This document shows positions 1 to 64,000 of a stretch of 64,000 nt of DNA, one piece after another (position 1 is the stretch's first letter; every line of letters begins with the position of its first letter). The position numbers and the translations under genes are program-made. The notes below the pieces were generated by a model. That model had not been told where the DNA came from. It saw only the letters and a list, made by a program, of their open reading frames with translations, and did not search any database. This stretch comes from Vicingus serpentipes. GTDB lineage: Bacteria > Bacteroidota > Bacteroidia > Flavobacteriales_E > Vicingaceae. The stretch spans positions 248,001 through 312,000 of the forward strand of contig NZ_VOOS01000002.1 in the NCBI RefSeq assembly GCF_007993035.1. The letters run 5' to 3'.

Positions 1-568
1 ATGAGAAAATAATTGCTGAATAAAATGAAGGCACAGACATCCCTAATATAGAAGAAAAAAGGAGGGATTGATCCATCCATGTATTCTGTTTTAATGCTGC
101 AAAAATTCCAAAAATAATACCAATAATTGTTGCTAATAACATTGCTGCAGTAGCTAACACTGCTGTTTCCAACAAGTAATCACTTAATATTTCAGATACT
201 TTCCTCTTTGTTTGGTAAGACCTTCTTAAATATGGAGTTTTAAAAACCAATACACTGGATTCCCCATAGTTCATTATTTCTGAATAATCGTATTTATCAG
301 GGTCTAGATATAAATAATGCTCTGTGTTTTTGTCATGAACCGATAATGGTGACAAATCATTCAAATACATCATAAATTGTGTTGACAAAGGCTGATCTAA
401 TCCTAAATCTTTTTGAATAACTCTCAATGATTCTTCATCTGCACGCTGCCCCATTAACATACGAGCTGGATCACCTGGCAAAACGTTAAATAATAAAAAT
501 ACAACAGTTATTACTCCGGCTAAAACCAGAAATCCATAAAGAACCCTTTTAATAATAAACTGTAACAA
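1..568 (-). CDS. ABC transporter permease, DppB/OppB type (partial, C-terminus outside window)
   Basis: Translating the minus strand from a TTG at 568 gives LLQFIIKRVLYGFLVLAGV, a first membrane helix, then LPGDPARMLMGQRADEES, which matches the start of inner-membrane permeases of peptide/nickel ABC importers. The frame stays open to base 1, giving about 189 residues, and the last visible part (ATIIGIIFGIFAALKQNTW) is the second helix region. The start is TTG because no in-frame ATG or GTG lies close by and the first helix begins at once. It begins 10 bp after the stop of the DoxX-type gene, so the two may be co-transcribed. The transported substrate cannot be told from this fragment. Confidence 0.85.
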   Translation of the reverse strand, partial: MLQFIIKRVLYGFLVLAGVITVVFLLFNVLPGDPARMLMGQRADEESLRVIQKDLGLDQPLSTQFMMYLNDLSPLSVHDKNTEHYLYLDPDKYDYSEIMNYGESSVLVFKTPYLRRSYQTKRKVSEILSDYLLETAVLATAAMLLATIIGIIFGIFAALKQNTWMDQSLLFSSILGMSVPSFYSAIIFS

Positions 569-578
569 ATTCTATATT

Positions 579-2054
579 TTACTTTAAATATTCAGTTTTA
601 ACTTCTTCGTAATCAGGCAACTGATTCACATTCCATTTACCTACAACAATACCTTCTTTTAGCAATAAAACTCCAGGATTTGCTCTTACAATTGTTTTTA
701 ATGTAATTGCATCACATGAGAAAAAATCTATTGCTACACCTTCGTTTTGTTTAAGCTTCTCTACTTCACTTTGTAATGAAGCTGTCAATCCAATAATATA
801 ATTACCGTCATTATTACATTGGTCAACAAATGTATTAATCTTTTTGTAAGATGTTAAATTGGTTTTGTTTAAATCGTATGCAACAACTAAAAATAAATAA
901 CCCGGTTCAGCTAAATAATCTTGAGCATAATCATTTCCATCCTCTCCAACCATAGTAAAATCAGTTATTGCAGGATGATCTCCAGCGACAATTAATTTTG
1001 TTTGCCTATCACTAAACTCATAATTTTTATCGTCCCAAGGATAATTACTTTCAGTAAATTCTTCTACTTTTCCTGTAGTTTTGTTTAAGTAGAAAAAAAT
1101 GTTTTCATAAACATCTGGTTGAGCTCCTTCTGGCAATACCATTTGCTCTGGAATATTTTTACCAACTGCATAAGCTCTATAGTCTCTAATTGGTAAACTA
1201 TTGTAAGTATAGTAAATAAATCCTAGAGTAATAATTGCTGCAAAAATCATTGGTAAAAACTGAGTGATTACCGATTTAATTAATGGCTTTAAAGCCATAT
1301 ACCCACCTATTCCAACCAATGTAAAAATTAAAGGAAAATACCAATCGAAAACCCAAGAGTAAAAACCAACAAAAACAAATGCAGGGATCAAAATAATAGC
1401 ATCATCTCTAAGGCTATTATATTTTAATTTATGACGTTGCAAAAACACAGGAATCAACAATATCATTAAAATTAAGTCCTTGTTAAACGATTCCCAGGGA
1501 GTTAAACTACGTCCTAAAGAACCTTTCATTGCATCTCCAAAACAACCACAATCGGTTACACATTGTACCGGTAACTTTTCTTGAAATACAACATCTTTTT
1601 CATTTTCTTCGATAATTTCAATAGGCATTCCCTCATCCATTCTACTCATCATTCTAGTATATTCTGGCGAAGAAACACTTAAGGTTGTATTTTGATTATA
1701 TGAAGCTGTAGGATCACAAGTTGCAGTGTGAAGGGTTAAAAAGAAAAACATTACAGTTAACCCAAGTAATGAAAATACTGTGATTTTAATTCGGGTACCA
1801 AATAATAATGCAAAACCTAAAATAATTTCCAAGGCACACATAATTAAAGCTAACAATAATGCGTGCTCCATTAAAAATTCAAGTGAAAATGAATCCCAAC
1901 CTATCATGTTACGAACACGAAAAGCCAAAGCTCCATTTTCGAAATATTCTTCTAGCTTATAGCTAAAACCTAAAACGTCGTTAGCTTTAATTAAACCCGA
2001 CACAATAAATAATGAGCCTACTAATATTCGTGATATGTTTGCTACTAATTTCAT
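579..2054 (-). CDS. DoxX/MauE-like multi-pass membrane protein (BT_3928 family)
   Basis: A 491-residue integral membrane protein. The N-terminal third has the DoxX-like helices (ILVGSLFIVSGLIKANDVLG, then ALIMCALEIILGFALLFGT) and a cysteine-bearing stretch TDCGCFGDAMKGSLGRSLTP, characteristic of the Bacteroidota BT_3928/DoxX proteins. More helices follow near residues 220-300. The last 170 residues are soluble and look thioredoxin-like in layout, ending in a segment that reads like a redox-fold strand (ANPGVLLLKEGIVVGKWN) but without a CxxC. The role is unknown; DoxX relatives are linked to membrane redox processes. It precedes the ABC permease by 10 bp. Family assignment is confident, function is not. 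Confidence 0.8.
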   Translation of the reverse strand: MKLVANISRILVGSLFIVSGLIKANDVLGFSYKLEEYFENGALAFRVRNMIGWDSFSLEFLMEHALLLALIMCALEIILGFALLFGTRIKITVFSLLGLTVMFFFLTLHTATCDPTASYNQNTTLSVSSPEYTRMMSRMDEGMPIEIIEENEKDVVFQEKLPVQCVTDCGCFGDAMKGSLGRSLTPWESFNKDLILMILLIPVFLQRHKLKYNSLRDDAIILIPAFVFVGFYSWVFDWYFPLIFTLVGIGGYMALKPLIKSVITQFLPMIFAAIITLGFIYYTYNSLPIRDYRAYAVGKNIPEQMVLPEGAQPDVYENIFFYLNKTTGKVEEFTESNYPWDDKNYEFSDRQTKLIVAGDHPAITDFTMVGEDGNDYAQDYLAEPGYLFLVVAYDLNKTNLTSYKKINTFVDQCNNDGNYIIGLTASLQSEVEKLKQNEGVAIDFFSCDAITLKTIVRANPGVLLLKEGIVVGKWNVNQLPDYEEVKTEYLK

Positions 2055-2140
2055 TTTTCTTCGTTTAAAAAATCAAAACTATTTTTTAAACATTTACCTC
2101 TTAGTGTTTTAACAATATTTAACGCTTTTTTAACCAAGCT

Positions 2141-2683
2141 TTACTTTTGCTCTTCAATTTTAATCAATGCAAAAACAGCATAATTAATCATGTCAGAATA
2201 ATTGGCATCAATCCCTTCTGAAATTAAGGTTTTACCATCGTTATCTTCTATTTGTTTTGTTCGCAACAATTTCATTAAAATTAAATCGGTTAACGAACTT
2301 AAACGCATATCTCTCCACGCCTCATCATAATCATGATTTTTATTCTCCATTAAGCTTTTAGCAGCTATAAAATGTTTATCGTAAAGGTTTTTAGCTTCAT
2401 CAAAAGCCAGTTCTGTATTTTCATTATAACCCAACTCTAATTGAACCAACGCCATAATGCAATAGTTAACAATACCAATATATTCTGAACGAACACCTTC
2501 ATCAACCTTACTCATTCCTTTCTCTTCAATACTTCTGATACGTTTTGCCTTAATAAAAATTTGATCGGTTAGCGAACTTGTTCTTAAAATTCGCCAAGCA
2601 CTACCATAATCTTTCATTTTTTTTGTAAAAATGTCGCTACAAATCTTTATTATTGAATCGTATTGTTCAGAAGTATTACTCAT
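2141..2683 (-). CDS. DUF1599 (Nmad1) domain protein
   Basis: 180 residues made of two copies of the same unit: KKMKDYGSAWRILRTSSLTD near residue 22 and KNHDYDEAWRDMRLSSLTDL near residue 115. Each has the KDYG/DY..AWR..R.SSLTD pattern of DUF1599 (nucleotide modification associated domain 1), a helical family with an all-alpha NTP-pyrophosphatase look. Biochemistry is not established to my knowledge. It is divergent from folP, with only 15 bp between start codons, so promoters must lie inside one or both genes. A link with folate or nucleotide metabolism is an inference from position only. Confidence 0.8.
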   Translation of the reverse strand: MSNTSEQYDSIIKICSDIFTKKMKDYGSAWRILRTSSLTDQIFIKAKRIRSIEEKGMSKVDEGVRSEYIGIVNYCIMALVQLELGYNENTELAFDEAKNLYDKHFIAAKSLMENKNHDYDEAWRDMRLSSLTDLILMKLLRTKQIEDNDGKTLISEGIDANYSDMINYAVFALIKIEEQK

Positions 2684-2698
2684 TATTGATCTTTAATT

Positions 2699-3577
2699 AT
2701 GTTAACCATAGAAACGACGCAAGATACATTTTTTTTGAAAAAAAATACAATAAACTGTAAAGGCAAACTGCTAAATTTAGACGAATTGGTAGTTATGGGG
2801 ATACTAAACCTTACTCCTGACTCTTTTTTTGATGGTGGTTTATTAAATAACAACCAAGAGATTATAGAAAAAGTACAAAAAATGCTAAGCGATGGCGCTA
2901 CTATAATTGATATTGGTGGTTATTCTTCTCGACCAGGAGCTGCAGAAGTAAGTGAAAAAGATGAATTAGATCGGGTTATTCCTATTATTAAATTATTAAT
3001 AAAACAATTTCCTGAGATAATAATTTCGATAGATACGTTTAGAAGTAACGTTGCCAAACAAGCTATTAATGCTGGTGCAGCAATAATTAACGATATTTCG
3101 GCTGGAAATATGGATGCCAACATGTTTGCAACCGTAAAAGAATTGCAAGTGCCTTATATTATTATGCACATGCAAGGCACACCTCAAACCATGCAAGAAA
3201 AACCTACTTATAAAAATGTAACACTTGAAGTAATTGATTTTTTTGCCAAAAAAGTAAATGAATTAAACAAACTAGGCATTAACGATATTATTATTGACCC
3301 TGGTTTTGGTTTTGGTAAAACGATTGAACACAATTATGAATTACTTAACCACTTAGCAGATTTTGAAATTTTAGAATTACCTGTTTTAGTTGGTTTCTCT
3401 CGTAAATCGATGATAAACAAAGTAATAAAAACCACACCACAAGAAGCTTTAAATGGCACTACTACTTTAAACACTTTAGCATTAAGCAAAGGCGCTAACA
3501 TATTGCGTGTGCACGATGTTTTAGAGACTAAACAAGTTGTAGATTTGTATAAAAAAATGAAAGTAAATACAATATGA
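2699..3577 (+). CDS. folP: dihydropteroate synthase
   Basis: 292 residues, a TIM-barrel enzyme that joins p-aminobenzoate to the pterin pyrophosphate in folate synthesis. Visible signatures: MGILNLTPDSFFDGG (first signature, pyrophosphate-binding Asn), DGATIIDIGGYSSRPGA (second signature), SIDTFRSNVAKQAINAGA, IINDISAG, IIMHMQGTPQTMQ, DIIIDPGFGFGKT, LVGFSRKSMI and the C-terminal LRVHDV. Length and order fit the family fully. Its last four bases overlap the start of the SDR/DUF2867 gene (ATGA), suggesting translational coupling of the three plus-strand genes that follow. Confidence 0.97.
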   Translation: MLTIETTQDTFFLKKNTINCKGKLLNLDELVVMGILNLTPDSFFDGGLLNNNQEIIEKVQKMLSDGATIIDIGGYSSRPGAAEVSEKDELDRVIPIIKLLIKQFPEIIISIDTFRSNVAKQAINAGAAIINDISAGNMDANMFATVKELQVPYIIMHMQGTPQTMQEKPTYKNVTLEVIDFFAKKVNELNKLGINDIIIDPGFGFGKTIEHNYELLNHLADFEILELPVLVGFSRKSMINKVIKTTPQEALNGTTTLNTLALSKGANILRVHDVLETKQVVDLYKKMKVNTI

Positions 3578-4998
3578 AAATACTCTTAACTGGAGCATCT
3601 GGATATATAGGAAAAAGACTACTACCGGTATTAATTGAGTCTGGACATGATGTTATTTGCTGTGTAAGAGATATTAATAGATTTAATCCGCCTGAGTCAA
3701 TAAAATCAAGAATTAAAATTATTCAAGCTGATTTATTAGATAAAGAATCTTTAAATGTAATACCAAAAGATATTGACGGTGCTTATTATTTAGTTCATTC
3801 CATGTCAACTTCTTCAAATTATAATAGGCTAGAAAGTGAATCAGCAAAGAATTTTAGACTTACTTTAAATGAAACAAAAGTAAACCATGTTGTATATTTA
3901 AGCGGAATTGTTAATGAAACTGAATTATCAAAACACTTAATATCTAGGAAAAATGTTGAAACAGAACTAAGTAAGGGCAAATATAATTTTACAACTTTAA
4001 GAGCTGGAATAATAATAGGATCAGGAAGTGCATCTTTTGAAATTATGAGGGATTTAGTGGAAAAACTACCAATAATGGTAACTCCTAAATGGTTAAACAC
4101 AAAATGTCAACCAATAGGAATTTCAGATGTCATTAAATTTCTTTCAAAATCTATTTTTAACCCTAAAACATTTAATGAAAATTTTGATATTGGAGGTCCT
4201 GATATTTTGTCTTATAAAGACATGCTTTTGATTCTAGGGAAGAAAAGAAATTTAAAACGACTAATCTACATAGTTCCTGTAATGACTCCTAAGCTATCTT
4301 CATACTGGCTCTACTTTGTTACATCGACTTCTTACAAGTTAGCTATTGCTTTAGTAAACAGCATGAAAATTGAAGTCGTATGCCGAAACAACAAAATTAA
4401 CAAGCTATTAAATATTGAACCTATATCTTACGAAGATTCAATTGAGAAAGCTTTTAGCAAGATCGAAAGAAATGAAGTGATTTCAAGCTGGAAAGATGCT
4501 TTTATAAGTAGTGAGTTTGTTTTTAATATTTCTGACTTTATTCAAATTCCAACTTTTGGTTGTTTTAAAGATATTAAAGAGCGTACTATAACAAACCGAG
4601 AGAATACTATTAATAAGATTTGGAGTATTGGAGGAGAAAATGGCTGGTATTATGGAAACTGGTTATGGAAACTACGTGGTTTTATAGACAAACTCTTTGG
4701 AGGTGTTGGGCTTAGAAGAGGTAGAACATCATCAGACTCAATAAATACTGGAGATGCATTGGATTTTTGGAGAGTTTTATATGCTAATAAAAGTGAAGGA
4801 ATTTTAGTGCTTTATGCAGAAATGAAATTACCCGGAGAAGCATGGCTTGAATTTAGAGTTAAGGATAATAAATTAACACAGACAGCAACTTTTAGACCTT
4901 TAGGACTTACAGGTAGATTATATTGGTATGCAGTACTTCCATTTCATGGATTCATTTTTAACGGAATGATACATAAATTAACAACAGCAAAATCATAA
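3574..4998 (+). CDS. SDR-family NAD(P)-binding protein with C-terminal DUF2867
   Basis: 474 residues. The N-terminus is an atypical short-chain dehydrogenase Rossmann fold: LLTGASGYIGKRLLPVLIES carries the GxxGxxG motif, followed by YYLVHSMS and NHVVYLSGI. Residues beyond about 320 match DUF2867, with SIGGENGWYYGNWLWKLRG and GLRRGR typical of that domain, ending in WYAVLPFHGFIFNGMIHK. Such fusions are common in bacteria, and the substrate is unknown. The gene is sandwiched without gaps between folP (4-nt overlap) and the pseudouridine synthase (1-nt overlap), so it belongs to a translationally coupled trio. Confidence 0.87.
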   Translation: MKILLTGASGYIGKRLLPVLIESGHDVICCVRDINRFNPPESIKSRIKIIQADLLDKESLNVIPKDIDGAYYLVHSMSTSSNYNRLESESAKNFRLTLNETKVNHVVYLSGIVNETELSKHLISRKNVETELSKGKYNFTTLRAGIIIGSGSASFEIMRDLVEKLPIMVTPKWLNTKCQPIGISDVIKFLSKSIFNPKTFNENFDIGGPDILSYKDMLLILGKKRNLKRLIYIVPVMTPKLSSYWLYFVTSTSYKLAIALVNSMKIEVVCRNNKINKLLNIEPISYEDSIEKAFSKIERNEVISSWKDAFISSEFVFNISDFIQIPTFGCFKDIKERTITNRENTINKIWSIGGENGWYYGNWLWKLRGFIDKLFGGVGLRRGRTSSDSINTGDALDFWRVLYANKSEGILVLYAEMKLPGEAWLEFRVKDNKLTQTATFRPLGLTGRLYWYAVLPFHGFIFNGMIHKLTTAKS

Positions 4999-5564
4999 TG
5001 CACCACCATTACATCTTATATAAACCCGATGGCTACATTAGTCAGCTTACTGAGAATGCAGGGCATAAAAAAAAGCTATTAGGCGAATTGTTTGATTTTA
5101 CTGAAGGAACAATGGCAATTGGAAGATTAGATGAGGCTTCGGAAGGTTTGTTATTATTAACTACCGATGGAAAAATGAGTGAAGCCATTCGTAGTAAAAA
5201 AGTAGAGAAAGAGTATTATGCACAAGTTAATGGAAATATAACTTTTGAAGCAGTTGAACAATTGCAAAATGGTGTGGAAATTGGAATAGAAGGAGAAAAA
5301 TACACTACCCTACCTTGTACTGCTTTTCGATTAACCAATACACCTGATTTACCGAAAAGAAACAAAAAAATTAGAGACGATAGACACGGCCCTACAAGTT
5401 GGGTTTCCATTACTGTGAACGAAGGTAAGTTTCGTCAAGTTCGTAAAATGACTGCGGCAGTAGGTTTTCCCACACTTCGGTTAGTTCGTGTTCGTATTGG
5501 CAATATAAAACTAGAGAATTTAAACGCTGGCGAAGTTAAAGAAGTTGATTGTTTTGATTATTGA
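4998..5564 (+). CDS. RluE/RsuA-family pseudouridine synthase
   Basis: 188 residues without an N-terminal S4 domain, the layout of RluE-like enzymes that modify 23S rRNA. The catalytic motif is IGRLDEASEGLLLLTTDG, with the nucleophilic Asp in GRLD. Further family blocks are VEKEYYAQV and EGKFRQVRKMTAAVGFPTLR. The start ATG overlaps the preceding stop (TAATG). Which uridine is modified cannot be settled by sequence reading alone; RluE (E. coli U2457) is the closest named relative by architecture. Confidence 0.9.
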   Translation: MHHHYILYKPDGYISQLTENAGHKKKLLGELFDFTEGTMAIGRLDEASEGLLLLTTDGKMSEAIRSKKVEKEYYAQVNGNITFEAVEQLQNGVEIGIEGEKYTTLPCTAFRLTNTPDLPKRNKKIRDDRHGPTSWVSITVNEGKFRQVRKMTAAVGFPTLRLVRVRIGNIKLENLNAGEVKEVDCFDY

Positions 5565-5569
5565 ATAAA

Positions 5570-5628
5570 AAGTGATTGAGCAATAAAGTGAGTATCATTT
5601 TTCAATAATCTCTATTACTCAACCACTT
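5570..5628. terminator. imperfect inverted repeat between convergent genes (possible terminator)
   Basis: Arms 5570-5588 and 5610-5628 are 19 nt with three mismatches, separated by 21 nt. All three mismatches become G-U wobbles when read on the minus strand. It lies between the RluE-like gene and the convergent chitinase gene. There is no clean T-run, so terminator function is only possible. Confidence 0.4.
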
Positions 5629-5646
5629 CATCATCTTTTTACTTAA

Positions 5647-7242
5647 CTACTCCAAAAAAGCTTTTTTAGTAATCAGTTGATTAATACCTTCAAATTGTAA
5701 AATATAAACACCTGTATTATTTATTTTAGATAACATAACCGTATTATTTCCTTTACCTACCATTAAATCTTCAATCAACCGACCTTGTAAGCTATAGATT
5801 TTAATATTTCTTACTTCCTCTTTATTAGAGATAAATGTTAATCGGTTTTTAGCTACAAAAAAAGTAAATTCATTTTCAGTTTCCATTTCATTAATACCTA
5901 CTGTACAACCTGCCCCTTCTGAACAATCATTTACTTCTAACCAAACGCTATTAGAACCTGGTGATTCTCCGGGGTTTGCCCACCATTGGTTTTCCCAAAC
6001 TTTACAGTTTGCATAAACTTGAGTTCCAGCTGTAGGATAACTCAGACTAACATCATACTCACTAACACCACAATATGTGTTTCCACCTCCTCCACCTGAA
6101 GTACAACCAGTAGAGCCACCCGTATAGGTAACAAGTGAATAATCATTAGCATCTGCAACTGCAGTAGATTCAGCAACCCCATTTAGAACTTTACTCGCTA
6201 CATTTAAATACGAATAACCTGAACTTGATGCATCTGCTAATAATACTTGCCAAATCATTATTCCATCATTATCACCTACTCTATTTGGATGAGCTGAAAT
6301 ATGCTCTGACAATGATGCAACATTAGTGTGTGTATAAGTATAATAAGGCCCCCAAGGTTCATTTGGAAAATGAACGCCTGCTGCAACCTTAAAACCATAA
6401 ATTTCTGCATAGTAAGCATAAGCATCATACATAATGCTTCTATTGGTACTTGCACCAGTATTATAACCTTGAAAAGCAATTAAATCTATTTTATCGCCCA
6501 CTGCCTGCATTACAGGTATCATATGACCTGTAGATGAAAAACCAAACAAGTTAATTCCATTTGTTGATACAGTTCCGTTATACAAGTTTGCATCGGTTTC
6601 TCCAGTTAAACTATTTCTATTTGCATAAGCATAAGGAGATGCCGCATCATCATTAGTTTGACCACCTAAAGCACCTACACCTGCTGGTGCGCATGCTAAA
6701 ATATAACCTTCATTTTTAGGCATCAAAGCTCTCGAATTCGTGAAAAAATCGATGAAGTGTTGAACATTTGTAGTGTTTCCAATATTTCCAAAAGAACCAT
6801 TAGGTTCAAAATCCCAATCAATTCCAACAAAACCCATATCATCTACCAAATCTTTTATTTGTTGATAGTTAATATTATTATAGACCGAACTACTATTCCA
6901 AAATGTTTCTCCCCCTATTGATAGAATTACATGTATCCCTCTGTCTTTAAGAGCTGAAACACTTTCTTTTAATGAACACCCATCATAAGGAACTTCTATT
7001 CCTGTTCCTGATATATCATATGAACCTTTTAAATAGGTTAAATCTGGTTTTGCAAAAGAGAGAAATACAAAGTTTACAAGAGCAGGAACTTCTCTTAATT
7101 TAGAGTTTTGACCTGTAGCTGCCCAGCTTTCTGACCAAGATGGAAAATAACCTAAAACAATAGGTTCATTAAAATTAAAAGCTTGTCCGTAAAGTTGAAC
7201 ACCACAACACAGTGTGATAATACTAATTAATAGTTTTTTCAT
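5647..7242 (-). CDS. secreted GH18 chitinase with chitin-binding module and T9SS sorting domain
   Basis: 531 residues. A signal peptide (MKKLLISIITLCCGVQLYGQ) leads into a GH18 barrel: IVLGYFPSWSE, VILSIGGETFW and VGIDWDFEP near residues 139-146. The DxDxE core, including the acid Glu146, is kept, but the first Asp of the usual DGxDxDxE is Val. A glycine-rich linker near 385 is followed by a CBM5/12-like module (VYANCKVWENQWWANPGES). The last ~80 residues (FTFFVAKNRLTFISN, IKIYSLQGRLIEDL, VYILQFEGINQLITKKAFLE) are a type A T9SS C-terminal domain. The enzyme is probably exported across the outer membrane to degrade chitin. Confidence 0.92.
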   Translation of the reverse strand: MKKLLISIITLCCGVQLYGQAFNFNEPIVLGYFPSWSESWAATGQNSKLREVPALVNFVFLSFAKPDLTYLKGSYDISGTGIEVPYDGCSLKESVSALKDRGIHVILSIGGETFWNSSSVYNNINYQQIKDLVDDMGFVGIDWDFEPNGSFGNIGNTTNVQHFIDFFTNSRALMPKNEGYILACAPAGVGALGGQTNDDAASPYAYANRNSLTGETDANLYNGTVSTNGINLFGFSSTGHMIPVMQAVGDKIDLIAFQGYNTGASTNRSIMYDAYAYYAEIYGFKVAAGVHFPNEPWGPYYTYTHTNVASLSEHISAHPNRVGDNDGIMIWQVLLADASSSGYSYLNVASKVLNGVAESTAVADANDYSLVTYTGGSTGCTSGGGGGNTYCGVSEYDVSLSYPTAGTQVYANCKVWENQWWANPGESPGSNSVWLEVNDCSEGAGCTVGINEMETENEFTFFVAKNRLTFISNKEEVRNIKIYSLQGRLIEDLMVGKGNNTVMLSKINNTGVYILQFEGINQLITKKAFLE

Positions 7243-7343
7243 TGTTTAAATAGTTTAGTTTGATAGTAAAACTATTTAACTAATGGATTTAAAAATTTTT
7301 TTTTAGCTGTAAAAATTTTGATTATTGTTGAAATCCTAACAAA

Positions 7344-8396
7344 TCACTCGATATTCTTAAATAACCTATTCCATCGGTATTTTTCTCCTGCACCTGTTTT
7401 GTTAGCTGAAAATAGAATTGTTTGTGCTTTTCCTAAAATATGATCTTCGGGCAAAAAACCCCAAAATCGAGAATCAGAACTATTGTGACGATTATCTCCC
7501 ATCATAAAGTAATAGCCCATTTTAAAGGTATAAAACTCAGTTTCATCACCATTAATGATAAACTTGTTTTCTAAAATATCCAATTCATTTTCTTCATAAA
7601 CTTCGATAATTCGTTTATACAAATGGATATTATTGTTATCAAGCTTAACTTCAACACCTTTTTTAGGAACTATTACTTCTCCAAAATAATCTATATTCCA
7701 TCCATAAAATTCATGGTAAGGGAATATATAATCGGCAAAAGAATTTGGGTCTATTTCAATTTTTTTTAGTGATACAACGTAATCTTGTTTTTGCAACACT
7801 TTTGCAACCGAATCAGTCATAGTAAACTCCCAATGATTTTTTAACCCATCCAATCCACCTTCAGTAATATTATACTTTATTAATGTGTCATTAGAAATTA
7901 AAGTATTGGTAACTACCTTATAATTAAACAACATTTTTGGTAATGTAACTTGCTTTTGGTGATTGATATAAACTGCTTTATTCTCTATTTTTAAAGTATC
8001 TCCTGGTAAACCAACACAACGTTTAATATAATAAGAACGATGATCAACAGGAAACTCATCCTCAATTGGATAATTAAAAACTACAACATCATTGTGTTTT
8101 AAAGATGACTCAAAAAAGCGTAAATAAGGCAATTGAATAGCATCTATAAAAGATTTTAATTCAGTAAAGAATGGTAAATATTGATGACTTAATGGAAATG
8201 TTAATGGAGTAACTGGCAATCGAACACCGTAAGTCAGTTTATTTACTAAAATAACATCTCCTGGCAAAAGTGTTTTCTCCATAGAGGATGAAGGAATAGT
8301 AAACACTTCAAAGAAAAAAGCCTTAATAGCCATTACAGTTATTAAGGCAAGTGTTAATGCTTTAATCCAATCTTTTATAACTTTAATTAGTTTCAA
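7344..8396 (-). CDS. lepB: signal peptidase I (short paralogue)
   Basis: 350 residues. One N-terminal helix is followed by [20 protein letters not shown], with nucleophile Ser38, and [15 protein letters not shown], with general base Lys125. The C-terminal box [20 protein letters not shown] completes family S26. The inserted ~150 residues between the last two boxes are usual for Bacteroidota. The start is TTG: the first in-frame ATG would remove most of the membrane anchor. It begins 1 bp after the stop of the longer paralogue and is the last gene of the parA-to-lepB run. It cleaves signal peptides at the periplasmic face. Confidence 0.95.
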
Positions 8397-8397
8397 A

Positions 8398-9927
8398 TTA
8401 ATGAACTAATGAAAACAACCTCTCCCATCTTATTCTTCCTAATTGAGCATCGTAAGATAACCATACAAATACAGCTTTACCAACAATATGGTCTTCAGGA
8501 ACAAATCCCCAATAACGAGAATCTAATGAGTTATGACGGTTATCTCCCATCATCCAGTAATAATCCATTGCAAAAGTATAAGATGTAGCCTCCACTCCAT
8601 CAATGTAAATTTTACCATCAGTTACTTTTAATTCATGCTTCTCGTAATTATGAATAATTCTTTTGTATAGAGGCAAGTTGTTTAAATTCAATTCTACTGT
8701 CATTCCTTTAGCAGGAATTACCATTGGACCAAAATTATCTCGTGTCCAATTGTAGGCTGTATCATTTGGGAAAACAGGTTGATTCTGAAATTTATATACA
8801 TAACCTAATGGTTCTATATTTCTTTCAATAGACTTCACATAAGAAAATTGCTTAACCTTTTCAACTGCTTCATCAGTTAAAGTTAATTCATACTCACCAT
8901 AATCAGATATTTTTTGAACTGGCTCCGTAGTAATGCCTTTTTTCTGCAACATTTTTTCATTAAACCCTGTACCGTCGGTTACAACCTTATAGGTAAACTG
9001 TGCATTCTCATCGAAATAAGCAGGTGCATCATTTATCATCAGTTTTGTATCAACAATTTGTAATTTATCACCTGGTAAACCAACACATCGTTTAATATAG
9101 TTTTCTTGCTTATCTGCCGGACGACCTTTAATTGTAAAATTATTCCAAACAAAATCACGCCCATAATCTCTAACCAATTGGTCGTAAACTTGATTTTGAT
9201 GCTCTAATGCCACAGTATCTCCAGCCGGGAAATTAAATACTACACAATCGTTACGTTCAACATCTCCCATTGCTGGCAGCTTTGTATAAGGGAACTTAAT
9301 CAAATCTGTATAAGACTGACTACCTCCTACTATAGGAACCCATTCTGGGAAACTATGATGTGTAAAAGGAAAACTTACAGGAGTATTCGGAATTCTTGCT
9401 CCATAAGCCATTTTGTTTACAAACAAGAAATCTCCAACTAATAATTTTTGCTCCATAGATGAAGTTGGTATTGTAAATGCCTCCATATACAATCCTCTAA
9501 TTAAAGTTGCTGCAATAACAGCAAATACAATAGCATCCGCCCATTCTCTTTTCTTTGTTTTTTTATACTTCGCTGCTTCTTCATATCCTATAAATTTAAA
9601 ATCATCTTGAAAAGCAATGTATGGTAAATAAATACCAGCAAATACGACTCCTAAAAAGTGTTCAGAGAACTTAACTTTACCAAACAATTTCATCAATTCA
9701 ACTATAATTCCCATCCAAACTACAAAACCTAAAAACGGAACATAATAAATGATCGTCCACCAAAAAGATTTTTTAATTGTTTTTACAGCTAAATGAGTTC
9801 CATAAAATGGAATTAATATTTCATATCCTTTAAACCCCAATTTTTGAAACATTTTGTATAAGCCAATATGAGCTGCTACAAAATAAATAATCGCTAAAAC
9901 GATAAATACTGGTATACTAATTTCCAT
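8398..9927 (-). CDS. lepB: signal peptidase I (long paralogue with N-terminal membrane domain)
   Basis: 509 residues. The first ~120 residues hold three to four hydrophobic helices ([56 protein letters not shown]) resembling the DUF5684 region found ahead of some Bacteroidota LepB proteins. The catalytic part follows: [16 protein letters not shown] with Ser157, [15 protein letters not shown] with Lys279, and [20 protein letters not shown]. Both catalytic residues are present in both paralogues, so neither looks decayed. It lies 16 bp after dapB and 1 bp before the short paralogue. Confidence 0.95.
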
Positions 9928-9943
9928 AGTTTATTTATTTTTT

Positions 9944-10660
9944 CTAATTAAACAACACATCATTCATAGAGAAAACACCTTTTTTATTCGCAATATATTC
10001 AGCAGCAATTACCGCTCCTTTTGCAAACCCTTTCCTATTGTGTGCTGTATGTTTTATTTCTATTTCGTCTATTTCTGAACTATATTTTATTGCGTGTGTG
10101 CCTGGTACATTTTCTTCACGAATAGCATTAATTAACAACTCATTCTCTCCTACCTCTTGATCGCACTTCCAAGTATTTTTTTGAGAATAATTTTCAATCA
10201 ACCCTTCTGCTAAGGTTATTGCTGTTCCACTAGGCGCATCTAATTTTTGAGTATGATGTATTTCTTCAATTTTAACATCGTAATCGTTTTGAGTACTCAT
10301 TAACTTCGCTAACTTCTTGTTTAACTCAAAAAATAAATTAACTCCTAAACTACAATTAGTAGCATGCAATATTGTTTGGTTATGCTTAGCACACTTCTGA
10401 ATAACCTCATTAAAAGAAGCATACCATCCAGTAGTACCAACTACAATTGGCAAATTTGCATCAAAGCATTTATAAATATTACCCACCGCTAAATCTGGAG
10501 TTGTAAAATCAATAGCTGCATCACATTTTTCTAAATTTTCTTTTGAAAATTCTTTAAGGTTTTGTGAAGATATTTTTAAAGGAACTGAATGACCTCTTTC
10601 TAAAGCGATTTTTTCAATCTCTTTTCCCATTTTGCCATATCCTATTATTGCTATTTTCAT
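9944..10660 (-). CDS. dapB: 4-hydroxy-tetrahydrodipicolinate reductase
   Basis: 238 residues; reduces hydroxy-tetrahydrodipicolinate with NAD(P)H in the lysine/diaminopimelate pathway. The N-terminal dinucleotide site is IAIIGYGKMGKEIEKIA, then DFTTPD, VVGTTGW and ATNCSLGVNLFFELN. The catalytic block is EEIHHTQKLDAPSGTAITLA, with the His-His and Lys pairing and the PSGTA substrate loop. The C-terminal EIKHTAHNRKGFAKGAV is family-typical. It sits between DUF5683 and lepB in an arrangement that recurs in Bacteroidota genomes. Confidence 0.96.
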   Translation of the reverse strand: MKIAIIGYGKMGKEIEKIALERGHSVPLKISSQNLKEFSKENLEKCDAAIDFTTPDLAVGNIYKCFDANLPIVVGTTGWYASFNEVIQKCAKHNQTILHATNCSLGVNLFFELNKKLAKLMSTQNDYDVKIEEIHHTQKLDAPSGTAITLAEGLIENYSQKNTWKCDQEVGENELLINAIREENVPGTHAIKYSSEIDEIEIKHTAHNRKGFAKGAVIAAEYIANKKGVFSMNDVLFN

Positions 10661-10741
10661 CTATTTAAAACCTAAAGTTGAGGTAGTTTATTATCTTTTT
10701 GTATTGATTTTACATTATCGGTTCAAAGGTATGATAAATGG

Positions 10742-11314
10742 TTATAATTTGATAACCAATCGAAATCCATTGCTTATTTGATTATTTTGCGTCAACTGAA
10801 TACTTGGCTCAAAGTGAAACGTTAAATTATCATTTACTGGAAATGAAAACAAATGAGCATCAACGGTTGCATCAACAATATTCATCACATAGAACAAACC
10901 CGCTATAATATATGAATAATCACGATTCCGACGATAAGCATCCATATTTGTCCTTAAGTTTTCATCTGTTAGCAAACCATCAAATTCATCAATTGTTGTT
11001 TCATCTTCATCCAACCTAGTCACATAAGCTTCTTTATATTTTTTATAATTAGAATGATTTGAAAAAGCAAAGTATAATGAAGTTCCCATTCCTGCATAAA
11101 TGATTGGTACTTTCCAATACTTTTTATTGTAAACTTGACCTGCACCAGGAATTGCAGTACTTAACAGCGTAGCTAAAGTTGGAGAATGCTTTCTTATTTT
11201 AACCGAATCAACTGCAATAGTGTCTGATTCAAAAGTATTTTGACTAAACAAAGTTGATGCCGTTGTAAAAAAGCAAAAAATTAAAATGAAGTTATGTTTT
11301 GTAAAAAAACTCAC
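10742..11314 (-). CDS. DUF5683 membrane-associated protein
   Basis: 190 residues with an N-terminal signal sequence (FILIFCFFTTASTLFSQ) and the characteristic DUF5683 block SPTLATLLSTAIPGAGQVYN followed by KKYWKVPIIYAGMGTSLYFA, then a second hydrophobic stretch YIIAGLFYVMNIVDATVDAH. The start codon is GTG at 11314, 8 bp after the parB stop; it places the signal sequence correctly and no closer ATG does. The function is unknown. The gene is usually found between parB and dapB in this phylum, as here. Confidence 0.85.
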   Translation of the reverse strand: MSFFTKHNFILIFCFFTTASTLFSQNTFESDTIAVDSVKIRKHSPTLATLLSTAIPGAGQVYNKKYWKVPIIYAGMGTSLYFAFSNHSNYKKYKEAYVTRLDEDETTIDEFDGLLTDENLRTNMDAYRRNRDYSYIIAGLFYVMNIVDATVDAHLFSFPVNDNLTFHFEPSIQLTQNNQISNGFRLVIKL

Positions 11315-11322
11315 AATAATAG

Positions 11323-12213
11323 TTACAAGCCTAAAAGCTCAACAATTCTTTCTAACTGATCTTCTGAAGTAAAAGGTATAACAATCTTTCCTCTACCTCT
11401 ACTGTTACTTTGCAACTGAACATCAGATTTTAAGAAAGATGTTAAATCTTCTTGAATTTTTTGTTGGGTAAATGTTAAAGCAGAATTTGTTCCTTTTTTG
11501 AATTCTGCCACTTTATCATCCTTTTTTCCTTTTACAATTTCCTCTACCTGTCTTACAGATAACCCTTCTTTAACTACTCTTTTATATATAGCTAATTGTT
11601 TTTTGTCGTCTTCAATATTTACGATGGCACGAGCATGTCCCATAGAAATATCTTTAGTACGAATAGCCAATTGTATTTCAGCAGGTAATTTTAAAAGACG
11701 AAGATAATTTGCTACAGTTGAACGTTTTTTACCAACTCTTTCACTTAACTTCTCTTGTGTTAAGTTACATTCTTCAATTAATTTTTGATAACTAAAAGCA
11801 ACTTCAACTGCATCTAAGTTTTCTCTTTGTATATTTTCAACCAATGCCATCTCTAGCATTTCTTGGTCATTTGCAATTCTAATAAAAGCAGGTATTTCTG
11901 TTAATCCTGCAATTTGCGAAGCTCTAAATCTTCTTTCACCAGAAATAAGCTGATATTTTCCATAACCTAACTTACGAACAGTTACAGGCTGAATAATTCC
12001 TAGTTCACTAATTGAATCAGCTAATTCTAATAAAGCTTCTTTCTCAAATTGAGTTCTTGGCTGAAATGGATTCGCTTCTATATATTCAATTGGTAAAGTT
12101 GAAACAGAACCAACTATTGCTGGAGTTTCTTCTAATTTATTTGATGTAATATCAGTCTCAGCACTCTGTAATAATGCTCCTAAACCTCTTCCTAACGCTG
12201 GCTTTTTACTCAT
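11323..12213 (-). CDS. parB: chromosome-partitioning protein ParB
   Basis: 296 residues. The N-terminal tag KKPALGRGLGALL is typical of chromosomal ParB. The CTPase boxes are NPFQPR, GIIQPVTVRK and LISGERRFRASQIAG, then MALVENIQRENLDAVEVAFS. The helix-turn-helix LTQEKLSERVGKKRSTVANY follows, and a C-terminal dimerisation part ends in the GRGKIVIPFTSEDQLERIV type strand. It binds parS and loads SMC. It overlaps parA by 8 nt. No parS-like 16-mer (TGTTTCACGTGAAACA) was noticed in the window. Confidence 0.96.
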   Translation of the reverse strand: MSKKPALGRGLGALLQSAETDITSNKLEETPAIVGSVSTLPIEYIEANPFQPRTQFEKEALLELADSISELGIIQPVTVRKLGYGKYQLISGERRFRASQIAGLTEIPAFIRIANDQEMLEMALVENIQRENLDAVEVAFSYQKLIEECNLTQEKLSERVGKKRSTVANYLRLLKLPAEIQLAIRTKDISMGHARAIVNIEDDKKQLAIYKRVVKEGLSVRQVEEIVKGKKDDKVAEFKKGTNSALTFTQQKIQEDLTSFLKSDVQLQSNSRGRGKIVIPFTSEDQLERIVELLGL

Positions 12214-13018
12214 CTTCTAAAATTATTGTTTTCTCCTCTTCAGACATTTTAGTCATACCATTTTTCTGAAGAATTTCTCTAGCTAAATTTAAATAATTGA
12301 TAGCACCTTTACAGCTCATGTCATGCATAATAATAGTTTGACCATGACTTGGAGCTTCACCTAATTTTGTATTTCGTTGAATAATCGTATCAAACATCAT
12401 TTGTTGAAAGTGCGTTTTCACTTCTTCCACTACTTGGTTTGATAATCTTAAACGAATATCATACATTGTTAACAACAAACCTTCAATGTCTAAATCTGGG
12501 TTTAGTCTTGATTGAACAATCTTGATTGTGTTCAATAATTTCCCTAAACCTTCTAATGCAAAATATTCACACTGAATAGGAATAATAACAGAATCTGCAG
12601 CTGTTAAAGAATTTATAGTAATTAATCCTAATGATGGAGAACAATCAATAATAATAAAATCATAATCATCTTTAATTAAAGCCAATGATGCACGCATCAT
12701 TTTCTCACGATTAGGTAAGTTTATTAATTCTATTTCAGCTCCAACTAAATCGATATGAGCAGGTAATATATCTAAGTTTGGTGAATCCGTGTGTAAAATA
12801 GCATCTTTAGGTTCAATTTCATTAATTAAGCATTCGTAAATGCTATTTTTAATGTTTCTAGGATCGAATCCAACCCCAGAAGTAGAATTGGCTTGGGGAT
12901 CAGCATCAACCAAAAGAACTTTATATTCTAAAACACCCAACCCTGCTGCTAAATTAATAGCTGTGGTTGTTTTTCCTACTCCACCTTTTTGATTTGATAT
13001 GGCAATTATTTTTCCCAT
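12206..13018 (-). CDS. parA: chromosome-partitioning ATPase ParA
   Basis: 270 residues. The deviant Walker A motif is SNQKGGVGKTTTAINLAAGL, with LLVDADPQANSTSG (A'), FIIIDCSPSLGLITINSL (Walker B) and IPIQCEYFALEGL. This is the Soj/ParA ATPase that drives segregation of ParB-parS complexes. The gene starts 26 bp after the UPF0173 hydrolase stop and overlaps parB by 8 nt, so it heads the core of the parA-parB-DUF5683-dapB-lepB-lepB run. Confidence 0.96.
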   Translation of the reverse strand: MGKIIAISNQKGGVGKTTTAINLAAGLGVLEYKVLLVDADPQANSTSGVGFDPRNIKNSIYECLINEIEPKDAILHTDSPNLDILPAHIDLVGAEIELINLPNREKMMRASLALIKDDYDFIIIDCSPSLGLITINSLTAADSVIIPIQCEYFALEGLGKLLNTIKIVQSRLNPDLDIEGLLLTMYDIRLRLSNQVVEEVKTHFQQMMFDTIIQRNTKLGEAPSHGQTIIMHDMSCKGAINYLNLAREILQKNGMTKMSEEEKTIILEDE

Positions 13019-13044
13019 GTTATAATTTGGTTAATCGTATTGAT

Positions 13045-13725
13045 TTAAATATTAATTGTTTTACCTATTTCTATTAAAAGTAATTCTTTATTCTTTTCAG
13101 AAAATTTTTGTATTGCTTCTTCTTTGTTAATTTCTATATACCCGAATGTATCATAATGAACTCCTATAATTTTATCACATTTAATAAAATCAGCAGCTAT
13201 TACGGCATCGTCAATTCCCATTGTAAAATTGTCACCGATTGGTAAAACGGCAAAATCCAATTTTTGGTATTCACCAGTCAATTTCATATCCAAATGTAAT
13301 GCAGTATCTCCAGCATAATAAAAATTACCTTTATCAGTTGAAATTATAAATCCTCCTGGATTACCTCCATAAGCTCCATCTGGCATTACGCTAGAATGAT
13401 CGGCTTTAACATATTTTACTTTCCCAAAATCAAAATTCCATGAACCTCCAAAATTCATTGGATGCCCATTTTCTAATCCCTTTCCATTAAACCATGAGAC
13501 AATTTCAAAATTAGAAACGATTTTTGCTCCAGTTCTTTTTGCAATAGTTTCAACGTCTGCAATATGATCTTCATGTCCATGAGAAATCAAGATATAATCT
13601 GCCTGAATTGAATTTACATCAATATGTTTTGCTTTTTCATTAGGGGTAATAAATGGGTCAAACAATAGTGTCTTACCATTTACTTTTACTGAAAAACAAG
13701 CATGTCCGTAAAAAGTTAATTCCAT
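13045..13725 (-). CDS. UPF0173 metal-dependent hydrolase (metallo-beta-lactamase fold)
   Basis: 226 residues. The order MELTFYGHACFSVKVNGK, LLFDPFITPN, ILISHGHEDHIADVETIA, VKADHSS, YYAGDTALH and IIGVHYDTFGYIE matches the UPF0173 group (YtkL-like). The HxHxDH metal site is present as HGHEDH. The substrate is unknown. It lies 26 bp upstream of parA on the same strand and could be the first gene of that run. The ~200 bp upstream is shared with the divergent perR-like gene. Confidence 0.9.
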   Translation of the reverse strand: MELTFYGHACFSVKVNGKTLLFDPFITPNEKAKHIDVNSIQADYILISHGHEDHIADVETIAKRTGAKIVSNFEIVSWFNGKGLENGHPMNFGGSWNFDFGKVKYVKADHSSVMPDGAYGGNPGGFIISTDKGNFYYAGDTALHLDMKLTGEYQKLDFAVLPIGDNFTMGIDDAVIAADFIKCDKIIGVHYDTFGYIEINKEEAIQKFSEKNKELLLIEIGKTINI

Positions 13726-13892
13726 TCGTTTGGATAAATTGAGATATTACAAAGTAAATTAAAAGTACCTTTAATTCTAGCTGCATCTACTTTAACTTAC
13801 CAACTATTTTTAAACACTTTTTTGTTAATTGATTGTTTACATCTTTTATATTTTTTTAACAGTTAAGCAATGTATAATTCATGTATTCTTCT

Positions 13893-13900
13893 TAAATTTG
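13893..13900 (+). promoter_or_regulatory. Bacteroidota -7 element for the perR-like gene
   Basis: TAAATTTG matches the TAnnTTTG -7 consensus exactly. It lies about 30 bp ahead of the perR-like ATG. No clear -33 TTTG is seen at the usual distance. Confidence 0.6.
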
Positions 13901-13914
13901 TAATCGTTACAATT

Positions 13915-13929
13915 TTATAATTAATATAA
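13915..13929 (+). promoter_or_regulatory. PerR-box-like operator
   Basis: TTATAATTAATATAA differs from the Bacillus PerR box TTATAATnATTATAA at one position. It lies between the -7 element and the ATG of the PerR-like regulator, where it would cover the transcription start region, suggesting autoregulation. The AT-rich background raises the chance of coincidence. Confidence 0.5.
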
Positions 13930-13930
13930 A

Positions 13931-14338
13931 ATGAATATACCTAACCATTTATTAACTCACGATATAAAACCGAGTTATCAGAGGATTAAAATTTTTGAAT
14001 ATTTATATTCAGAGATGAACCATCCTACCGTTGATATTATTTATAAGAACTTAGTTGGCAACATTCCAACATTATCAAAAACAACAGTTTACAACACTCT
14101 AAAACTATTTGTAGATAAAGGAATAACATCAACGGTAACGATTGAAGATAATGAAGTAAGATATGATGCTATTACTGAAAGTCATGGCCATTTTAAATGC
14201 GATGACTGTGGCCATATCTATGATATAGAAATTGATTTTTCAAGCTTACTTTATAATGAACTTGAAAACTTTAAAATAGATGAAACTCACATTCATCTAA
14301 AAGGAAAATGTAATAAATGTTTAACTAATAAAAATTAA
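13931..14338 (+). CDS. perR: Fur-family transcriptional regulator, PerR-like
   Basis: 135 residues. A winged-helix N-terminus (PSYQRIKIFEYLYSEMNHPT, IPTLSKTTVYNTLKLFVDKG) is followed by the metal-binding dimerisation part: ESHGHFKCDDCGHIYDIEID carries the regulatory His residues and one CxxC, and CNKC near the end completes the structural zinc site. The PerR rather than Fur label is inferred from the peroxiredoxin gene starting 3 bp downstream and the PerR-box-like site just upstream. Fur, PerR and Zur cannot be separated securely by motif alone. Confidence 0.85.
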   Translation: MNIPNHLLTHDIKPSYQRIKIFEYLYSEMNHPTVDIIYKNLVGNIPTLSKTTVYNTLKLFVDKGITSTVTIEDNEVRYDAITESHGHFKCDDCGHIYDIEIDFSSLLYNELENFKIDETHIHLKGKCNKCLTNKN

Positions 14339-14341
14339 AAA

Positions 14342-14971
14342 ATGAGTGTACTAGTAGGAAGACAAGCACCAGGTTTCTCAGCTTCAGCTGTTATAGATGG
14401 TGGAAACATTGTAAATGATTTTACTTTAGAACAATTTAAAGGTAAATATGTGATTTTATTCTTTTACCCAAAAGATTTTACATTTGTTTGCCCAACTGAA
14501 TTATTTGCTTTTCAAGAAAAATTAGCTGAATTTAAAAGCAGAAATGTTGAATTAGTTGCCGTATCTACAGATACTGAACAATCTCACTGGGGATGGTTGC
14601 AAATGGAAAAAAATCATGGAGGAATTAAAGGTATTACTTACCCAATTGTTGCTGACACTAACAAAACAATTTCAATGAACTATGATGTTCTAGCAGGAGA
14701 ATTAGATTGGAATGATGAAGGGGAAATGATTGCAACAGGAGAATTAATTGCTTACAGAGGTTTATTCTTAATTGATCGAGAAGGAAAAGTAAGACACCAA
14801 TTGGTAAACGATTTACCTTTAGGAAGAAATGTTGATGAAGCTATTAGAATGGTAGATTCATTACAACATCTAGAAGAAAATGGAGAAGTTTGTCCAGCAA
14901 ACTGGGTAAAAGGAAAAGAAGGATTAACAGCTACTCATGATGGTATTGCTGATTACCTTTCTAAAAACTAA
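14342..14971 (+). CDS. typical 2-Cys peroxiredoxin (AhpC/Prx1 group)
   Basis: 209 residues. The peroxidatic site is FYPKDFTFVCPTE with Cys50, followed by TDTEQSHWGW, and the resolving Cys184 in GEVCPANWVKG. The C-terminal extension is present, so this is a typical two-cysteine enzyme reducing hydrogen peroxide and organic peroxides. The gene begins 3 bp after the PerR-like regulator, forming a two-gene operon, and is followed by a hairpin before the superoxide dismutase gene. Its reductase partner is not visible in the window. Confidence 0.95.
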   Translation: MSVLVGRQAPGFSASAVIDGGNIVNDFTLEQFKGKYVILFFYPKDFTFVCPTELFAFQEKLAEFKSRNVELVAVSTDTEQSHWGWLQMEKNHGGIKGITYPIVADTNKTISMNYDVLAGELDWNDEGEMIATGELIAYRGLFLIDREGKVRHQLVNDLPLGRNVDEAIRMVDSLQHLEENGEVCPANWVKGKEGLTATHDGIADYLSKN

Positions 14972-14982
14972 ATAAAATAATA

Positions 14983-15014
14983 TTGGAGATTGAATATGTC
15001 AATCTCCATTTTTA
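14983..15014 (+). terminator. hairpin after the peroxiredoxin gene
   Basis: GGAGATTG (14985-14992) and CAATCTCC (15000-15007) form an 8-bp stem with a 7-nt loop, followed by ATTTTTAAT. A rho-independent terminator or attenuator that would partly separate peroxiredoxin from superoxide dismutase. Confidence 0.65.
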
Positions 15015-15038
15015 ATCACTTAATAAAAACATTTTAAA

Positions 15039-15638
15039 ATGGCTTTTGAATTACCACAATTACCTTACGCATACGATGCATTAGAACCGCATATTGATGC
15101 AAGAACAATGGAAATACACCATGGAAAACACCATGCTGGATACACAAATAATTTAAACAATGCTATTGCAGGAACTGATTTAGAAGGAAAATCTATTGAA
15201 GATATTCTAACTAACTTAGATATGAACAATGGTGCTGTTAGAAATAATGGAGGTGGATATTACAACCACGATTTATTTTGGAAAGTAATGTCTCCTAATG
15301 GTGGAGGAAACCCAACTGGAGCTATTGCTGGTGCAATCGATGCTGCTTTTGGATCTTACGAAGCATTTAAAGATGAATTTTCTAAAGCTGCTGCAACAAG
15401 ATTTGGTTCTGGATGGGCATGGCTTTGTGTGAAAGACGGAAAATTAGAAGTATGTTCTACTCCAAATCAAGATAATCCTTTAATGCCAGGTGTTGGTTGT
15501 ACTGGAACTCCAGTATTAGGTTTAGATGTATGGGAACATGCTTATTACTTAAACTACCAAAACAGAAGACCTGATTATATTAATGCATTTTTTAATGTAA
15601 TTAATTGGGATGAAGTTAATGCTAGATTTAACGGATAA
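15039..15638 (+). CDS. sodA: superoxide dismutase, Mn/Fe family
   Basis: 199 residues. Metal ligands are His27 (MEIHHGKHH), the His in YYNHDLFWK, and Asp and His in [19 protein letters not shown]. The Gly-Gly ahead of YYNH together with Gln in TPNQDNPLM resembles the Mn-type outer-sphere arrangement rather than the Fe-type, but metal use is uncertain and cambialistic activity is possible. No signal peptide, so cytoplasmic. It follows perR-prx and is closed by a strong terminator, making an oxidative-stress block. Confidence 0.95.
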
Positions 15639-15657
15639 TTGATTTATTCCTAATCAT

Positions 15658-15700
15658 AAAAAAAATCCCGAACTAAAAAATTAGTTCGGGATTTTTTGTT
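15658..15700. terminator. strong bidirectional terminator
   Basis: A perfect 16-bp stem (15661-15676 with 15681-15696; arm includes ATCCCGAACTAA) with an AAAA loop and T-runs on both strands. It serves the superoxide dismutase gene and the convergent thioredoxin-like gene. Confidence 0.9.
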
Positions 15701-15717
15701 TCTTTTAAAAGCTACTT

Positions 15718-16215
15718 TCAATTACTAGCTCCTTTTTTTATCATGTCATCAACACCTTTGGTAAAAGCTGCAGTTCCTCTTACATATCCTGTTTTACCTA
15801 GAGCATTAATAGTATATTGCCCTTTATCATCCTTCCCCATATCAAACACCCATATTGTAGGGTAACCAGTAACTTGAAAAGCCTGCTGTAATCCGGCATT
15901 TTGTTGCTTTATGTTTTCTGGAATTACTTTTCTTCTTGGAAAATCTAATTCAACTAAAACAACTGTTTTTTCAGCCCACTTTTTAAACTCAGGTGTATCA
16001 AAAACTTCTGCTTTTAATTTTTTACACCAACCGCACCAATCACTACCAGTAAAGTTTGCCATAATTGGCTTTCCTGTTTTTTGAGATACTGCGTAAGCTT
16101 CATTAATATCAACTAACCAACCTTCTGCTTCAGCTTTATATGTTAAAACGCCATCTTGAGCAAAAGATAGATTTGCAGCTAAAACAACTAATGTAAGTAC
16201 TAATATTTTTTTCAT
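15718..16215 (-). CDS. secreted thioredoxin-like protein (CGWC)
   Basis: 165 residues. The signal peptide MKKILVLTLVVLAANLSFAQ leads into a thioredoxin fold of the DUF255/thioredoxin_7 kind: PIMANFTGSDWCGWCKKLKA carries a CGWC active site, and QVTGYPTIWVFD gives the cis-Pro loop (TGYPT). It is probably periplasmic and involved in disulfide handling. A TlpA-like or SoxW-like role is possible, but the partner is unknown. It is convergent with sodA across a strong terminator, so the link with the oxidative-stress block is positional only. Confidence 0.85.
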   Translation of the reverse strand: MKKILVLTLVVLAANLSFAQDGVLTYKAEAEGWLVDINEAYAVSQKTGKPIMANFTGSDWCGWCKKLKAEVFDTPEFKKWAEKTVVLVELDFPRRKVIPENIKQQNAGLQQAFQVTGYPTIWVFDMGKDDKGQYTINALGKTGYVRGTAAFTKGVDDMIKKGASN

Positions 16216-16257
16216 CTTGTAATTATTTTTTTCAAGTTATAACAACAACTATACCGT

Positions 16258-17829
16258 TTAATGTATTCCGTGCATTTTCTTTTTAATCATTGGAGTTAAT
16301 GCAATTAAAACTAACCCAGCAGCGATTGGTATAATAAAGAAAATCATAAAGAATACTGCCATTGAATACTCTTCACTTATTTTATCAATATAACTAGCTG
16401 TAATACCTCCAAAGAAATTAGCTATTGCTGTTGCAGTAAACCATAAACCAAACATCATACCCACTAATTTAGCAGGAGCTAATTTACTTACGTAAGACAA
16501 ACCTACTGGAGATAATACTAATTCACCTAAAGTATGTAATAAATAAGCCATTATTAACCAAATCATGCTTACAGAAGCTGTAGTTGCACCACTTTCTATT
16601 CCTGAAGCACCAAAAGCTAAAACACCAAACCCAATACCTAACAAAATTAAACCTAAAGCAAATTTTATAGATGCTGACGGATTGTATTTACTCTCCCATA
16701 ACTTAGAAAACATTGGTGCAAAAAGGATAATAAATAATGAATTTAAAATACCAAACCAAGACGCTGGAACTTCTGAACTTTCTGCATTAAACTCCCTAAC
16801 TAACATCCATATAGCTATTGCCCAAATTGCTGCAAAACTTGCACCTAAAGCAACCACTGAAATTGGATATTTTTTAACTGTTTTACCAAACAACATAGCT
16901 AAAACCCATGTAATAATTGCTAACGGTACAACTGTTAAAATTGTATTTACCCATTTAAAAATTGTTGCTCCACCACCAGACAAAGTTCTTTGTGTATAAT
17001 CCTTAGCAAATATCGTCATACTACTTCCTGCTTGCTCAAATGCCCACCAAAAGAAAATCGTGAAAAATGCTAAAATTCCAATTACCACTAATCTATCTCT
17101 TACTACTACTGGAGAATTTCCTTCTTCATTTTCACCTTCTTTTACTTCTTTATCAACAACAGAAACCCCTTCATGAACAGCTAATCTATCACTAGCTAAT
17201 TTTTGTTTAGGACTTAAACCAACATTTCCAAAAATGCCTTGACCAAACCAGAATTGAATCATACCAACAAACATAAAAATTCCAGCTAATCCAAAACCAT
17301 AGCTCCATCCTACTTTCTCTCCAATATAACCACATAAAAGAATACCTAAAAATGCTCCAGCATTAATACCCATATAAAAAATAGTGTAAGCTCCATCTTT
17401 TTTATCGCTGCCTAAAGGGTATAAACCTCCTACAATTGAAGAAACATTTGGTTTAAAAGCACCATTACCTAAAATCAACAAGGTTAATCCTAAATAGAAG
17501 AAAGCTTCTGTTTCCATTGCCATAGCTGCGTGTCCAGCAGTCATTAAAACTGCTCCGACTACTACTGCTTTTCTGTATCCTAATAATTTATCGGCTAGTA
17601 ATCCACCAAAAATTGGAGTTATATAAACTAACCCAGTGTACATTGCATATAACTTAGCTGCTTCTTCATTACTCCAAGCCCATCCTCCATCATCTAATCC
17701 ACTTACTAAAAAAAGCACTAATAAAGCACGCATTCCGTAGTAAGAAAAACGCTCCCACATTTCAGTAAAGAACAAAGTAAATAATCCTGCTGGATGACCT
17801 AAAATAGTTGGTACATTATTATTTTCCAT
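16258..17829 (-). CDS. POT-family proton-coupled oligopeptide transporter
   Basis: 523 residues with about 12 to 14 hydrophobic helices. The start GHPAGLFTLFFTEMWERFSY carries the ExxERFxYYG proton/peptide motif of the POT family, and FYMGINAGAFLG is the second POT signature (FYxxINxGS type). It imports di- and tripeptides using the proton gradient. It is followed upstream in the same orientation by the DPP-IV-like gene (50 bp between them), which supplies the dipeptides it would take up, so the pair reads as a peptide-scavenging unit. Confidence 0.94.
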   Translation of the reverse strand: MENNNVPTILGHPAGLFTLFFTEMWERFSYYGMRALLVLFLVSGLDDGGWAWSNEEAAKLYAMYTGLVYITPIFGGLLADKLLGYRKAVVVGAVLMTAGHAAMAMETEAFFYLGLTLLILGNGAFKPNVSSIVGGLYPLGSDKKDGAYTIFYMGINAGAFLGILLCGYIGEKVGWSYGFGLAGIFMFVGMIQFWFGQGIFGNVGLSPKQKLASDRLAVHEGVSVVDKEVKEGENEEGNSPVVVRDRLVVIGILAFFTIFFWWAFEQAGSSMTIFAKDYTQRTLSGGGATIFKWVNTILTVVPLAIITWVLAMLFGKTVKKYPISVVALGASFAAIWAIAIWMLVREFNAESSEVPASWFGILNSLFIILFAPMFSKLWESKYNPSASIKFALGLILLGIGFGVLAFGASGIESGATTASVSMIWLIMAYLLHTLGELVLSPVGLSYVSKLAPAKLVGMMFGLWFTATAIANFFGGITASYIDKISEEYSMAVFFMIFFIIPIAAGLVLIALTPMIKKKMHGIH

Positions 17830-17879
17830 TTAAAATATATTTTTAAGAATTAAAGTTTTTAAAATTAGCAATAAATTAT

Positions 17880-20054
17880 TTAGAGATTATTCAATAAATA
17901 ATCAGTCATTAAATTATACAAATGTAGTCTCGTATTTCCTCCGTAAATACCATGGTTTTTATTTGGATAACTAAATTGTGTAAACTGTTTGTTAGCTTTT
18001 ATTAAAGCATTTACCATTTCAGCTGTATTTTGATAATGTACATTATCATCAGCCATTCCATGAATTAATAAATAATTTCCTTTTAATTTTTCTACATGGT
18101 TAATTGGTGAGTTTTCATCATATCCTTTCTCATTTTCTTGAGGAGTTTGCATGTAACGCTCTGTATAAATATTATCGTAATATCTCCAGTTTGTAACAGG
18201 GGCAACTGCAATAGCCGTTTTAAAAACATCAGCACCTTTTAACAAACATGAAGTTGATAAATAACCACCAAAACTCCATCCAAAAATTCCTATTCTACTC
18301 CCATCAATGTATGGCAAACCAGCATAATATTTGGCAACTTCAATCTGATCTTCAGTTTCATATTTCCCCAATTGCTTATAAATTGTTTTTCTAAATTCAG
18401 CACCATTACCTTCTGTCCCTCTATTATCAACTGAGACTACCATATATCCTTTCGAAGCCAGATGTTCAAACCAAAAATTATTAAAGCTATCCCATTCATC
18501 TTTTACAGTTTGATTTCCATCACCACCGTAAACAAACATAAACAATGGATATTTTTTAGTTTCATCAAAATCTTTAGGTTTAATCGACCAAGTATTTAAT
18601 TCTTGTCCATTTATATTAATTGTAGAAAATTCTTTTTTTGAAAGATTAAACGTTTTAAGTTTCTCAACTGTAGTTTTATTATCCAGTAACATTCTTAATT
18701 CTTTTCCTTTGTTATCATTAACAGAAACATAATGAGGTGATTTAGCTGTAGAATTTGTATTTATAAAATATTTATAAGAAGCACTAAACTCAGCTTCGTT
18801 AAAACCAGATTTAGTACTTAACTTCTTTTTAGAACTACAATTTAACTTAATACTGTAAACAGTTCTAGAAATTGCACTTAGCTCAGTAGATTGATAATAA
18901 ACTGTGCCTGATTTTTCTTCTACCCCATAAATATCAGTTACTTCCCAATTTCCTTTGGTTATTTGATTAAGTAGTTTTCCTGAAATATCATATAAGTACA
19001 TATGATTATAACCATCCTTTTCACTTGTAATGATAAATTGATTCTTTGAAGTTAAAAAGATGGTTGTAGGAACTTCAACATATTTATCATGCAACTCTTC
19101 GAATATAATTTTATCTGTATTTGAAGAAACATCTACCAAGTGCATTTTCAAATTACTTTGATGTCTGTTCATCGTTTGAATAGCTATCCCTTTAGAATCG
19201 TTAGTCCAATTAATTCTAATTACATATTCATACTCTCCTTCAATGTTTGCTTTTTCTAATTTTTGGGTTGTTATATCGTAAATATAAATTTCTACTTTAG
19301 AATTAGCCTCCCCAGCTTTTGGATATTTAAATCGTTCTTCAGTTGGGTAAAGATTATCGTAATATTTCATACTCCACTCCTTTACTTCACTTTCATCAAA
19401 CTTATAAAATGCAATTTTACTACCATCAGGCGACCACTCAAAAGCCTTCACTAAAACCAACTCTTCTTCATAAACCCAATCAGAGGCTCCATTAATTACA
19501 GACCCTTTTTTACCATCTTTTGTTATTTGAATTTCTGTATTTGATGTTAAATCTTTAAAATAGATATTATTTGCTTTTACATAAGCCACCTTATTCGCTT
19601 TTGGAGAAAAAGTAGCATACATCTGTTTTTCACCCTGTGTTAATTTTTCTAATTTTTGTGAATTATTTTCATAAATGTAATAATCTGATTTTGAAGAGTG
19701 ACGGTATATACTTTCGGTATTTGAGGCGATTAATATTTTTGACTCATCAGCACTAAACTCATAATCATCAATTTTAATCACTTTTTCATCAAATGTTAAT
19801 TTAGAATTATCAATTACAACATCAATTTTATTAGCATCAGCATATGAATATTTAACTAAATTATTACCCTCTTTTGTTCTAACCAAAGATGTATAGTTTA
19901 AGCCATCATTCATTGATCTAAGTCCATTTACAGTTCTCGAATAAAAACTATAATCTTTCCAAATGTTTTCTATGCTTACATCTTTTAACTCTTGAGCTGA
20001 TAAGGATAAAACAACACCTACTAATAAAGTAATACTAAAAACTATTCTCTTCAT
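17880..20054 (-). CDS. S9 family prolyl dipeptidyl peptidase (DPP-IV type)
   Basis: 724 residues. The signal peptide MKRIVFSITLLVGVVLSLSA is followed by an eight-blade propeller (DPP-IV N region, residues ~90-450) and a C-terminal alpha/beta hydrolase. The catalytic triad is Ser594 in FGWSFGGYLS, Asp669 in HGMADDNVH and His701 in NKNHGIYGG. The Glu-Glu motif for the peptide N-terminus appears in WVYEEELVL. It releases X-Pro/X-Ala dipeptides in the periplasm, which fits the POT gene 50 bp downstream. Confidence 0.94.
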   Translation of the reverse strand: MKRIVFSITLLVGVVLSLSAQELKDVSIENIWKDYSFYSRTVNGLRSMNDGLNYTSLVRTKEGNNLVKYSYADANKIDVVIDNSKLTFDEKVIKIDDYEFSADESKILIASNTESIYRHSSKSDYYIYENNSQKLEKLTQGEKQMYATFSPKANKVAYVKANNIYFKDLTSNTEIQITKDGKKGSVINGASDWVYEEELVLVKAFEWSPDGSKIAFYKFDESEVKEWSMKYYDNLYPTEERFKYPKAGEANSKVEIYIYDITTQKLEKANIEGEYEYVIRINWTNDSKGIAIQTMNRHQSNLKMHLVDVSSNTDKIIFEELHDKYVEVPTTIFLTSKNQFIITSEKDGYNHMYLYDISGKLLNQITKGNWEVTDIYGVEEKSGTVYYQSTELSAISRTVYSIKLNCSSKKKLSTKSGFNEAEFSASYKYFINTNSTAKSPHYVSVNDNKGKELRMLLDNKTTVEKLKTFNLSKKEFSTININGQELNTWSIKPKDFDETKKYPLFMFVYGGDGNQTVKDEWDSFNNFWFEHLASKGYMVVSVDNRGTEGNGAEFRKTIYKQLGKYETEDQIEVAKYYAGLPYIDGSRIGIFGWSFGGYLSTSCLLKGADVFKTAIAVAPVTNWRYYDNIYTERYMQTPQENEKGYDENSPINHVEKLKGNYLLIHGMADDNVHYQNTAEMVNALIKANKQFTQFSYPNKNHGIYGGNTRLHLYNLMTDYLLNNL

Positions 20055-20130
20055 GATTTTTATTTTAGAAAACGAAAATAATGAAATTCATTAGAAATAC
20101 GATAACCGTTCATAAAAACAAGAAATATTC

Positions 20131-20138
20131 TATTTTTG
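20131..20138 (+). promoter_or_regulatory. -7 element directly upstream of the M32 carboxypeptidase ATG
   Basis: TATTTTTG fits TAnnTTTG. Its 3' end is only 4 nt before the ATG at 20143, so the transcript would be leaderless or nearly so. Confidence 0.5.
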
Positions 20139-20142
20139 TCAA

Positions 20143-21633
20143 ATGGAAAACTACAACTATTACATCACTCATTCTCAAAAAATTGCAGACCTAGAACATT
20201 CTATTTCAGTTTTAAACTGGGACCAAGAAGTTTTTATGCCTGAAAACAGTGCTCCTCGAAGAGCTCAACAAATTGCAACACTTGCAGGCATTCATCACGA
20301 ATTGTCAACTGAAAAGAAATTTGGAGAAGTTTTAGAAAAATTGAAAAATGAAGATTTAACTGATATTCAAAAAAGAAATGTTAGTGAATCTTTAAAAGCA
20401 TATAAAAAAAGTACCAAACTAAATGGTGCTTTTGTAACCCAAATGAGTAAAACTATTTCTGAAAGTTTTGTTGCTTGGAACGAAGCTAGATCTAAAAATG
20501 ACTTTAGCATTTTTGCGCCTAAGCTAGAAGAACTTGTTAAGTTAAAACGTGAAGAATGTGAATTATATGGTTACGAAAACCATCCTTACAACGCTCAGTT
20601 GGATTTATACGAGCCAGGAGCAACAGTTAAAGATTTAGATATACTTTTTAAAGATGTAAAACATCAATTGGTAGAGTTTGTTGCTAAAATTGCTTCAGCT
20701 CCACAAAATGATGAAAGCTTGATGTTTCAGAAATACGAAACTACAAAACAACTTGCTTTTACCGAAGAATTATTAGCTCAAATGGGTTACAACTTTAAAT
20801 CTGGAAGACAAGATTTATCTACTCACCCATTTACAACAACCTTTAGCTCAAAAGATGTAAGGGTAACAACTCGTGTAAATGAAAACGATTTAAGTGAAAT
20901 TTTATGGAGTAGTATTCACGAAGGCGGGCATGCTCTTTATGAACAAGGATTATTAGACGATAATTATGGATTACCTGCTGGTTCTTATTTATCATTAGGT
21001 TTACACGAATCTCAATCTCGTTTATATGAAAACAATTTAGGTAGAAGTTTAAATTACTGGAAGCATAACTTTGCTAGACTACAGAATATATTTCCCGAAA
21101 ATTTAAACAACTACTCAGCTGAAGATTTTTACAAAGCAATGAATATTGTAAAACCTTCTTTAATAAGAACTAATGCTGATGAATTAACTTATCATTTTCA
21201 TGTATTAATAAGGTATGAAATTGAAAAGGATTTAATTGGAGGAACAATTGAAGTTGCTGATTTACCAAGAATTTGGAATGAAAAATATAAAGCATATTTA
21301 GGTGTTGATGTTCCTAGTGATTCGATGGGAGTTTTACAGGATATTCATTGGTCGCACGGAAGCTTTGGTTACTTCCCAACCTACTCTATAGGTAGTTTTT
21401 ATGCCGCTCAATTTTACAATCAAGCATCTAAAGATATTAACAACTTAGATGAACTAATTAAAGAAGGTAATTTAGCTCCACTATTAAATTGGTTAAGAGA
21501 GAAAATTCATAAACATGGCAGATTATTTGCAGCTGATGAATTATGTATTAAAATTACTGGAGAAAAACTTAATTTTAAATATTTTATGGAGTATGCTAAA
21601 AAGAAATACTCTGCATTATACAACTTAAACTAA
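20143..21633 (+). CDS. M32 family carboxypeptidase (Taq type)
   Basis: 496 residues, the usual length of thermostable carboxypeptidase 1 relatives. The zinc site is SSIHEGGHALYEQG, with HEGGH at residues 259-263, followed by LSLGLHESQSRLYEN, which gives the third ligand region, and the family blocks HPFTTTF and NADELTYHFHVLIRYE. It removes C-terminal residues from peptides. There is no signal peptide, so it would act in the cytoplasm on peptides imported by the POT system, though it is transcribed divergently from that pair. Confidence 0.94.
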   Translation: MENYNYYITHSQKIADLEHSISVLNWDQEVFMPENSAPRRAQQIATLAGIHHELSTEKKFGEVLEKLKNEDLTDIQKRNVSESLKAYKKSTKLNGAFVTQMSKTISESFVAWNEARSKNDFSIFAPKLEELVKLKREECELYGYENHPYNAQLDLYEPGATVKDLDILFKDVKHQLVEFVAKIASAPQNDESLMFQKYETTKQLAFTEELLAQMGYNFKSGRQDLSTHPFTTTFSSKDVRVTTRVNENDLSEILWSSIHEGGHALYEQGLLDDNYGLPAGSYLSLGLHESQSRLYENNLGRSLNYWKHNFARLQNIFPENLNNYSAEDFYKAMNIVKPSLIRTNADELTYHFHVLIRYEIEKDLIGGTIEVADLPRIWNEKYKAYLGVDVPSDSMGVLQDIHWSHGSFGYFPTYSIGSFYAAQFYNQASKDINNLDELIKEGNLAPLLNWLREKIHKHGRLFAADELCIKITGEKLNFKYFMEYAKKKYSALYNLN

Positions 21634-21638
21634 ACAAT

Positions 21639-22025
21639 ATGAAAAAGTTAATTTTTATTTTATCTGCTGTAAGCTTAATCGCTTGTAAAAATGGGGAAAA
21701 AGCTACTAAAAGTGATGATATGGCAAATGCGAAACAAACTGAGCAAACTGAACAAACAAAATCTTATGATTTAGTTTTAGAATTTATAAGTAAAGGTGCA
21801 GGAATCGACCATAAGCTAAAAACAACATTTGAAGATGGATTAGCTAAATTTAATTCTACAAATAAAGTAGACATTACACCTGATATTTCGCACTGGGGGC
21901 GTGAAGGAGAAACAAACCTTAACTTTAACCTTAAAAACTTATCAACAAGCCAGAAAAAAGCCTTTTTAAGCTTCGTTAAAGAAACAATAGGTGATACAGA
22001 CATGGTTCACATAAAAAATCAATAA
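21639..22025 (+). CDS. small lipoprotein of unknown function
   Basis: 128 residues. The signal MKKLIFILSAVSLIACKNGE contains a lipobox with Cys16. The mature part has a charged linker rich in Lys, Glu, Gln and Thr (residues 17-45) and then a compact segment with alternating hydrophobic residues (YDLVLEFISKGAGIDHKLKT, ISHWGREGETNLNFNL). I do not recognise the family. It starts 5 bp after the M32 carboxypeptidase stop, so they are probably co-transcribed. Confidence 0.7.
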   Translation: MKKLIFILSAVSLIACKNGEKATKSDDMANAKQTEQTEQTKSYDLVLEFISKGAGIDHKLKTTFEDGLAKFNSTNKVDITPDISHWGREGETNLNFNLKNLSTSQKKAFLSFVKETIGDTDMVHIKNQ

Positions 22026-22053
22026 TCAACTGTTTATAAAACATTCGAAAATT

Positions 22054-22085
22054 CTTTCATAAATAAAAAAGGAATATGAAATTTG
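22054..22085 (+). promoter_or_regulatory. possible pckA promoter
   Basis: TTTC at 22054-22057 and GAAATTTG at 22078-22085 resemble the -33 TTTG and -7 TAnnTTTG elements with a 20-nt spacer; each has one mismatch. Located about 65 bp before the pckA ATG. Confidence 0.3.
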
Positions 22086-22148
22086 CACATCCTAAGTAAA
22101 ATAAGCTTTTGGATACGTATCAAATATTAAAAACATATAAAATAAATT

Positions 22149-23783
22149 ATGGAATTTAGTGGAGAATCTATTACCAAATCATTAAATGATATAGGTATTA
22201 AGGGAATTAAAGAAATCATTTACAATCCTTCGTATGAAAAATTATACGAATATGAAACTGACCCATCTTTAAAAGGATTTGAAGCTGGACACAAAACAGA
22301 ACTTGATGCCATTAATGTTATGACTGGCGAGTTTACTGGAAGATCTCCAAAAGACAAATACATTGTAAAAGATGATACAACTAAAGATACAATTTGGTGG
22401 AACTCTGATGCTGCAAAAAACGACAATAAACCTACTACTCAAGCAGTTTGGAATGATTTAAAAGCTACAGTTACAAATCAACTATCTGAAAAAACATTAT
22501 TTATTGTAGATGCATTTTGTGGTGCAAACGAAAACACTAGATTAAAAGTTCGTTTTATTGTAGAAGTTGCTTGGCAGGCTCACTTTGTTAAAAACATGTT
22601 TATCAGACCAACTGAAGAAGAATTAAAAAACTTTGGTGAACCTGATTTTATTGTTTTAAATGGTTCTAAAACAACTAACAAAAAATGGCAAGAACACGGA
22701 TTAAATTCTGAAAACTTTGTAGTTTTTAATTTAACCGAAAAAATGCAATTAATTGGTGGTAGTTGGTATGGTGGAGAAATGAAAAAAGGAATGTTCGCAA
22801 TGATGAACTATTATTTACCTTTAAAAGGAATGGCTTCTATGCACTGTTCAGCTAACGTTGGTTCTGATGGAGATACTGCAGTATTTTTTGGTTTATCAGG
22901 AACAGGAAAAACTACCCTATCTACTGATGCAAGCAGACAACTAATAGGTGATGATGAGCACGGATGGGATGACGAAGGTATTTTTAACTTTGAAGGTGGT
23001 TGTTATGCAAAAACAATTAACTTAGATAAAGATTCTGAGCCAGAAATTTATGGAGCAATAAAACGAAATGCATTATTAGAAAACGTAACTGTTGATGCAA
23101 ATGGAAAAATTGATTTTACAGATAATTCTGTAACTGAAAACACAAGAGTTTCTTACCCAATTTATCACATTGAAAATATAGTGACTCCAGTTTCTAAAGC
23201 TGGTCCTGCTAAAAAAGTAATTTTCCTTTCGGCTGATGCATTTGGAACTTTACCTCCAGTTTCTAAATTAACTCCAGACCAAACTAAATATCACTTCTTA
23301 TCAGGGTTTACAGCTAAATTAGCTGGAACTGAAAGAGGTGTCACAGAACCAACTCCTACTTTCTCAGCATGTTTTGGTGCTGCATTTTTAACTTTACACC
23401 CAACAAAATATGGTGAGGAATTAGTTAAAAAAATGGAAGCTAATGGAGCTGAAGCTTATTTAGTTAACACTGGATGGAATGGAAGCGGAAAACGTATTTC
23501 TATAAAAGATACAAGAGGTATTATTAATGCTATTTTAGATGGTTCTATCGAAAAAGCAGAAACAAAGACTATTCCTGTATTTAATTTAGAAGTACCTACT
23601 TCTTTACCTGGTGTTGATCCAGCTATTTTAGATCCAAGAGATACTTATTCAAACAAAGAAGAATGGAATGAAAAAGCAAATAAATTAGCTGCTTTATTCG
23701 TGAAAAACTTCGAAAAATATACTGACAACGCTGAAGGTAAAGCACTTGTTGCTGCTGGACCAATCGTAAGTGTAGAAGCATAA
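22149..23783 (+). CDS. pckA: phosphoenolpyruvate carboxykinase (ATP)
   Basis: 544 residues. Converts oxaloacetate and ATP to phosphoenolpyruvate in gluconeogenesis. The substrate Arg block is [16 protein letters not shown]; the P-loop is [20 protein letters not shown], followed by the kinase-2 region [12 protein letters not shown] and [30 protein letters not shown] and [12 protein letters not shown] are ATP-type signatures. Full length, with no breaks. It stands alone between a 120-bp leader and a strong terminator. It fits an amino-acid and peptide-based lifestyle with nearby peptide uptake genes. Confidence 0.97.
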
Positions 23784-23800
23784 CAAAATTAAAATTTTTA

Positions 23801-23837
23801 AAAGCCCTTAATCGAAAAACGATTAAGGGTTTTTTTA
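23801..23837 (+). terminator. terminator of pckA
   Basis: A perfect 10-bp stem CCCTTAATCG / CGATTAAGGG (23805-23814 and 23820-23829) with a 5-nt loop and a T-run. Confidence 0.9.
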
Positions 23838-23886
23838 TGTAGAATAAAAGCTAACAAATAACAAAATTTGGTTAAACGTATAATGC

Positions 23887-23912
23887 GAATAAAGTACATA
23901 TGCACTTTATTC
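23887..23912. promoter_or_regulatory. 26-bp near-perfect palindrome upstream of the interrupted ORF
   Basis: Arms GAATAAAGT (23887-23895) and ACTTTATTC (23904-23912) are exact reverse complements and flank the hexamer CATATG; only the two bases beside the hexamer break the symmetry. There is no T-run after it, so it looks more like an operator than a terminator. It lies 28 bp before the ATG of the interrupted DUF6500-like ORF. Confidence 0.5.
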
Positions 23913-23940
23913 AGTTGTTACTACATAAACATCCTTTAAA

Positions 23941-24159
23941 ATGAATCCAACAATAAGACAACATATCATTAATATTTGAGATGAAAAGATTGAGAAGAAA
24001 GGTGAAAATGTAGGACTTTCATTTTATGCTTTTTTCGCTAATAAAAACGATAATCCAGAGTTACTAATGGAAGTTGCAGAATGGTGGATAATAAAACATA
24101 AGCTCGACCATTTTGAAAAAGCAATTAAGATTAAAGAAATGATACAAAATAAGTTTTAA
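23941..24159 (+). pseudogene. DUF6500-like small ORF interrupted by an in-frame TGA at codon 13
   Basis: The frame from ATG 23941 reads MNPTIRQHIINI, then TGA (23977-23979), then DEKIEKKGENVGLSFYAFFA and on through NKNDNPELLMEVAEWWIIKH to a TAA at 24157-24159. The downstream part is protein-like, with a Trp pair and charged helix, and resembles what I recall of the ~70-residue DUF6500 family (memory, not a search). No ATG, GTG or TTG follows the TGA early enough to restore the protein. TGG is read as Trp in neighbouring genes, so code reassignment is unlikely. It may be a decayed gene, a base error, or a recoded stop. The remaining 420-bp gap around it holds the palindrome listed separately. 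Confidence 0.6.
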
Positions 24160-24201
24160 GCCCTAAAATTTTACTAACTTTTAACTAAACTAAAACCAGC
24201 C

Positions 24202-24546
24202 ATGAAAATTGAATCATTTATTAAAAATTTAGATTTTAACGACAATAAAATTGTGACCAAAGTAATTTTAGAAACATCATTTTCTAAAGAAATAAGAATA
24301 CTGTTAAAGAAGGGTCAAATTATGAAAGAGCATAAGGCTCCTTTCCCTATTATTGTTAATATTTTAGAAGGAGAAATTAATTTTGGAGTTGAAGAAAAAA
24401 CACATCAATTAAATAAAGGCGACATTATTACTTTAGAAGGTCATGTTCCTCACGATTTAACTGCCCTAAAAGATAGTATAGTCCGTTTAACACTTTCAAA
24501 ACTAGATCATCCAGAAAGAGTTGAAAAAGTGATTACAAATTCATAA
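24202..24546 (+). CDS. small cupin-domain protein
   Basis: 114 residues forming a single cupin barrel. Motif 1 is spread over KKGQIMKEHKAPFPIIVNIL with EGEINFGVEEKTHQLNKGDI, and motif 2 has GHVPHDLTALKDSIVRLTL. Only some of the usual metal-binding His and Glu residues are present (EHKAP and HVPHDL), so metal binding is uncertain. It lies 42 bp after the interrupted DUF6500-like ORF on the same strand. The ligand is unknown. Low-complexity bases are absent and codon use matches its neighbours. Confidence 0.8.
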   Translation: MKIESFIKNLDFNDNKIVTKVILETSFSKEIRILLKKGQIMKEHKAPFPIIVNILEGEINFGVEEKTHQLNKGDIITLEGHVPHDLTALKDSIVRLTLSKLDHPERVEKVITNS

Positions 24547-24549
24547 AAC

Positions 24550-24582
24550 AAAAAAATCCCAACCGTTTGGTCGGGATTTTAA
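24550..24582. terminator. bidirectional terminator between cupin and PLP-enzyme genes
   Basis: The stem ATCCCAACC / GGTCGGGAT with a GTTT loop has one mismatch and is flanked by A- and T-runs, suitable for termination from both convergent genes. Confidence 0.8.
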
Positions 24583-24603
24583 TTTTATAAACTTAACAGC
24601 TGG

Positions 24604-25800
24604 CTAACCAACTGTAGCCATACATCTTTTAATCGATTGGTAAGTACGTTCCGGGTTATTATCTAACCCTATAGATATACGAACTAAACCATCGGTTAAG
24701 CCCATTTCTAGTCTTTCTTCTTCTGGTATTTCTGAAGAAGTACTTCCGCCTGGTGCACTAAACAATGTTTTATATGAACCTAAGCTTACAGCTAAATAAC
24801 CTAAGTTGTCATCTTGCATCAATTCCATTAATTGATTTGCTCTTGCTGGAGTTTGCATATCAATTACAAACAAACCTCCAAAACCAAAATCTTCATTCAT
24901 CATTGTTTTCATCAATCCATTTTGTGGATGACTTGCTAAACCTGGATAAGTAACTTTAACACCATCTTCATGTAGTTTAGATGAAATGTACATTGCGTTA
25001 GCACTATGTTGTTTCATTCTAATATGAAGTGTTCTTAAATTCTTTAAAATACTTGCCGATCTAAAACTATCTAAAACTGGTCCTAACAGCATTGCAGCTC
25101 CATCGTTTACATCATATAACGAATTAATAAATTCTTCTGAAGCACATACTGTTCCTGCTACACAATCACTCATTCCATTAATAAATTTAGTCATCGAATG
25201 AACAACAATATCAGCTCCCATTTGGGCTGGAGAAAAAATCATTGGAGAGAAAGTATTGTCAACAACCAATTTACAATCGTTTGCTTTTGCAATTTTAGAC
25301 AGTTCCGAAACATCAGAAATCTCTAACATCGGATTACTCATTGTTTCACAGTAAATAATTTTAGTTTTATCTGTTACAGCTGCTTTTACTTGTTCTAATT
25401 CAGTAGTATTTACAAAATTTACTTTAATACCAAATTTTGGTAAAAAGTTTTTGAAAAAAGCATATGTACCACCATAAATGGTTCTACTTGCTACAATTTC
25501 ATCACCAGATAAACAGATTTGTAAGATTACTGAAGTAATTGCTCCCATTCCTGAAGCGGTTACTGAAGCACTTTCTGTACCTTCCATTTGAGCAAGAGCT
25601 TGCGACAAATATTTATTACTTGGATTCCAGTGCCTCGAATATAAATAGCAACCTTCTACTTCTCCACCAAAAACACCTTCCATTGTTCCTGCCTTTAAAA
25701 AAGTATAGGTGGAAGAATCTGTTATTGAAGGGTTTACACCTCCAAATTCACCAAAATATTGTAAATCTTGAATATTGTCTGCTGGTCTAAAATCTTTCAT
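24604..25800 (-). CDS. Cys/Met-metabolism PLP-dependent enzyme (trans-sulfuration / methionine gamma-lyase-like)
   Basis: 398 residues, fold type I. Visible boxes: EGTESASVTASGMGAITSVI, ASRTIYGGTYAFFKNFLPK, IIYCETMSNPMLEISDVSEL, VVDNTFSPMIFSPAQMGADI and VVHSMTKFINGMSDCVAGT, where the Lys of SMTKF would hold the cofactor. The C-terminus GLVRISIGLDN is typical. Cystathionine lyase, synthase and methionine gamma-lyase activities cannot be separated by eye; the N-terminal DLQYFGEFGGVNPSI start is that of the Flavobacteriales group usually named methionine gamma-lyase-like. It is monocistronic and convergent with the cupin gene. Confidence 0.88.
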   Translation of the reverse strand: MKDFRPADNIQDLQYFGEFGGVNPSITDSSTYTFLKAGTMEGVFGGEVEGCYLYSRHWNPSNKYLSQALAQMEGTESASVTASGMGAITSVILQICLSGDEIVASRTIYGGTYAFFKNFLPKFGIKVNFVNTTELEQVKAAVTDKTKIIYCETMSNPMLEISDVSELSKIAKANDCKLVVDNTFSPMIFSPAQMGADIVVHSMTKFINGMSDCVAGTVCASEEFINSLYDVNDGAAMLLGPVLDSFRSASILKNLRTLHIRMKQHSANAMYISSKLHEDGVKVTYPGLASHPQNGLMKTMMNEDFGFGGLFVIDMQTPARANQLMELMQDDNLGYLAVSLGSYKTLFSAPGGSTSSEIPEEERLEMGLTDGLVRISIGLDNNPERTYQSIKRCMATVG

Positions 25801-25916
25801 ATTATCTATTTTTAAATATTTTATTCTGTAAAATTAAGTTTATTCAGAATTTAAAACTAAAATATAGAGTAAAATTATATTTTGAATATGAACCTTATTC
25901 AATACTTATTTGATAC

Positions 25917-25924
25917 TATATTTG
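25917..25924 (+). promoter_or_regulatory. -7 element directly upstream of the HI0933-type flavoprotein ATG
   Basis: TATATTTG fits TAnnTTTG and ends 4 nt before the ATG at 25929, predicting a leaderless or near-leaderless message. Confidence 0.5.
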
Positions 25925-25928
25925 CTTT

Positions 25929-27149
25929 ATGAGTAAAACATTTGATACTATTATTGTTGGTGGCGGTGCTGCTGGAATTTTTGCAGCAATTAATTTAAAA
26001 AAATTAAAACCCAACCTTACTGTAGCTGTACTCGAAAAAAGCACAAAATTGCTCTCTAAAGTAAAAGTTTCTGGTGGAGGGAGATGTAATGTTACACATG
26101 CTTGTTTTGATGTAAAAGAATTAGTAAAATTTTACCCTCGAGGACAACGAGAACTGATTGGACCTTTTTCATCTTTTAATCCTACTGATACAATAGAATG
26201 GTTTAATGAAAGAGGTGTTCAATTGAAAACAGAAGAAGACGGTAGGATGTTTCCTATTACTGATAATTCTCAAACCATTATAGATTGCTTTTTAGCTGAT
26301 TTAAAAAAGTATAATGTTGAAATAATTTTTCAAACTAAAGTTGATAGCATTACTAAAAACAATGAGACATTTACTTTAACAACCATAAACGAAATTTATC
26401 ATTGTACAAATTGTGTAATTACTACTGGTGGATTTAATAAACTCGAACAATACGAGTTCATTCAAAATTTAGGAATTGAAATTGAAGCTCCCACTCCATC
26501 TTTATTCACTTTTAACTTACCCAACCATGAAATTTTAAAATTACAAGGTGTGGTTAGTAATGTTTCTATTCGGTTAAATGGAACTAAGCTGCAAGAAAGT
26601 GGACCTTTATTAATTACACATTGGGGAGTTAGTGGTCCTGCTGTTTTAAAGTTATCATCTTGGGCTGCACGATTTTTACATGATAAAAATTATGAGTTTG
26701 AATTCAGTATAAATTGGTTGCCAAATAAAAAAGAGGACGAATTAAAAGCATTTTTCCAAACCGAAAAACAAAACTACGGCGCTAAAAAGGTCATTAATCA
26801 GTTTAGTGTAGATTTACCTAAAAAGCTACAATTGTATTTATTAGAAAAATCTGGAATAAATACTGAAATTAAGTGGGCTGAAGTAAACAAAAAACAACTC
26901 AACAAGCTTGTAAACAATCTTTTAAATGATGTTTACCAATCGAAAGGAAAAACTACATTTAAACAAGAGTTTGTGAGTTGTGGTGGCGTTAAATTAAATG
27001 AAATCAACTTTAAAACGATGGAAAGTAAAAAGGTAGAAAATTTATATTTTGCTGGCGAAGTTTTAGATATTGATGCTTTAACAGGAGGTTTTAATTTTCA
27101 AGCAGCTTGGACTACAGGCTGGTTAGTAGCTCAAAGTATTGCTAATTAA
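25929..27149 (+). CDS. HI0933/YhiN-family FAD-dependent oxidoreductase
   Basis: 406 residues. FAD binding: TIIVGGGAAGIFAAINLKKL with GxGxxG, then SKVKVSGGGRCNVTHACFD, typical of the HI0933 family, and the C-terminal block YFAGEVLDIDALTGGFNFQA with AWTTGWLVAQ. The substrate is unknown in most bacteria (some are annotated as aminoacetone oxidase-like). Its stop overlaps the end of the convergent glycosyltransferase gene by 4 bp, so there is no intergenic terminator. Confidence 0.92.
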   Translation: MSKTFDTIIVGGGAAGIFAAINLKKLKPNLTVAVLEKSTKLLSKVKVSGGGRCNVTHACFDVKELVKFYPRGQRELIGPFSSFNPTDTIEWFNERGVQLKTEEDGRMFPITDNSQTIIDCFLADLKKYNVEIIFQTKVDSITKNNETFTLTTINEIYHCTNCVITTGGFNKLEQYEFIQNLGIEIEAPTPSLFTFNLPNHEILKLQGVVSNVSIRLNGTKLQESGPLLITHWGVSGPAVLKLSSWAARFLHDKNYEFEFSINWLPNKKEDELKAFFQTEKQNYGAKKVINQFSVDLPKKLQLYLLEKSGINTEIKWAEVNKKQLNKLVNNLLNDVYQSKGKTTFKQEFVSCGGVKLNEINFKTMESKKVENLYFAGEVLDIDALTGGFNFQAAWTTGWLVAQSIAN

Positions 27150-28153
27150 CAAAAAAAGAAATAATCTACCATTGGCAAACGTTCTCTTACTGCAAAATAC
27201 CGTTGAATCTCTTTCTGTGCAGTTGGGCTTGCAACAGTTACAATACTTTGGTTATTTTCAATATTTTCAAGTTCTGTAAACGAAAGTAATTTCTGATTGT
27301 AAATGTCTTTACCGATTTTTTTAGGATTATCACAAATCCAAGAAAAAGGGATGTTCCTTTTTAACAACAACTCAGCTATTAATTTTCCTTTTTTACCGGC
27401 TCCCCAAACCACTAACTTTTTATTTACATCATAATCTAACTCCAAAAAATGATGCAACTTTATCTCTATAAAGCTACTATCAGCATAATGTTCGTGAGTT
27501 CTCGACGTTCTTGTTGGGTAATCTCTCCAATGATGTAAAACCTTTTCGGATGGAATACATTTTAGTTTATTTTGATAAAACCGAAAAGCTAAATCATAAT
27601 CTTCAGGATAAATTTCGCTAGTAAATCCACCACATTTTTCAAAGTCTTCTCGTTGCATCATCCAACAAGGCGATGGAATCACACATTCTTTGTAAATTTC
27701 TTTAAAGCTATCGCCTTTTGAAATTAATCCATTTAGCCATTGTTCATATCTACTAAATCCCTCTCCTATTCCCTCTTCCGAAAAATAACGTACTAAGCCC
27801 AATGCAATATTGCCTACCCCATTTTCAATCAATTGATTTACCATCACATATAGCTTGTCGTCAACCATAATATCATCCGAATCCATACGAGTAATAAAAT
27901 TTCCTAAACATTTTGAATAGCCTAGTTGTAAAGCAGGTATTATTCCGCTTCCATTATTCCTAAATACTTTAATTCGATTATCTTTAATAGAATAGTCAGT
28001 TAATATTTGAAAACTATTATCCGAAGAACTATCATCTACTGCTAACAATTCCCAATTGCTATACGATTGATTCAAAGTAGAATCTAAACATTCCTTTAAA
28101 TGTTTAGAGGTGTTCTTTACTGGCATTATTATACTTACTAATCTATTCTTCAT
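27146..28153 (-). CDS. family 2 glycosyltransferase with C-terminal Rossmann-like extension
   Basis: 335 residues. The GT-A part begins SIIMPVKNTSKHLKECLDST and has AVDDSSSDNSFQIL and the DxD-type ITRMDSDDIM (near residue 93), then IPSPCWMMQREDFEKCGGFT. From about residue 245 a second unit starts: KKLVVWGAGKKGKLIAELLL, a GxGxxG-like nucleotide-binding loop, then WICDNPKKIGK and IVTVASPTAQKEI, resembling the N-terminal Rossmann domain of PglD-type proteins. The acceptor is unknown. Its 5' end overlaps the upstream Mom-like gene by 11 nt, so translation is probably coupled. Confidence 0.85.
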   Translation of the reverse strand: MKNRLVSIIMPVKNTSKHLKECLDSTLNQSYSNWELLAVDDSSSDNSFQILTDYSIKDNRIKVFRNNGSGIIPALQLGYSKCLGNFITRMDSDDIMVDDKLYVMVNQLIENGVGNIALGLVRYFSEEGIGEGFSRYEQWLNGLISKGDSFKEIYKECVIPSPCWMMQREDFEKCGGFTSEIYPEDYDLAFRFYQNKLKCIPSEKVLHHWRDYPTRTSRTHEHYADSSFIEIKLHHFLELDYDVNKKLVVWGAGKKGKLIAELLLKRNIPFSWICDNPKKIGKDIYNQKLLSFTELENIENNQSIVTVASPTAQKEIQRYFAVRERLPMVDYFFFC

Positions 28154-28937
28154 TCTTCACTTCTAAAATAAACTTTAAACTTCCTGAAGTAAAAATAGAT
28201 ATTAGTGGGTTTTTAGTAGAAGTTTTAGTCCTGTAATTAAACCGTTCTAATGTTTTTGAGTCAACAAAAAATTCAACTGGAGGAAGTTCATCAACTAACT
28301 TAAAACCAAGTTTTAAATAACTTTTCCCATCCGACCAATCTTTATCTGCATAGGTCATAACATCATCTACTTTGTGTTGTTTTATAAAATGTTTGATTAG
28401 TTTACTTAATCCACCAACAACAGTATAATCACTTTTATTACAAAATCGAATTAACTCTCCCGACCACTTCCCTCCTGCTTCAAATTTCTTGTGCATTAAC
28501 TGCCCAAAAGAAGCGACTGCAACTAATTCACCTTTATAGGTTAAACCGTATTTATATTTAGCATTAAATGGTTCGTTTCCATGATTATCATTTAAAAACT
28601 TTAGTAATTCAGGCTTTGTTAGTTTTACAACCGCTGTGCTTCTTCCATGAATACGAGTAGTAACCCCTAATAAAGACTTAACTCTCGAAACAATAATATC
28701 GAATTTATGCGTTAACTCATCTTCATAAATACAGATAAGTTGACTTGTTTTTGATTGTTGAATTGAATTAAAATTGATTAAGTCTGTATTACTTGAATTA
28801 CATTTAATCTTATCTAATAAAATCACATGTAATCTTAAGGTATTGTTTACTACTAAAACTTCACCAAAAGGAGATAAAACTCTTTCTATTTCTTCATGAA
28901 CAAAAGGTTGTATACTATTAATTAGTTCAGTAATCAC
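28143..28937 (-). CDS. protein with phage Mom/homing-endonuclease-associated acyltransferase-like domain
   Basis: 264 residues, start GTG overlapping the stop of the DUF4268 gene (TAGTG). The stretch from ~residue 95 reads RIHGRSTAVVKLTKPELLKF, YKYGLTYKGELVAVASFGQL, WSGELIRFCNKSDYTVVGGL, SKLIKHFIKQHKVDDVMTYA and DKDWSDGKSYLKLGFKLVDE. This set of motifs occurs in proteins annotated Hef-like or Mom-like in T4-type phages and is thought to have a GNAT-like fold (from memory). The first ~90 residues are unassigned. No nuclease motif (GIY-YIG, HNH) is visible. The function here is unknown; DNA or nucleotide modification is one possibility. Confidence 0.7.
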   Translation of the reverse strand: MITELINSIQPFVHEEIERVLSPFGEVLVVNNTLRLHVILLDKIKCNSSNTDLINFNSIQQSKTSQLICIYEDELTHKFDIIVSRVKSLLGVTTRIHGRSTAVVKLTKPELLKFLNDNHGNEPFNAKYKYGLTYKGELVAVASFGQLMHKKFEAGGKWSGELIRFCNKSDYTVVGGLSKLIKHFIKQHKVDDVMTYADKDWSDGKSYLKLGFKLVDELPPVEFFVDSKTLERFNYRTKTSTKNPLISIFTSGSLKFILEVKNEE

Positions 28938-29398
28938 TAATTTTGAAGTTGTATAAAAATCTCATTAAAGTCAAGCCAAAAGCGATGCAAACCAACAATT
29001 CGTTTTTCAAAAAAGACAAAAACCTCTTGCCAGTCGTTTTTATTGTAAATGTTTACATTTTCTAATTCTATATGAATTTTACTAACTGGTTTTTCAAACT
29101 CATTAAAAACAATTTCATCCCAAATCAACTCTTCACCAACAGCATCATGTAGCACCACTTTCAGCTCAGTAAATTGCTCATAAAACAACTCTCTAATTCC
29201 ATCATCTACATGCTGTAAATCAATAGAAAAAGTAGCTTTTTTACTTGTAAGGTCTAACCTAAAATATAAATCCTTGATTTTGGTTTTATAGTTTACCCAA
29301 TGTACACGACCAAACTCTTTATTATGTTTTCGCATATAAACACCAAAACTCGTCCAGAATTCAGTTTTTATTGCTTTTTTTTCTTCCTTGGTAAACAT
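28937..29398 (-). CDS. DUF4268 protein
   Basis: 153 residues: FTKEEKKAIKTEFWTSFGVY, NKEFGRVHWVNYKTKIKDLY, FRLDLTSKKATFSIDLQHVD and the C-terminal HRFWLDFNEIFIQ are the marks of the DUF4268 family, which is common in Bacteroidota and often appears as a free-standing small protein. DUF4268 is also found fused to nuclease-like domains in other bacteria, but none is present here. It starts the compact three-gene unit DUF4268, Mom-like protein, glycosyltransferase, with 1-nt and 11-nt overlaps. Function unknown. Confidence 0.8.
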   Translation of the reverse strand: MFTKEEKKAIKTEFWTSFGVYMRKHNKEFGRVHWVNYKTKIKDLYFRLDLTSKKATFSIDLQHVDDGIRELFYEQFTELKVVLHDAVGEELIWDEIVFNEFEKPVSKIHIELENVNIYNKNDWQEVFVFFEKRIVGLHRFWLDFNEIFIQLQN

Positions 29399-29481
29399 CT
29401 AAAGCAAATATAAACATGTATTAGATTTCCATCGAGTTTATTTAAAATAATTAGTATTTTGGATGCTTAAATTGATAAAAT

Positions 29482-30243
29482 ATGAAGTTAATCTCCTGGA
29501 ATGTAAACGGAATTAGAGCTGTTGCTAAAAAAGATTTTTTTGAACAAATAGAACGTTTAAACCCTGATGTTTTGTGTTTACAAGAAACCAAGGCACAAGA
29601 TGACCAAGTAGCTGAAGTTTTAGAAAACTTAGAAGGATATCATGTTTATTCAAATTCAGCGGTAAAAAAAGGCTATTCGGGTACAGCAATAATTACTAAG
29701 CAAAAACCAATTAGCGTTAAAGCTGACATTAATATTAAAGAGCACGATCAAGAAGGCAGAGTATTAACTGCCGAGTACGATGATTTTTACTTAACCACAG
29801 TTTATACTCCCAATTCTAAAAACGATTTAAGCAGATTAGATGATAGACAAAATTTTGATGCTGCTTTTTTAGCTTATTTAAAGAATTTAGAAAAAACTAA
29901 ACCTGTAATTGTTTGTGGCGATTTAAACGTAGCACATACAGAAATTGATTTAGCAAGACCTAAAGCAAACTACAACAAAAGTGCTGGATTTATGCAAGAA
30001 GAAATTGATGGGATGAACAATTTTATTAATGCTGGTTTATTAGATTCTTTTAGATATTTAAACCCTGATAAATTAGATGCCTATAGCTGGTGGAGTTACA
30101 GAGGTGGAGCAAGAGAGAATAATGTAGGCTGGAGAATTGATTATTTCTTAGTAAGTGAAAGTTATATTAAAAATGTAAAAAAAGCTGAAATTTTAATGAA
30201 CGAATATGGTTCTGATCATTGTCCAGTAAGTATAGAAATTTAA
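29482..30243 (+). CDS. xthA: exodeoxyribonuclease III (AP endonuclease)
   Basis: 253 residues. MKLISWNVNGIRAVAKKDFF, CLQETKAQ (metal Glu), TVYTPNS (catalytic Tyr region), VCGDLNVAHTEIDLARPK (Asp/Asn site), AYSWWSYRGGARENNVGWRI and YGSDHCPVSIEI (Asp-His pair) are all present in order. It repairs abasic sites and trims 3' ends. It stands alone, reading towards a repeat patch and a terminator. Confidence 0.96.
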   Translation: MKLISWNVNGIRAVAKKDFFEQIERLNPDVLCLQETKAQDDQVAEVLENLEGYHVYSNSAVKKGYSGTAIITKQKPISVKADINIKEHDQEGRVLTAEYDDFYLTTVYTPNSKNDLSRLDDRQNFDAAFLAYLKNLEKTKPVIVCGDLNVAHTEIDLARPKANYNKSAGFMQEEIDGMNNFINAGLLDSFRYLNPDKLDAYSWWSYRGGARENNVGWRIDYFLVSESYIKNVKKAEILMNEYGSDHCPVSIEI

Positions 30244-30338
30244 CGTCATTGCGGGCTTGACCCGCAATCTCAGTTTTAGTAAAACTATTGATAAATAATA
30301 GATTCCGGATATCCGCTAACGCTACTTCCGGAATGACG
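30244..30338. repeat. dispersed palindromic repeat element
   Basis: A 95-bp unit bounded by CGTCATT (30244-30250) and its reverse complement AATGACG (30332-30338). Inside it has two hairpins: TTGCGGG/CCCGCAA (30249-30267) and ATTCCGGA/TCCGGAAT (30302-30334). It is clearly GC-richer than the surrounding DNA. CGTCATTGCGGGCTTGACCC-type sequences recur as intergenic repeats in Bacteroidota genomes as I recall. No open reading frame is present. Confidence 0.65.
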
Positions 30339-30346
30339 ATAGAAAT

Positions 30347-30377
30347 AAAAAAAATCCCGCTAAAGCGGGATTTTTTT
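30347..30377. terminator. bidirectional terminator
   Basis: AATCCCGCT / AGCGGGATT with a short AA loop, flanked by seven or more A and T. Serves xthA and the convergent cyclophilin gene. Confidence 0.85.
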
Positions 30378-30386
30378 ATTTTTTTA

Positions 30387-30416
30387 GGCCTCCCCTTTGG
30401 GGAGATTTAGAGGGGC
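30387..30416. repeat. short GC-rich hairpin repeat
   Basis: CTCCCC-TTT-GGGGAG (30390-30404) followed by ATTTAGAGGGGC. This pattern looks like a second type of dispersed intergenic repeat of Bacteroidota and abuts the cyclophilin stop codon. Confidence 0.5.
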
Positions 30417-30418
30417 TC

Positions 30419-30856
30419 TTACCCTTCAATAACTTCAATACTATTGATTTTATCACCTTGTCTAATATCATCTACAATATCAACACCTTCTACAACTTTA
30501 CCAAAACAAGTATGGTTTCTATCTAAGTGAGATGTATTGTTTCTGCTGTGACAGATGAAAAATTGAGAACCACCTGTATTTCTTCCAGCGTGAGCCATAG
30601 ATAACACTCCTCTATCATGATATTGATTTTCACCCGTTAATTCACAATCTATTGAATAACCTGGTCCGCCTGCTCCTGTTCCATCTGGACAACCACCTTG
30701 AATTACAAAATCAGGTAATACTCTATGGAAAGTTAATCCATTGTAAAAACCAGACTCAGCTAGATTAATAAAGTTTTCTACTGTTTTAGGAGCATCATTG
30801 TGGTAAAATTCCACAGTCATATCACCTTTTTCTGTTTTGATAATCGCTTTTTTCAT
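30419..30856 (-). CDS. cyclophilin-type peptidyl-prolyl isomerase
   Basis: 145 residues with no signal peptide, so a cytoplasmic cyclophilin. Family blocks: [20 protein letters not shown] followed by [11 protein letters not shown] (catalytic Arg in FHRV), [33 protein letters not shown] and [17 protein letters not shown]. It lies 8 bp downstream of pyrB in the same orientation and may be read from the pyrR-pyrB message; the stop sits at the edge of a repeat patch. Confidence 0.93.
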
Positions 30857-30864
30857 AAATATAT

Positions 30865-31794
30865 TTATTGTTCTATTCTTCCTGCTAATAAATAAAGTAC
30901 TGCCATTCTAATAGCCACTCCATTTTCAACCTGATTTAAAATTATTGATTGTTTACTATCTGCAACATCACTAGTAATTTCTACCCCTCTATTAATTGGA
31001 CCTGGGTGCATTACCGTTATTTCTTTATCTAAAGAATCTAACAAGGCTTTGTCCAAACCATACTGCATTGAGTATTCTCTTAATGATGGGAAAAACTTAG
31101 TATCTTGACGTTCCAACTGAATTCGTAGCATCATCGCTACATCGCACCAGTTTAACGCTTCTTTTAAATTTGTTATCACTTCTACCCCTAAAGAACTAAT
31201 GTATTTCGGTATCAGTGTTAATGGCCCACATACTTTTACAATGGCTCCCATTTTTTGTAGTAAAAAGATGTTTGATAATGCCACTCTTGAGTGTAACACA
31301 TCTCCAACAATTACTACTTTTTTACCTTTTAAATCACCGTGTTTTTCTCTTATTGAAAAGCCATCTAATAGTGCTTGTGTTGGATGCTCGTGCGCACCAT
31401 CTCCAGCATTTACAATTTTAGCATCAACATGTTGAGATAAAAAGTAAGCTGCCCCTGGGTTTGGGTGTCTCATTACCACCATATCAACTTTCATTGATAA
31501 GATGTTATTTACCGTATCTATTAAAGTTTCTCCTTTAGTAACTGAAGAACTTGATGAAGCAAAATTTATAGTATCTGCAGAAAGTCTTTTTTCAGCAAGT
31601 TCAAACGAAAGTTTTGTTCTGGTAGAGTTTTCAAAAAATAAGTTAGCAATGGTAATATCACGTAAAGAAGGTACTTTTTTTATTGGTCGGTTAATTACGT
31701 TTTTAAAATGATCTGCAGTTTGAAAAATTAATTCGATATCTTCTTTTTGAAGATACTTAATTCCTAATAAATGCTCCACACTTAATTTAGTCAT
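30865..31794 (-). CDS. pyrB: aspartate carbamoyltransferase catalytic subunit
   Basis: 309 residues. The carbamoyl-phosphate signature [20 protein letters not shown], then [57 protein letters not shown] and the C-terminal [13 protein letters not shown] are all present. It forms carbamoyl-aspartate in pyrimidine synthesis. It overlaps pyrR by 8 nt, as in many Bacteroidota and Firmicutes, so the two are translationally coupled. Confidence 0.97.
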
Positions 31795-32341
31795 TTGCCG
31801 GCGTATATAATATTACTTTATCTTCTCCTTCATTTTCAACCCAACTTACTTCAACTCTTTCTGAAGTTACTGAGTGTACATTTTTGCCAATGTATTTGGC
31901 TTGTATTGGTAAATCGCGTTCGTATCGTCTATTAATTAACACTAGAAGTTCTACTTTACTAGGTCGTCCAAATGCTAGCATAGCGTCTAACCCAGCTCTT
32001 ACACTTCGACCAGTAAAAAGTACATCATCAATTAAAACCACTTTCTTGTCTTCTATAATAAAGTCAACTTGGGTTTTACTAGGTATTAACGGATTGTCTT
32101 GTCTTCTATAATCGTCACGGTAAAAAGTAGTATCTAACGAACCTACTTGTACTTTGTACTTTTTATTAATAGCCAATAACTCTGCTTGAATACGATTAGC
32201 CAAGAACAAACCGCGAGGCTGCATTCCTAGTATAACAGTATCTGTAAAGTTGTTGTGATTTTCGATTAATTGGTGAGCAAGCCTTTTAATGGTTAAATCG
32301 AATTGTTTGGCATCTAATATTACTCTGTTGCTCTTTTCCAT
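31787..32341 (-). CDS. pyrR: bifunctional pyr regulator / uracil phosphoribosyltransferase PyrR
   Basis: 184 residues. The PRPP-binding site is KVVLIDDVLFTGRSVRAGLD, preceded by GSLDTTFYRDDYRRQDNPLI, a PyrR signature, and followed by LLVLINRRYERDLPIQAKYI and GKNVHS. It may regulate pyr genes by binding mRNA as in Bacillus, but no anti-terminator structure was noticed in its short leader, so RNA regulation here is unproven. A second, PyrR-like gene lies at 57.9 kb. Confidence 0.93.
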   Translation of the reverse strand: MEKSNRVILDAKQFDLTIKRLAHQLIENHNNFTDTVILGMQPRGLFLANRIQAELLAINKKYKVQVGSLDTTFYRDDYRRQDNPLIPSKTQVDFIIEDKKVVLIDDVLFTGRSVRAGLDAMLAFGRPSKVELLVLINRRYERDLPIQAKYIGKNVHSVTSERVEVSWVENEGEDKVILYTPAND

Positions 32342-32401
32342 TAAAGCACAAATTTAGTATAAATAATGATTTTTGAATGATGAATTGAAAAATTTATTTA
32401 T

Positions 32402-32436
32402 AAAAAAGCCCCAACATTAATGTTAGGGCTTTTTGT
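32402..32436. terminator. terminator downstream of rpsA
   Basis: Stem GCCCCAACA / TGTTAGGGC (one mismatch) around TTAA, flanked by A- and T-runs on both sides; placed after the rpsA stop on the minus strand. Confidence 0.8.
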
Positions 32437-32456
32437 TATCTATAGTTAAAAGAGAA

Positions 32457-34424
32457 TTATTTCTTTTCTCCTTTTTCTAAGTCTGCTTTTAACGCTGATA
32501 AAGCATCAAGATCACCTAAAGTAGTTTTCTCCATGTTATCATTGTTTTTCTTTACTGCTTTAGAAGCTGAACTAGCGCTAGCTTTAGCTTTCGCTTTCTT
32601 CGCTACTTTTTCTTCTTCTTCAGTTTCTTTAAATAATTGAGTGTGAGATAAAACTATTTTCTTAGCGTTTTTGTTAAACTCTAATACTTTAAAGTTAAGT
32701 TTCTCTTCAACTGCTGCAAAAGAACCATCTTCTTTTTCAATGTTCTTTTTAGTAGCAATACCTTCTACTCCGTATTGTAACGATACTATCGCTAAACCTT
32801 TAGGAGTTATTTCAGTAATTGTTCCTTCGTGAGTTGAACCTTCAGCAAAAACAGTTTCGAATACATCCCATGGATTTTCTTCTAATTGTTTGTGACCTAA
32901 GCTTAATCTTCTGTTTTCTCTATCAATTTCTAAAATTACAACTTCGATTTCTTCACCAACTTTAGTAATTTCTGATGGGTGGTTGATTTTTTTCGACCAT
33001 GATAAGTCAGAGATATGGATTAATCCATCAACACCTTGTTCTAATTCAACAAATACACCAAAATCAGAAATGTTAGTTACTTTTCCTTTGTGTTTAGATT
33101 CAACACCATAGTTAGATTCGATACCTTCCCATGGATCTGAAGTTAATTGTTTAACACCAAGAGACATTTTTCTTTCTTCTCTATCTAACGTTAATACAAC
33201 TGCTTCAACCTCTTCACCAACTTTAAAGAATTCTTGAGCTGGTTTTAAGTGATTACTCCAAGTAATTTCTGATACGTGGATTAACCCTTCAACACCAGGG
33301 ATAACTTCTATAAATGCACCATAATCAGCAACAACAACAACTTTACCTTTAACTTTATCACCAACTTCTAATTTAGTGTCAAGTTTATCCCAAGGATGTT
33401 CTTGTAATTGTTTAATACCTAAAGCGATACGTTTTTTGTCATCATCAAAATCAAGGATAACAACGTTTAATTTTTGATCTAATTCTAAAATCTCTTCTGG
33501 GTGGTTAATTCTACCCCACGATAAATCTGTGATGTGAACTAAACCATCAACACCACCTAAATCGATAAACACACCGTAAGAAGTAATGTTTTTAACAGTA
33601 CCTTCTAATACTTGTCCTTTCTCTAATTTAGAAATAATTTGTGTTTTTTGTTGTTCAATTTCAGCTTCGATAAGTGCTTTATGAGATACTACGATGTTTT
33701 TAAATTCTTTGTTGATTTTAACAACTTTGAATTCCATTGTTTTGTCAACATATACATCGTAATCTCTAATTGGTTTAACATCAATTTGAGAACCTGGTAA
33801 GAATGCTTCAATTCCATGAATATCAACAATTAAACCACCTTTAGTTCTGCATTTAACATAACCTTTAACAATTTCTTGAGAAGCTAATAGTTCATTAACT
33901 TTATCCCAAGCTTTTAATGATCTAGCTTTGCTATGTGATAAAATTAACTGACCGTTTTTATCTTCAGTATTTACAACAAATACTTCTACTTGGTCACCAG
34001 CTTTAAGGTCTGGATTATATCTGAATTCAGAAATAGAAATAACTGCTTCTGATTTATAACCGATATTAATTACAACCTCTCTAGGAGTTTTTGCAACTAC
34101 AGTACCCATTAAAACTTCTTGTTGAGCGATAGAATTTAATGTCGCATCGTATTGTGCTGCCATTTCTTCAGTCTCTTCTTTAGAATAAGCTTCTTCGTAC
34201 TTACCAATTCTATCCCAGTTAAAATCTGCAAGAGGTTTAATGTCTGAAGTTTTTACTGAAACTTGAGGAGCAACTTTTTTAGGTGCTTCTACTTTAGTTT
34301 CTTTTTCTTCTGCTGCTACTTCAACAACTGCTGCTTCTTTTTTAGCTGTTGTTTTTTTAGCTGCTGCAGCTTTAGGAGCCGCTTTTTTTGTTGTAGCCTT
34401 TGGCGTTTCTTTTTTTTCTGCCAT
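32457..34424 (-). CDS. rpsA: 30S ribosomal protein S1
   Basis: 655 residues. After a ~75-residue Ala/Lys/Glu-rich leader (typical of Bacteroidota S1) come six S1 RNA-binding repeats, seen as VVINIGYKSEAVI, GLIVDIHGIEAFLPGSQ, GVFIDLGGVDGLVHITDLSW, GAFIEVIPGVEGLIHVSEIT, GVFVELEQGVDGLIHISDLS and a less regular last repeat GLAIVSLQYGVEGIA. It binds mRNA at the ribosome; in Bacteroidota, which mostly lack strong Shine-Dalgarno sites, it is likely important for initiation. A -7 element lies about 95 bp upstream. Confidence 0.96.
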   Translation of the reverse strand: MAEKKETPKATTKKAAPKAAAAKKTTAKKEAAVVEVAAEEKETKVEAPKKVAPQVSVKTSDIKPLADFNWDRIGKYEEAYSKEETEEMAAQYDATLNSIAQQEVLMGTVVAKTPREVVINIGYKSEAVISISEFRYNPDLKAGDQVEVFVVNTEDKNGQLILSHSKARSLKAWDKVNELLASQEIVKGYVKCRTKGGLIVDIHGIEAFLPGSQIDVKPIRDYDVYVDKTMEFKVVKINKEFKNIVVSHKALIEAEIEQQKTQIISKLEKGQVLEGTVKNITSYGVFIDLGGVDGLVHITDLSWGRINHPEEILELDQKLNVVILDFDDDKKRIALGIKQLQEHPWDKLDTKLEVGDKVKGKVVVVADYGAFIEVIPGVEGLIHVSEITWSNHLKPAQEFFKVGEEVEAVVLTLDREERKMSLGVKQLTSDPWEGIESNYGVESKHKGKVTNISDFGVFVELEQGVDGLIHISDLSWSKKINHPSEITKVGEEIEVVILEIDRENRRLSLGHKQLEENPWDVFETVFAEGSTHEGTITEITPKGLAIVSLQYGVEGIATKKNIEKEDGSFAAVEEKLNFKVLEFNKNAKKIVLSHTQLFKETEEEEKVAKKAKAKASASSASKAVKKNNDNMEKTTLGDLDALSALKADLEKGEKK

Positions 34425-34518
34425 TTTATATTGCTTGTATCTCGTTCTTAATCAACAACAAACGAAAGATTATTAAACATAAGCTGCATGTTGATTACAG
34501 CATTTTTTTAAGTGGGTG

Positions 34519-34526
34519 CAAAACTA
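34519..34526 (-). promoter_or_regulatory. -7 element for rpsA
   Basis: On the minus strand TAGTTTTG matches TAnnTTTG, about 95 bp ahead of the rpsA start, leaving a long leader in which ribosomal-protein feedback could act. No convincing -33 element. Confidence 0.45.
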
Positions 34527-34617
34527 CTTATTTTCATTTAATTATCAGTGAATTAGTCTAATAATTTATTTTCATTTAAAATAAAGTTTGTTTTATCAAT
34601 CTGTTTTTTAAAAAACT

Positions 34618-34625
34618 TACCTTTG
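34618..34625 (+). promoter_or_regulatory. -7 element directly upstream of ispH
   Basis: TACCTTTG fits TAnnTTTG and overlaps the TTG that would otherwise extend the gene to 34623; the ATG at 34635 is therefore the better start, and the message would have a very short leader. Confidence 0.55.
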
Positions 34626-34634
34626 AAACTGCTT

Positions 34635-35855
34635 ATGAAAACATTTGAAATTCCAACTTATTATAGAAGTTCTTTTATTTCAACAATAAAGAATTTAAGA
34701 AAAGAAATTGACCCAAGAAAAAAAGATTTTACCCCAACAATCCTTGACTTTGGTGCTGTTCAATTTTTAATAGCTCGCCATTTTGGTTTTTGTTATGGTG
34801 TTGAAAACGCCATAGAAATAGCTTACAAAGCGGTTGCAGAAAATCCAAACAAAACTATTTACTTACTAAGTCAAATGATTCATAACCCAATTGTAAATGA
34901 AGACTTAGAGAGCAAAGGAATTAAATTTATAATGGATACTCAAGGTAATCAATTTGTTCCTTGGGCAGATTTAACCAAAGACGACATCGTAATAATACCT
35001 GCATTTGGAACAACACTTGAAATAGAAGAGCGATTAGCTAAAATAGGAATAGAAACACATAAATATAATACCACTTGCCCTTTTGTTGAAAGAGTTTGGA
35101 AACAGTCAAAAAAATTAGGCGACACTAAACATACTATAATTATACATGGTAAACACAATCACGAAGAAACTCGAGCTACATTTTCTCATAGTGATAAAAA
35201 TGGTGCTTCATTAATTATAAAAGACATAAAAGAGGCTAAAATATTAGAAGAAATTATTTTAGGCATTAAATCTGAAGAAGATTTTAAATCTGTTTTTGAA
35301 AATAGATATTCAAAAGGATTTAACGTTAAAACAGATCTTCAAAAAATTGGAGTAGTTAATCAGACTACCATGCTTGCAACAGAAACGCAAGAAATTGCTG
35401 ATTTCTTAAAGGAAACGATGGTTAAAAAGTACGGCTTAGAAAATCAAAAAGAACATTTTGCCGATACCAGAGATACTTTATGTTATGCTACAAACGACAA
35501 CCAACAGGCTACTATAGGTCTTTTAAAAGAATCTGCTGATTTAGCTATAATAATTGGAGGATACAATAGCTCTAACACTTCCCATATTGTTGAATTATGT
35601 GAAGAAAAACTACCTTCTTATTTTATAAATTCAGCAAATGAAATAGAGAGTGAAGAAAGTATTTTTCACTTTAATTTTAGAACAAACGAACGATTAAATT
35701 CAAAAGGGTTTTTACCTAGTAAAAACCCTCTTAAAATTATATTAACAAGTGGGGCGTCATGCCCTGACACTATTGTAGATGAAGTATTGGATAAAATATT
35801 AAGCTATTACCCAAATACACTATCGAAAGATGAGGTGTTAAAAAAATTACAATAG
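34635..35855 (+). CDS. ispH: 4-hydroxy-3-methylbut-2-enyl diphosphate reductase
   Basis: 406 residues from ATG 34635 (an upstream in-frame TTG at 34623 lies inside the -7 element and is rejected). Last enzyme of the MEP isoprenoid pathway. The three iron-sulfur ligand cysteines are in HFGFCYGVENAIE, NTTCPFVERVW and LTSGASCPDTIVDE; other blocks are SQMIHNPIVNEDLESKGI, VVNQTTMLATETQEI and GGYNSSNTSHIVEL. It is longer than the E. coli enzyme (316), matching the long form found in Bacteroidota and cyanobacteria. Its stop is 1 bp from the convergent CDGSH gene. Confidence 0.95.
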   Translation: MKTFEIPTYYRSSFISTIKNLRKEIDPRKKDFTPTILDFGAVQFLIARHFGFCYGVENAIEIAYKAVAENPNKTIYLLSQMIHNPIVNEDLESKGIKFIMDTQGNQFVPWADLTKDDIVIIPAFGTTLEIEERLAKIGIETHKYNTTCPFVERVWKQSKKLGDTKHTIIIHGKHNHEETRATFSHSDKNGASLIIKDIKEAKILEEIILGIKSEEDFKSVFENRYSKGFNVKTDLQKIGVVNQTTMLATETQEIADFLKETMVKKYGLENQKEHFADTRDTLCYATNDNQQATIGLLKESADLAIIIGGYNSSNTSHIVELCEEKLPSYFINSANEIESEESIFHFNFRTNERLNSKGFLPSKNPLKIILTSGASCPDTIVDEVLDKILSYYPNTLSKDEVLKKLQ

Positions 35856-35856
35856 T

Positions 35857-36090
35857 CTATTTGTGCGAACCATCGCAAAATGGTCCATTAGCAGTTGCTT
35901 TACAAGCACATAAATATTTTGTTTCTGACTTTTCAGCTTTTAACATTTGTGGTCTAAACTCTGTTCCTGAATGTTTTCCATCACAAAATGGTTGTTTTGA
36001 AGATAATCCACAAGTGCACCATGCATAATTTTTTCCTTCTTCTAATTCTACAGCTATTGGAGTATCTCCAGCTCTTTTAGGTAAATCCAT
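35857..36090 (-). CDS. double CDGSH iron-sulfur domain protein
   Basis: 77 residues with two CDGSH motifs: WCTCGLSSKQPFCDGKHSG and LCACKATANGPFCDGSHK, each C-x-C-x(8)-C-D-G-[KS]-H giving three Cys plus one His ligands for a 2Fe-2S cluster. Short prokaryotic tandem mitoNEET-like proteins have this form and are redox or electron-transfer modules of unknown target. It is the last gene of the MarR-pirin-nitroreductase-CDGSH set (37-bp gap from the nitroreductase). Confidence 0.92.
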   Translation of the reverse strand: MDLPKRAGDTPIAVELEEGKNYAWCTCGLSSKQPFCDGKHSGTEFRPQMLKAEKSETKYLCACKATANGPFCDGSHK

Positions 36091-36127
36091 TTTTATCGTT
36101 TTAAATTTAATGATGTAATATACTTAA

Positions 36128-36652
36128 TTATTTCATTTTTCCTTTAAAAGCTATTTCAGAAATTGGTTTTCTTGGCTTTACTCCACTCTCACCATCATAA
36201 TAACCTAAAGCTATTGCAGTAACCGGTTCATATCCTTCTGGAATATTTAATTTTTCAATTGCATTTTGAGGAACTATCCCTGCCATTTGATGTAAATGGA
36301 TTCCCATACTTGAAGCTTGAACTGTTAAATTGCCAACAGCTAATCCTAAGTCGTGCTTTCTTACAGTATTCTCATTTCCGTTTTTAGCATAATTTTTACT
36401 TACTACAGTAATAATTAAAGCAGCCACATCTTTAGTCCATCCTTGATTTCCTTCAACTAAACAAGAATGAATTGCATTAAAAGCTTCTTCATCTTGCTTT
36501 AAAGCATAAATAAAACGCCAAGGTTGCTCATTAAATGCCGAAGCAGCCTTTCCTGCCGCCTCAAACAACGCTAACATTTCTTTTTCAGTTAATAACTTAT
36601 CCGTAAATTCATAAGGACTAAATCTTTCATTTATTAAATCTAACACTTCCAT
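36128..36652 (-). CDS. nitroreductase-family protein
   Basis: 174 residues. It begins MEVLDLINERFSPYEFTDKL, with the RxSxR-like FMN-phosphate region replaced by RFSPYEF, then AAGKAASAFNEQPWRFIYAL (FMN contact NEQPWRF) and GIHLHQMAGI and GYYDGES near the C-terminus. Short members of this kind reduce quinones, nitro compounds or related electrophiles with NAD(P)H. It lies 17 bp after the pirin gene. Confidence 0.9.
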   Translation of the reverse strand: MEVLDLINERFSPYEFTDKLLTEKEMLALFEAAGKAASAFNEQPWRFIYALKQDEEAFNAIHSCLVEGNQGWTKDVAALIITVVSKNYAKNGNENTVRKHDLGLAVGNLTVQASSMGIHLHQMAGIVPQNAIEKLNIPEGYEPVTAIALGYYDGESGVKPRKPISEIAFKGKMK

Positions 36653-36669
36653 CTTTTATATTTTTTATT

Positions 36670-37422
36670 TTAAAACCTAACTAATTCTGAATATGATTTG
36701 TGACTCAATTTCTTTGGTGATGATATCATAAAAACTAAAGCCTCTGAATTAACATTCAAATTTATTGAGCTCTCATCTTCAATAATCAAAAAATCATTTT
36801 CTGCTAATAATTCTTTATCAATTTCTATACTTCCTTTAATAAGGTATAAAGAATGTGTTTTATCAACACTCAAAGTTACTCTATGCTCTCCTTTTGAAAT
36901 AGTTAATTCATTAATTTCAACTCCTTCACTATCCATTTGTATTGGACCGCCATTTCCTGTAAAGTTTTTATAAGCTATTCCATTTTTTTCAAAAAAGTTC
37001 ATGTCCGCTGATTTGTAGTCATCATAAGTTGCTGATTTACTCATTGTTTCTTGAACATTTGGGTCGAACCAAATCTGAAACATTCTACTATTCTTTTTAA
37101 TTTTTTCAGCATGAGTAATACCATTCCCAGCTCTTATAATTTGAGCATCTCCTTTACTAAGCGACAACCATCTATCAAACTTATTATCATAATGCTCGAT
37201 TTCACCTTCAATAACAAACGACATTATTTCAAAAAATTTATGCGGATGTTCTCCTATTAAACCTCCATTTGTTGACCAAGCATTTGCCCAATAAAATAAA
37301 TTAGAATATGGTTTCTGTTTTCCTCCATCTTGAGGAAAACCAATTGGCTTATTTTCTAAAATTAAACCGCCAGCAAAAGCTCCTTTTGCTTGATCTTTTT
37401 CTCTTATAATTTTTACTGTCAT
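36670..37422 (-). CDS. pirin-family protein
   Basis: 250 residues, bicupin. The N-terminal half has NAWSTNGGLIGEHPHKFFEI and MSFVIEGEIEHYDN, carrying the metal His residues and the Glu-Gly, then GITHAEKIKKNSRMFQIWFD. In place of the usual pirin HPHRGFETV the match is EHPHKFFEI, as in the YhaK/pirin-like subgroup. Some pirins are quercetin dioxygenases. A 14-bp palindrome related to the marR operator lies 22-35 bp before the start. Confidence 0.88.
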   Translation of the reverse strand: MTVKIIREKDQAKGAFAGGLILENKPIGFPQDGGKQKPYSNLFYWANAWSTNGGLIGEHPHKFFEIMSFVIEGEIEHYDNKFDRWLSLSKGDAQIIRAGNGITHAEKIKKNSRMFQIWFDPNVQETMSKSATYDDYKSADMNFFEKNGIAYKNFTGNGGPIQMDSEGVEINELTISKGEHRVTLSVDKTHSLYLIKGSIEIDKELLAENDFLIIEDESSINLNVNSEALVFMISSPKKLSHKSYSELVRF

Positions 37423-37443
37423 AACTTCAATGTTTTTACACTA

Positions 37444-37457
37444 TATGTATATACATA
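37444..37457. promoter_or_regulatory. candidate MarR operator upstream of the pirin gene
   Basis: Perfect 14-bp palindrome TATGTATATACATA, with the same 12-bp core (ATGTATATACAT) as the palindrome upstream of marR. Lies between the marR stop and the pirin start. Confidence 0.6.
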
Positions 37458-37474
37458 CTTTTAATTAAATTTTT

Positions 37475-37927
37475 TTAACCCCTAATTTTATCTAAAAACA
37501 AATTCAATTGAGCGGCTTCGTCATCAGATAAACTAGATTTAATTTTAGCATCAATAAGATCTGAAATTGACTCCATTTGCTTTAACAAGTCAATACCTTT
37601 GTCAGTAATTGCAATATCCACTTGTCTCCTATCATGTTCGCAAATCTCTCTTTTAACTAAATTTTTAATTTTAAGTTTATCAACCAATCTACTGGCATTA
37701 GAGTTTTTATCTAACATACGCTCAGCTATACAATTTACCGAAATTGCATCCGGATGTTGCCCCTTAAGAATTCTTAACACATTATATTGTTGAGGACTAA
37801 TACCAAATGGCTTAAAAGTTTTAATGGAATTACTGTTTAACCAATTACCTGTAAATATTATATTTAAAGCTAATTTTTGAAATTCATTCTTAAACTTTTT
37901 CTGCTTTATTTCATCTTCTAATTTCAT
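37475..37927 (-). CDS. MarR-family transcriptional regulator
   Basis: 150 residues with a winged helix-turn-helix: ISPQQYNVLRILKGQHPDAI, VNCIAERMLDKNSNASRLVD (recognition helix), KLKIKNLVKREICEHDRRQV (wing with DRR) and a C-terminal dimer helix. It heads a minus-strand set with pirin, nitroreductase and CDGSH genes, a set associated with responses to quinones or other electrophiles in other bacteria. Operator-like palindromes occur before itself and before the pirin gene, consistent with self-repression. The inducing ligand is unknown. Confidence 0.92.
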   Translation of the reverse strand: MKLEDEIKQKKFKNEFQKLALNIIFTGNWLNSNSIKTFKPFGISPQQYNVLRILKGQHPDAISVNCIAERMLDKNSNASRLVDKLKIKNLVKREICEHDRRQVDIAITDKGIDLLKQMESISDLIDAKIKSSLSDDEAAQLNLFLDKIRG

Positions 37928-37941
37928 ACTACAAATATATA

Positions 37942-37949
37942 CAAAAGTA
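37942..37949 (-). promoter_or_regulatory. -7 element for marR
   Basis: On the minus strand TACTTTTG matches TAnnTTTG, immediately downstream of the operator palindrome. A second match TATATTTG lies at 37932-37939, nearer the start codon. Confidence 0.5.
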
Positions 37950-37971
37950 TTAAATGTATATACATTTAATA
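37948..37971. promoter_or_regulatory. perfect 24-bp palindrome, candidate MarR operator
   Basis: Half-site TATTAAATGTAT followed by its exact reverse complement. It touches the -7 element and occupies the spacer of the marR promoter, where a bound repressor would block polymerase. Core shared with the site at 37444-37457. Confidence 0.65.
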
Positions 37972-38010
37972 TGTAAAAAATTAGGGAGAATATATTTTCT
38001 CCCTAAAATA

Positions 38011-38964
38011 TTAAACTAATTGAGCTATTGCTTTATTAATATTACCCTCTACTCTTTGAATTACGTCTGAAACATCAGATTTTATAAATTTTTCTCCTGT
38101 AATGTGCTCATACAATTCGATGTATCTTTCGGAAATTTGATTAATTAAATCATCTGTCATTTCAGGAATTTGTTGCCCCTCCTTTCCTTGGAAACCATTT
38201 TCAATTAACCATTCACGTAAAAATTCTTTAGATAGTTGTTTCTGCTTCTCTCCTTTTTCTTGTCTTTCGACATAACCATCATTATAAAAATAACGAGATG
38301 AATCTGGTGTATGAATTTCATCTATTAAATAAATTTCATCTCCTACTTTACCAAACTCATATTTAGTATCTACTAATATTAATCCTTTATCAGCTGCTAT
38401 CTCAGTTCCTCTCTGAAATATTTTACGAGTGTAGTCTTCTAACTTAAGATAATCAACTTCCGAAACTATTCCTTGTGCTAAAATTTCTTCTCTGCTAATA
38501 TCTTCATCATGACCAAAGCTCGCTTTAGTAGTTGGTGTAATTATTGGTTCTGGAAACTTGTCATTTTCTTTCATTCCATCAGGCATAACAACACCACACA
38601 AAATTCTTTTCCCTTCTTTATATTCTCTCCATGCATGGCCAGACAAATATCCTCTTATGACCATTTCAACTTTAAAAGATTCGCACATTTTACCAACAGT
38701 AACACTTGGATCAGGAACTGCAGTTACCCAGTTAGGTAAAATATCTTCTGTAGCCTTTAAAAACTTTGCTGCAATTTGGTTTAAAACTTGCCCTTTAAAA
38801 GGTATCGCTTTTGGCAAAACAACATCAAATGCTGAAATACGATCTGACACAATCATTACCAACAGATTATTATCTATTGTATATACATCTCTAACTTTTC
38901 CTTTATAATAAGCAGTTTGCCCTGGAAAATTGAAATTCGTTTCTCTAATAACGTTGGTTTGCAT
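38011..38964 (-). CDS. purC: phosphoribosylaminoimidazole-succinocarboxamide synthase
   Basis: 317 residues, long form (yeast ADE1-like) found in Bacteroidota. ATP/substrate blocks: [77 protein letters not shown] (metal site) and TPDSSRYF. Catalyses step 7 of purine synthesis. It is monocistronic, 46 bp downstream (in sense of transcription) of nothing co-oriented nearby; a -7 element lies about 20 bp ahead of the ATG. Confidence 0.97.
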
Positions 38965-38984
38965 GTTTATTTTTTTGAGTTATG

Positions 38985-38992
38985 CAAAAGTA
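38985..38992 (-). promoter_or_regulatory. -7 element for purC
   Basis: Minus-strand TACTTTTG fits TAnnTTTG, about 20 bp ahead of the purC ATG. Confidence 0.45.
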
Positions 38993-39081
38993 GTTAAGGA
39001 GATTCTTTTTAACGATAAACTGAGAAAATTTTAATTAACGAGTAATTAACAAAACAATGTATCTTTTTAAGGATAGAAAAA

Positions 39082-39558
39082 TTAATAACTACTAGATAAT
39101 TTGCCTCTATATGACAATAAGAGATTATTGTTTTCAATATCGGTATATGCTACTGTATAGTATAGGCTATCATTAGCATATTTACCATCATAAACTCCAC
39201 TAATAAAAATACCTGTTCCTGCAACAGATAAATTATTGAAAAATTTATTAGGAATATTAACCTCAATAATATTTGTTGTCTCACCTTTTAAAGATGCTCC
39301 ATTTATAATAGCTACTAAACTATAATCTGGATTAGTTCCAATAAGTTTTGAAACAATATTAGTTAATTGATAATTTGACAATGATGTACCTGCAGCATCA
39401 TACTTATTTACATACATTTCTCCAGTAAATATAAAATTTGTATCATCAGTAACTCCAGAAGAAACAGTAGGTAAAACAGGATCTGGCAAGGACTCATCGG
39501 TCTTTGAACAACCTAAAAATATGGTTAGTATAAAAAGTATATATAAATTGTTTTTCAT
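39082..39558 (-). CDS. lipoprotein of unknown function
   Basis: 158 residues. The signal sequence MKNNLYILFILTIFLGCSKT has a lipobox ending in Cys17, then an acidic/Pro linker DESLPDPVLP. The mature part has regular alternating strands (NFIFTGEMYVNKYDAAGTSL, GTGIFISGVYDGKYANDSLY) and looks all-beta. I do not recognise a family. It is separated from the acyltransferase by 38 bp on the same strand, so it could be its downstream partner. Confidence 0.7.
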   Translation of the reverse strand: MKNNLYILFILTIFLGCSKTDESLPDPVLPTVSSGVTDDTNFIFTGEMYVNKYDAAGTSLSNYQLTNIVSKLIGTNPDYSLVAIINGASLKGETTNIIEVNIPNKFFNNLSVAGTGIFISGVYDGKYANDSLYYTVAYTDIENNNLLLSYRGKLSSSY

Positions 39559-39596
39559 AAATTCTAAATACTGAATTCAATTATAAAAATAACGAA

Positions 39597-40382
39597 TTAA
39601 ATACCATTCTCAATCTTTCTCCAATTATTTAAATTTAGAGAAATAAAATCAATTACCTTTTGATGCTCTTCATTACCAGGGCTATTTATAGAAATTGGTT
39701 CACCAAACTTAATATGTATCGGAAGTTTTCTATTTAAACCACCCACATCTTTTATGATTTTACCATTTTTCCAGAAATCAGTTTTTATTGCTACAGGAAC
39801 AATAGAAACTTTAGCTAGCTTAGCTAGTTTAATACCCATTTTATTAAAATGGATTGGATTAAAATCTATTTCACGATGACTTTGCGGGAATATTACAATA
39901 GATATGTTTTTTTTCAAATTCTCAACCCCATCTTTCATCACTTTTTTAAAGTCTATTGCTGGATTTTTACGATCAACTGCAATAGGTTTTCTTGCACACA
40001 TAACAGGCCCAAAGATTGGATGTGTCATTAAGCTTTGCTTAACAACAAAAGTAACCTCTCGTTTAGAAGCAATTAAACCTGGTAAAATCATTGTTTCCAA
40101 TGTACTCATATGGTTGCCAACAAAAATTACTGGTTCTTTTGATTTTAAAATATTTTCAAGACCTTCGATATGAAATTTACCCCCACAATCCTCAACTAAC
40201 TTTAACATCTCCATTGACTTTGATGCCCATGCTTTTGTATCTAACTGATTAGCTAAAGCTAACTTCCTATTTTGAAAAAGTTTAGCAACAAACCGAGCAC
40301 AAAAATACACTGAAGAACCTAGTGATAATTTATCTAAAAATGCTTGTTGATGATTTTCAGGTGTATGATATGATTCGTTCAA
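39597..40382 (-). CDS. PlsC-like lysophospholipid acyltransferase
   Basis: 261 residues. The acyl-acceptor motif is VGNHMSTLETMILPG: H-x4-E instead of the usual H-x4-D of LPLAT enzymes. Later blocks are KREVTFVVKQSLMTHPIFGP and SIVIFPQSHREIDFNPIHFN (usual FPEGTRS replaced by FPQSHRE), then VPVAIKTD. The start is TTG at 40382. Substrate unknown; 1-acyl-glycerol-phosphate acyltransferase or a lipid remodelling enzyme is likely. Whether the Glu variant keeps activity is not known to me, although it may be a subfamily trait. Confidence 0.8.
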   Translation of the reverse strand: MNESYHTPENHQQAFLDKLSLGSSVYFCARFVAKLFQNRKLALANQLDTKAWASKSMEMLKLVEDCGGKFHIEGLENILKSKEPVIFVGNHMSTLETMILPGLIASKREVTFVVKQSLMTHPIFGPVMCARKPIAVDRKNPAIDFKKVMKDGVENLKKNISIVIFPQSHREIDFNPIHFNKMGIKLAKLAKVSIVPVAIKTDFWKNGKIIKDVGGLNRKLPIHIKFGEPISINSPGNEEHQKVIDFISLNLNNWRKIENGI

Positions 40383-40446
40383 TACTTTTTTTTTACAAAA
40401 TTAATAATCGAAAATTAATTTAGATATGATATTAATTAGTTTTCAA

Positions 40447-41235
40447 TTACCAACTCCCTCCTGCACCACCTCCACCAAAAGAGCCTCCACCAAAGCCACC
40501 AAAACTGCTACCTCCTCCAAACGAACCTCCGCCAGATGTAAAGTTATTATATGAACCTCCATGACTTCGACTTGCAGCATTCAATAATGACCATGCAGCC
40601 CAAAACCCTAAGCCATTTGTTGCTGCATAACTTCTAGCTTGTTTTGCCCTAGAATAAAAAATTAGTCCCATTATTAATAAAATAATAAGAAAAGGTATAA
40701 AGGTTTTAATGTTGGCTTTTTTAGCATAATCGTCGGCAGAATACTCACCTGCAGAAATTTCCATCACTGTAAATACTGCATTTGAAATGCCACTGAAATA
40801 ATTCTTCTCTTTAAAATAAGGAATCATTTCATTCTCAACAATTCGTTTAGCAATAGCATCTGGCAACACTCCCTCCAAACCATAACCTGGAGCAATAAAA
40901 GCTTCACCTTTACCATCAATTTCTTTAGGCTTTATCATGATTACAACACCATTATTTTTGCCTTTTTGTCCTACACCCCATTTCTCTCCTAACGAATAAG
41001 TAAACTCAGCTTTATCAAATCCGCATAAATCAGTAACTGTTACCAACAAAACCTGAGTAGAAACCGTATCATTAAAAGCGATTAAGGCTTGCCTAAGACC
41101 TTGTTCTTCAGCTTCTGTTAAAACACCTGCGTAATCTTGAACCAAATCCTGAACAGGTTTTTGGTCGAGTAAACAATTTTGAGCATAAGCTCCAAAAGAA
41201 TAAAGAACAAGTAATATTGAAATTATTTTTTTCAT
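40447..41235 (-). CDS. secreted/membrane TPM-domain protein with Gly-rich tail
   Basis: 262 residues from ATG 41235; the longer frame from 41289 is rejected because the signal MKKIISILLVLYSFGAYAQ starts only at 41235 and the upstream gene ends at 41243. TPM (TLP18.3/Psb32/MOLO-1) domain: QDLVQDYAGVLTEAEEQGL, TVSTQVLLVTVTDLCG, EKWGVGQKGKNNGVVIMIKP and GYGLEGVLPDAIAKRIVENE. One membrane helix (FIPFLIILLIMGLIFYS) precedes a glycine/serine-rich C-terminus. It is last in htpG-lemA-TPM-TPM. Its job in the envelope is unknown. Confidence 0.88.
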   Translation of the reverse strand: MKKIISILLVLYSFGAYAQNCLLDQKPVQDLVQDYAGVLTEAEEQGLRQALIAFNDTVSTQVLLVTVTDLCGFDKAEFTYSLGEKWGVGQKGKNNGVVIMIKPKEIDGKGEAFIAPGYGLEGVLPDAIAKRIVENEMIPYFKEKNYFSGISNAVFTVMEISAGEYSADDYAKKANIKTFIPFLIILLIMGLIFYSRAKQARSYAATNGLGFWAAWSLLNAASRSHGGSYNNFTSGGGSFGGGSSFGGFGGGSFGGGGAGGSW

Positions 41236-41242
41236 AATCGAT

Positions 41243-41677
41243 TTATTTTCCAAATGAAATTTCGTCAGACAATTCATTTGTATCGTCACTTTGATAAGGA
41301 TAATGCTCCTTTAATTGTTCTCCTGCTTTAATTATGCCTTCACTCAAACCTTTAGCATAATCACCATTTTTAAAATGATTAATCATAACATCTTTGGTTT
41401 CGTCCCAAAAGCCTTTAGGCACTTTCATATTAATTCCAGCATCACCAAGAATAGCCAATTTTCTATCTTCTACAGCAAGATAAATTAACACTCCATTTCG
41501 CAATTCGGTTTTTTGCATTTCCAACTCATCAAACATAAAAGCTGCATGGTCTAAAACATCTTCTTTACACTTTTTTTCTATGTGAACTCTAATTTCACCA
41601 GAAGTGTTTTTTTCAGCTTGCTTTATCGCATCAACAATTTGTTTTTTTTGTTCTTCTGTAAATATTTTTGAAGGCAT
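41243..41677 (-). CDS. TPM-domain protein (cytoplasmic-type)
   Basis: 144 residues: FTEEQKKQIVDAIKQAEKNT, SGEIRVHIEKKCKEDVLDHA, RNGVLIYLAVEDRKLAILGD and AGINMKVPKGFWDETKDVMI are TPM-domain blocks. No signal peptide or membrane helix is visible, unlike the downstream partner. Two TPM genes following lemA is a common arrangement in bacteria, so they probably work together. 7 bp separates it from the next gene. Confidence 0.87.
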   Translation of the reverse strand: MPSKIFTEEQKKQIVDAIKQAEKNTSGEIRVHIEKKCKEDVLDHAAFMFDELEMQKTELRNGVLIYLAVEDRKLAILGDAGINMKVPKGFWDETKDVMINHFKNGDYAKGLSEGIIKAGEQLKEHYPYQSDDTNELSDEISFGK

Positions 41678-41710
41678 AATTTAATTATTAAATAATTATG
41701 TAATAAAAAT

Positions 41711-41742
41711 TAAAACGCCACTACAAAAGTAATGGCGTTTTT
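41711..41742 (-). terminator. hairpin after lemA (terminator or attenuator)
   Basis: Stem AAAACGCCACTAC / GTAATGGCGTTTT (one mismatch) with an AAAA loop; on the minus strand T-rich sequence follows. It sits inside the htpG-lemA-TPM-TPM run, so it may reduce expression of the two TPM genes. Confidence 0.65.
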
Positions 41743-41747
41743 TGGTT

Positions 41748-42338
41748 TTAAAATTGAACTTCTGGTGCTTTTTCAGCTCCAGCTTGAGCTTCAAAATAAT
41801 CTCTTTTCTCAAAGCCAAACATGCCTGCCCATATATTTTTAGGAAACTTACGGATAAATGTATTATATTCTTTAGCAGTATCATTAAACTTTTTACGTTC
41901 AACAGAAATCCTGTTCTCCGTACCTTCTAATTGAGCTTGTAACTCTAAAAAGTTTTGATTTGCTTTTAAATCTGGATAACGTTCTACAACAACCATTAAT
42001 TTACTTAATGCAGAACTTAATCCGTCTTGCGCTGCAGCAAATTGCTTAATTGATTCTGCATTTAATTTACTTGGATCAATAGTAGTTTGTGTAGCTTTTG
42101 AACGAGCCTCGATAACACCTTCTAATGTTTCCTTTTCATGAGAAGCATAACCTTTTACAGTATTTACCAAATTTGGAATAAGATCAGCTCTTCGTTGATA
42201 AACATTTTCGACTTGTGACCACTGTCCAGAAACAGACTCATCCATTGTAACCATATTATTATACGACCCAACTATTGAAGAAATAGCAATCATTATGATT
42301 AAAGCTACAACTCCAAGTATTATCAATGATTTTTTCAT
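41748..42338 (-). CDS. lemA: LemA-family protein
   Basis: 196 residues with one N-terminal helix (LIILGVVALIIMIAISSIVG) and the LemA core: ENVYQRRADLIPNLVNTVKG, IEARSKATQT, LSKLMVVVERYPDLKANQNF, GTENRISVERKKFNDTAKEY. It is a membrane-anchored helical bundle facing the periplasm. It lies 11 bp after htpG and precedes the TPM genes, the usual LemA-TPM pairing. Function poorly known. Confidence 0.94.
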   Translation of the reverse strand: MKKSLIILGVVALIIMIAISSIVGSYNNMVTMDESVSGQWSQVENVYQRRADLIPNLVNTVKGYASHEKETLEGVIEARSKATQTTIDPSKLNAESIKQFAAAQDGLSSALSKLMVVVERYPDLKANQNFLELQAQLEGTENRISVERKKFNDTAKEYNTFIRKFPKNIWAGMFGFEKRDYFEAQAGAEKAPEVQF

Positions 42339-42349
42339 TTAATTTTAGT

Positions 42350-44242
42350 TTAAATTAATTCGATACTTCTTTTTATAAAATTAGTTAATTCTTCGCCTTT
42401 TAGCATATTTTGAGATAATAAAGCTAAATCAGCAGTTTGTTTCGCTATCTGTTTTTGTAAATCAGCATCTTTTTCAGCCAACATTTTACTTATAACTGGG
42501 TGATTAACATTTACTACTAAATTATATGAATCTGGCATTGCTCCACCAAACATATTCATGCCACCACCAACAGCACTCATATCTTTCATCCTTCTCATAA
42601 ACTCTGGCTGAACAATTGTCATTGGTTGATCAGTTTCATTCATGCTCTCAAATTGAACATTGAATTTACTTTTTTCAACAACGTCTTCAATTACTGGTTT
42701 AAGTTTTTCTTTCTCTTCATCTGATAATTTACTTGGAATTTCCTCATTCTTATCAATTAACTTATCTATTGTATCAGCATCTATCCTAACAAAAGTTGAA
42801 TTTTCTAGAGTTTGCTCCAACTTACCAACCAAATGAGCAGTTAATGGAGAATCTAAAACTATTACTTCATACCCTTTATTTGTTGCTGATTCTATGTATG
42901 AATGTTGACCATCAACATCATTTGCATAAAGAACAACTAATTTATCATCCTTGTCAGTTTGTGCAGGTTTAATTGTTTCTTTTAATTCATCTAAGGTATA
43001 ATATTTCCCTGTAGTTGTTTTGTACAAAGCAAATTTCTGAGCTCTTTCAAAAAACTTATCATCCGACAACATTCCATATTCTATAAACACCTTAATATCA
43101 TCCCATTTACTCTCAAAATCAGCTCTATCTTTCTTAAATAATTCTTCTAATTTATCCGATACTTTTTTAGAAATATGACTTGCGATTTTCTTAACCGCAC
43201 CATCACTTTGTAAGTAAGAACGAGAAACGTTTAATGGTATATCTGGAGAATCTATTACTCCATGTAAAAGTGTTAGGAAATCAGGTACTATCCCTTCTAC
43301 TGAATCAGTAATAAAAACTTGACGTGAGTACAATTGAATTTTATCTTTTTGTACTTCCATATTTGGTTTAATCTTAGGGAAATACAATATCCCGGTAAGG
43401 TTAAACGGGTAATCAACATTTAAATGAATATGAAACAATGGATCTTCAAAATTCATTGGATACAATTCACGATAAAAACTTTTATAATCTTCATCGTCAA
43501 GACTAGAAGGTGCTTTAGTCCATGCAGGGGAAGGGTTATTTACAACATTATCAACTTTAACTTCTTCCTTTTCTACATTTCCATCTTTATCTTTCTTGCC
43601 TTCTTTATTGTCAACCCATTCTGATTTTTGACCAAACTTAATTGCCACAGGCATAAACTTACAATACTTTGTAAGCAAGTTATTAATTCTTGCTTCCTCT
43701 AAAAATTCAGTTGAATCTTCAGCAATATGTAAAATTATGTCAGTTCCTCTTGTTTCTTTATTACCCGCTTTTAAAGAATACTCAGGACTCCCATCACATT
43801 CCCAATGAGAAGCCTCTTCATCCTTGTAGTTTTTAGAGATAATTTCAACCCTTTCGGCTACCATAAAAGATGAATAAAACCCTAAACCAAATTTCCCGAT
43901 AATGTTACTCGATTCAGCTTGATCTTTAAATTTATTTACAAACTCCTCAGCACCTGAAAAAGCAATTTGATTAATGTACTTTTTCACTTCTTCTTGACTC
44001 ATCCCTATACCTTTATCACTAACGGTAATAGTTTTTGCTTTTTTATCTAAAATTATTTCAATTGTATCATCTCCTATTTCACCTTTGAAATCACCCATAG
44101 ACGCTAAAGCATGAAGCTTTTTAGTTGCATCTGTTGCGTTAGCGATTAATTCTCTCAAAAATATTTCGTGATCTGAGTATAAAAACTTTTTAATGATAGG
44201 AAAGATATTTTCCGTGTTTACTTTAATTTTTCCTTTTGCCAT
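42350..44242 (-). CDS. htpG: HSP90 chaperone HtpG
   Basis: 630 residues. The ATPase domain shows SDHEIFLRELIANATDATKK, ITVSDKGIGMSQEEVKKYIN, IGKFGLGFYSSFMVAERVEI and TRGTDIILHI. The middle domain (LFHIHLNVDYPFNLTGILYF, LYSRQVFITD) and the C-terminal dimerisation part are complete. A cytoplasmic ATP-dependent chaperone for protein folding under stress. It heads a minus-strand run continuing with lemA. The ~260-bp upstream region holds no gene; no CIRCE-type repeat was noticed. Confidence 0.97.
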   Translation of the reverse strand: MAKGKIKVNTENIFPIIKKFLYSDHEIFLRELIANATDATKKLHALASMGDFKGEIGDDTIEIILDKKAKTITVSDKGIGMSQEEVKKYINQIAFSGAEEFVNKFKDQAESSNIIGKFGLGFYSSFMVAERVEIISKNYKDEEASHWECDGSPEYSLKAGNKETRGTDIILHIAEDSTEFLEEARINNLLTKYCKFMPVAIKFGQKSEWVDNKEGKKDKDGNVEKEEVKVDNVVNNPSPAWTKAPSSLDDEDYKSFYRELYPMNFEDPLFHIHLNVDYPFNLTGILYFPKIKPNMEVQKDKIQLYSRQVFITDSVEGIVPDFLTLLHGVIDSPDIPLNVSRSYLQSDGAVKKIASHISKKVSDKLEELFKKDRADFESKWDDIKVFIEYGMLSDDKFFERAQKFALYKTTTGKYYTLDELKETIKPAQTDKDDKLVVLYANDVDGQHSYIESATNKGYEVIVLDSPLTAHLVGKLEQTLENSTFVRIDADTIDKLIDKNEEIPSKLSDEEKEKLKPVIEDVVEKSKFNVQFESMNETDQPMTIVQPEFMRRMKDMSAVGGGMNMFGGAMPDSYNLVVNVNHPVISKMLAEKDADLQKQIAKQTADLALLSQNMLKGEELTNFIKRSIELI

Positions 44243-44501
44243 TTTTAATTGATTTTATATTTTTTACTACTATTTTTTCAACTAAATCTATTAGTCAAAG
44301 TATATGCCATTAAAAAATATATGTCATTTTGACTTAAGACAATCATTAATTCACATTAAATACTGACAAAAACAACTATTCTATTGTTAAATTTAAATTG
44401 AAAAAAAAACATCGTATTGATTTTATAACTTTTTTCAATAATCTAGAAAAATTCACCTAAAATAATATTATCTTAGAGCTGTTCATCTTAAAACCAAACC
44501 A

Positions 44502-45101
44502 TTGAACCGATTATTTTTAGTGCTTGTTAGTTCTATTTTTATCAATAAAATTGATGCTCAAATAACTGCATCATATATCAATAATCGCGTTGAATTATCA
44601 TGGACCCATTCCGACATTAAAAATGTCAGTTTTTATGTTATTGAAAAATCAAAAAATGGGAAATATTTTAAACCCTTTTTAAAAATAGAAACCACTAATA
44701 AATCATATTCTTCATTTATTGAAGTTGATAATTCACCATACAAACATCAAACTTATTATAGGTTAAGGTACATAAACAATAATGGAAATTATTATTATAG
44801 TGAAACGATATCAATAAGAGAAAATGCTACCAAAAAACTTCCGCCAACCTTAATTAATTATAACAAATTAAATGTTTTAGTTATTCTAAAAAATAACAAT
44901 GGAATTGAAACTTACGCAAAGCTTAATATAAAAGAAAAAAACAATGAGTTAGTTTCTGAAACACTAAACAGTAAAATAAGATCAGGAAATTACTTTATTA
45001 CTGCATCTGAAGATGACTCTCTTTTAGGTTATAAGATAAAAATAATAAATCCTGATCAAGCAGAAACTAAATACCTCTCCGATACTCTGAACATAGAATA
45101 G
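44502..45101 (+). CDS. secreted protein of unknown function with fibronectin-III-like start
   Basis: 199 residues from a TTG at 44502; a signal sequence follows (LFLVLVSSIFINKIDAQ), which fixes the start. Residues 20-100 (ASYINNRVELSWTHSDIKNV, SFYVIEKSKNGKYFKPFLKI, TYYRLRYINNNGNYYYSETI) have the shape of the fibronectin type III-like modules seen in Bacteroidota secreted proteins. The remaining 90 residues are unassigned. No T9SS sorting tail is visible. Its last 35 bp overlap the end of the convergent SpoU gene. Confidence 0.7.
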   Translation: MNRLFLVLVSSIFINKIDAQITASYINNRVELSWTHSDIKNVSFYVIEKSKNGKYFKPFLKIETTNKSYSSFIEVDNSPYKHQTYYRLRYINNNGNYYYSETISIRENATKKLPPTLINYNKLNVLVILKNNNGIETYAKLNIKEKNNELVSETLNSKIRSGNYFITASEDDSLLGYKIKIINPDQAETKYLSDTLNIE

Positions 45102-45783
45102 CTGTTGCTATGGCTACATTTAAGGATTCCGCTCCACCAAACTGAGGGATAGCAATTTTATGATTAATAAAAGGTATTAATTCAGCTGAAATTCCTTTCG
45201 ACTCATTTCCCATTATTAAAATAGCGTCATCTTTCTGAATAGTTGTTTGATATACATTATCCCCCCCCAATAAAGCACCATATATATTACTATCTTTATT
45301 CTCAGTTAAAAAAAGCTTTAAATCTGAATAAACAACATCAACTCTAAATAAAGAACCCATAGTTGCCTGAACTACTTTTGGGTTATATAAATCGACACAA
45401 GTTGGAGAACAAACAATAGAAGAAATACCAAACCAATCTGCAATTCGTATAATTGTTCCTAAATTACCTGGATCTTGAATATTATCAAGAACAATAGTTA
45501 ATCCATTAGGAACTATGTTATGAACTTTTTTTTGCTTAGCAACTGCGAGGTATTTATTGGGTGTTTTAAGTAATGATAATGAAGCCAATTCTTTTTCGCT
45601 AATCTCTATTATGCTCGGATAAGAAATTAAGTCCTCAATTCCATAAATAGATTCAATTTCAAAATCAGAAGCTACAAGTTCATTTACCATTTTTTCTCCT
45701 TCTACAATGAAAGAAGAATATTGATTACGATACTTTTTTTGCTTTAAAGAGTTTAAGTACTTTTTTTGATTAATACTTAGCAT
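45067..45783 (-). CDS. TrmH/SpoU-family RNA 2'-O-methyltransferase
   Basis: 238 residues. An N-terminal L30e-like part (LSINQKKYLNSLKQKKYRNQ, SSFIVEGEKMVNELVASD) precedes the SPOUT domain: IVLDNIQDPGNLGTIIRIAD (motif 1), ILIMGNESKGIS (motif 2) and IAIPQFGGAESLNVAIATAI (motif 3 with AdoMet knot). It probably methylates rRNA or tRNA ribose; the target is unknown. Start overlaps the stop of the OmpA-type gene by 1 nt (TAATG). A run of seven or more C occurs within it, but the frame is intact. Confidence 0.93.
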   Translation of the reverse strand: MLSINQKKYLNSLKQKKYRNQYSSFIVEGEKMVNELVASDFEIESIYGIEDLISYPSIIEISEKELASLSLLKTPNKYLAVAKQKKVHNIVPNGLTIVLDNIQDPGNLGTIIRIADWFGISSIVCSPTCVDLYNPKVVQATMGSLFRVDVVYSDLKLFLTENKDSNIYGALLGGDNVYQTTIQKDDAILIMGNESKGISAELIPFINHKIAIPQFGGAESLNVAIATAILCSEYRRGI

Positions 45784-47930
45784 TAATTACCCAACACTTT
45801 AAATTCAGTCCTTCTATTTTGTTGCTTACCTTCATCAGTATCATTAGTTGCTACAGGCTTAGATTCTCCATAACCTTTAGCTACTAATCTTGATTTTGGA
45901 ATACCATTAGCAATTAAATAATCAACAACCGATTGAGCTCTACGTTGCGAAAGTTTTTCATTATAGCTTCGACTCATTTTATCGTGAGCTTCTTTAGAGT
46001 ATACTAATCCTCTTCTAGCAAAAATTTTCTTTGCCATTTCTACATTTCTTGAAGCATCTGTATGACTAGAAATTTCAACTTTAATTGCCGTATTTTCTTT
46101 AAGAATAGCAACTAAATGATTTAACTCTTTTTTCGATTCAGCACGCAAAGTAGATTTATCAAAATCATAAAAGATGTTCTCTAATTTAAATGACCTTCCA
46201 GCATCTAAAGGTTTTACATCTTTTGGTTTTCCTACATTATCAGTAAATAGTGTATCTATAGTTTTGTTATTTTCTCCTTTTAAAGCGTCATCTAAGGCTT
46301 TTTGCAAGCTAACATTATTATTAGCTAACAAATTTGAGTCACTATAAATTCTAAAATCTTTATACATCTCTATGTATTCTGTAATCTCTTCCAAATTAAT
46401 AGAATCCCTTACTATCTCACCTGTTTCCAGTTCTACTTCAATTTCATATCTACCAGGAGTTAAAGCCATTACATACTTACCTGACTCAGAATTAGATTTA
46501 AAGTTACCCTCCATTTCTCCATTATCTGCCCTGTATAAATTCAGGAACGAACCTGTTGCAACATCATTAAAATAAACATTACCAAGTAAAAGGGCTAAGA
46601 CTGGTTTACCTACTTTACCTGTTATAATTTTAAAAATATCTTGTTCTCCGATACTATTTTCTCCACCTCCAGAATAATAACCTGTTTTACCATCTGCAGC
46701 TAGAACAAAATATCTGTTATCATCGATAGTATTTATTGGATAACCAATATTTAATGCTTCACCAAAACTACCATACTCATCTAATTTGCTGTAAAAAATA
46801 TCATAACCTCCTATGCTTGTATGTCCTTCTGAACTGAAATATAAAGTTTGATTATCTGGATGAATAAAGGGAGCATCATCATTATAAGCTGTGTTTATTG
46901 TATACCCTAAATTTTGTACATTACCCCAACTTCCATCACTTTGCAATTCAGCCTTATATAAATCTCTTCCTCCTCGACCACCTTCTCTATCACTAGCAAA
47001 ATAAAGTACCTTCCCATTAGCTGATAAACTTGCACTTCCTTCCCAACTATCATTTTTATTTACATCACCTTTAATTCTTTCTGGTTTTGACCAATTACTT
47101 CCTTTTAATTGACTTACATAAATATCTCCTAAATTATTGTCTTCACTTTTATAAATAAACAAGGTTTGCCCATCAACAGAAAGTGCAATCGCAGCATCAT
47201 GTCCATCTGTATTAATATTATCTCCAATACTTACAGGCTCAGTCCAATCCCCATTCTTTTTATAGGAAATGAATACATCTTCATTGTAATCTACTGAACC
47301 CATAGATTGATCAACTTTATCCGCTCCTTTTGATTTAATTCCTCTGTAGGTAAAAATCATAACCGATTCATCTGCAGATATAACAGGAACGTATTCTGAG
47401 TATTGAGAATTAATAGGATACTTAACGTTTTCAACTATATTTTGAGTAATTGTATCTGCCAAAATTTCTTTAGCATTTTTACAATTTTGTATCATTTGTA
47501 AAGCAAGTCCTTTCTCCTCTTCTTCAGAAGAAATATTACCTGCTAAATACATGTTAAAAAGATTTACTGCTTTATCAAAATCATAGTTTACAGCATAGGC
47601 TTTAGCCAAATAAAAATTTACTAAATTATATTCAGGATTTGTAATTTTAACTTGTTCAATTATCTCGATAGCCTTGGTCTTTTCTTCTGGACTATAGGTA
47701 TAACAAATACCCATCATTAACTTGTAATACAAGTCACTAGGTTTAAAATCATGAAGTTGCTTAAACTTATCTAAGGCATCAATATAATTTTTCTCTTCAA
47801 AATTTACTTCAGCTTTATCTAATAATTCTTTTGCAGTTTTATTAGTTAATTTTTCATCATCTTGAGCGTAGACAAAAACTGAGGATATCAGTAAAACTAT
47901 TACAGCAAATAATCTAATATTGTTTTTCAT
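45783..47930 (-). CDS. TPR/PD40/OmpA outer-membrane-associated protein (PorE-like)
   Basis: 715 residues from ATG 47930; the longer open frame to 48002 is rejected because a signal sequence starts only here (MKNNIRLFAVIVLLISSVF). Domains in order: TPR-like helices (~30-150), a PD40/WD40-type beta-propeller (~190-430, e.g. PVISADESVMIFTYRGIKSK, GKVLYFASDREGGRGGRDLY, DNQTLYFSSEGHTSIGGYDI), a carboxypeptidase-regulatory-like beta sandwich (~455-545, SESGKYVMALTPGRYEIEVE) and a C-terminal OmpA peptidoglycan-binding domain (DFDKSTLRAESKKELNHLVA, SRNVEMAKKIFARRGLVYSK, RRAQSVVDYLIANGIPKSRL). This is the layout of PorE in the type IX secretion system; many Bacteroidota have several such proteins, so identity is not certain. 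Confidence 0.85.
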   Translation of the reverse strand: MKNNIRLFAVIVLLISSVFVYAQDDEKLTNKTAKELLDKAEVNFEEKNYIDALDKFKQLHDFKPSDLYYKLMMGICYTYSPEEKTKAIEIIEQVKITNPEYNLVNFYLAKAYAVNYDFDKAVNLFNMYLAGNISSEEEEKGLALQMIQNCKNAKEILADTITQNIVENVKYPINSQYSEYVPVISADESVMIFTYRGIKSKGADKVDQSMGSVDYNEDVFISYKKNGDWTEPVSIGDNINTDGHDAAIALSVDGQTLFIYKSEDNNLGDIYVSQLKGSNWSKPERIKGDVNKNDSWEGSASLSANGKVLYFASDREGGRGGRDLYKAELQSDGSWGNVQNLGYTINTAYNDDAPFIHPDNQTLYFSSEGHTSIGGYDIFYSKLDEYGSFGEALNIGYPINTIDDNRYFVLAADGKTGYYSGGGENSIGEQDIFKIITGKVGKPVLALLLGNVYFNDVATGSFLNLYRADNGEMEGNFKSNSESGKYVMALTPGRYEIEVELETGEIVRDSINLEEITEYIEMYKDFRIYSDSNLLANNNVSLQKALDDALKGENNKTIDTLFTDNVGKPKDVKPLDAGRSFKLENIFYDFDKSTLRAESKKELNHLVAILKENTAIKVEISSHTDASRNVEMAKKIFARRGLVYSKEAHDKMSRSYNEKLSQRRAQSVVDYLIANGIPKSRLVAKGYGESKPVATNDTDEGKQQNRRTEFKVLGN

Positions 47931-47973
47931 TCTGTTCCAATTAATAATAGTTATTTTGTATTTATTAGTATTG

Positions 47974-48003
47974 CAAACATAAGCAATTATACAAATATTC
48001 AAA
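47974..48003 (-). promoter_or_regulatory. promoter of the PorE-like gene
   Basis: Minus-strand -33 TTTG (48000-48003) and -7 TATGTTTG (47974-47981) with an 18-nt spacer, in the short divergent region shared with tamL. Start site predicted near 47968, about 40 bp from the ATG. Confidence 0.55.
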
Positions 48004-48010
48004 TATAATA

Positions 48011-50305
48011 TTGAAACCTAATTATTTAAGCATATTAACCTCTTTTTTCATTAGCATTTTTTGCGTTTTTACCTTTTTCAGTTGTAACCCAACAAAAACT
48101 TTAAAACCTGATGAAATATTCTTACAAAAAGTTAAAATTAAAACTGACAACAAAAAGATTGATAAAGATGAATTGTATCGAATTAACAAACAAAAAACTA
48201 ACAAAAAAATCCTTGGAATTTTTAGATTCCATTTAGGAGCTTACAATCTTTTTTACAAAAGAGTTGATAACTTCAAAGAGAATATAGGTGAACCTCCTTC
48301 ACTTTACGATTCAACATTAACTGAAAATAGCGCTAATCAAATTGGACTTTACCTAAAAAATAGAGGTTACTTTCACAATAAAATTACATATTCTACTAAG
48401 CTTAGAAAAAACAAAGTGAAACTATTTTTTGATGTTTCGACAGGAGTGCCATACACCATAAACGAATTAACTTATAATTTTCAAGACCCTTCACTAGGAG
48501 GCTATATCCTTTATAAAAAAAATAATAGCTTAGTAAAGCCAGGAATTAACTTTGACGTAGATATCCTTGACAAAGAAAGAGAACGTATAAAAAAAATATT
48601 GAAAGAAAGAGGTTACTATTATTTTTCTAACAACTTCATAAAATATAAGGTTGACAGTACAACAGGAAACAATCAAGTTAATCTTGAATTGCAAATATTA
48701 AATAATAAAACAAAAGATCCTAGCTCTGAAAATAGCTACAATGAAACTAATCATAAAAAATACGCTATCAATAATATTAATGTTTTTATCAGTAAAAATA
48801 TTAGAAATCAAGGCCTTAATAATTTTGATACAATTTCATATAATGATATAGTACTTCACTATACTAATAAACTAAAGTTTAAACCTAAAATGATTCGTCA
48901 TTCAATAGATTTTAAACCAAGAGACACCTATTCTTTATCAGACCAAAATTCAACTTATAAACACCTATCTGAACTAAGATTATTTAAAAATATATCTCTA
49001 CAATATGACGAAATAGATTCTAATCGATTAAACAGTAACATCTTTTTAACACCTTTAGCCAGTAAATCTTTTGCAATTGAAGGAATTGGAACAAATACTG
49101 GTGGTGATTTAGGGGTTGAAGGAAATGTTATATATCAGAATAAAAATCTTTTTAGAGGTGGGGAAAGACTTACCCTAAAACTAAAAGGAGGAATTGAAAT
49201 TCAAAGGCTTGTAAGTGTTTCTACAAATGAAAACGAAATTTTTGGTTCTCCTTTTAACACCTTAGAATTTGGTCCTGAAGCTACATTAGAATTCCCAAGA
49301 TTTCTTCTCCCCTTTAACTTAGAGAAGTTCTCAAAAAGAGCAAACCCAAAAACAACTATTTCAAGCACACTAAACTTTCAGCAACGACCTGAATATTCAA
49401 GAAGTTTAGCTCAATTTTCATTTGGTTATTTTTGGAATGAAACCATATTCAAAAAACATTTTGTAACTCCATTAAACGTAAGTTATATTAAACTTAACCT
49501 TACTCCAGAATTTCAAACAAAAATTGATGCTGAGAATAATCCATTCCTAAAAAACAGTTATACCGACCATTTCATTAGTGCTATTCAGTATAGTTTTATT
49601 TTGAATAATCAAGAAATCAACAAACTAAAAGATTTCTCTTACTTCAGATTTAATTTCGAAACTGCAGGAAATCTTTTAAGTTCAATTAATCGAATATCTA
49701 ATACTCCTGCAAATGAATCAACAGGTGCATATGATTTTCTGGGGATTAGATATGCAGAATACTTTAAAACTGAATTCGATTTTCGTCATTATTTAAATAA
49801 AAAATACAGTTCATTTGTTCAAAGAATTGCTTTAGGAGTTGGAAAACCTTATGGCAATTTAGATGTTTTACCTTTCGAAAAAAGTTTCTTTGCTGGAGGT
49901 TCTAATGGGATAAGAGCATGGCAAGCAAGAACATTAGGGCCTGGTTCACTTCCCGACTCGCTTACTTCAACAGTTAATCAAATAGGAGAATTAAAAATAG
50001 AAGCAAACATTGAATATAGATTCGATATAACAAAAATATTTGAAGGTGCCTTTTTTATTGATGCTGGTAATATATGGATATTAAAAAAAGATAGTCAACG
50101 ACCAAATGCTGAAATAAATTTAAGTAGGTTTTATCAAGATTTAGCAATTGGCTTTGGAACAGGATTAAGACTAGATTTTAATTTTTTTATTATACGATTT
50201 GACCTTGCAACACCTTTAAAAGACCCTTCTTCTGATAATCCTAAAAAATATGAAGTATTGATAAAAAATACTACTCTAAATTTAGGAATTGGATATCCTT
50301 TCTAG
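48011..50305 (+). CDS. tamL: TamL-type outer-membrane lipoprotein (BamA/TamA superfamily)
   Basis: 764 residues. It starts at TTG 48011, which puts a lipoprotein signal (YLSILTSFFISIFCVFTFFS then Cys25) at the N-terminus. The next part (NPTKTLKPDEIFLQKVKIKT) is typical of TamL of Bacteroidota. POTRA-like region ~30-330, then a C-terminal 16-strand barrel of the Omp85 type: GERLTLKLKGGIEIQRLVSV, FFAGGSNGIRAWQARTLGPG (the conserved G-x-RG-like loop as NGIRAW) and RLDFNFFIIRFDLATPLKDP. It helps insert outer-membrane proteins together with TamB. Divergent from the PorE-like gene. Confidence 0.93.
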   Translation: MKPNYLSILTSFFISIFCVFTFFSCNPTKTLKPDEIFLQKVKIKTDNKKIDKDELYRINKQKTNKKILGIFRFHLGAYNLFYKRVDNFKENIGEPPSLYDSTLTENSANQIGLYLKNRGYFHNKITYSTKLRKNKVKLFFDVSTGVPYTINELTYNFQDPSLGGYILYKKNNSLVKPGINFDVDILDKERERIKKILKERGYYYFSNNFIKYKVDSTTGNNQVNLELQILNNKTKDPSSENSYNETNHKKYAINNINVFISKNIRNQGLNNFDTISYNDIVLHYTNKLKFKPKMIRHSIDFKPRDTYSLSDQNSTYKHLSELRLFKNISLQYDEIDSNRLNSNIFLTPLASKSFAIEGIGTNTGGDLGVEGNVIYQNKNLFRGGERLTLKLKGGIEIQRLVSVSTNENEIFGSPFNTLEFGPEATLEFPRFLLPFNLEKFSKRANPKTTISSTLNFQQRPEYSRSLAQFSFGYFWNETIFKKHFVTPLNVSYIKLNLTPEFQTKIDAENNPFLKNSYTDHFISAIQYSFILNNQEINKLKDFSYFRFNFETAGNLLSSINRISNTPANESTGAYDFLGIRYAEYFKTEFDFRHYLNKKYSSFVQRIALGVGKPYGNLDVLPFEKSFFAGGSNGIRAWQARTLGPGSLPDSLTSTVNQIGELKIEANIEYRFDITKIFEGAFFIDAGNIWILKKDSQRPNAEINLSRFYQDLAIGFGTGLRLDFNFFIIRFDLATPLKDPSSDNPKKYEVLIKNTTLNLGIGYPF

Positions 50306-50325
50306 TCAATCCTCAATTTTTATTA

Positions 50326-50350
50326 TTAAGAGCTATGGCTCTTTCTTATT
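50326..50350 (+). terminator. weak hairpin after tamL
   Basis: AAGAGC (50328-50333) and GCTCTT (50338-50343) with a TATG loop, followed by a T-rich stretch. Short stem, so termination is only probable. Confidence 0.5.
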
Positions 50351-50356
50351 TTATAG

Positions 50357-50364
50357 TAAATTTG
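50357..50364 (+). promoter_or_regulatory. -7 element for fbaA
   Basis: TAAATTTG matches TAnnTTTG exactly, 20 bp ahead of the fbaA ATG at 50385. TTTC lies near the -33 position. Confidence 0.5.
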
Positions 50365-50384
50365 TCTTCTTTTAAAAATTAAAA

Positions 50385-51452
50385 ATGGTTGAGACTATGA
50401 ATTATGGTGTAATTACAGGAGACGCTGTTCAAGAAATTTTCAAACTAGCAAAACTTAAAAAGTTTGCTCTTCCAGCAGTAAATGTTACTAGTTCTAGTAC
50501 AGTTAATGCTGTTATGGAAACAGCAAAAGAAGTTAATGGACCTGTTATTATTCAGTTTTCTAATGGTGGAGCTCATTTTAACGCTGGAAAAGGACTTAAC
50601 AATGAAAACCAACAAGCTGCAATAGCTGGTGCAATAGCTGGTGCAAAACACATTCATGAATTAGCTAAAGTATATAAGGTGCCTGTTATTTTGCATACCG
50701 ATCACTGTGCTAAAAAATTATTACCTTGGATTGATGGACTTTTAGATGCTGGAGAAAAGTTTTATAAAGAAAATGGAATTCCTTTATATAGTTCTCACAT
50801 GATTGACCTATCTGAAGAGCCTATTGAAGAAAATATAGAAATATGTAAATCTTACTTAGAAAGAATGAGTAAGATTGGAATGACCTTAGAAATAGAATTA
50901 GGAATTACAGGAGGAGAAGAAGATGGTGTGGATAATTCCAATGTAGATAATAGCTTACTTTACACTCAACCTGAAGAAGTTGCTTATGCTTATGAAGAAC
51001 TATCCAAAATTAGTAATCGTTTTACTATAGCTGCTGCATTTGGAAATGTTCATGGTGTTTACAAACCTGGAAATGTAGTTTTAACTCCTAAAATTTTAAA
51101 AAACTCACAAGAATTTATTCAAGCAAAGTACAATACTGGAGAAAACCCTGTTGATTTTGTATTTCATGGAGGATCAGGTTCTACACTAGAAGAAATTAGA
51201 GAAGCTATTGGATACGGAGTTATTAAAATGAATATTGATACTGACATGCAGTTTGCATTTACTGAAGGTGTTAGAGATTATGTAACCAAAAATATTGATT
51301 ATTTAAAAACTCAAATTGGGAACCCTGAAGGTGTTGATAAACCAAATAAAAAATATTACGACCCAAGAGCTTGGATGAGAGATGGTGAATTAACCTTCAA
51401 AGCAAGATTAAAAAAAGCATTTGAAGATTTAAATAACGTTAACACTTTATAG
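50385..51452 (+). CDS. fbaA: class II fructose-bisphosphate aldolase
   Basis: 355 residues. Zinc enzyme of glycolysis and gluconeogenesis. Blocks: FALPAVNVTSSSTVNAVMET, VIIQFSNGGAHFNAGKGLNN, PVILHTDHCAKKLLPWIDGL (His ligand and catalytic Asp), SSHMIDLSEEP, LEIELGITGGEEDGVDNS, FGNVHGVYKPGNV (His), FVFHGGSGSTLEEI (His) and INIDTDMQ-type MNIDTDMQFAF. The exact start is uncertain: ATG 50385 and ATG 50397 are both possible. In an operon with accD (21 bp apart). Confidence 0.96.
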   Translation: MVETMNYGVITGDAVQEIFKLAKLKKFALPAVNVTSSSTVNAVMETAKEVNGPVIIQFSNGGAHFNAGKGLNNENQQAAIAGAIAGAKHIHELAKVYKVPVILHTDHCAKKLLPWIDGLLDAGEKFYKENGIPLYSSHMIDLSEEPIEENIEICKSYLERMSKIGMTLEIELGITGGEEDGVDNSNVDNSLLYTQPEEVAYAYEELSKISNRFTIAAAFGNVHGVYKPGNVVLTPKILKNSQEFIQAKYNTGENPVDFVFHGGSGSTLEEIREAIGYGVIKMNIDTDMQFAFTEGVRDYVTKNIDYLKTQIGNPEGVDKPNKKYYDPRAWMRDGELTFKARLKKAFEDLNNVNTL

Positions 51453-51473
51453 TAACAAAAATTATTGGATGAT

Positions 51474-52319
51474 ATGGGATGGTTTAAAAGAATAAAACAA
51501 GGGATTGTTACTCCTACTACAGAAAAAAAAGAAACGCCAGAAGGATTGTGGTATAAATGTCCTAAGTGCAATCATGTTGTAAGTACTGAAGATCATTCTG
51601 CAAATCTTAATGTATGTCCTGAGTGTAATTATCACGACAGGATGAACTCTAAAGAGTACTTTGAATTATTATTTGACGATAATAAATATAAAGAATTAGA
51701 TGCTGAGCTAACTTCTGGAGACCCATTAACTTTTGAAGACACGAAGAAATACACTGACAGAATAGTTGCAACACAAAAAAAGACTGGTCTTAAAGATGCA
51801 TTAAGAAGTGGTGTTGGTAAAATAGATGGACAAGATTTAGTTATTGCTTGTATGGATTTTGCTTTTATAGGAGGCTCTATGGGATCTGTAGTTGGTGAAA
51901 AAATTGCTAGAGCAATTGACCACTCAATTAAACACAAAATTCCATTTTTAATGATTTCTAAATCTGGTGGAGCAAGAATGATGGAAGCTGCATTTTCTTT
52001 GATGCAGATGGCTAAAACATCTGCAAAACTTGGTTTATTAGCAAAAGAAAAGGTTCCTTACATTTCCTTATTAACTGACCCTACAACTGGAGGTGTTACC
52101 GCTTCTTACGCAATGCTTGGCGATTTAAACATTGCTGAACCAGGAGCTTTAATTGGTTTTGCAGGACCCAGAGTTGTAAAAGAAACAATAGGTAGAGATT
52201 TACCAGAAGGTTTTCAAACTTCTGAGTTTGTATTAGAACACGGCTTCTTAGATTATATAGTAAGTAGAAGTGAATTAAAACAAAAAATATCTCAATCTAT
52301 AAAAATGTTCAACAACTAA
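51474..52319 (+). CDS. accD: acetyl-CoA carboxylase carboxyltransferase subunit beta
   Basis: 281 residues from ATG 51474. An in-frame TTG at 51465 is rejected because the family begins with MGWFKR-type sequence. The N-terminal zinc finger is [20 protein letters not shown] followed by PEC, a C4 type. Carboxyltransferase blocks: [60 protein letters not shown] and [20 protein letters not shown]. It makes malonyl-CoA for fatty acid synthesis with AccA. The gene follows fbaA in the same direction. Confidence 0.96.
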
Positions 52320-52356
52320 TTTTTTAGATAAAAGATTAAACTAACAAATAAATGGC

Positions 52357-52364
52357 TACATTTG
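52357..52364 (+). promoter_or_regulatory. -7 element for rpsO
   Basis: TACATTTG fits TAnnTTTG, 45 bp ahead of the rpsO ATG. Confidence 0.5.
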
Positions 52365-52409
52365 CAGCCGCAATTAAGCATACATAATAAACATTAAAAT
52401 AATTTTGGC

Positions 52410-52679
52410 ATGTATTTATCAGCAGAAAAAAAACAAGAGATTTTCAAACAGTATGGCGGAGACGCTAAAAATACTGGTTCTACAGAAGGTAAAATAGCAT
52501 TATTTTCTTACAGAATTAACCACTTAACAGGACATTTAAAAAATAATCGTAAAGATTTCGGAACTCAAAAAGCATTACTTGACTTAGTAGGGAAAAGAAG
52601 AAAATTACTTGATTATTACAAAAAGAAAGATATCGTTAAGTATCGTGAATTGATTAAAGATTTAGGTATCAGAAAATAA
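52410..52679 (+). CDS. rpsO: 30S ribosomal protein S15
   Basis: 89 residues, the standard length. KKQEIFKQYGGDAKNTGSTE, GKIALFSYRINHLTGHLKNN, RKDFGTQKALLDLVGKRRKL and LDYYKKKDIVKYRELIKDLG are the helix blocks that contact the 16S central domain. It is followed by a hairpin and then pnp, the conserved rpsO-pnp arrangement; as in other bacteria the hairpin may let part of transcription continue. Confidence 0.97.
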   Translation: MYLSAEKKQEIFKQYGGDAKNTGSTEGKIALFSYRINHLTGHLKNNRKDFGTQKALLDLVGKRRKLLDYYKKKDIVKYRELIKDLGIRK

Positions 52680-52711
52680 AATTGAACACACGATACAATT
52701 AACATCAATTT

Positions 52712-52748
52712 AAAGGGGGGCTCGCAAGTGATTGCACTCCCCTTTTTT
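52712..52748 (+). terminator. hairpin between rpsO and pnp
   Basis: AAAGGGG with a nested GCAA-GTGA-TTGC hairpin and CCCCTTTTTT, followed by T-rich DNA. Terminator or partial read-through site after rpsO. Confidence 0.7.
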
Positions 52749-52803
52749 ATTTAAAAAGCATATAAACAATAAGAAAGAGGAAATGGTTTCCTCAATATAA
52801 ATC

Positions 52804-52817
52804 GCACAAAGTTGTGC
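52804..52817 (+). promoter_or_regulatory. small hairpin in the pnp leader
   Basis: GCACAA-AG-TTGTGC lies 16-29 bp before the pnp ATG. In enterobacteria the pnp leader is folded and cut for autoregulation; here only the short inverted repeat is seen, so a similar role is inference. Confidence 0.35.
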
Positions 52818-52832
52818 AAACAAATATAAATT

Positions 52833-54971
52833 ATGTCAAAAATTGGAATTACAAAATCCTATGAATTAGGTGATGGAAGGACCATCTCAATTGAAACTGG
52901 AAGATTAGCTAAACAAGCTCACGGTTCAGTAGTAGTAAGAATGGGTAACACTATGTTATTAGCAACAGTTGTATCTGATAAAGATGCCGGTGAAGACATG
53001 GACTTTTTACCCTTAACAGTCGATTATAAAGAAAAATTTGCTGCTGCAGGAAAAATCCCTGGAGGATTCTTAAAAAGAGAAGCAAGACCAAATGATAATG
53101 AAATATTAATCTGTAGATTAATAGATAGAGCATTAAGACCTTTATTTCCTGATGATTACCATGCAAACACTCAAGTTGCAGTACAATTAATTTCGTTTGA
53201 TGAAGAAGTTTTACCTGATGCATTAGCATGTTTAGCTGCTTCAGCTTGTATTGCAGTATCTGACATTCCTTTTAACGGACCTACATCAGAAGTAAGAGTT
53301 GGTAAAATTGATGGAAACTGGATTATTAACCCTACTCCATCTCAAATAAAAGAATCTTCATTAGATTTAATAGTTGCTGCAACTATGGATAATATAATGA
53401 TGGTTGAAGGTGAAATGTTAGAAATTTCTGAAGCAGAAATGCTAGAAGGAATTAAAGTTGCACACACTGAAATAAAGAAACAATGTCAATTACAATTGGA
53501 TTTAGCTGCTGAAGTTGAAAAATCTAAGGTGAAAAGAGTTTACAATCACGAAAGAAGTAACGAAGATTTAAAAGCTAAATTGAAAGCAGCATGTTACGAC
53601 AAATGTTATGCTATTGCTGCAGAATCGATTGCTGACAAAGCAATAAGAGGTCAAAAATTTGGAGCTGTAAAAGACGAATTTGTTGCTACACTTTCTGAAG
53701 AAGACCAAAATGACAAATTCTTAATTGGACAATACTTTAAATCAGTTCAAAAAGCAGCTGTAAGAGACGTAATGCTAAAAGAAAGAGTTAGATTAGATGG
53801 TAGAAAAATGAACGAAATCAGACCTATCTGGAGTGAGGTTGATTACTTACCGGGAGCTCATGGTTCTTCTATATTCACAAGAGGTGAAACACAATCACTA
53901 ACTACAGTTACCTTAGGTAACAAAATGGATGAGAAATTAGTTGACGAAGTAACTACTGGTGGAACTGAAAAATTCATGTTACATTACAACTTCCCTTCTT
54001 TCTCTACAGGAGAAGCTAGACCTAACAGAGGAACGAGTAGAAGAGAAATTGGACATGGTAATTTAGCTTTAAGAGCATTAAAACCAATGATTCCTTTTGA
54101 TGCAACAAACCCTTATACAGTAAGAGTTGTTTCTGAAATATTAGAATCTAATGGATCATCATCTATGGCAACAGTTTGTGCAGGTACGTTAGCATTAATG
54201 GATGCTGGGGTTAAAATTAAAAAACCAGTTTCTGGTATTGCCATGGGTTTAATTACTGAACCAGGGAACCAGAATTTTGCAGTATTATCAGATATTTTAG
54301 GTGATGAAGATCATTTAGGAGATATGGACTTTAAAGTTACTGGTACGGTAGATGGAATTACAGCTTGTCAAATGGATATTAAAGTTGACGGTTTATCTTA
54401 TGATATTATGGAGCAAGCTTTAGCTCAAGCTAGAGATGGTAGATTACATATCTTAAATGAGATGGCTAAAACTATATCCAAACCTAACGAAGATTATAAA
54501 CCTCACACACCAAGAATACACCAAATGTCAATTCCTAAAGAAATGATTGGTGCGGTAATTGGACCTGGAGGAAAAATTATCCAAGACATACAAGCTACTA
54601 CTGGAGCTACAATTACTATTGAAGAAGTTGATAACAAAGGCGTTGTTTCTATTATGACAAATGATGGTGATGCAATGAATGCTGCTTTAGCTAGAATTAA
54701 AGCTATTACTGCAGTGCCTGAAGTTGGTGAAGTTTACAAAGGAAAAGTAAAATCAATCACAAACTTTGGTGCTTTTGTTGAGATTATTCCAGGAAAAGAT
54801 GGATTACTTCACATCTCAGAAATTAACTGGGAAAGAGTAGAAAAAGTAGAAGATGTTCTTAAAGAAGGAGAAATGATAGATGTTAAGTTAATTGAAGTTG
54901 ATGCAAAAACTGGTAAACTTAAATTATCTAGAAAAGTTCTTTTAGAGAAGCCTCAAAAAGAGAATGCATAA
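52833..54971 (+). CDS. pnp: polyribonucleotide nucleotidyltransferase
   Basis: 712 residues. Two RNase PH domains ([40 protein letters not shown] with [20 protein letters not shown] and [16 protein letters not shown]), the catalytic Asp region [20 protein letters not shown], then a KH domain ([20 protein letters not shown]) and an S1 domain ([20 protein letters not shown]). It degrades RNA phosphorolytically. The domain order is complete, and downstream is a strong terminator. The rpsO-pnp pair is conserved across bacteria. Confidence 0.98.
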
Positions 54972-54991
54972 TAAATAATTTTATTATTTGT

Positions 54992-55022
54992 ATTAAAGCC
55001 TAGCTATTGCTAGGCTTTTTTA
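54992..55022 (+). terminator. terminator of pnp
   Basis: Perfect stem AAAGCCTAGC / GCTAGGCTTT (54994-55003 and 55008-55017) with a TATT loop and T-run. Confidence 0.9.
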
Positions 55023-55107
55023 TTTTTATTAAAATATTATAATCTTTTTTGAAACCATTTATTAGACGAATCGTAAAAAGTCTTAGATAAATACCTAAAT
55101 TTATTCT

Positions 55108-55977
55108 ATGAGACAACTAAAGATTACGAAACAAGTAACAAATAGAGAAACAATTTCTCTTGACAAATATTTACATGACATATCTAAAGTAGGATTAGTA
55201 ACAGCAGAGGAAGAAACTGAACTTGCACAGAAAATAAGATCTGGTGATAAATTAGCCCTAGAAAAATTAACTAAAGCAAACTTAAGGTTTGTTGTTTCTG
55301 TAGCTAAGCAATATCAAAACCAAGGATTGACACTTTCTGACTTAATTAATGAAGGAAATATTGGTTTAATTAAAGCAGCTCAACGTTTTGATGAAACGAG
55401 AGGATTTAAATTTATTTCTTATGCAGTTTGGTGGATTAGACAGTCGATTATGCAAGCAATAGCTGAGCAAGCTAGAATTGTAAGGTTACCATTAAATAAA
55501 ATAGGAAACATTACAAAAGTTAACCGTACATTTTCTGAATTAGAGCAATTATATGAAAGAGAACCTTCAGCAGATGAAGTTGCTGAATTATTACAAATCT
55601 CAGCTAAAGAAGTTAATGAGTCGTTGAAAATTTCTGGCAAGCACATGTCTATGGATGCTCCTTTATCAAAAGATGAAGAAAGCAATAGCATGATAGATGT
55701 TATGGAAGATAATGAGATTACATTAAATCCAGATAATGAATTAATGAATGAATCATTGCGAAATGAAATAGAACGATCCCTTTCTACACTTTCATTTAGA
55801 GAAGCTGAAGTTTTAAGATTGTATTATGGAATAAATTGTAAAGCTCCCATGACGCTTGAAGAAATTGGCGAAACTTTTGAATTAACCAGAGAACGAGTTC
55901 GACAGATAAAAGAAAAAGCATTAAGAAGACTAAAACATACTTCTAGATGTAAATTACTTAAACCTTATTTAGGTTAA
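55108..55977 (+). CDS. rpoD: primary sigma factor RpoD/SigA
   Basis: 289 residues, the short primary sigma typical of Bacteroidota: no region 1.1. Region 1.2 is [20 protein letters not shown], region 2 is [20 protein letters not shown] with [20 protein letters not shown] and [20 protein letters not shown], region 3 follows, and region 4 has [15 protein letters not shown] and [20 protein letters not shown]. It would direct polymerase to the -33 TTTG / -7 TAnnTTTG promoters annotated in this window. It stands alone between two terminators. Confidence 0.97.
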
Positions 55978-55997
55978 TAAATTGTCATTTTTGTTTA

Positions 55998-56030
55998 CAA
56001 AAAGCGGATGTTTTAACATCCGCTTTTTTT
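55998..56030 (+). terminator. terminator of rpoD
   Basis: Perfect 14-bp stem AAAAAGCGGATGTT / AACATCCGCTTTTT (55999-56012 and 56015-56028) with a TT centre and T-run. Confidence 0.9.
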
Positions 56031-56049
56031 ATTTACTCAACTCTTTTGG

Positions 56050-56057
56050 TAACTTTG
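56050..56057 (+). promoter_or_regulatory. -7 element for rpe
   Basis: TAACTTTG fits TAnnTTTG, 18 bp ahead of the ATG at 56076. The upstream in-frame TTG at 56046 overlaps it and is therefore not the start. Confidence 0.55.
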
Positions 56058-56075
56058 CTCAACTTAAATATTATT

Positions 56076-56726
56076 ATGTCGCATTTAATAGCCCCTTCAA
56101 TTTTATCATCCGATTTTGCTAACCTACAAGCCGAAAGTGAAATGCTAAATAATAGTGAGGCAGATTGGTTTCACATTGATGTAATGGATGGTGTATTTGT
56201 TCCAAATTTAACTTTTGGAATGCCTGTTATAAAAGCAATAAAAAAACACTCCAACAAAACATTTGATGTTCACTTAATGATTGTTGAACCAGATAAGTTT
56301 ATAAAAGATTTCAAAGCTGCTGGTGCGGATATTTTAACTGTACATTACGAAGCTTGTAACCATTTACACCGAACAATACAAGCAATTAAGGCGGAAGGAA
56401 TGAAAACTGGAGTTGCCTTAAACCCACATACAAACATAAATGTTTTAGAAGACATAATTACAGATTTAGATTTAGTACTAATAATGAGTGTTAATCCTGG
56501 GTTTGGTGGACAATCATTTATAGAAAATACTTACAAAAAAGTAAAAGCTTTAAAAGAAATGATTGTTCGTTATGGCTCTACTGCCTTAATTGAAATTGAT
56601 GGAGGTGTTACTTCCAAAAACGCAAGACAACTAATCGATGCTGGAGCAGACGTTTTAGTAGCAGGAAGTTTTGTCTTTAACTCAGAAAACCCAATAAACA
56701 CAATAAAAGAATTAAAAAATATTTAA
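56076..56726 (+). CDS. rpe: ribulose-phosphate 3-epimerase
   Basis: 216 residues from ATG 56076 (the frame extends to a TTG at 56046 inside the promoter). Pentose phosphate pathway. Blocks: LIAPSILSSDFANLQAESEM, ADWFHIDVMDGVFVPNLTFG (metal His and catalytic Asp), TFDVHLMIVEP (His), LTVHYEA, VLIMSVNPGFGGQSF and EIDGGVTSKNARQLIDAGAD (second catalytic Asp). It is followed 3 bp later by the alpha/beta hydrolase gene. Confidence 0.97.
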   Translation: MSHLIAPSILSSDFANLQAESEMLNNSEADWFHIDVMDGVFVPNLTFGMPVIKAIKKHSNKTFDVHLMIVEPDKFIKDFKAAGADILTVHYEACNHLHRTIQAIKAEGMKTGVALNPHTNINVLEDIITDLDLVLIMSVNPGFGGQSFIENTYKKVKALKEMIVRYGSTALIEIDGGVTSKNARQLIDAGADVLVAGSFVFNSENPINTIKELKNI

Positions 56727-56729
56727 CCA

Positions 56730-57719
56730 ATGAAAATAACAACTCTTTTTATTATTTCTTATATAACTGTTTTACTTACAACCATTGGATGTGGAAATAA
56801 AAATGAATCTAAAAGTGAATCTTTAACTGAACAAGAAATTACTTCAGATGATTTAGCAATTGAAGAAGAAACTATTGAAATAAATGGCGTTAACCATTAC
56901 ATTAAAAAGATAGGTAATGGAGAACCTATACTGGTACTTCATGGAGGTCCAGGTATGTTTCATAATTATTTAACTCCTCACTTTGAAAAATTAGCTCAAG
57001 ATTATCAAATTATTTTTTATGATCAACGCGGTTGTGGAAAAACTGATTTCCCTCAAGACACCACAACTATCTCAACTGAAAATTTTGTTGAAGATTTAGA
57101 AAGTATAAGAGCACATTTAAAAATTGAAAAATTAAACTTAGCTGGACATTCTTGGGGTGCAGCATTGGCAATCGAGTATGGTAAAAAATACCCACTCCTT
57201 TTAAATAAACTTATTTTAATTTCTCCTTCTCCATCTACTTCTGAATATTATGACCAAATGTTTAAAAACATCCAAAACAAGAGAACAGAAGATGACATGA
57301 AGGAATTAGTAAAATTGATGAGCTCTAAAGAATTTGAGAATAGAGAACCTTCTACATTTCTAAAAGCTATTTGCATAGAAAATAAAGTAAACTTAGCGAA
57401 CAAAAATACCGTTGATGAGTTATACAACTCAATGTCTTTTACATCTACTACTGCTAATAATTTTTTATTAGTAAATAGTTTAATGGAAAAAAACTTTTTT
57501 GATTACAACATCACTGAAGGAATTGAAACGATAACTTGTCCAACACTTATTATTGTAGGTGATTTAGACAATGTTCCTTTCGCTTCTCACCAAAAATTAC
57601 AAGAAAGTTTGAATGCAAGAATAGAAGTATTGAAGCCAGCATCTCATTATCCATTTTTTGAAACTCCTAAAGAATTTAATGCTGCTGTAAAAAGTTTTAT
57701 CACTCCTGAATACGAATAA
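56730..57719 (+). CDS. alpha/beta-hydrolase lipoprotein (proline iminopeptidase-like)
   Basis: 329 residues. Lipoprotein signal: LFIISYITVLLTTIGCGNKN with Cys21. The hydrolase part has the S33-type oxyanion HGGPG (VLHGGPGMFHNYLTP), FYDQRGCGKTD, the nucleophile elbow GHSWGAALAIEYGKKYP (GxSxG), IIVGDLDNVPF (acid) and PASHYPFFE (catalytic His). It resembles proline iminopeptidases, but the substrate is unproven. It is membrane-anchored in the periplasm. It continues the rpe run and overlaps the S4 gene by 1 nt. Confidence 0.88.
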   Translation: MKITTLFIISYITVLLTTIGCGNKNESKSESLTEQEITSDDLAIEEETIEINGVNHYIKKIGNGEPILVLHGGPGMFHNYLTPHFEKLAQDYQIIFYDQRGCGKTDFPQDTTTISTENFVEDLESIRAHLKIEKLNLAGHSWGAALAIEYGKKYPLLLNKLILISPSPSTSEYYDQMFKNIQNKRTEDDMKELVKLMSSKEFENREPSTFLKAICIENKVNLANKNTVDELYNSMSFTSTTANNFLLVNSLMEKNFFDYNITEGIETITCPTLIIVGDLDNVPFASHQKLQESLNARIEVLKPASHYPFFETPKEFNAAVKSFITPEYE

Positions 57720-57931
57720 TGGAAAAAATAGATTTTGAGCTTACACAAGAGTATATAGAATTAATAAAGCTATTAAAGTTATTAAATCTTTGTGAATCAG
57801 GGAGTGAAGCAAAACTAGTTGTTGATGAAGGCTTAGTCAAATTTAATGATGTAATTGAATATCAACGCAGGAAGAAATTAAGAAAAAATGATACCGTTCA
57901 TTTTAATAATACTGAAATTAGAATTTTATAA
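57719..57931 (+). CDS. small S4-domain RNA-binding protein (YbcJ-like)
   Basis: 70 residues, one S4 domain: ELIKLLKLLNLCESGSEAKL, VVDEGLVKFNDVIEYQRRKK and LRKNDTVHFNNTEI, the helix-turn-helix and beta-loop of the S4 fold. Stand-alone S4 proteins of this size bind rRNA or stalled ribosomes in other bacteria; the job here is inferred only. Start overlaps the previous stop (TAATG) and 11 bp separate it from the phosphoribosyltransferase. Confidence 0.85.
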   Translation: MEKIDFELTQEYIELIKLLKLLNLCESGSEAKLVVDEGLVKFNDVIEYQRRKKLRKNDTVHFNNTEIRIL

Positions 57932-57942
57932 TAGACTAATTT

Positions 57943-58449
57943 ATGCCAACTACAAAAACACTAATATTAAACAATCTTGAAATTTCTCAAAAAATTGATC
58001 GAATTTCTTTTCAAATATTAGAGGACAATCACTTAGAAGAAGAAATAATAATTGTTGGAATTTCAAACAATGGATATTTGTTTGCAGATAAATTGGCAAA
58101 AAAGTTAAAGAAAATTTCTGATGTTAAAATCACATTGGTGAAATTGACGCTTAACAAAGAGAATCCTTTAAGTCAAGACATTGTAATTGACAAGCCTACT
58201 AATATTTTATCCAATCAAGTAATAATATTAGTTGATGATGTATTAAACTCGGGTAGAGCTTTAATTTATGGAGTTAAATATTTGCTTGATTACCCTATAA
58301 AAAGAATGTCTACTGCAGTTTTGGTTGATCGCAATAATAAAAGGTACCCTATAGGAACACATTATACTGGATTAGCGCTTTCTACTACTTTAAAAAATAA
58401 TATTTCTGTAGAGTTTACAAAAGGAGAAATGAGTGCCTATTTAAGCTAA
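57943..58449 (+). CDS. PyrR-like phosphoribosyltransferase
   Basis: 168 residues, type I PRTase. The PRPP loop is QVIILVDDVLNSGRALIYGV (xxxDDxxxSGR). Other boxes: EEIIIVGISNNGYLFADKLA and STAVLVDRNNKRYPIGTHYT. It resembles pyrR but is shorter and more divergent than the pyrR at 31.8-32.3 kb, and is not next to pyr genes, so the specificity may differ. It ends the plus-strand run at a 28-bp perfect hairpin. Confidence 0.85.
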   Translation: MPTTKTLILNNLEISQKIDRISFQILEDNHLEEEIIIVGISNNGYLFADKLAKKLKKISDVKITLVKLTLNKENPLSQDIVIDKPTNILSNQVIILVDDVLNSGRALIYGVKYLLDYPIKRMSTAVLVDRNNKRYPIGTHYTGLALSTTLKNNISVEFTKGEMSAYLS

Positions 58450-58508
58450 AAATAAAACACAACAAAAAAGCTTTGATATTATCAAAGCTTTTTTGTTGTG
58501 TTTTATTT
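58450..58508. terminator. 28-bp perfect inverted repeat terminator
   Basis: 58450-58477 and 58481-58508 are exact reverse complements with a 3-nt ATT centre. The stem includes AAGCTTTGAT and CACAACAAAA sections. It begins just after the phosphoribosyltransferase stop and runs over the stop codon of the convergent FKBP gene, serving both strands. Confidence 0.9.
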
Positions 58509-59315
58509 TACATCTATCAATTCTACATCAAATATTAATGTAGCCTTAGCAGGTATAACAGGTGGATGACCTCTCTCTCCATACCCTAAATCATGCGGTA
58601 TAATTAAACGAGCCTTCTCTCCTACCTTTAGCAATGCTATTCCTTCATCCCAGCCTTTAATTACACGACCTTGACCTAAAGGAAAATCTAATGGTTGACC
58701 TCTTTCAACTGAAGAATCAAACATGCTTCCATCTTCTAAATATCCAGAATAATGAACTTTAACTGTTTTATTAGCTTCTGCCTGAACTCCATCAGTTGAA
58801 TTTAACTTTATATACTTTAACCCGGAATCAGTAGTTAAAGTATCTTTACTAGAAACATCGAAAGGTTTTGGTCCCTCTTGAATCTCTAATAGTTCAACAT
58901 CAAAGATTAATGTTTCATTTGGTCCAATAACACCTCCAGCACCTCTTTCTCCGTATGCTAAATCTGAAGGAATTGTAAAAGTTGCTTTATCTCCAACATT
59001 TAATAATGCAACACCTTCATCCCATCCTTTTATAACTTGACCAACTCCTAATTTAAAGCTAAATGGTTGTCCTCTATTAACTGAACTATCAAATACTGAA
59101 TCATTTGTCAATTTCCCCGTATAATGAACAACTACCTTATCTCCCGATTTTGCTCGAGCACCAGTTCCTTCTTGAGTTATTATATAACGTAACCCTGATT
59201 CTGTTGTAAATTCTTTTCCCACAATACTTCTTTTAGTTTGTATAGTTTTACATGATATCAGCGTGAAAACGCTCAGAATAATCATATAAATCCATTTGTT
59301 AAAAATATTAATCAT
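58503..59315 (-). CDS. lipoprotein with two FKBP-type isomerase domains
   Basis: 270 residues. Lipoprotein signal (YMIILSVFTLISCKTIQ, Cys22) and two FKBP domains in tandem: residues ~45-150 (VVVHYTGKLTNDSVFDSSVN, VIKGWDEGVALLNVGDKATF) and ~165-270 (KVHYSGYLEDGSMFDSSVER, VIKGWDEGIALLKVGEKARL). Hydrophobic-pocket residues such as the Tyr, Phe-Asp and Ile-Trp of FKBP12 are kept in both. A second ATG at 59285 is possible. It overlaps the upstream FKBP gene by 8 nt. Confidence 0.92.
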   Translation of the reverse strand: MINIFNKWIYMIILSVFTLISCKTIQTKRSIVGKEFTTESGLRYIITQEGTGARAKSGDKVVVHYTGKLTNDSVFDSSVNRGQPFSFKLGVGQVIKGWDEGVALLNVGDKATFTIPSDLAYGERGAGGVIGPNETLIFDVELLEIQEGPKPFDVSSKDTLTTDSGLKYIKLNSTDGVQAEANKTVKVHYSGYLEDGSMFDSSVERGQPLDFPLGQGRVIKGWDEGIALLKVGEKARLIIPHDLGYGERGHPPVIPAKATLIFDVELIDVK

Positions 59316-60063
59316 TTACTTTAATTAATTCTACTTCAAAAATTAAAGGCATAAAGGGTTTTATTGGTCCCTCTCCATTTTGAGGAGCGTTTGAACCATA
59401 AGCTAAATCTTGAGGTATAAAAAATCTATATTTTGAACCTTCTTTCATCAACTGTAATCCTTCTGTCCAACCTTTTATAACTTGATTTAATCCAAAAGTA
59501 GCTGGTTTACCTCTATTTACAGAACTATCAAAAACAACACCTTTTGGAGTTGTACCATGATAGTGAACAGTTACACTTGATGTTGCTGTTGGTTGTTTTC
59601 CTGTACCTTCATTTAAAACAATATATTGCAACCCACTTTCAGTAACTTGCACACCTTCTTTTGATTTATTCTCTTCTAAAAAAGCAAGCCCTTCATTTAA
59701 AACCACTTTTAATTTTTCATGTTTTTCTTTAGTAGCTTTATCAGATTTAGCCTTAAAATAAGACATTACTATCATTTGCATTTTTTCAGCAGATATTAAT
59801 GTACTATCTTTTTTTAACCCATCTGTTAACCCTTCGATTACAGCTTCTAAATTAGCTTCAGAAAAATCTTTTTTTAAACTAATAGCCATATTTAATCCAA
59901 CTCCATAACTAACTGAATCAATCTCATTTGCTAACACAAAAGATTCCACTTTAGATTCAACATCCTTTCCCTTCTTTTTACCTTTTTTTTGAGCACTTAC
60001 TGAATTCATTCCAAAAATAACGAATGAAGAAAGTAAAAATGTTCTAATTAAAAATTTACTCAT
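59308..60063 (-). CDS. FKBP-type isomerase, Mip/FkpA-like, exported
   Basis: 251 residues. A signal sequence (LIRTFLLSSFVIFGMNSVSA) is followed by a Lys-rich stretch, a helical Mip-type N-domain (DSVSYGVGLNMAISLKKDFS), a long alpha-helix and a C-terminal FKBP domain (ESGLQYIVLNEGTGKQPTAT, VTVHYHGTTPKGVVFDSSVN, VIKGWTEGLQLMKEGSKYRF). Very close to the next gene upstream (60078-60803), so a recent tandem duplication is likely. Periplasmic folding catalyst by family. Confidence 0.92.
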   Translation of the reverse strand: MSKFLIRTFLLSSFVIFGMNSVSAQKKGKKKGKDVESKVESFVLANEIDSVSYGVGLNMAISLKKDFSEANLEAVIEGLTDGLKKDSTLISAEKMQMIVMSYFKAKSDKATKEKHEKLKVVLNEGLAFLEENKSKEGVQVTESGLQYIVLNEGTGKQPTATSSVTVHYHGTTPKGVVFDSSVNRGKPATFGLNQVIKGWTEGLQLMKEGSKYRFFIPQDLAYGSNAPQNGEGPIKPFMPLIFEVELIKVND

Positions 60064-60077
60064 AACAGAATATTTTT

Positions 60078-60803
60078 TTAGTTATTAATCTTAATTAACT
60101 CAACCTCAAATACTAATGGCATAAATGGTTTAATAGGTCCTCCTGGACGAGGATTAGCACCATAAGCCAATTCTTGAGGAATAAAAAATTTATATTTAGC
60201 ACCTTCTTTCATTAATTGTAACCCTTCAGTCCAACCTGGAATTACTTGGTTAAGAAATAATGGAATTGGTTCTCCTCTTTCAACAGAACTATCAAATACT
60301 GTACCATCAGGAGTAGTACCATGGTAATGAACAGTTACATTTGAAGCTTCATTAGGTTGAGCTCCTTTACCTTCTTTTAATACGATGTATTGTAATCCAC
60401 TAGCAGTAACTTGAACTCCTTCTTTAGATTTATTTTCTTCTAAAAATTTCTCACCTTCCGATTTTACATCTCCAAATTGTTCTTGAGCAGCTTGCTGAGC
60501 TTCTTCTTGTTGTTTCTTCATCGCTTCCTCTTGTTTTCTTTGAAAGAAAGGTTGTAAAACTCCTTGTAATTCTTCAGTAGAAATTAACATATCTGCTGAA
60601 TCAAGAACATCATTAAAACCTTTAACAAAAGCAGCTGAATTTGCTTCAGAAAAATCTTTTACAATATTAGTAGCCATATTAGCTCCTAAACTATAACTAA
60701 CAGAATCAATCTCATTTGTTAATGTTATGTTTTCATTTGAATGATTATCTCCACAGGCAAACAGTATTGTTGCTGAACATGCGTAAAAAGTTATTTTTTT
60801 CAT
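60078..60803 (-). CDS. FKBP-type isomerase lipoprotein, Mip/FkpA-like
   Basis: 241 residues. Lipoprotein signal MKKITFYACSATILFACGDN with the lipobox ending in Cys17. The N-terminal helical domain (DSVSYSLGANMATNIVKDFS) dimerises in Mip relatives, then a Gln/Glu/Ala-rich helix (EEAMKKQQEEAQQAAQEQFG) and an FKBP domain (GLQYIVLKEGKGAQPNEASN, VHYHGTTPDGTVFDSSVERG, VIPGWTEGLQLMKEGAKYKF). Paralogue of the neighbouring gene at 59308-60063. 2 bp downstream of the next FKBP-like gene. Confidence 0.93.
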   Translation of the reverse strand: MKKITFYACSATILFACGDNHSNENITLTNEIDSVSYSLGANMATNIVKDFSEANSAAFVKGFNDVLDSADMLISTEELQGVLQPFFQRKQEEAMKKQQEEAQQAAQEQFGDVKSEGEKFLEENKSKEGVQVTASGLQYIVLKEGKGAQPNEASNVTVHYHGTTPDGTVFDSSVERGEPIPLFLNQVIPGWTEGLQLMKEGAKYKFFIPQELAYGANPRPGGPIKPFMPLVFEVELIKINN

Positions 60804-60805
60804 TT

Positions 60806-61627
60806 TTATTTAATGTTTATTATTTCTAAATTATATATTACAGTACTGTATGGAGGTACAATTCCTGTACTAGAACCTTTATCTCCAAAAGCGAATTGCG
60901 AAGGTATGATAATTTTTGCTTTTTCTCCATTTTTAAGAACTTTTAACACCCTATCTAGTCCTTCTATGACTTGATTTGGTGTGCCATAGACCAGTTCAAA
61001 AGGTTCTTTACTGAAAGTTGTATCAAAGACAACACCAGAGATAAAGCCTCCTGTATATCGAATATCTATAATATCAGCATTTTTGATAGTATTATTTGAG
61101 GTCTCTTTCAATTTAACATAGTAGATATTGTCTACTTTTTCAATTTTGTCTTCAGTACTTAAATAGCTTTTTAAAATTAATTGCTCCAATAACTCGTTGT
61201 CTTTTTGTTTTAAAAAATTATCGTATTCCTTTTCGTTTAAGAAGTCTTCAATTTTTACATTTATTTTAACCCAATCAGCATTAAACTCTTTCGAAGAAAA
61301 CCCAAAACTATTATCATCAAAAATTAATTTTGAAACCAATAATTCAGCACTATCTCCTACATTTAATAGCGTGAAAATATTATCGAAACTTTTAGTCGTT
61401 GGTAAAAAAGGAATGTATTTATAATTAAGGTATTTAACTGTATCTTCATCATAAACAAAGAATGTTGCTTTAATAAAATCACCTTTTTGATAAGTCTTAA
61501 CATTGTCTTCAAAAGAATACAGTTTTAAATGAACACCATCATTAATCAAGTTATAGCCATCAATTTTACTTTCTTTACAAGAATTAATTAAAAATAAAAT
61601 GCATAATATTAAAGTTGTTTTTTTCAA
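60806..61627 (-). CDS. FKBP-domain lipoprotein (divergent)
   Basis: 273 residues from a TTG at 61627. The signal KKTTLILCILFLINSCKESK carries the lipobox with Cys17. The C-terminal part from ~190 is FKBP: DIIDIRYTGGFISGVVFDTT, QVIEGLDRVLKVLKNGEKAK and IIIPSQFAFGDKGSSTGIVP. Residues 40-140 look like a second, degenerate FKBP-like unit (YQKGDFIKATFFVYDEDTVK) without the pocket residues. Two bases from its neighbours on each side, so it is part of a tight operon. Confidence 0.85.
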   Translation of the reverse strand: MKKTTLILCILFLINSCKESKIDGYNLINDGVHLKLYSFEDNVKTYQKGDFIKATFFVYDEDTVKYLNYKYIPFLPTTKSFDNIFTLLNVGDSAELLVSKLIFDDNSFGFSSKEFNADWVKINVKIEDFLNEKEYDNFLKQKDNELLEQLILKSYLSTEDKIEKVDNIYYVKLKETSNNTIKNADIIDIRYTGGFISGVVFDTTFSKEPFELVYGTPNQVIEGLDRVLKVLKNGEKAKIIIPSQFAFGDKGSSTGIVPPYSTVIYNLEIINIK

Positions 61628-61629
61628 TT

Positions 61630-62157
61630 TTATTTTAAATCAATTAGCTCAATATCATAAATAATTGTTGATCGAACTGGTATTTTTTTAAAATCACCCG
61701 CTAACCCATGAGCAAGGTAAGAAGGAATAATAATTTTAGCTTTATCTCCAACCTTTAAATAAGTAATACCTTCATGTAAACCACTTTCAACATTATCTTT
61801 TCCAATAATAAATTCTTCGACTTCATTATCTTTAGTTGAATAACAAATAGTTCCATCAATTAAAGAGACGCTATACTTTACTACCGCAATTTTCCCATTT
61901 TCAGCTTTTTCACCATTCCCTTCATCATAAACATGATACCTCAATCCTGTACCTGTTTTTGTAACATCTAATTTTCTTCGGGATACATAACCATCAATTT
62001 GAATGGATTCTTTTTGAGCAGCAATTTTATTAGCTTCTATTAGTTTTTCTTTTAGTTCTTTTTCTGAAAAATCATCTATACGGTTAATATTATTCTTGTC
62101 AGATTGACATGAAATCATAAAAAAAACCAATAGAATTAAAACCCAATTTTTTTTCAC
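61630..62157 (-). CDS. gldI: GldI-like FKBP lipoprotein
   Basis: 175 residues, start GTG at 62157. The signal KKNWVLILLVFFMISCQSDK ends in a lipobox. An FKBP domain follows: GTGLRYHVYDEGNGEKAENG, IAVVKYSVSLIDGTICYSTK, LHEGITYLKVGDKAKIIIPS and HGLAGDFKKIPVRSTIIYDI. Size, lipoprotein signal and its place next to an NrnA-like DHH gene match gldI of gliding Flavobacteria, a lipoprotein PPIase needed for gliding and T9SS function. The gldI call rests on this context and is not proven. Confidence 0.75.
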   Translation of the reverse strand: MKKNWVLILLVFFMISCQSDKNNINRIDDFSEKELKEKLIEANKIAAQKESIQIDGYVSRRKLDVTKTGTGLRYHVYDEGNGEKAENGKIAVVKYSVSLIDGTICYSTKDNEVEEFIIGKDNVESGLHEGITYLKVGDKAKIIIPSYLAHGLAGDFKKIPVRSTIIYDIELIDLK

Positions 62158-62162
62158 ATTAA

Positions 62163-63158
62163 TTAATTTTTAAAGTTTTTTAATAACTCTTCGAATTTAG
62201 CTATAGTATCCTCTAGCGATAAATCCGATTTTCCTCCTGCGGCATAAATGTGTCCACCACCTTGAAAATGAGTATTTGCAAATTCATTCACAAAAACATC
62301 ATCTTTTGATCTAAAAGACATACTTATATCTTGTTCTTTTTCTGTTATTAATGCTGAAAATTTAATTCCATTAATAGATAATGGATAATTAACCAATCCT
62401 TCCGTGTCTCCTTTTTGAAAATTAAATTCTTTAAGTTCCTTTTGTGATAAAGATATATATGCCGCATTATATTCTGGAAAAACCTTCATTTTTTCAGTTA
62501 ACGCATAGCCTAACAATCTTAATCGCTTTTCAGAATATGTATCATAAACTTTTTCGTGAATTTTAGACCCATTAGCTCCTAATTCTAAAAAATGTGCAAT
62601 AATTTGATGAGTTTTAGCAGTTGTTGAGGGGAATCTAAAAGAACCTGTATCTGTCATAATTCCACAATACAAACATTCTGAGATATCTTTTGTTAATGAA
62701 TCAAGCTCACCTAATTGATCAATAAATTCATAAACCAACTGAGCTGTTGAACAGCAATTTGTATCAACGTAATAATGATTAGCAAATTCTTGAGGATTTT
62801 GATGATGATCAATTACAATCTTACTAGCTTTTGAATCTCCAATGACCTCTCCTAATTCACCTATTCTACCTAAAGCATTATAATCTAGAGAAAATATTAA
62901 ATCGGAATTATCGATATGATTAAAACCAATTTCTCTGTCTTTATCAAAATAAACTATCTCATCCGATAAAGACATCCATTTTAAAAAATCAGGAAAAGCA
63001 TCAGGAACAATTACAACCACTTTTTTTCCTTTATTTTTTAAAAAATGATATAGCCCTAAAGATGAACCTATCGCATCACCATCAGGAGATTTATGTGTTG
63101 TAATTACAATATAATTTGCTTGCTCTACCTCTTTCTTAATTTCTTCAAAATTCATCAT
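62163..63158 (-). CDS. DHH-family phosphoesterase (NrnA-like)
   Basis: 331 residues. DHH subfamily 1 motifs: IVITTHKSPDGDAIGSSLGL (DxD), LIFSLDYNALGR, KIVIDHHQNPQEF (DHH), GIMTDTGSFRFPST and the C-terminal DHHA1 GGGHIYAAGG. These enzymes degrade nanoRNA and the nucleotide pAp or act on cyclic dinucleotides; which applies here is not clear. Cytoplasmic. It lies 5 bp ahead of gldI, as commonly seen in Flavobacteriales. The ATG at 63155 is an alternative start. Confidence 0.93.
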   Translation of the reverse strand: MMNFEEIKKEVEQANYIVITTHKSPDGDAIGSSLGLYHFLKNKGKKVVVIVPDAFPDFLKWMSLSDEIVYFDKDREIGFNHIDNSDLIFSLDYNALGRIGELGEVIGDSKASKIVIDHHQNPQEFANHYYVDTNCCSTAQLVYEFIDQLGELDSLTKDISECLYCGIMTDTGSFRFPSTTAKTHQIIAHFLELGANGSKIHEKVYDTYSEKRLRLLGYALTEKMKVFPEYNAAYISLSQKELKEFNFQKGDTEGLVNYPLSINGIKFSALITEKEQDISMSFRSKDDVFVNEFANTHFQGGGHIYAAGGKSDLSLEDTIAKFEELLKNFKN

Positions 63159-63176
63159 CTTATTCTTTTATAAGCA

Positions 63177-63202
63177 AAAAACCCCGCTAATTGCGGGGCT
63201 AA
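63177..63202 (-). terminator. terminator after the CxxCxGxG protein gene
   Basis: CCCCGC-TAATT-GCGGGG hairpin; on the minus strand a T-run follows. It separates the 63223-63927 gene from the nrnA-like gene. Confidence 0.8.
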
Positions 63203-63222
63203 ATTTAATATTTATTGTTGGA

Positions 63223-63927
63223 TTAAAATCCAGTACCGTAGAATCCTGTCTTAGGTGTAGTCATATGCTCAATTAAAATACCTACACAACCCATATCGCT
63301 TGATTTAACTAGTTTCCCTTTCCCTTTAGAAACACTAGACTTTCCAGAACCTCCTTCGTTAGGAATAGAAATTTCAAAAATTAGTCTTTGAGTAGTTTCA
63401 ACTGAAAATTCTAATTCAGTTGCTAAATTATCTTGAGTATTATCATACAATAAAGATTTTTGTTTTTCATAAACAATAGAAGTTTGTTTACTCGTAACTT
63501 CTTTCTGCTCTCCAGTTGCTACTTGACCAGAGCCATTACAATCATAACATACATCTCCATCACTAGTTCCTGAACCAGAACAAGCATCACAAGAAGCTAA
63601 AACATCTTCCATTTCCTTAGTCTCTGTTACTTTTTCTACCTTTACTTTTTTATTTTCATATACCTTAAATTCTAAACCTGAACCCAAATTTTCGTCCATA
63701 CATAAAGATATTCTATAATCCTGTCCTTTGTAAACAATTACACTCAACTCTGAAGTTTGCCCTTTTCCAAATAGAGCACTTTTTGATTGTCCATTTGGTT
63801 TATACATATCATTTTCAGAAGGCTCACAATAGCTATCGTGAAAATTATTACAATACTGGGCAAAAGACAATGACGGCAATGCTAAAATTGCTAAACCTAA
63901 AATTATTTTTTTATAAAAATGCTTCAT
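63223..63927 (-). CDS. exported protein with two CxxCxGxG motifs, function unknown
   Basis: 234 residues. The signal sequence IILGLAILALPSLSFAQ is followed by a beta-rich part (GQTSELSVIVYKGQDYRISL, CMDENLGSGLEFKVYENKKV), then two zinc-finger-like motifs of the DnaJ/HSP40 kind, CDACSGSG and CYDCNGSG (~residues 113-133), and a C-terminal section ending CVGILIEHMTTPKTGFYGTG. Such conserved exported proteins occur in Bacteroidota without known function. A CxxCxGxG pair in an exported protein is unusual since DnaJ is cytoplasmic. 25 bp from the next frame upstream. Confidence 0.75.
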   Translation of the reverse strand: MKHFYKKIILGLAILALPSLSFAQYCNNFHDSYCEPSENDMYKPNGQSKSALFGKGQTSELSVIVYKGQDYRISLCMDENLGSGLEFKVYENKKVKVEKVTETKEMEDVLASCDACSGSGTSDGDVCYDCNGSGQVATGEQKEVTSKQTSIVYEKQKSLLYDNTQDNLATELEFSVETTQRLIFEISIPNEGGSGKSSVSKGKGKLVKSSDMGCVGILIEHMTTPKTGFYGTGF

Positions 63928-63952
63928 CTTAATTTTATTTTTTTTAGCTTTC

Positions 63953-64000
63953 TTAAGCTTCTGTTTTAACTATATTGTTTCTTACTTCACTAATTTTTGC
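63953..64000 (-). CDS. C-terminal end of a minus-strand gene (partial)
   Basis: The minus strand is open to the window edge, reading AKISEVRNNIVKTEA before a TAA at 63953-63955. Fifteen residues are too few to identify the protein. Position 25 bp ahead of the next gene and codon use are consistent with a real gene end. Confidence 0.3.
   Translation of the reverse strand, partial: AKISEVRNNIVKTEA

Follow-up and report, generated by a model that had tools for sequence, protein, structure and literature searches.

An in-frame TGA at the invariant cysteine of a mobile DUF6500 gene in Vicingus serpentipes probably marks a recent nonsense change

The bSECIS model of bacterial selenoprotein genes, as quoted in PMC13188914, calls for an apical loop of 3-9 nt, an upper stem of 4-16 bp, a G in the first two loop positions at 16-37 nt from the UGA, and a minimum free energy (MFE) of -7.5 kcal/mol or lower. 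In a passage of PMC1088965, a cluster in which TGA is paired with Cys but which is represented by a single sequence is treated as a candidate only, given that sequencing error is possible. The main text of PMC13188914 does not mention PF20110, the Pfam family of DUF6500 proteins, and a literature search with the word DUF6500 found no paper. Here we describe a DUF6500 gene that carries a TGA at a conserved cysteine position. The gene lies in a 64,000-nucleotide stretch of V. serpentipes DNA, the whole of which is referred to as the window. The draft genome assembly from which it is drawn comprises 2,918,678 bases in 34 contigs and is 99.89% complete.

The first-pass annotation of the window recognized a small DUF6500-like ORF with a single in-frame TGA at codon 13, and both the reading of the frame and a strong Pfam match downstream of the TGA (E 1.4e-33; 115 bits against a gathering cut-off of 23.7) confirm this description. 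The profile match spans residues 16-68, and the cysteine position lies outside the profile. The concern that relatives might lack the residues preceding the TGA proved unfounded; homologues possess the same Met start and keep these residues, which places the TGA inside the gene. Four of the 53 window ORFs of at least 150 aa with an ATG start end in TGA (TAA 41, TAG 8), so TGA acts as an ordinary stop here. Reassignment of TGA is ruled out by this usage and by the lack of a UCA anticodon among the 34 tRNAs found. The same conclusion had been drawn earlier from neighboring genes said to end in TGA; the conclusion stands, but the flanking pckA and cupin genes both end in TAA. Translation restart is likewise ruled out, with no in-frame ATG, GTG or TTG between the TGA and codon 43, the first such codon after it. 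Ribosomes that initiate at 23941 would release a 12-residue peptide at the UGA, and given the absence of a usual in-frame start before codon 43, the gene would not be expected to yield a DUF6500 protein of useful length.

Table 1. Positions of the DUF6500 frame, its internal TGA and neighboring features in the window.
Feature	Position	Strand	Basis and remarks
DUF6500 reading frame, 72 codons + TAA, broken by one TGA	23941..24159	+	translation and Pfam match
In-frame TGA, codon 13, at the invariant cysteine position	23977..23979	+	frame reading and homologue alignment
Interrupted 16-bp RNA stem with 14-nt apical loop	23983..24034	+	fold; interpreted as by-product of coding sequence, not SECIS
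pckA, left flanking gene, intact, ends TAA	22149..23783	+	putative name
Small cupin-domain gene downstream of DUF6500	24202..24546	+	domain match
PLP-enzyme gene, right flank, convergent	24604..25800	-	putative name

A near-perfect inverted repeat, GAATAAAGT...ACTTTATTC, occupies window positions 23887-23912 just upstream of the DUF6500 start (-8.1 kcal/mol, z -1.5). Elsewhere in the window, long stretches at 44243-45066, 47931-48889 and 60804-61629 contain no ATG-started ORF of at least 100 aa. A structural model of the read-through protein has a mean pLDDT of 90.4 and four helices of at least four residues. Searching the PDB with this model returned no match at E <= 0.001, the best hits being Rex repressors with E values of 0.7 upward, and a PDB sequence search gave three chance-level matches (E 0.55-0.63). 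On the strength of this model, the DUF6500 fold may be one without a solved close relative.

The residue found at codon 13 in relatives is uniform. All 116 readable homologue rows encode Cys (TGT 68, TGC 48), as do all 85 other loci of the first homologue set and each of the 109 intact homologues, which comprise 108 different DNA sequences. The 116-row set combines the first loci with phylum, gammaproteobacterial, plasmid, phage and viral copies; some loci are repeated within it (L168 = L011, L105 = L085, L109 = L020), and 113 remain once these are removed. L176 was left out for its low score and L107, L155, L156 and L157 because position 13 is not aligned; in L157 the Cys is still visible in the other frame. 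The relatives were searched with six peptide patterns, one with Cys replacing the stop. Of at least 571 relatives in the contig search the 80 top-ranking were kept, such that the homologue set represents the best-scoring part of a larger family. Within these bounds (116 readable rows, 80 top-ranking of at least 571 relatives), codon 13 was TGA in no other copy. The Cys13 feature, derived here and not part of Pfam's definition, is replaced by TGA in the window copy. The first-pass annotation had suggested that selenocysteine would merit a test if homologues carry Cys opposite the TGA, and since every readable homologue does, a pattern regarded as the hallmark of selenocysteine/cysteine homologue pairs, that test was warranted. 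Apart from the TGA, His8 is the only one among the first 68 residues that is common to two or fewer of the 109 homologues; none of the intact copies has it and 100 of 109 have Lys. His8 may hint at relaxed constraint.

Genes for selenocysteine (Sec) biosynthesis and insertion were then sought in the V. serpentipes genome. No match to selA was found. The eight selB matches all fall under the cut-off, and the best, the one among them that was classified with NCBIfam, is EF-Tu; the sole selD match, also under the cut-off, is ThiL. None of six tRNA-Sec matches exceeds the cut-off, and ARAGORN identifies them as Ser, Leu, Tyr, Ser, Phe and Cys tRNAs. No UCA anticodon occurs among the 34 tRNAs found in the genome, in a search that scored 150 of 293 candidates and in which the loci not scanned singly overlap scanned ones. 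The selA search gave matches in 4 of 14 control genomes, over the cut-off in one, and no match over the cut-off in 46 family genomes (six weak matches below it). By contrast with a genome equipped for selenoproteins, in which selA, selB, selD and tRNA-Sec are expected together, none of the four was detected here, and the recoding proposal accordingly fell to the very check that the first-pass annotation had attached to it. Among 24 DUF6500-bearing genomes tested, four have selA over the cut-off (those of L011, L015, L021 and L076), and codon 13 of DUF6500 is Cys TGT in each of them, so that in the cases seen cysteine is retained even by Sec users.

The 5-bp stem GAAAG/CTTTC, previously noted as weak, is present at 23997-24001 and 24016-24020. 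Folding of the 59 nt from the TGA gives an MFE of -11.3 kcal/mol (z -2.14; matched by 4 of 200 shuffles), and other fold lengths from the TGA yield z -0.33 (44 nt) and z -0.17 (120 nt). Only 16 of 1000 draws from a synonymous-codon null attain -11.3 kcal/mol, evidence of some structure in the stem region over and above that expected by chance. The upper stem measures 5 bp, the loop starts with G then U, and the distance to the UGA is 22 nt; three of the four bSECIS constraints quoted in PMC13188914 agree with this stem. The apical loop does not, at 14 nt in the minimum-energy fold against the 3-9 nt allowed there. Moreover, an equal or lower energy is reached by 41 of 116 Cys homologues, and by 22 of 92 when only those of GC <40% are counted; the stem therefore comes with the coding sequence.

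Examination of the distribution of DUF6500 reveals a patchy pattern. The gene was found in none of three other same-genus genomes, in 6 of 46 family genomes including V. serpentipes itself (5 of 45 others), and in 8 of 395 genomes sampled across the phylum, again including this one. Within the class to which the Photobacterium genome belongs, 9 of 369 sampled genomes gave a match, a weak one in a single case. DUF6500 also occurs on 80 of 72,556 plasmid records (43 of the 80 are classed as conjugative), on 2 of 50,697 phage records, and at seven viral-contig loci. In the window, DUF6500 and the cupin gene lie between what we take to be phosphoenolpyruvate carboxykinase (pckA) and, presumably, a cystathionine/methionine gamma-lyase-like enzyme. 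In G003, a genome of the same genus, 59 bp separate the end of the pckA match from that of the convergent PLP-enzyme match, versus about 820 bp in the window, and neither cupin nor DUF6500 was found between them; in G001 and G002, also of the genus, other genes come after pckA. The cupin gene does not accompany DUF6500 at the other loci examined, and no flanking DNA is shared with homologous loci beyond matches of 15-19 bases. DUF6500 is thus an accessory gene: a same-genus genome lacks the stretch that holds it, and its occurrence in family and phylum is patchy.

The neighbors of DUF6500 elsewhere include an aldehyde dehydrogenase gene upstream (L001 466-1920) and a short-chain dehydrogenase gene downstream (L006 2222-2998), both at Flavobacteriaceae-like loci; ORFs of comparable size occupy the same places at L006 (upstream), L014 and L022. 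At L002 (1582-1929), L157, L159 and L183, DUF6500 neighbors PemK-like, RelE/ParE and YafQ toxin-antitoxin, DinB and GNAT genes, which fits a location in mobile accessory regions.

DUF6500 is also broken elsewhere. Excluding V. serpentipes, 4 of 13 places from the family and phylum searches carry disrupted copies, namely G041 (TAG, TAA), a second copy in G024, G292 (TAG, TAA) and G203 (frameshift), and the 10 places from the Photobacterium-class search have no internal stops. Damage is also seen among the plasmid and phage copies retrieved, with a frameshift in L157, three stops in L178 and a single stop in L184. No other broken copy with a readable codon 13 is interrupted there. The L178 copy (301-504) is unannotated and resides on an E. 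coli IncC plasmid; about 30 listed enterobacterial plasmid matches have an identical value of 60.3% identity and may be the same decayed copy.

Comparison of the window frame with 11 relatives gives dN/dS values of 0.046-0.105 in the seven cases with estimable dS, where dS is 1.2-2.1 and near saturation; in the other four dS is not estimable. These low ratios indicate that purifying selection acted on the frame over most of its past and say little about the time since the stop. Together with the lack of any other disabling change they give no sign of long decay, and the conservation of the remaining frame implies that the stop is either recent or a base error. Counting single-base routes from the present codons under equal rates, 6 routes to TGA and 26 to TAA or TAG lie outside codon 13 and one more lies at a Cys codon there, which puts the chance of hitting the Cys codon at 1 in 33 of all stop routes and 1 in 7 of TGA routes.

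Since recoding failed the machinery test, the pseudogene and the base error survive from the three options of the first-pass annotation, and recoding is left unsupported with no Sec machinery detected. Of these, we consider it probable that a horizontally spread accessory DUF6500 gene has recently been inactivated by one nonsense change at the invariant cysteine. The frame carries a disabling change for which no decoding route was found, the gene is patchily distributed, and other copies are broken at the frequency given above. Against this reading, the stop falls exactly on the sole invariant cysteine; no other disabling change is present, and the low dN/dS would also fit a base error in an intact gene. 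The 1-in-33 chance deserved a test, yet a coincidence of this size is too modest to override the missing Sec machinery. A nonsense mutation that hit the cysteine by chance is therefore the most likely account, with sequencing error ranked below it, and we infer that the TGA base is real, the change recent and special decoding no rescue.

That the TGA is instead a sequencing or assembly error in an intact, working DUF6500 gene is the less likely of the two leading readings: the TGA is the single disabling feature of an otherwise conserved frame with low dN/dS, and the genome is a 34-contig draft. No direct sign of such an error was seen. A window scan for single stops within coding-like frames outside long ORFs gave only two weak candidates, so the window does not look error-rich, but the scan missed the codon-13 TGA itself and is thus insensitive.

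Readthrough of the UGA at a useful level by a near-cognate Trp or Cys tRNA, yielding some full-length protein, appears improbable. Basal UGA readthrough occurs in bacteria, and the remainder of the frame is conserved; however, the low dN/dS covers the long time before the stop arose in addition to any after it. No suppressor tRNA was seen in the genome, which offers only Trp-CCA and Cys-GCA tRNAs for near-cognate reading of UGA, and Trp would replace the invariant cysteine. We regard as still more doubtful a Sec codon stranded by horizontal transfer, without its machinery, from an unsampled Sec-decoding donor, or, bolder, insertion of an amino acid at this UGA in the present lineage by a route unlike the known one; were the former so, DUF6500 would constitute a new selenoprotein family with Cys13 as a redox or metal-binding residue. 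Finally, despite the TGA opposite Cys in every readable row and a well-placed stem that few synonymous recodings match, decoding of this UGA as selenocysteine in the present cell is the least credible reading, given a nearly complete genome without detected machinery, no selA over the cut-off in 46 family genomes, an overlong loop (PMC13188914), a fold equaled by many Cys homologues and unexceptional over 120 nt, plain Cys in four selA-bearing genomes, and no second TGA form in the rows sampled.

The probable nonsense change at this locus carries two implications. First, it is a cautionary case: a TGA opposite a conserved cysteine and followed by a stem can get through most of a selenoprotein screen and yet belong to a genome in which Sec machinery is not detectable. 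Second, the invariant cysteine and invariant core of this widely mobile family of unknown function provide a concrete residue to test.

Compared with known systems, the window copy resembles the DUF6500 family in its profile score, its shared start and its 85% identity to a copy from a Lutibacter MAG, and differs from it in the stop at Cys13 and in His8 where most intact homologues have Lys. With bacterial selenoproteins of the bSECIS type it shares a TGA opposite an invariant Cys and a downstream stem with G at the loop start; it departs from them in its genome without detected Sec machinery, in a loop too long for the model quoted in PMC13188914, in a stem common to Cys homologues, and in the lack of a second TGA member among those seen. 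With recent nonsense pseudogenes it has in common a patchily distributed gene whose frame is intact but for one stop and whose other family copies include broken ones, and from these it is set apart by a stop that falls on the invariant cysteine, where the other readable broken copies have none.
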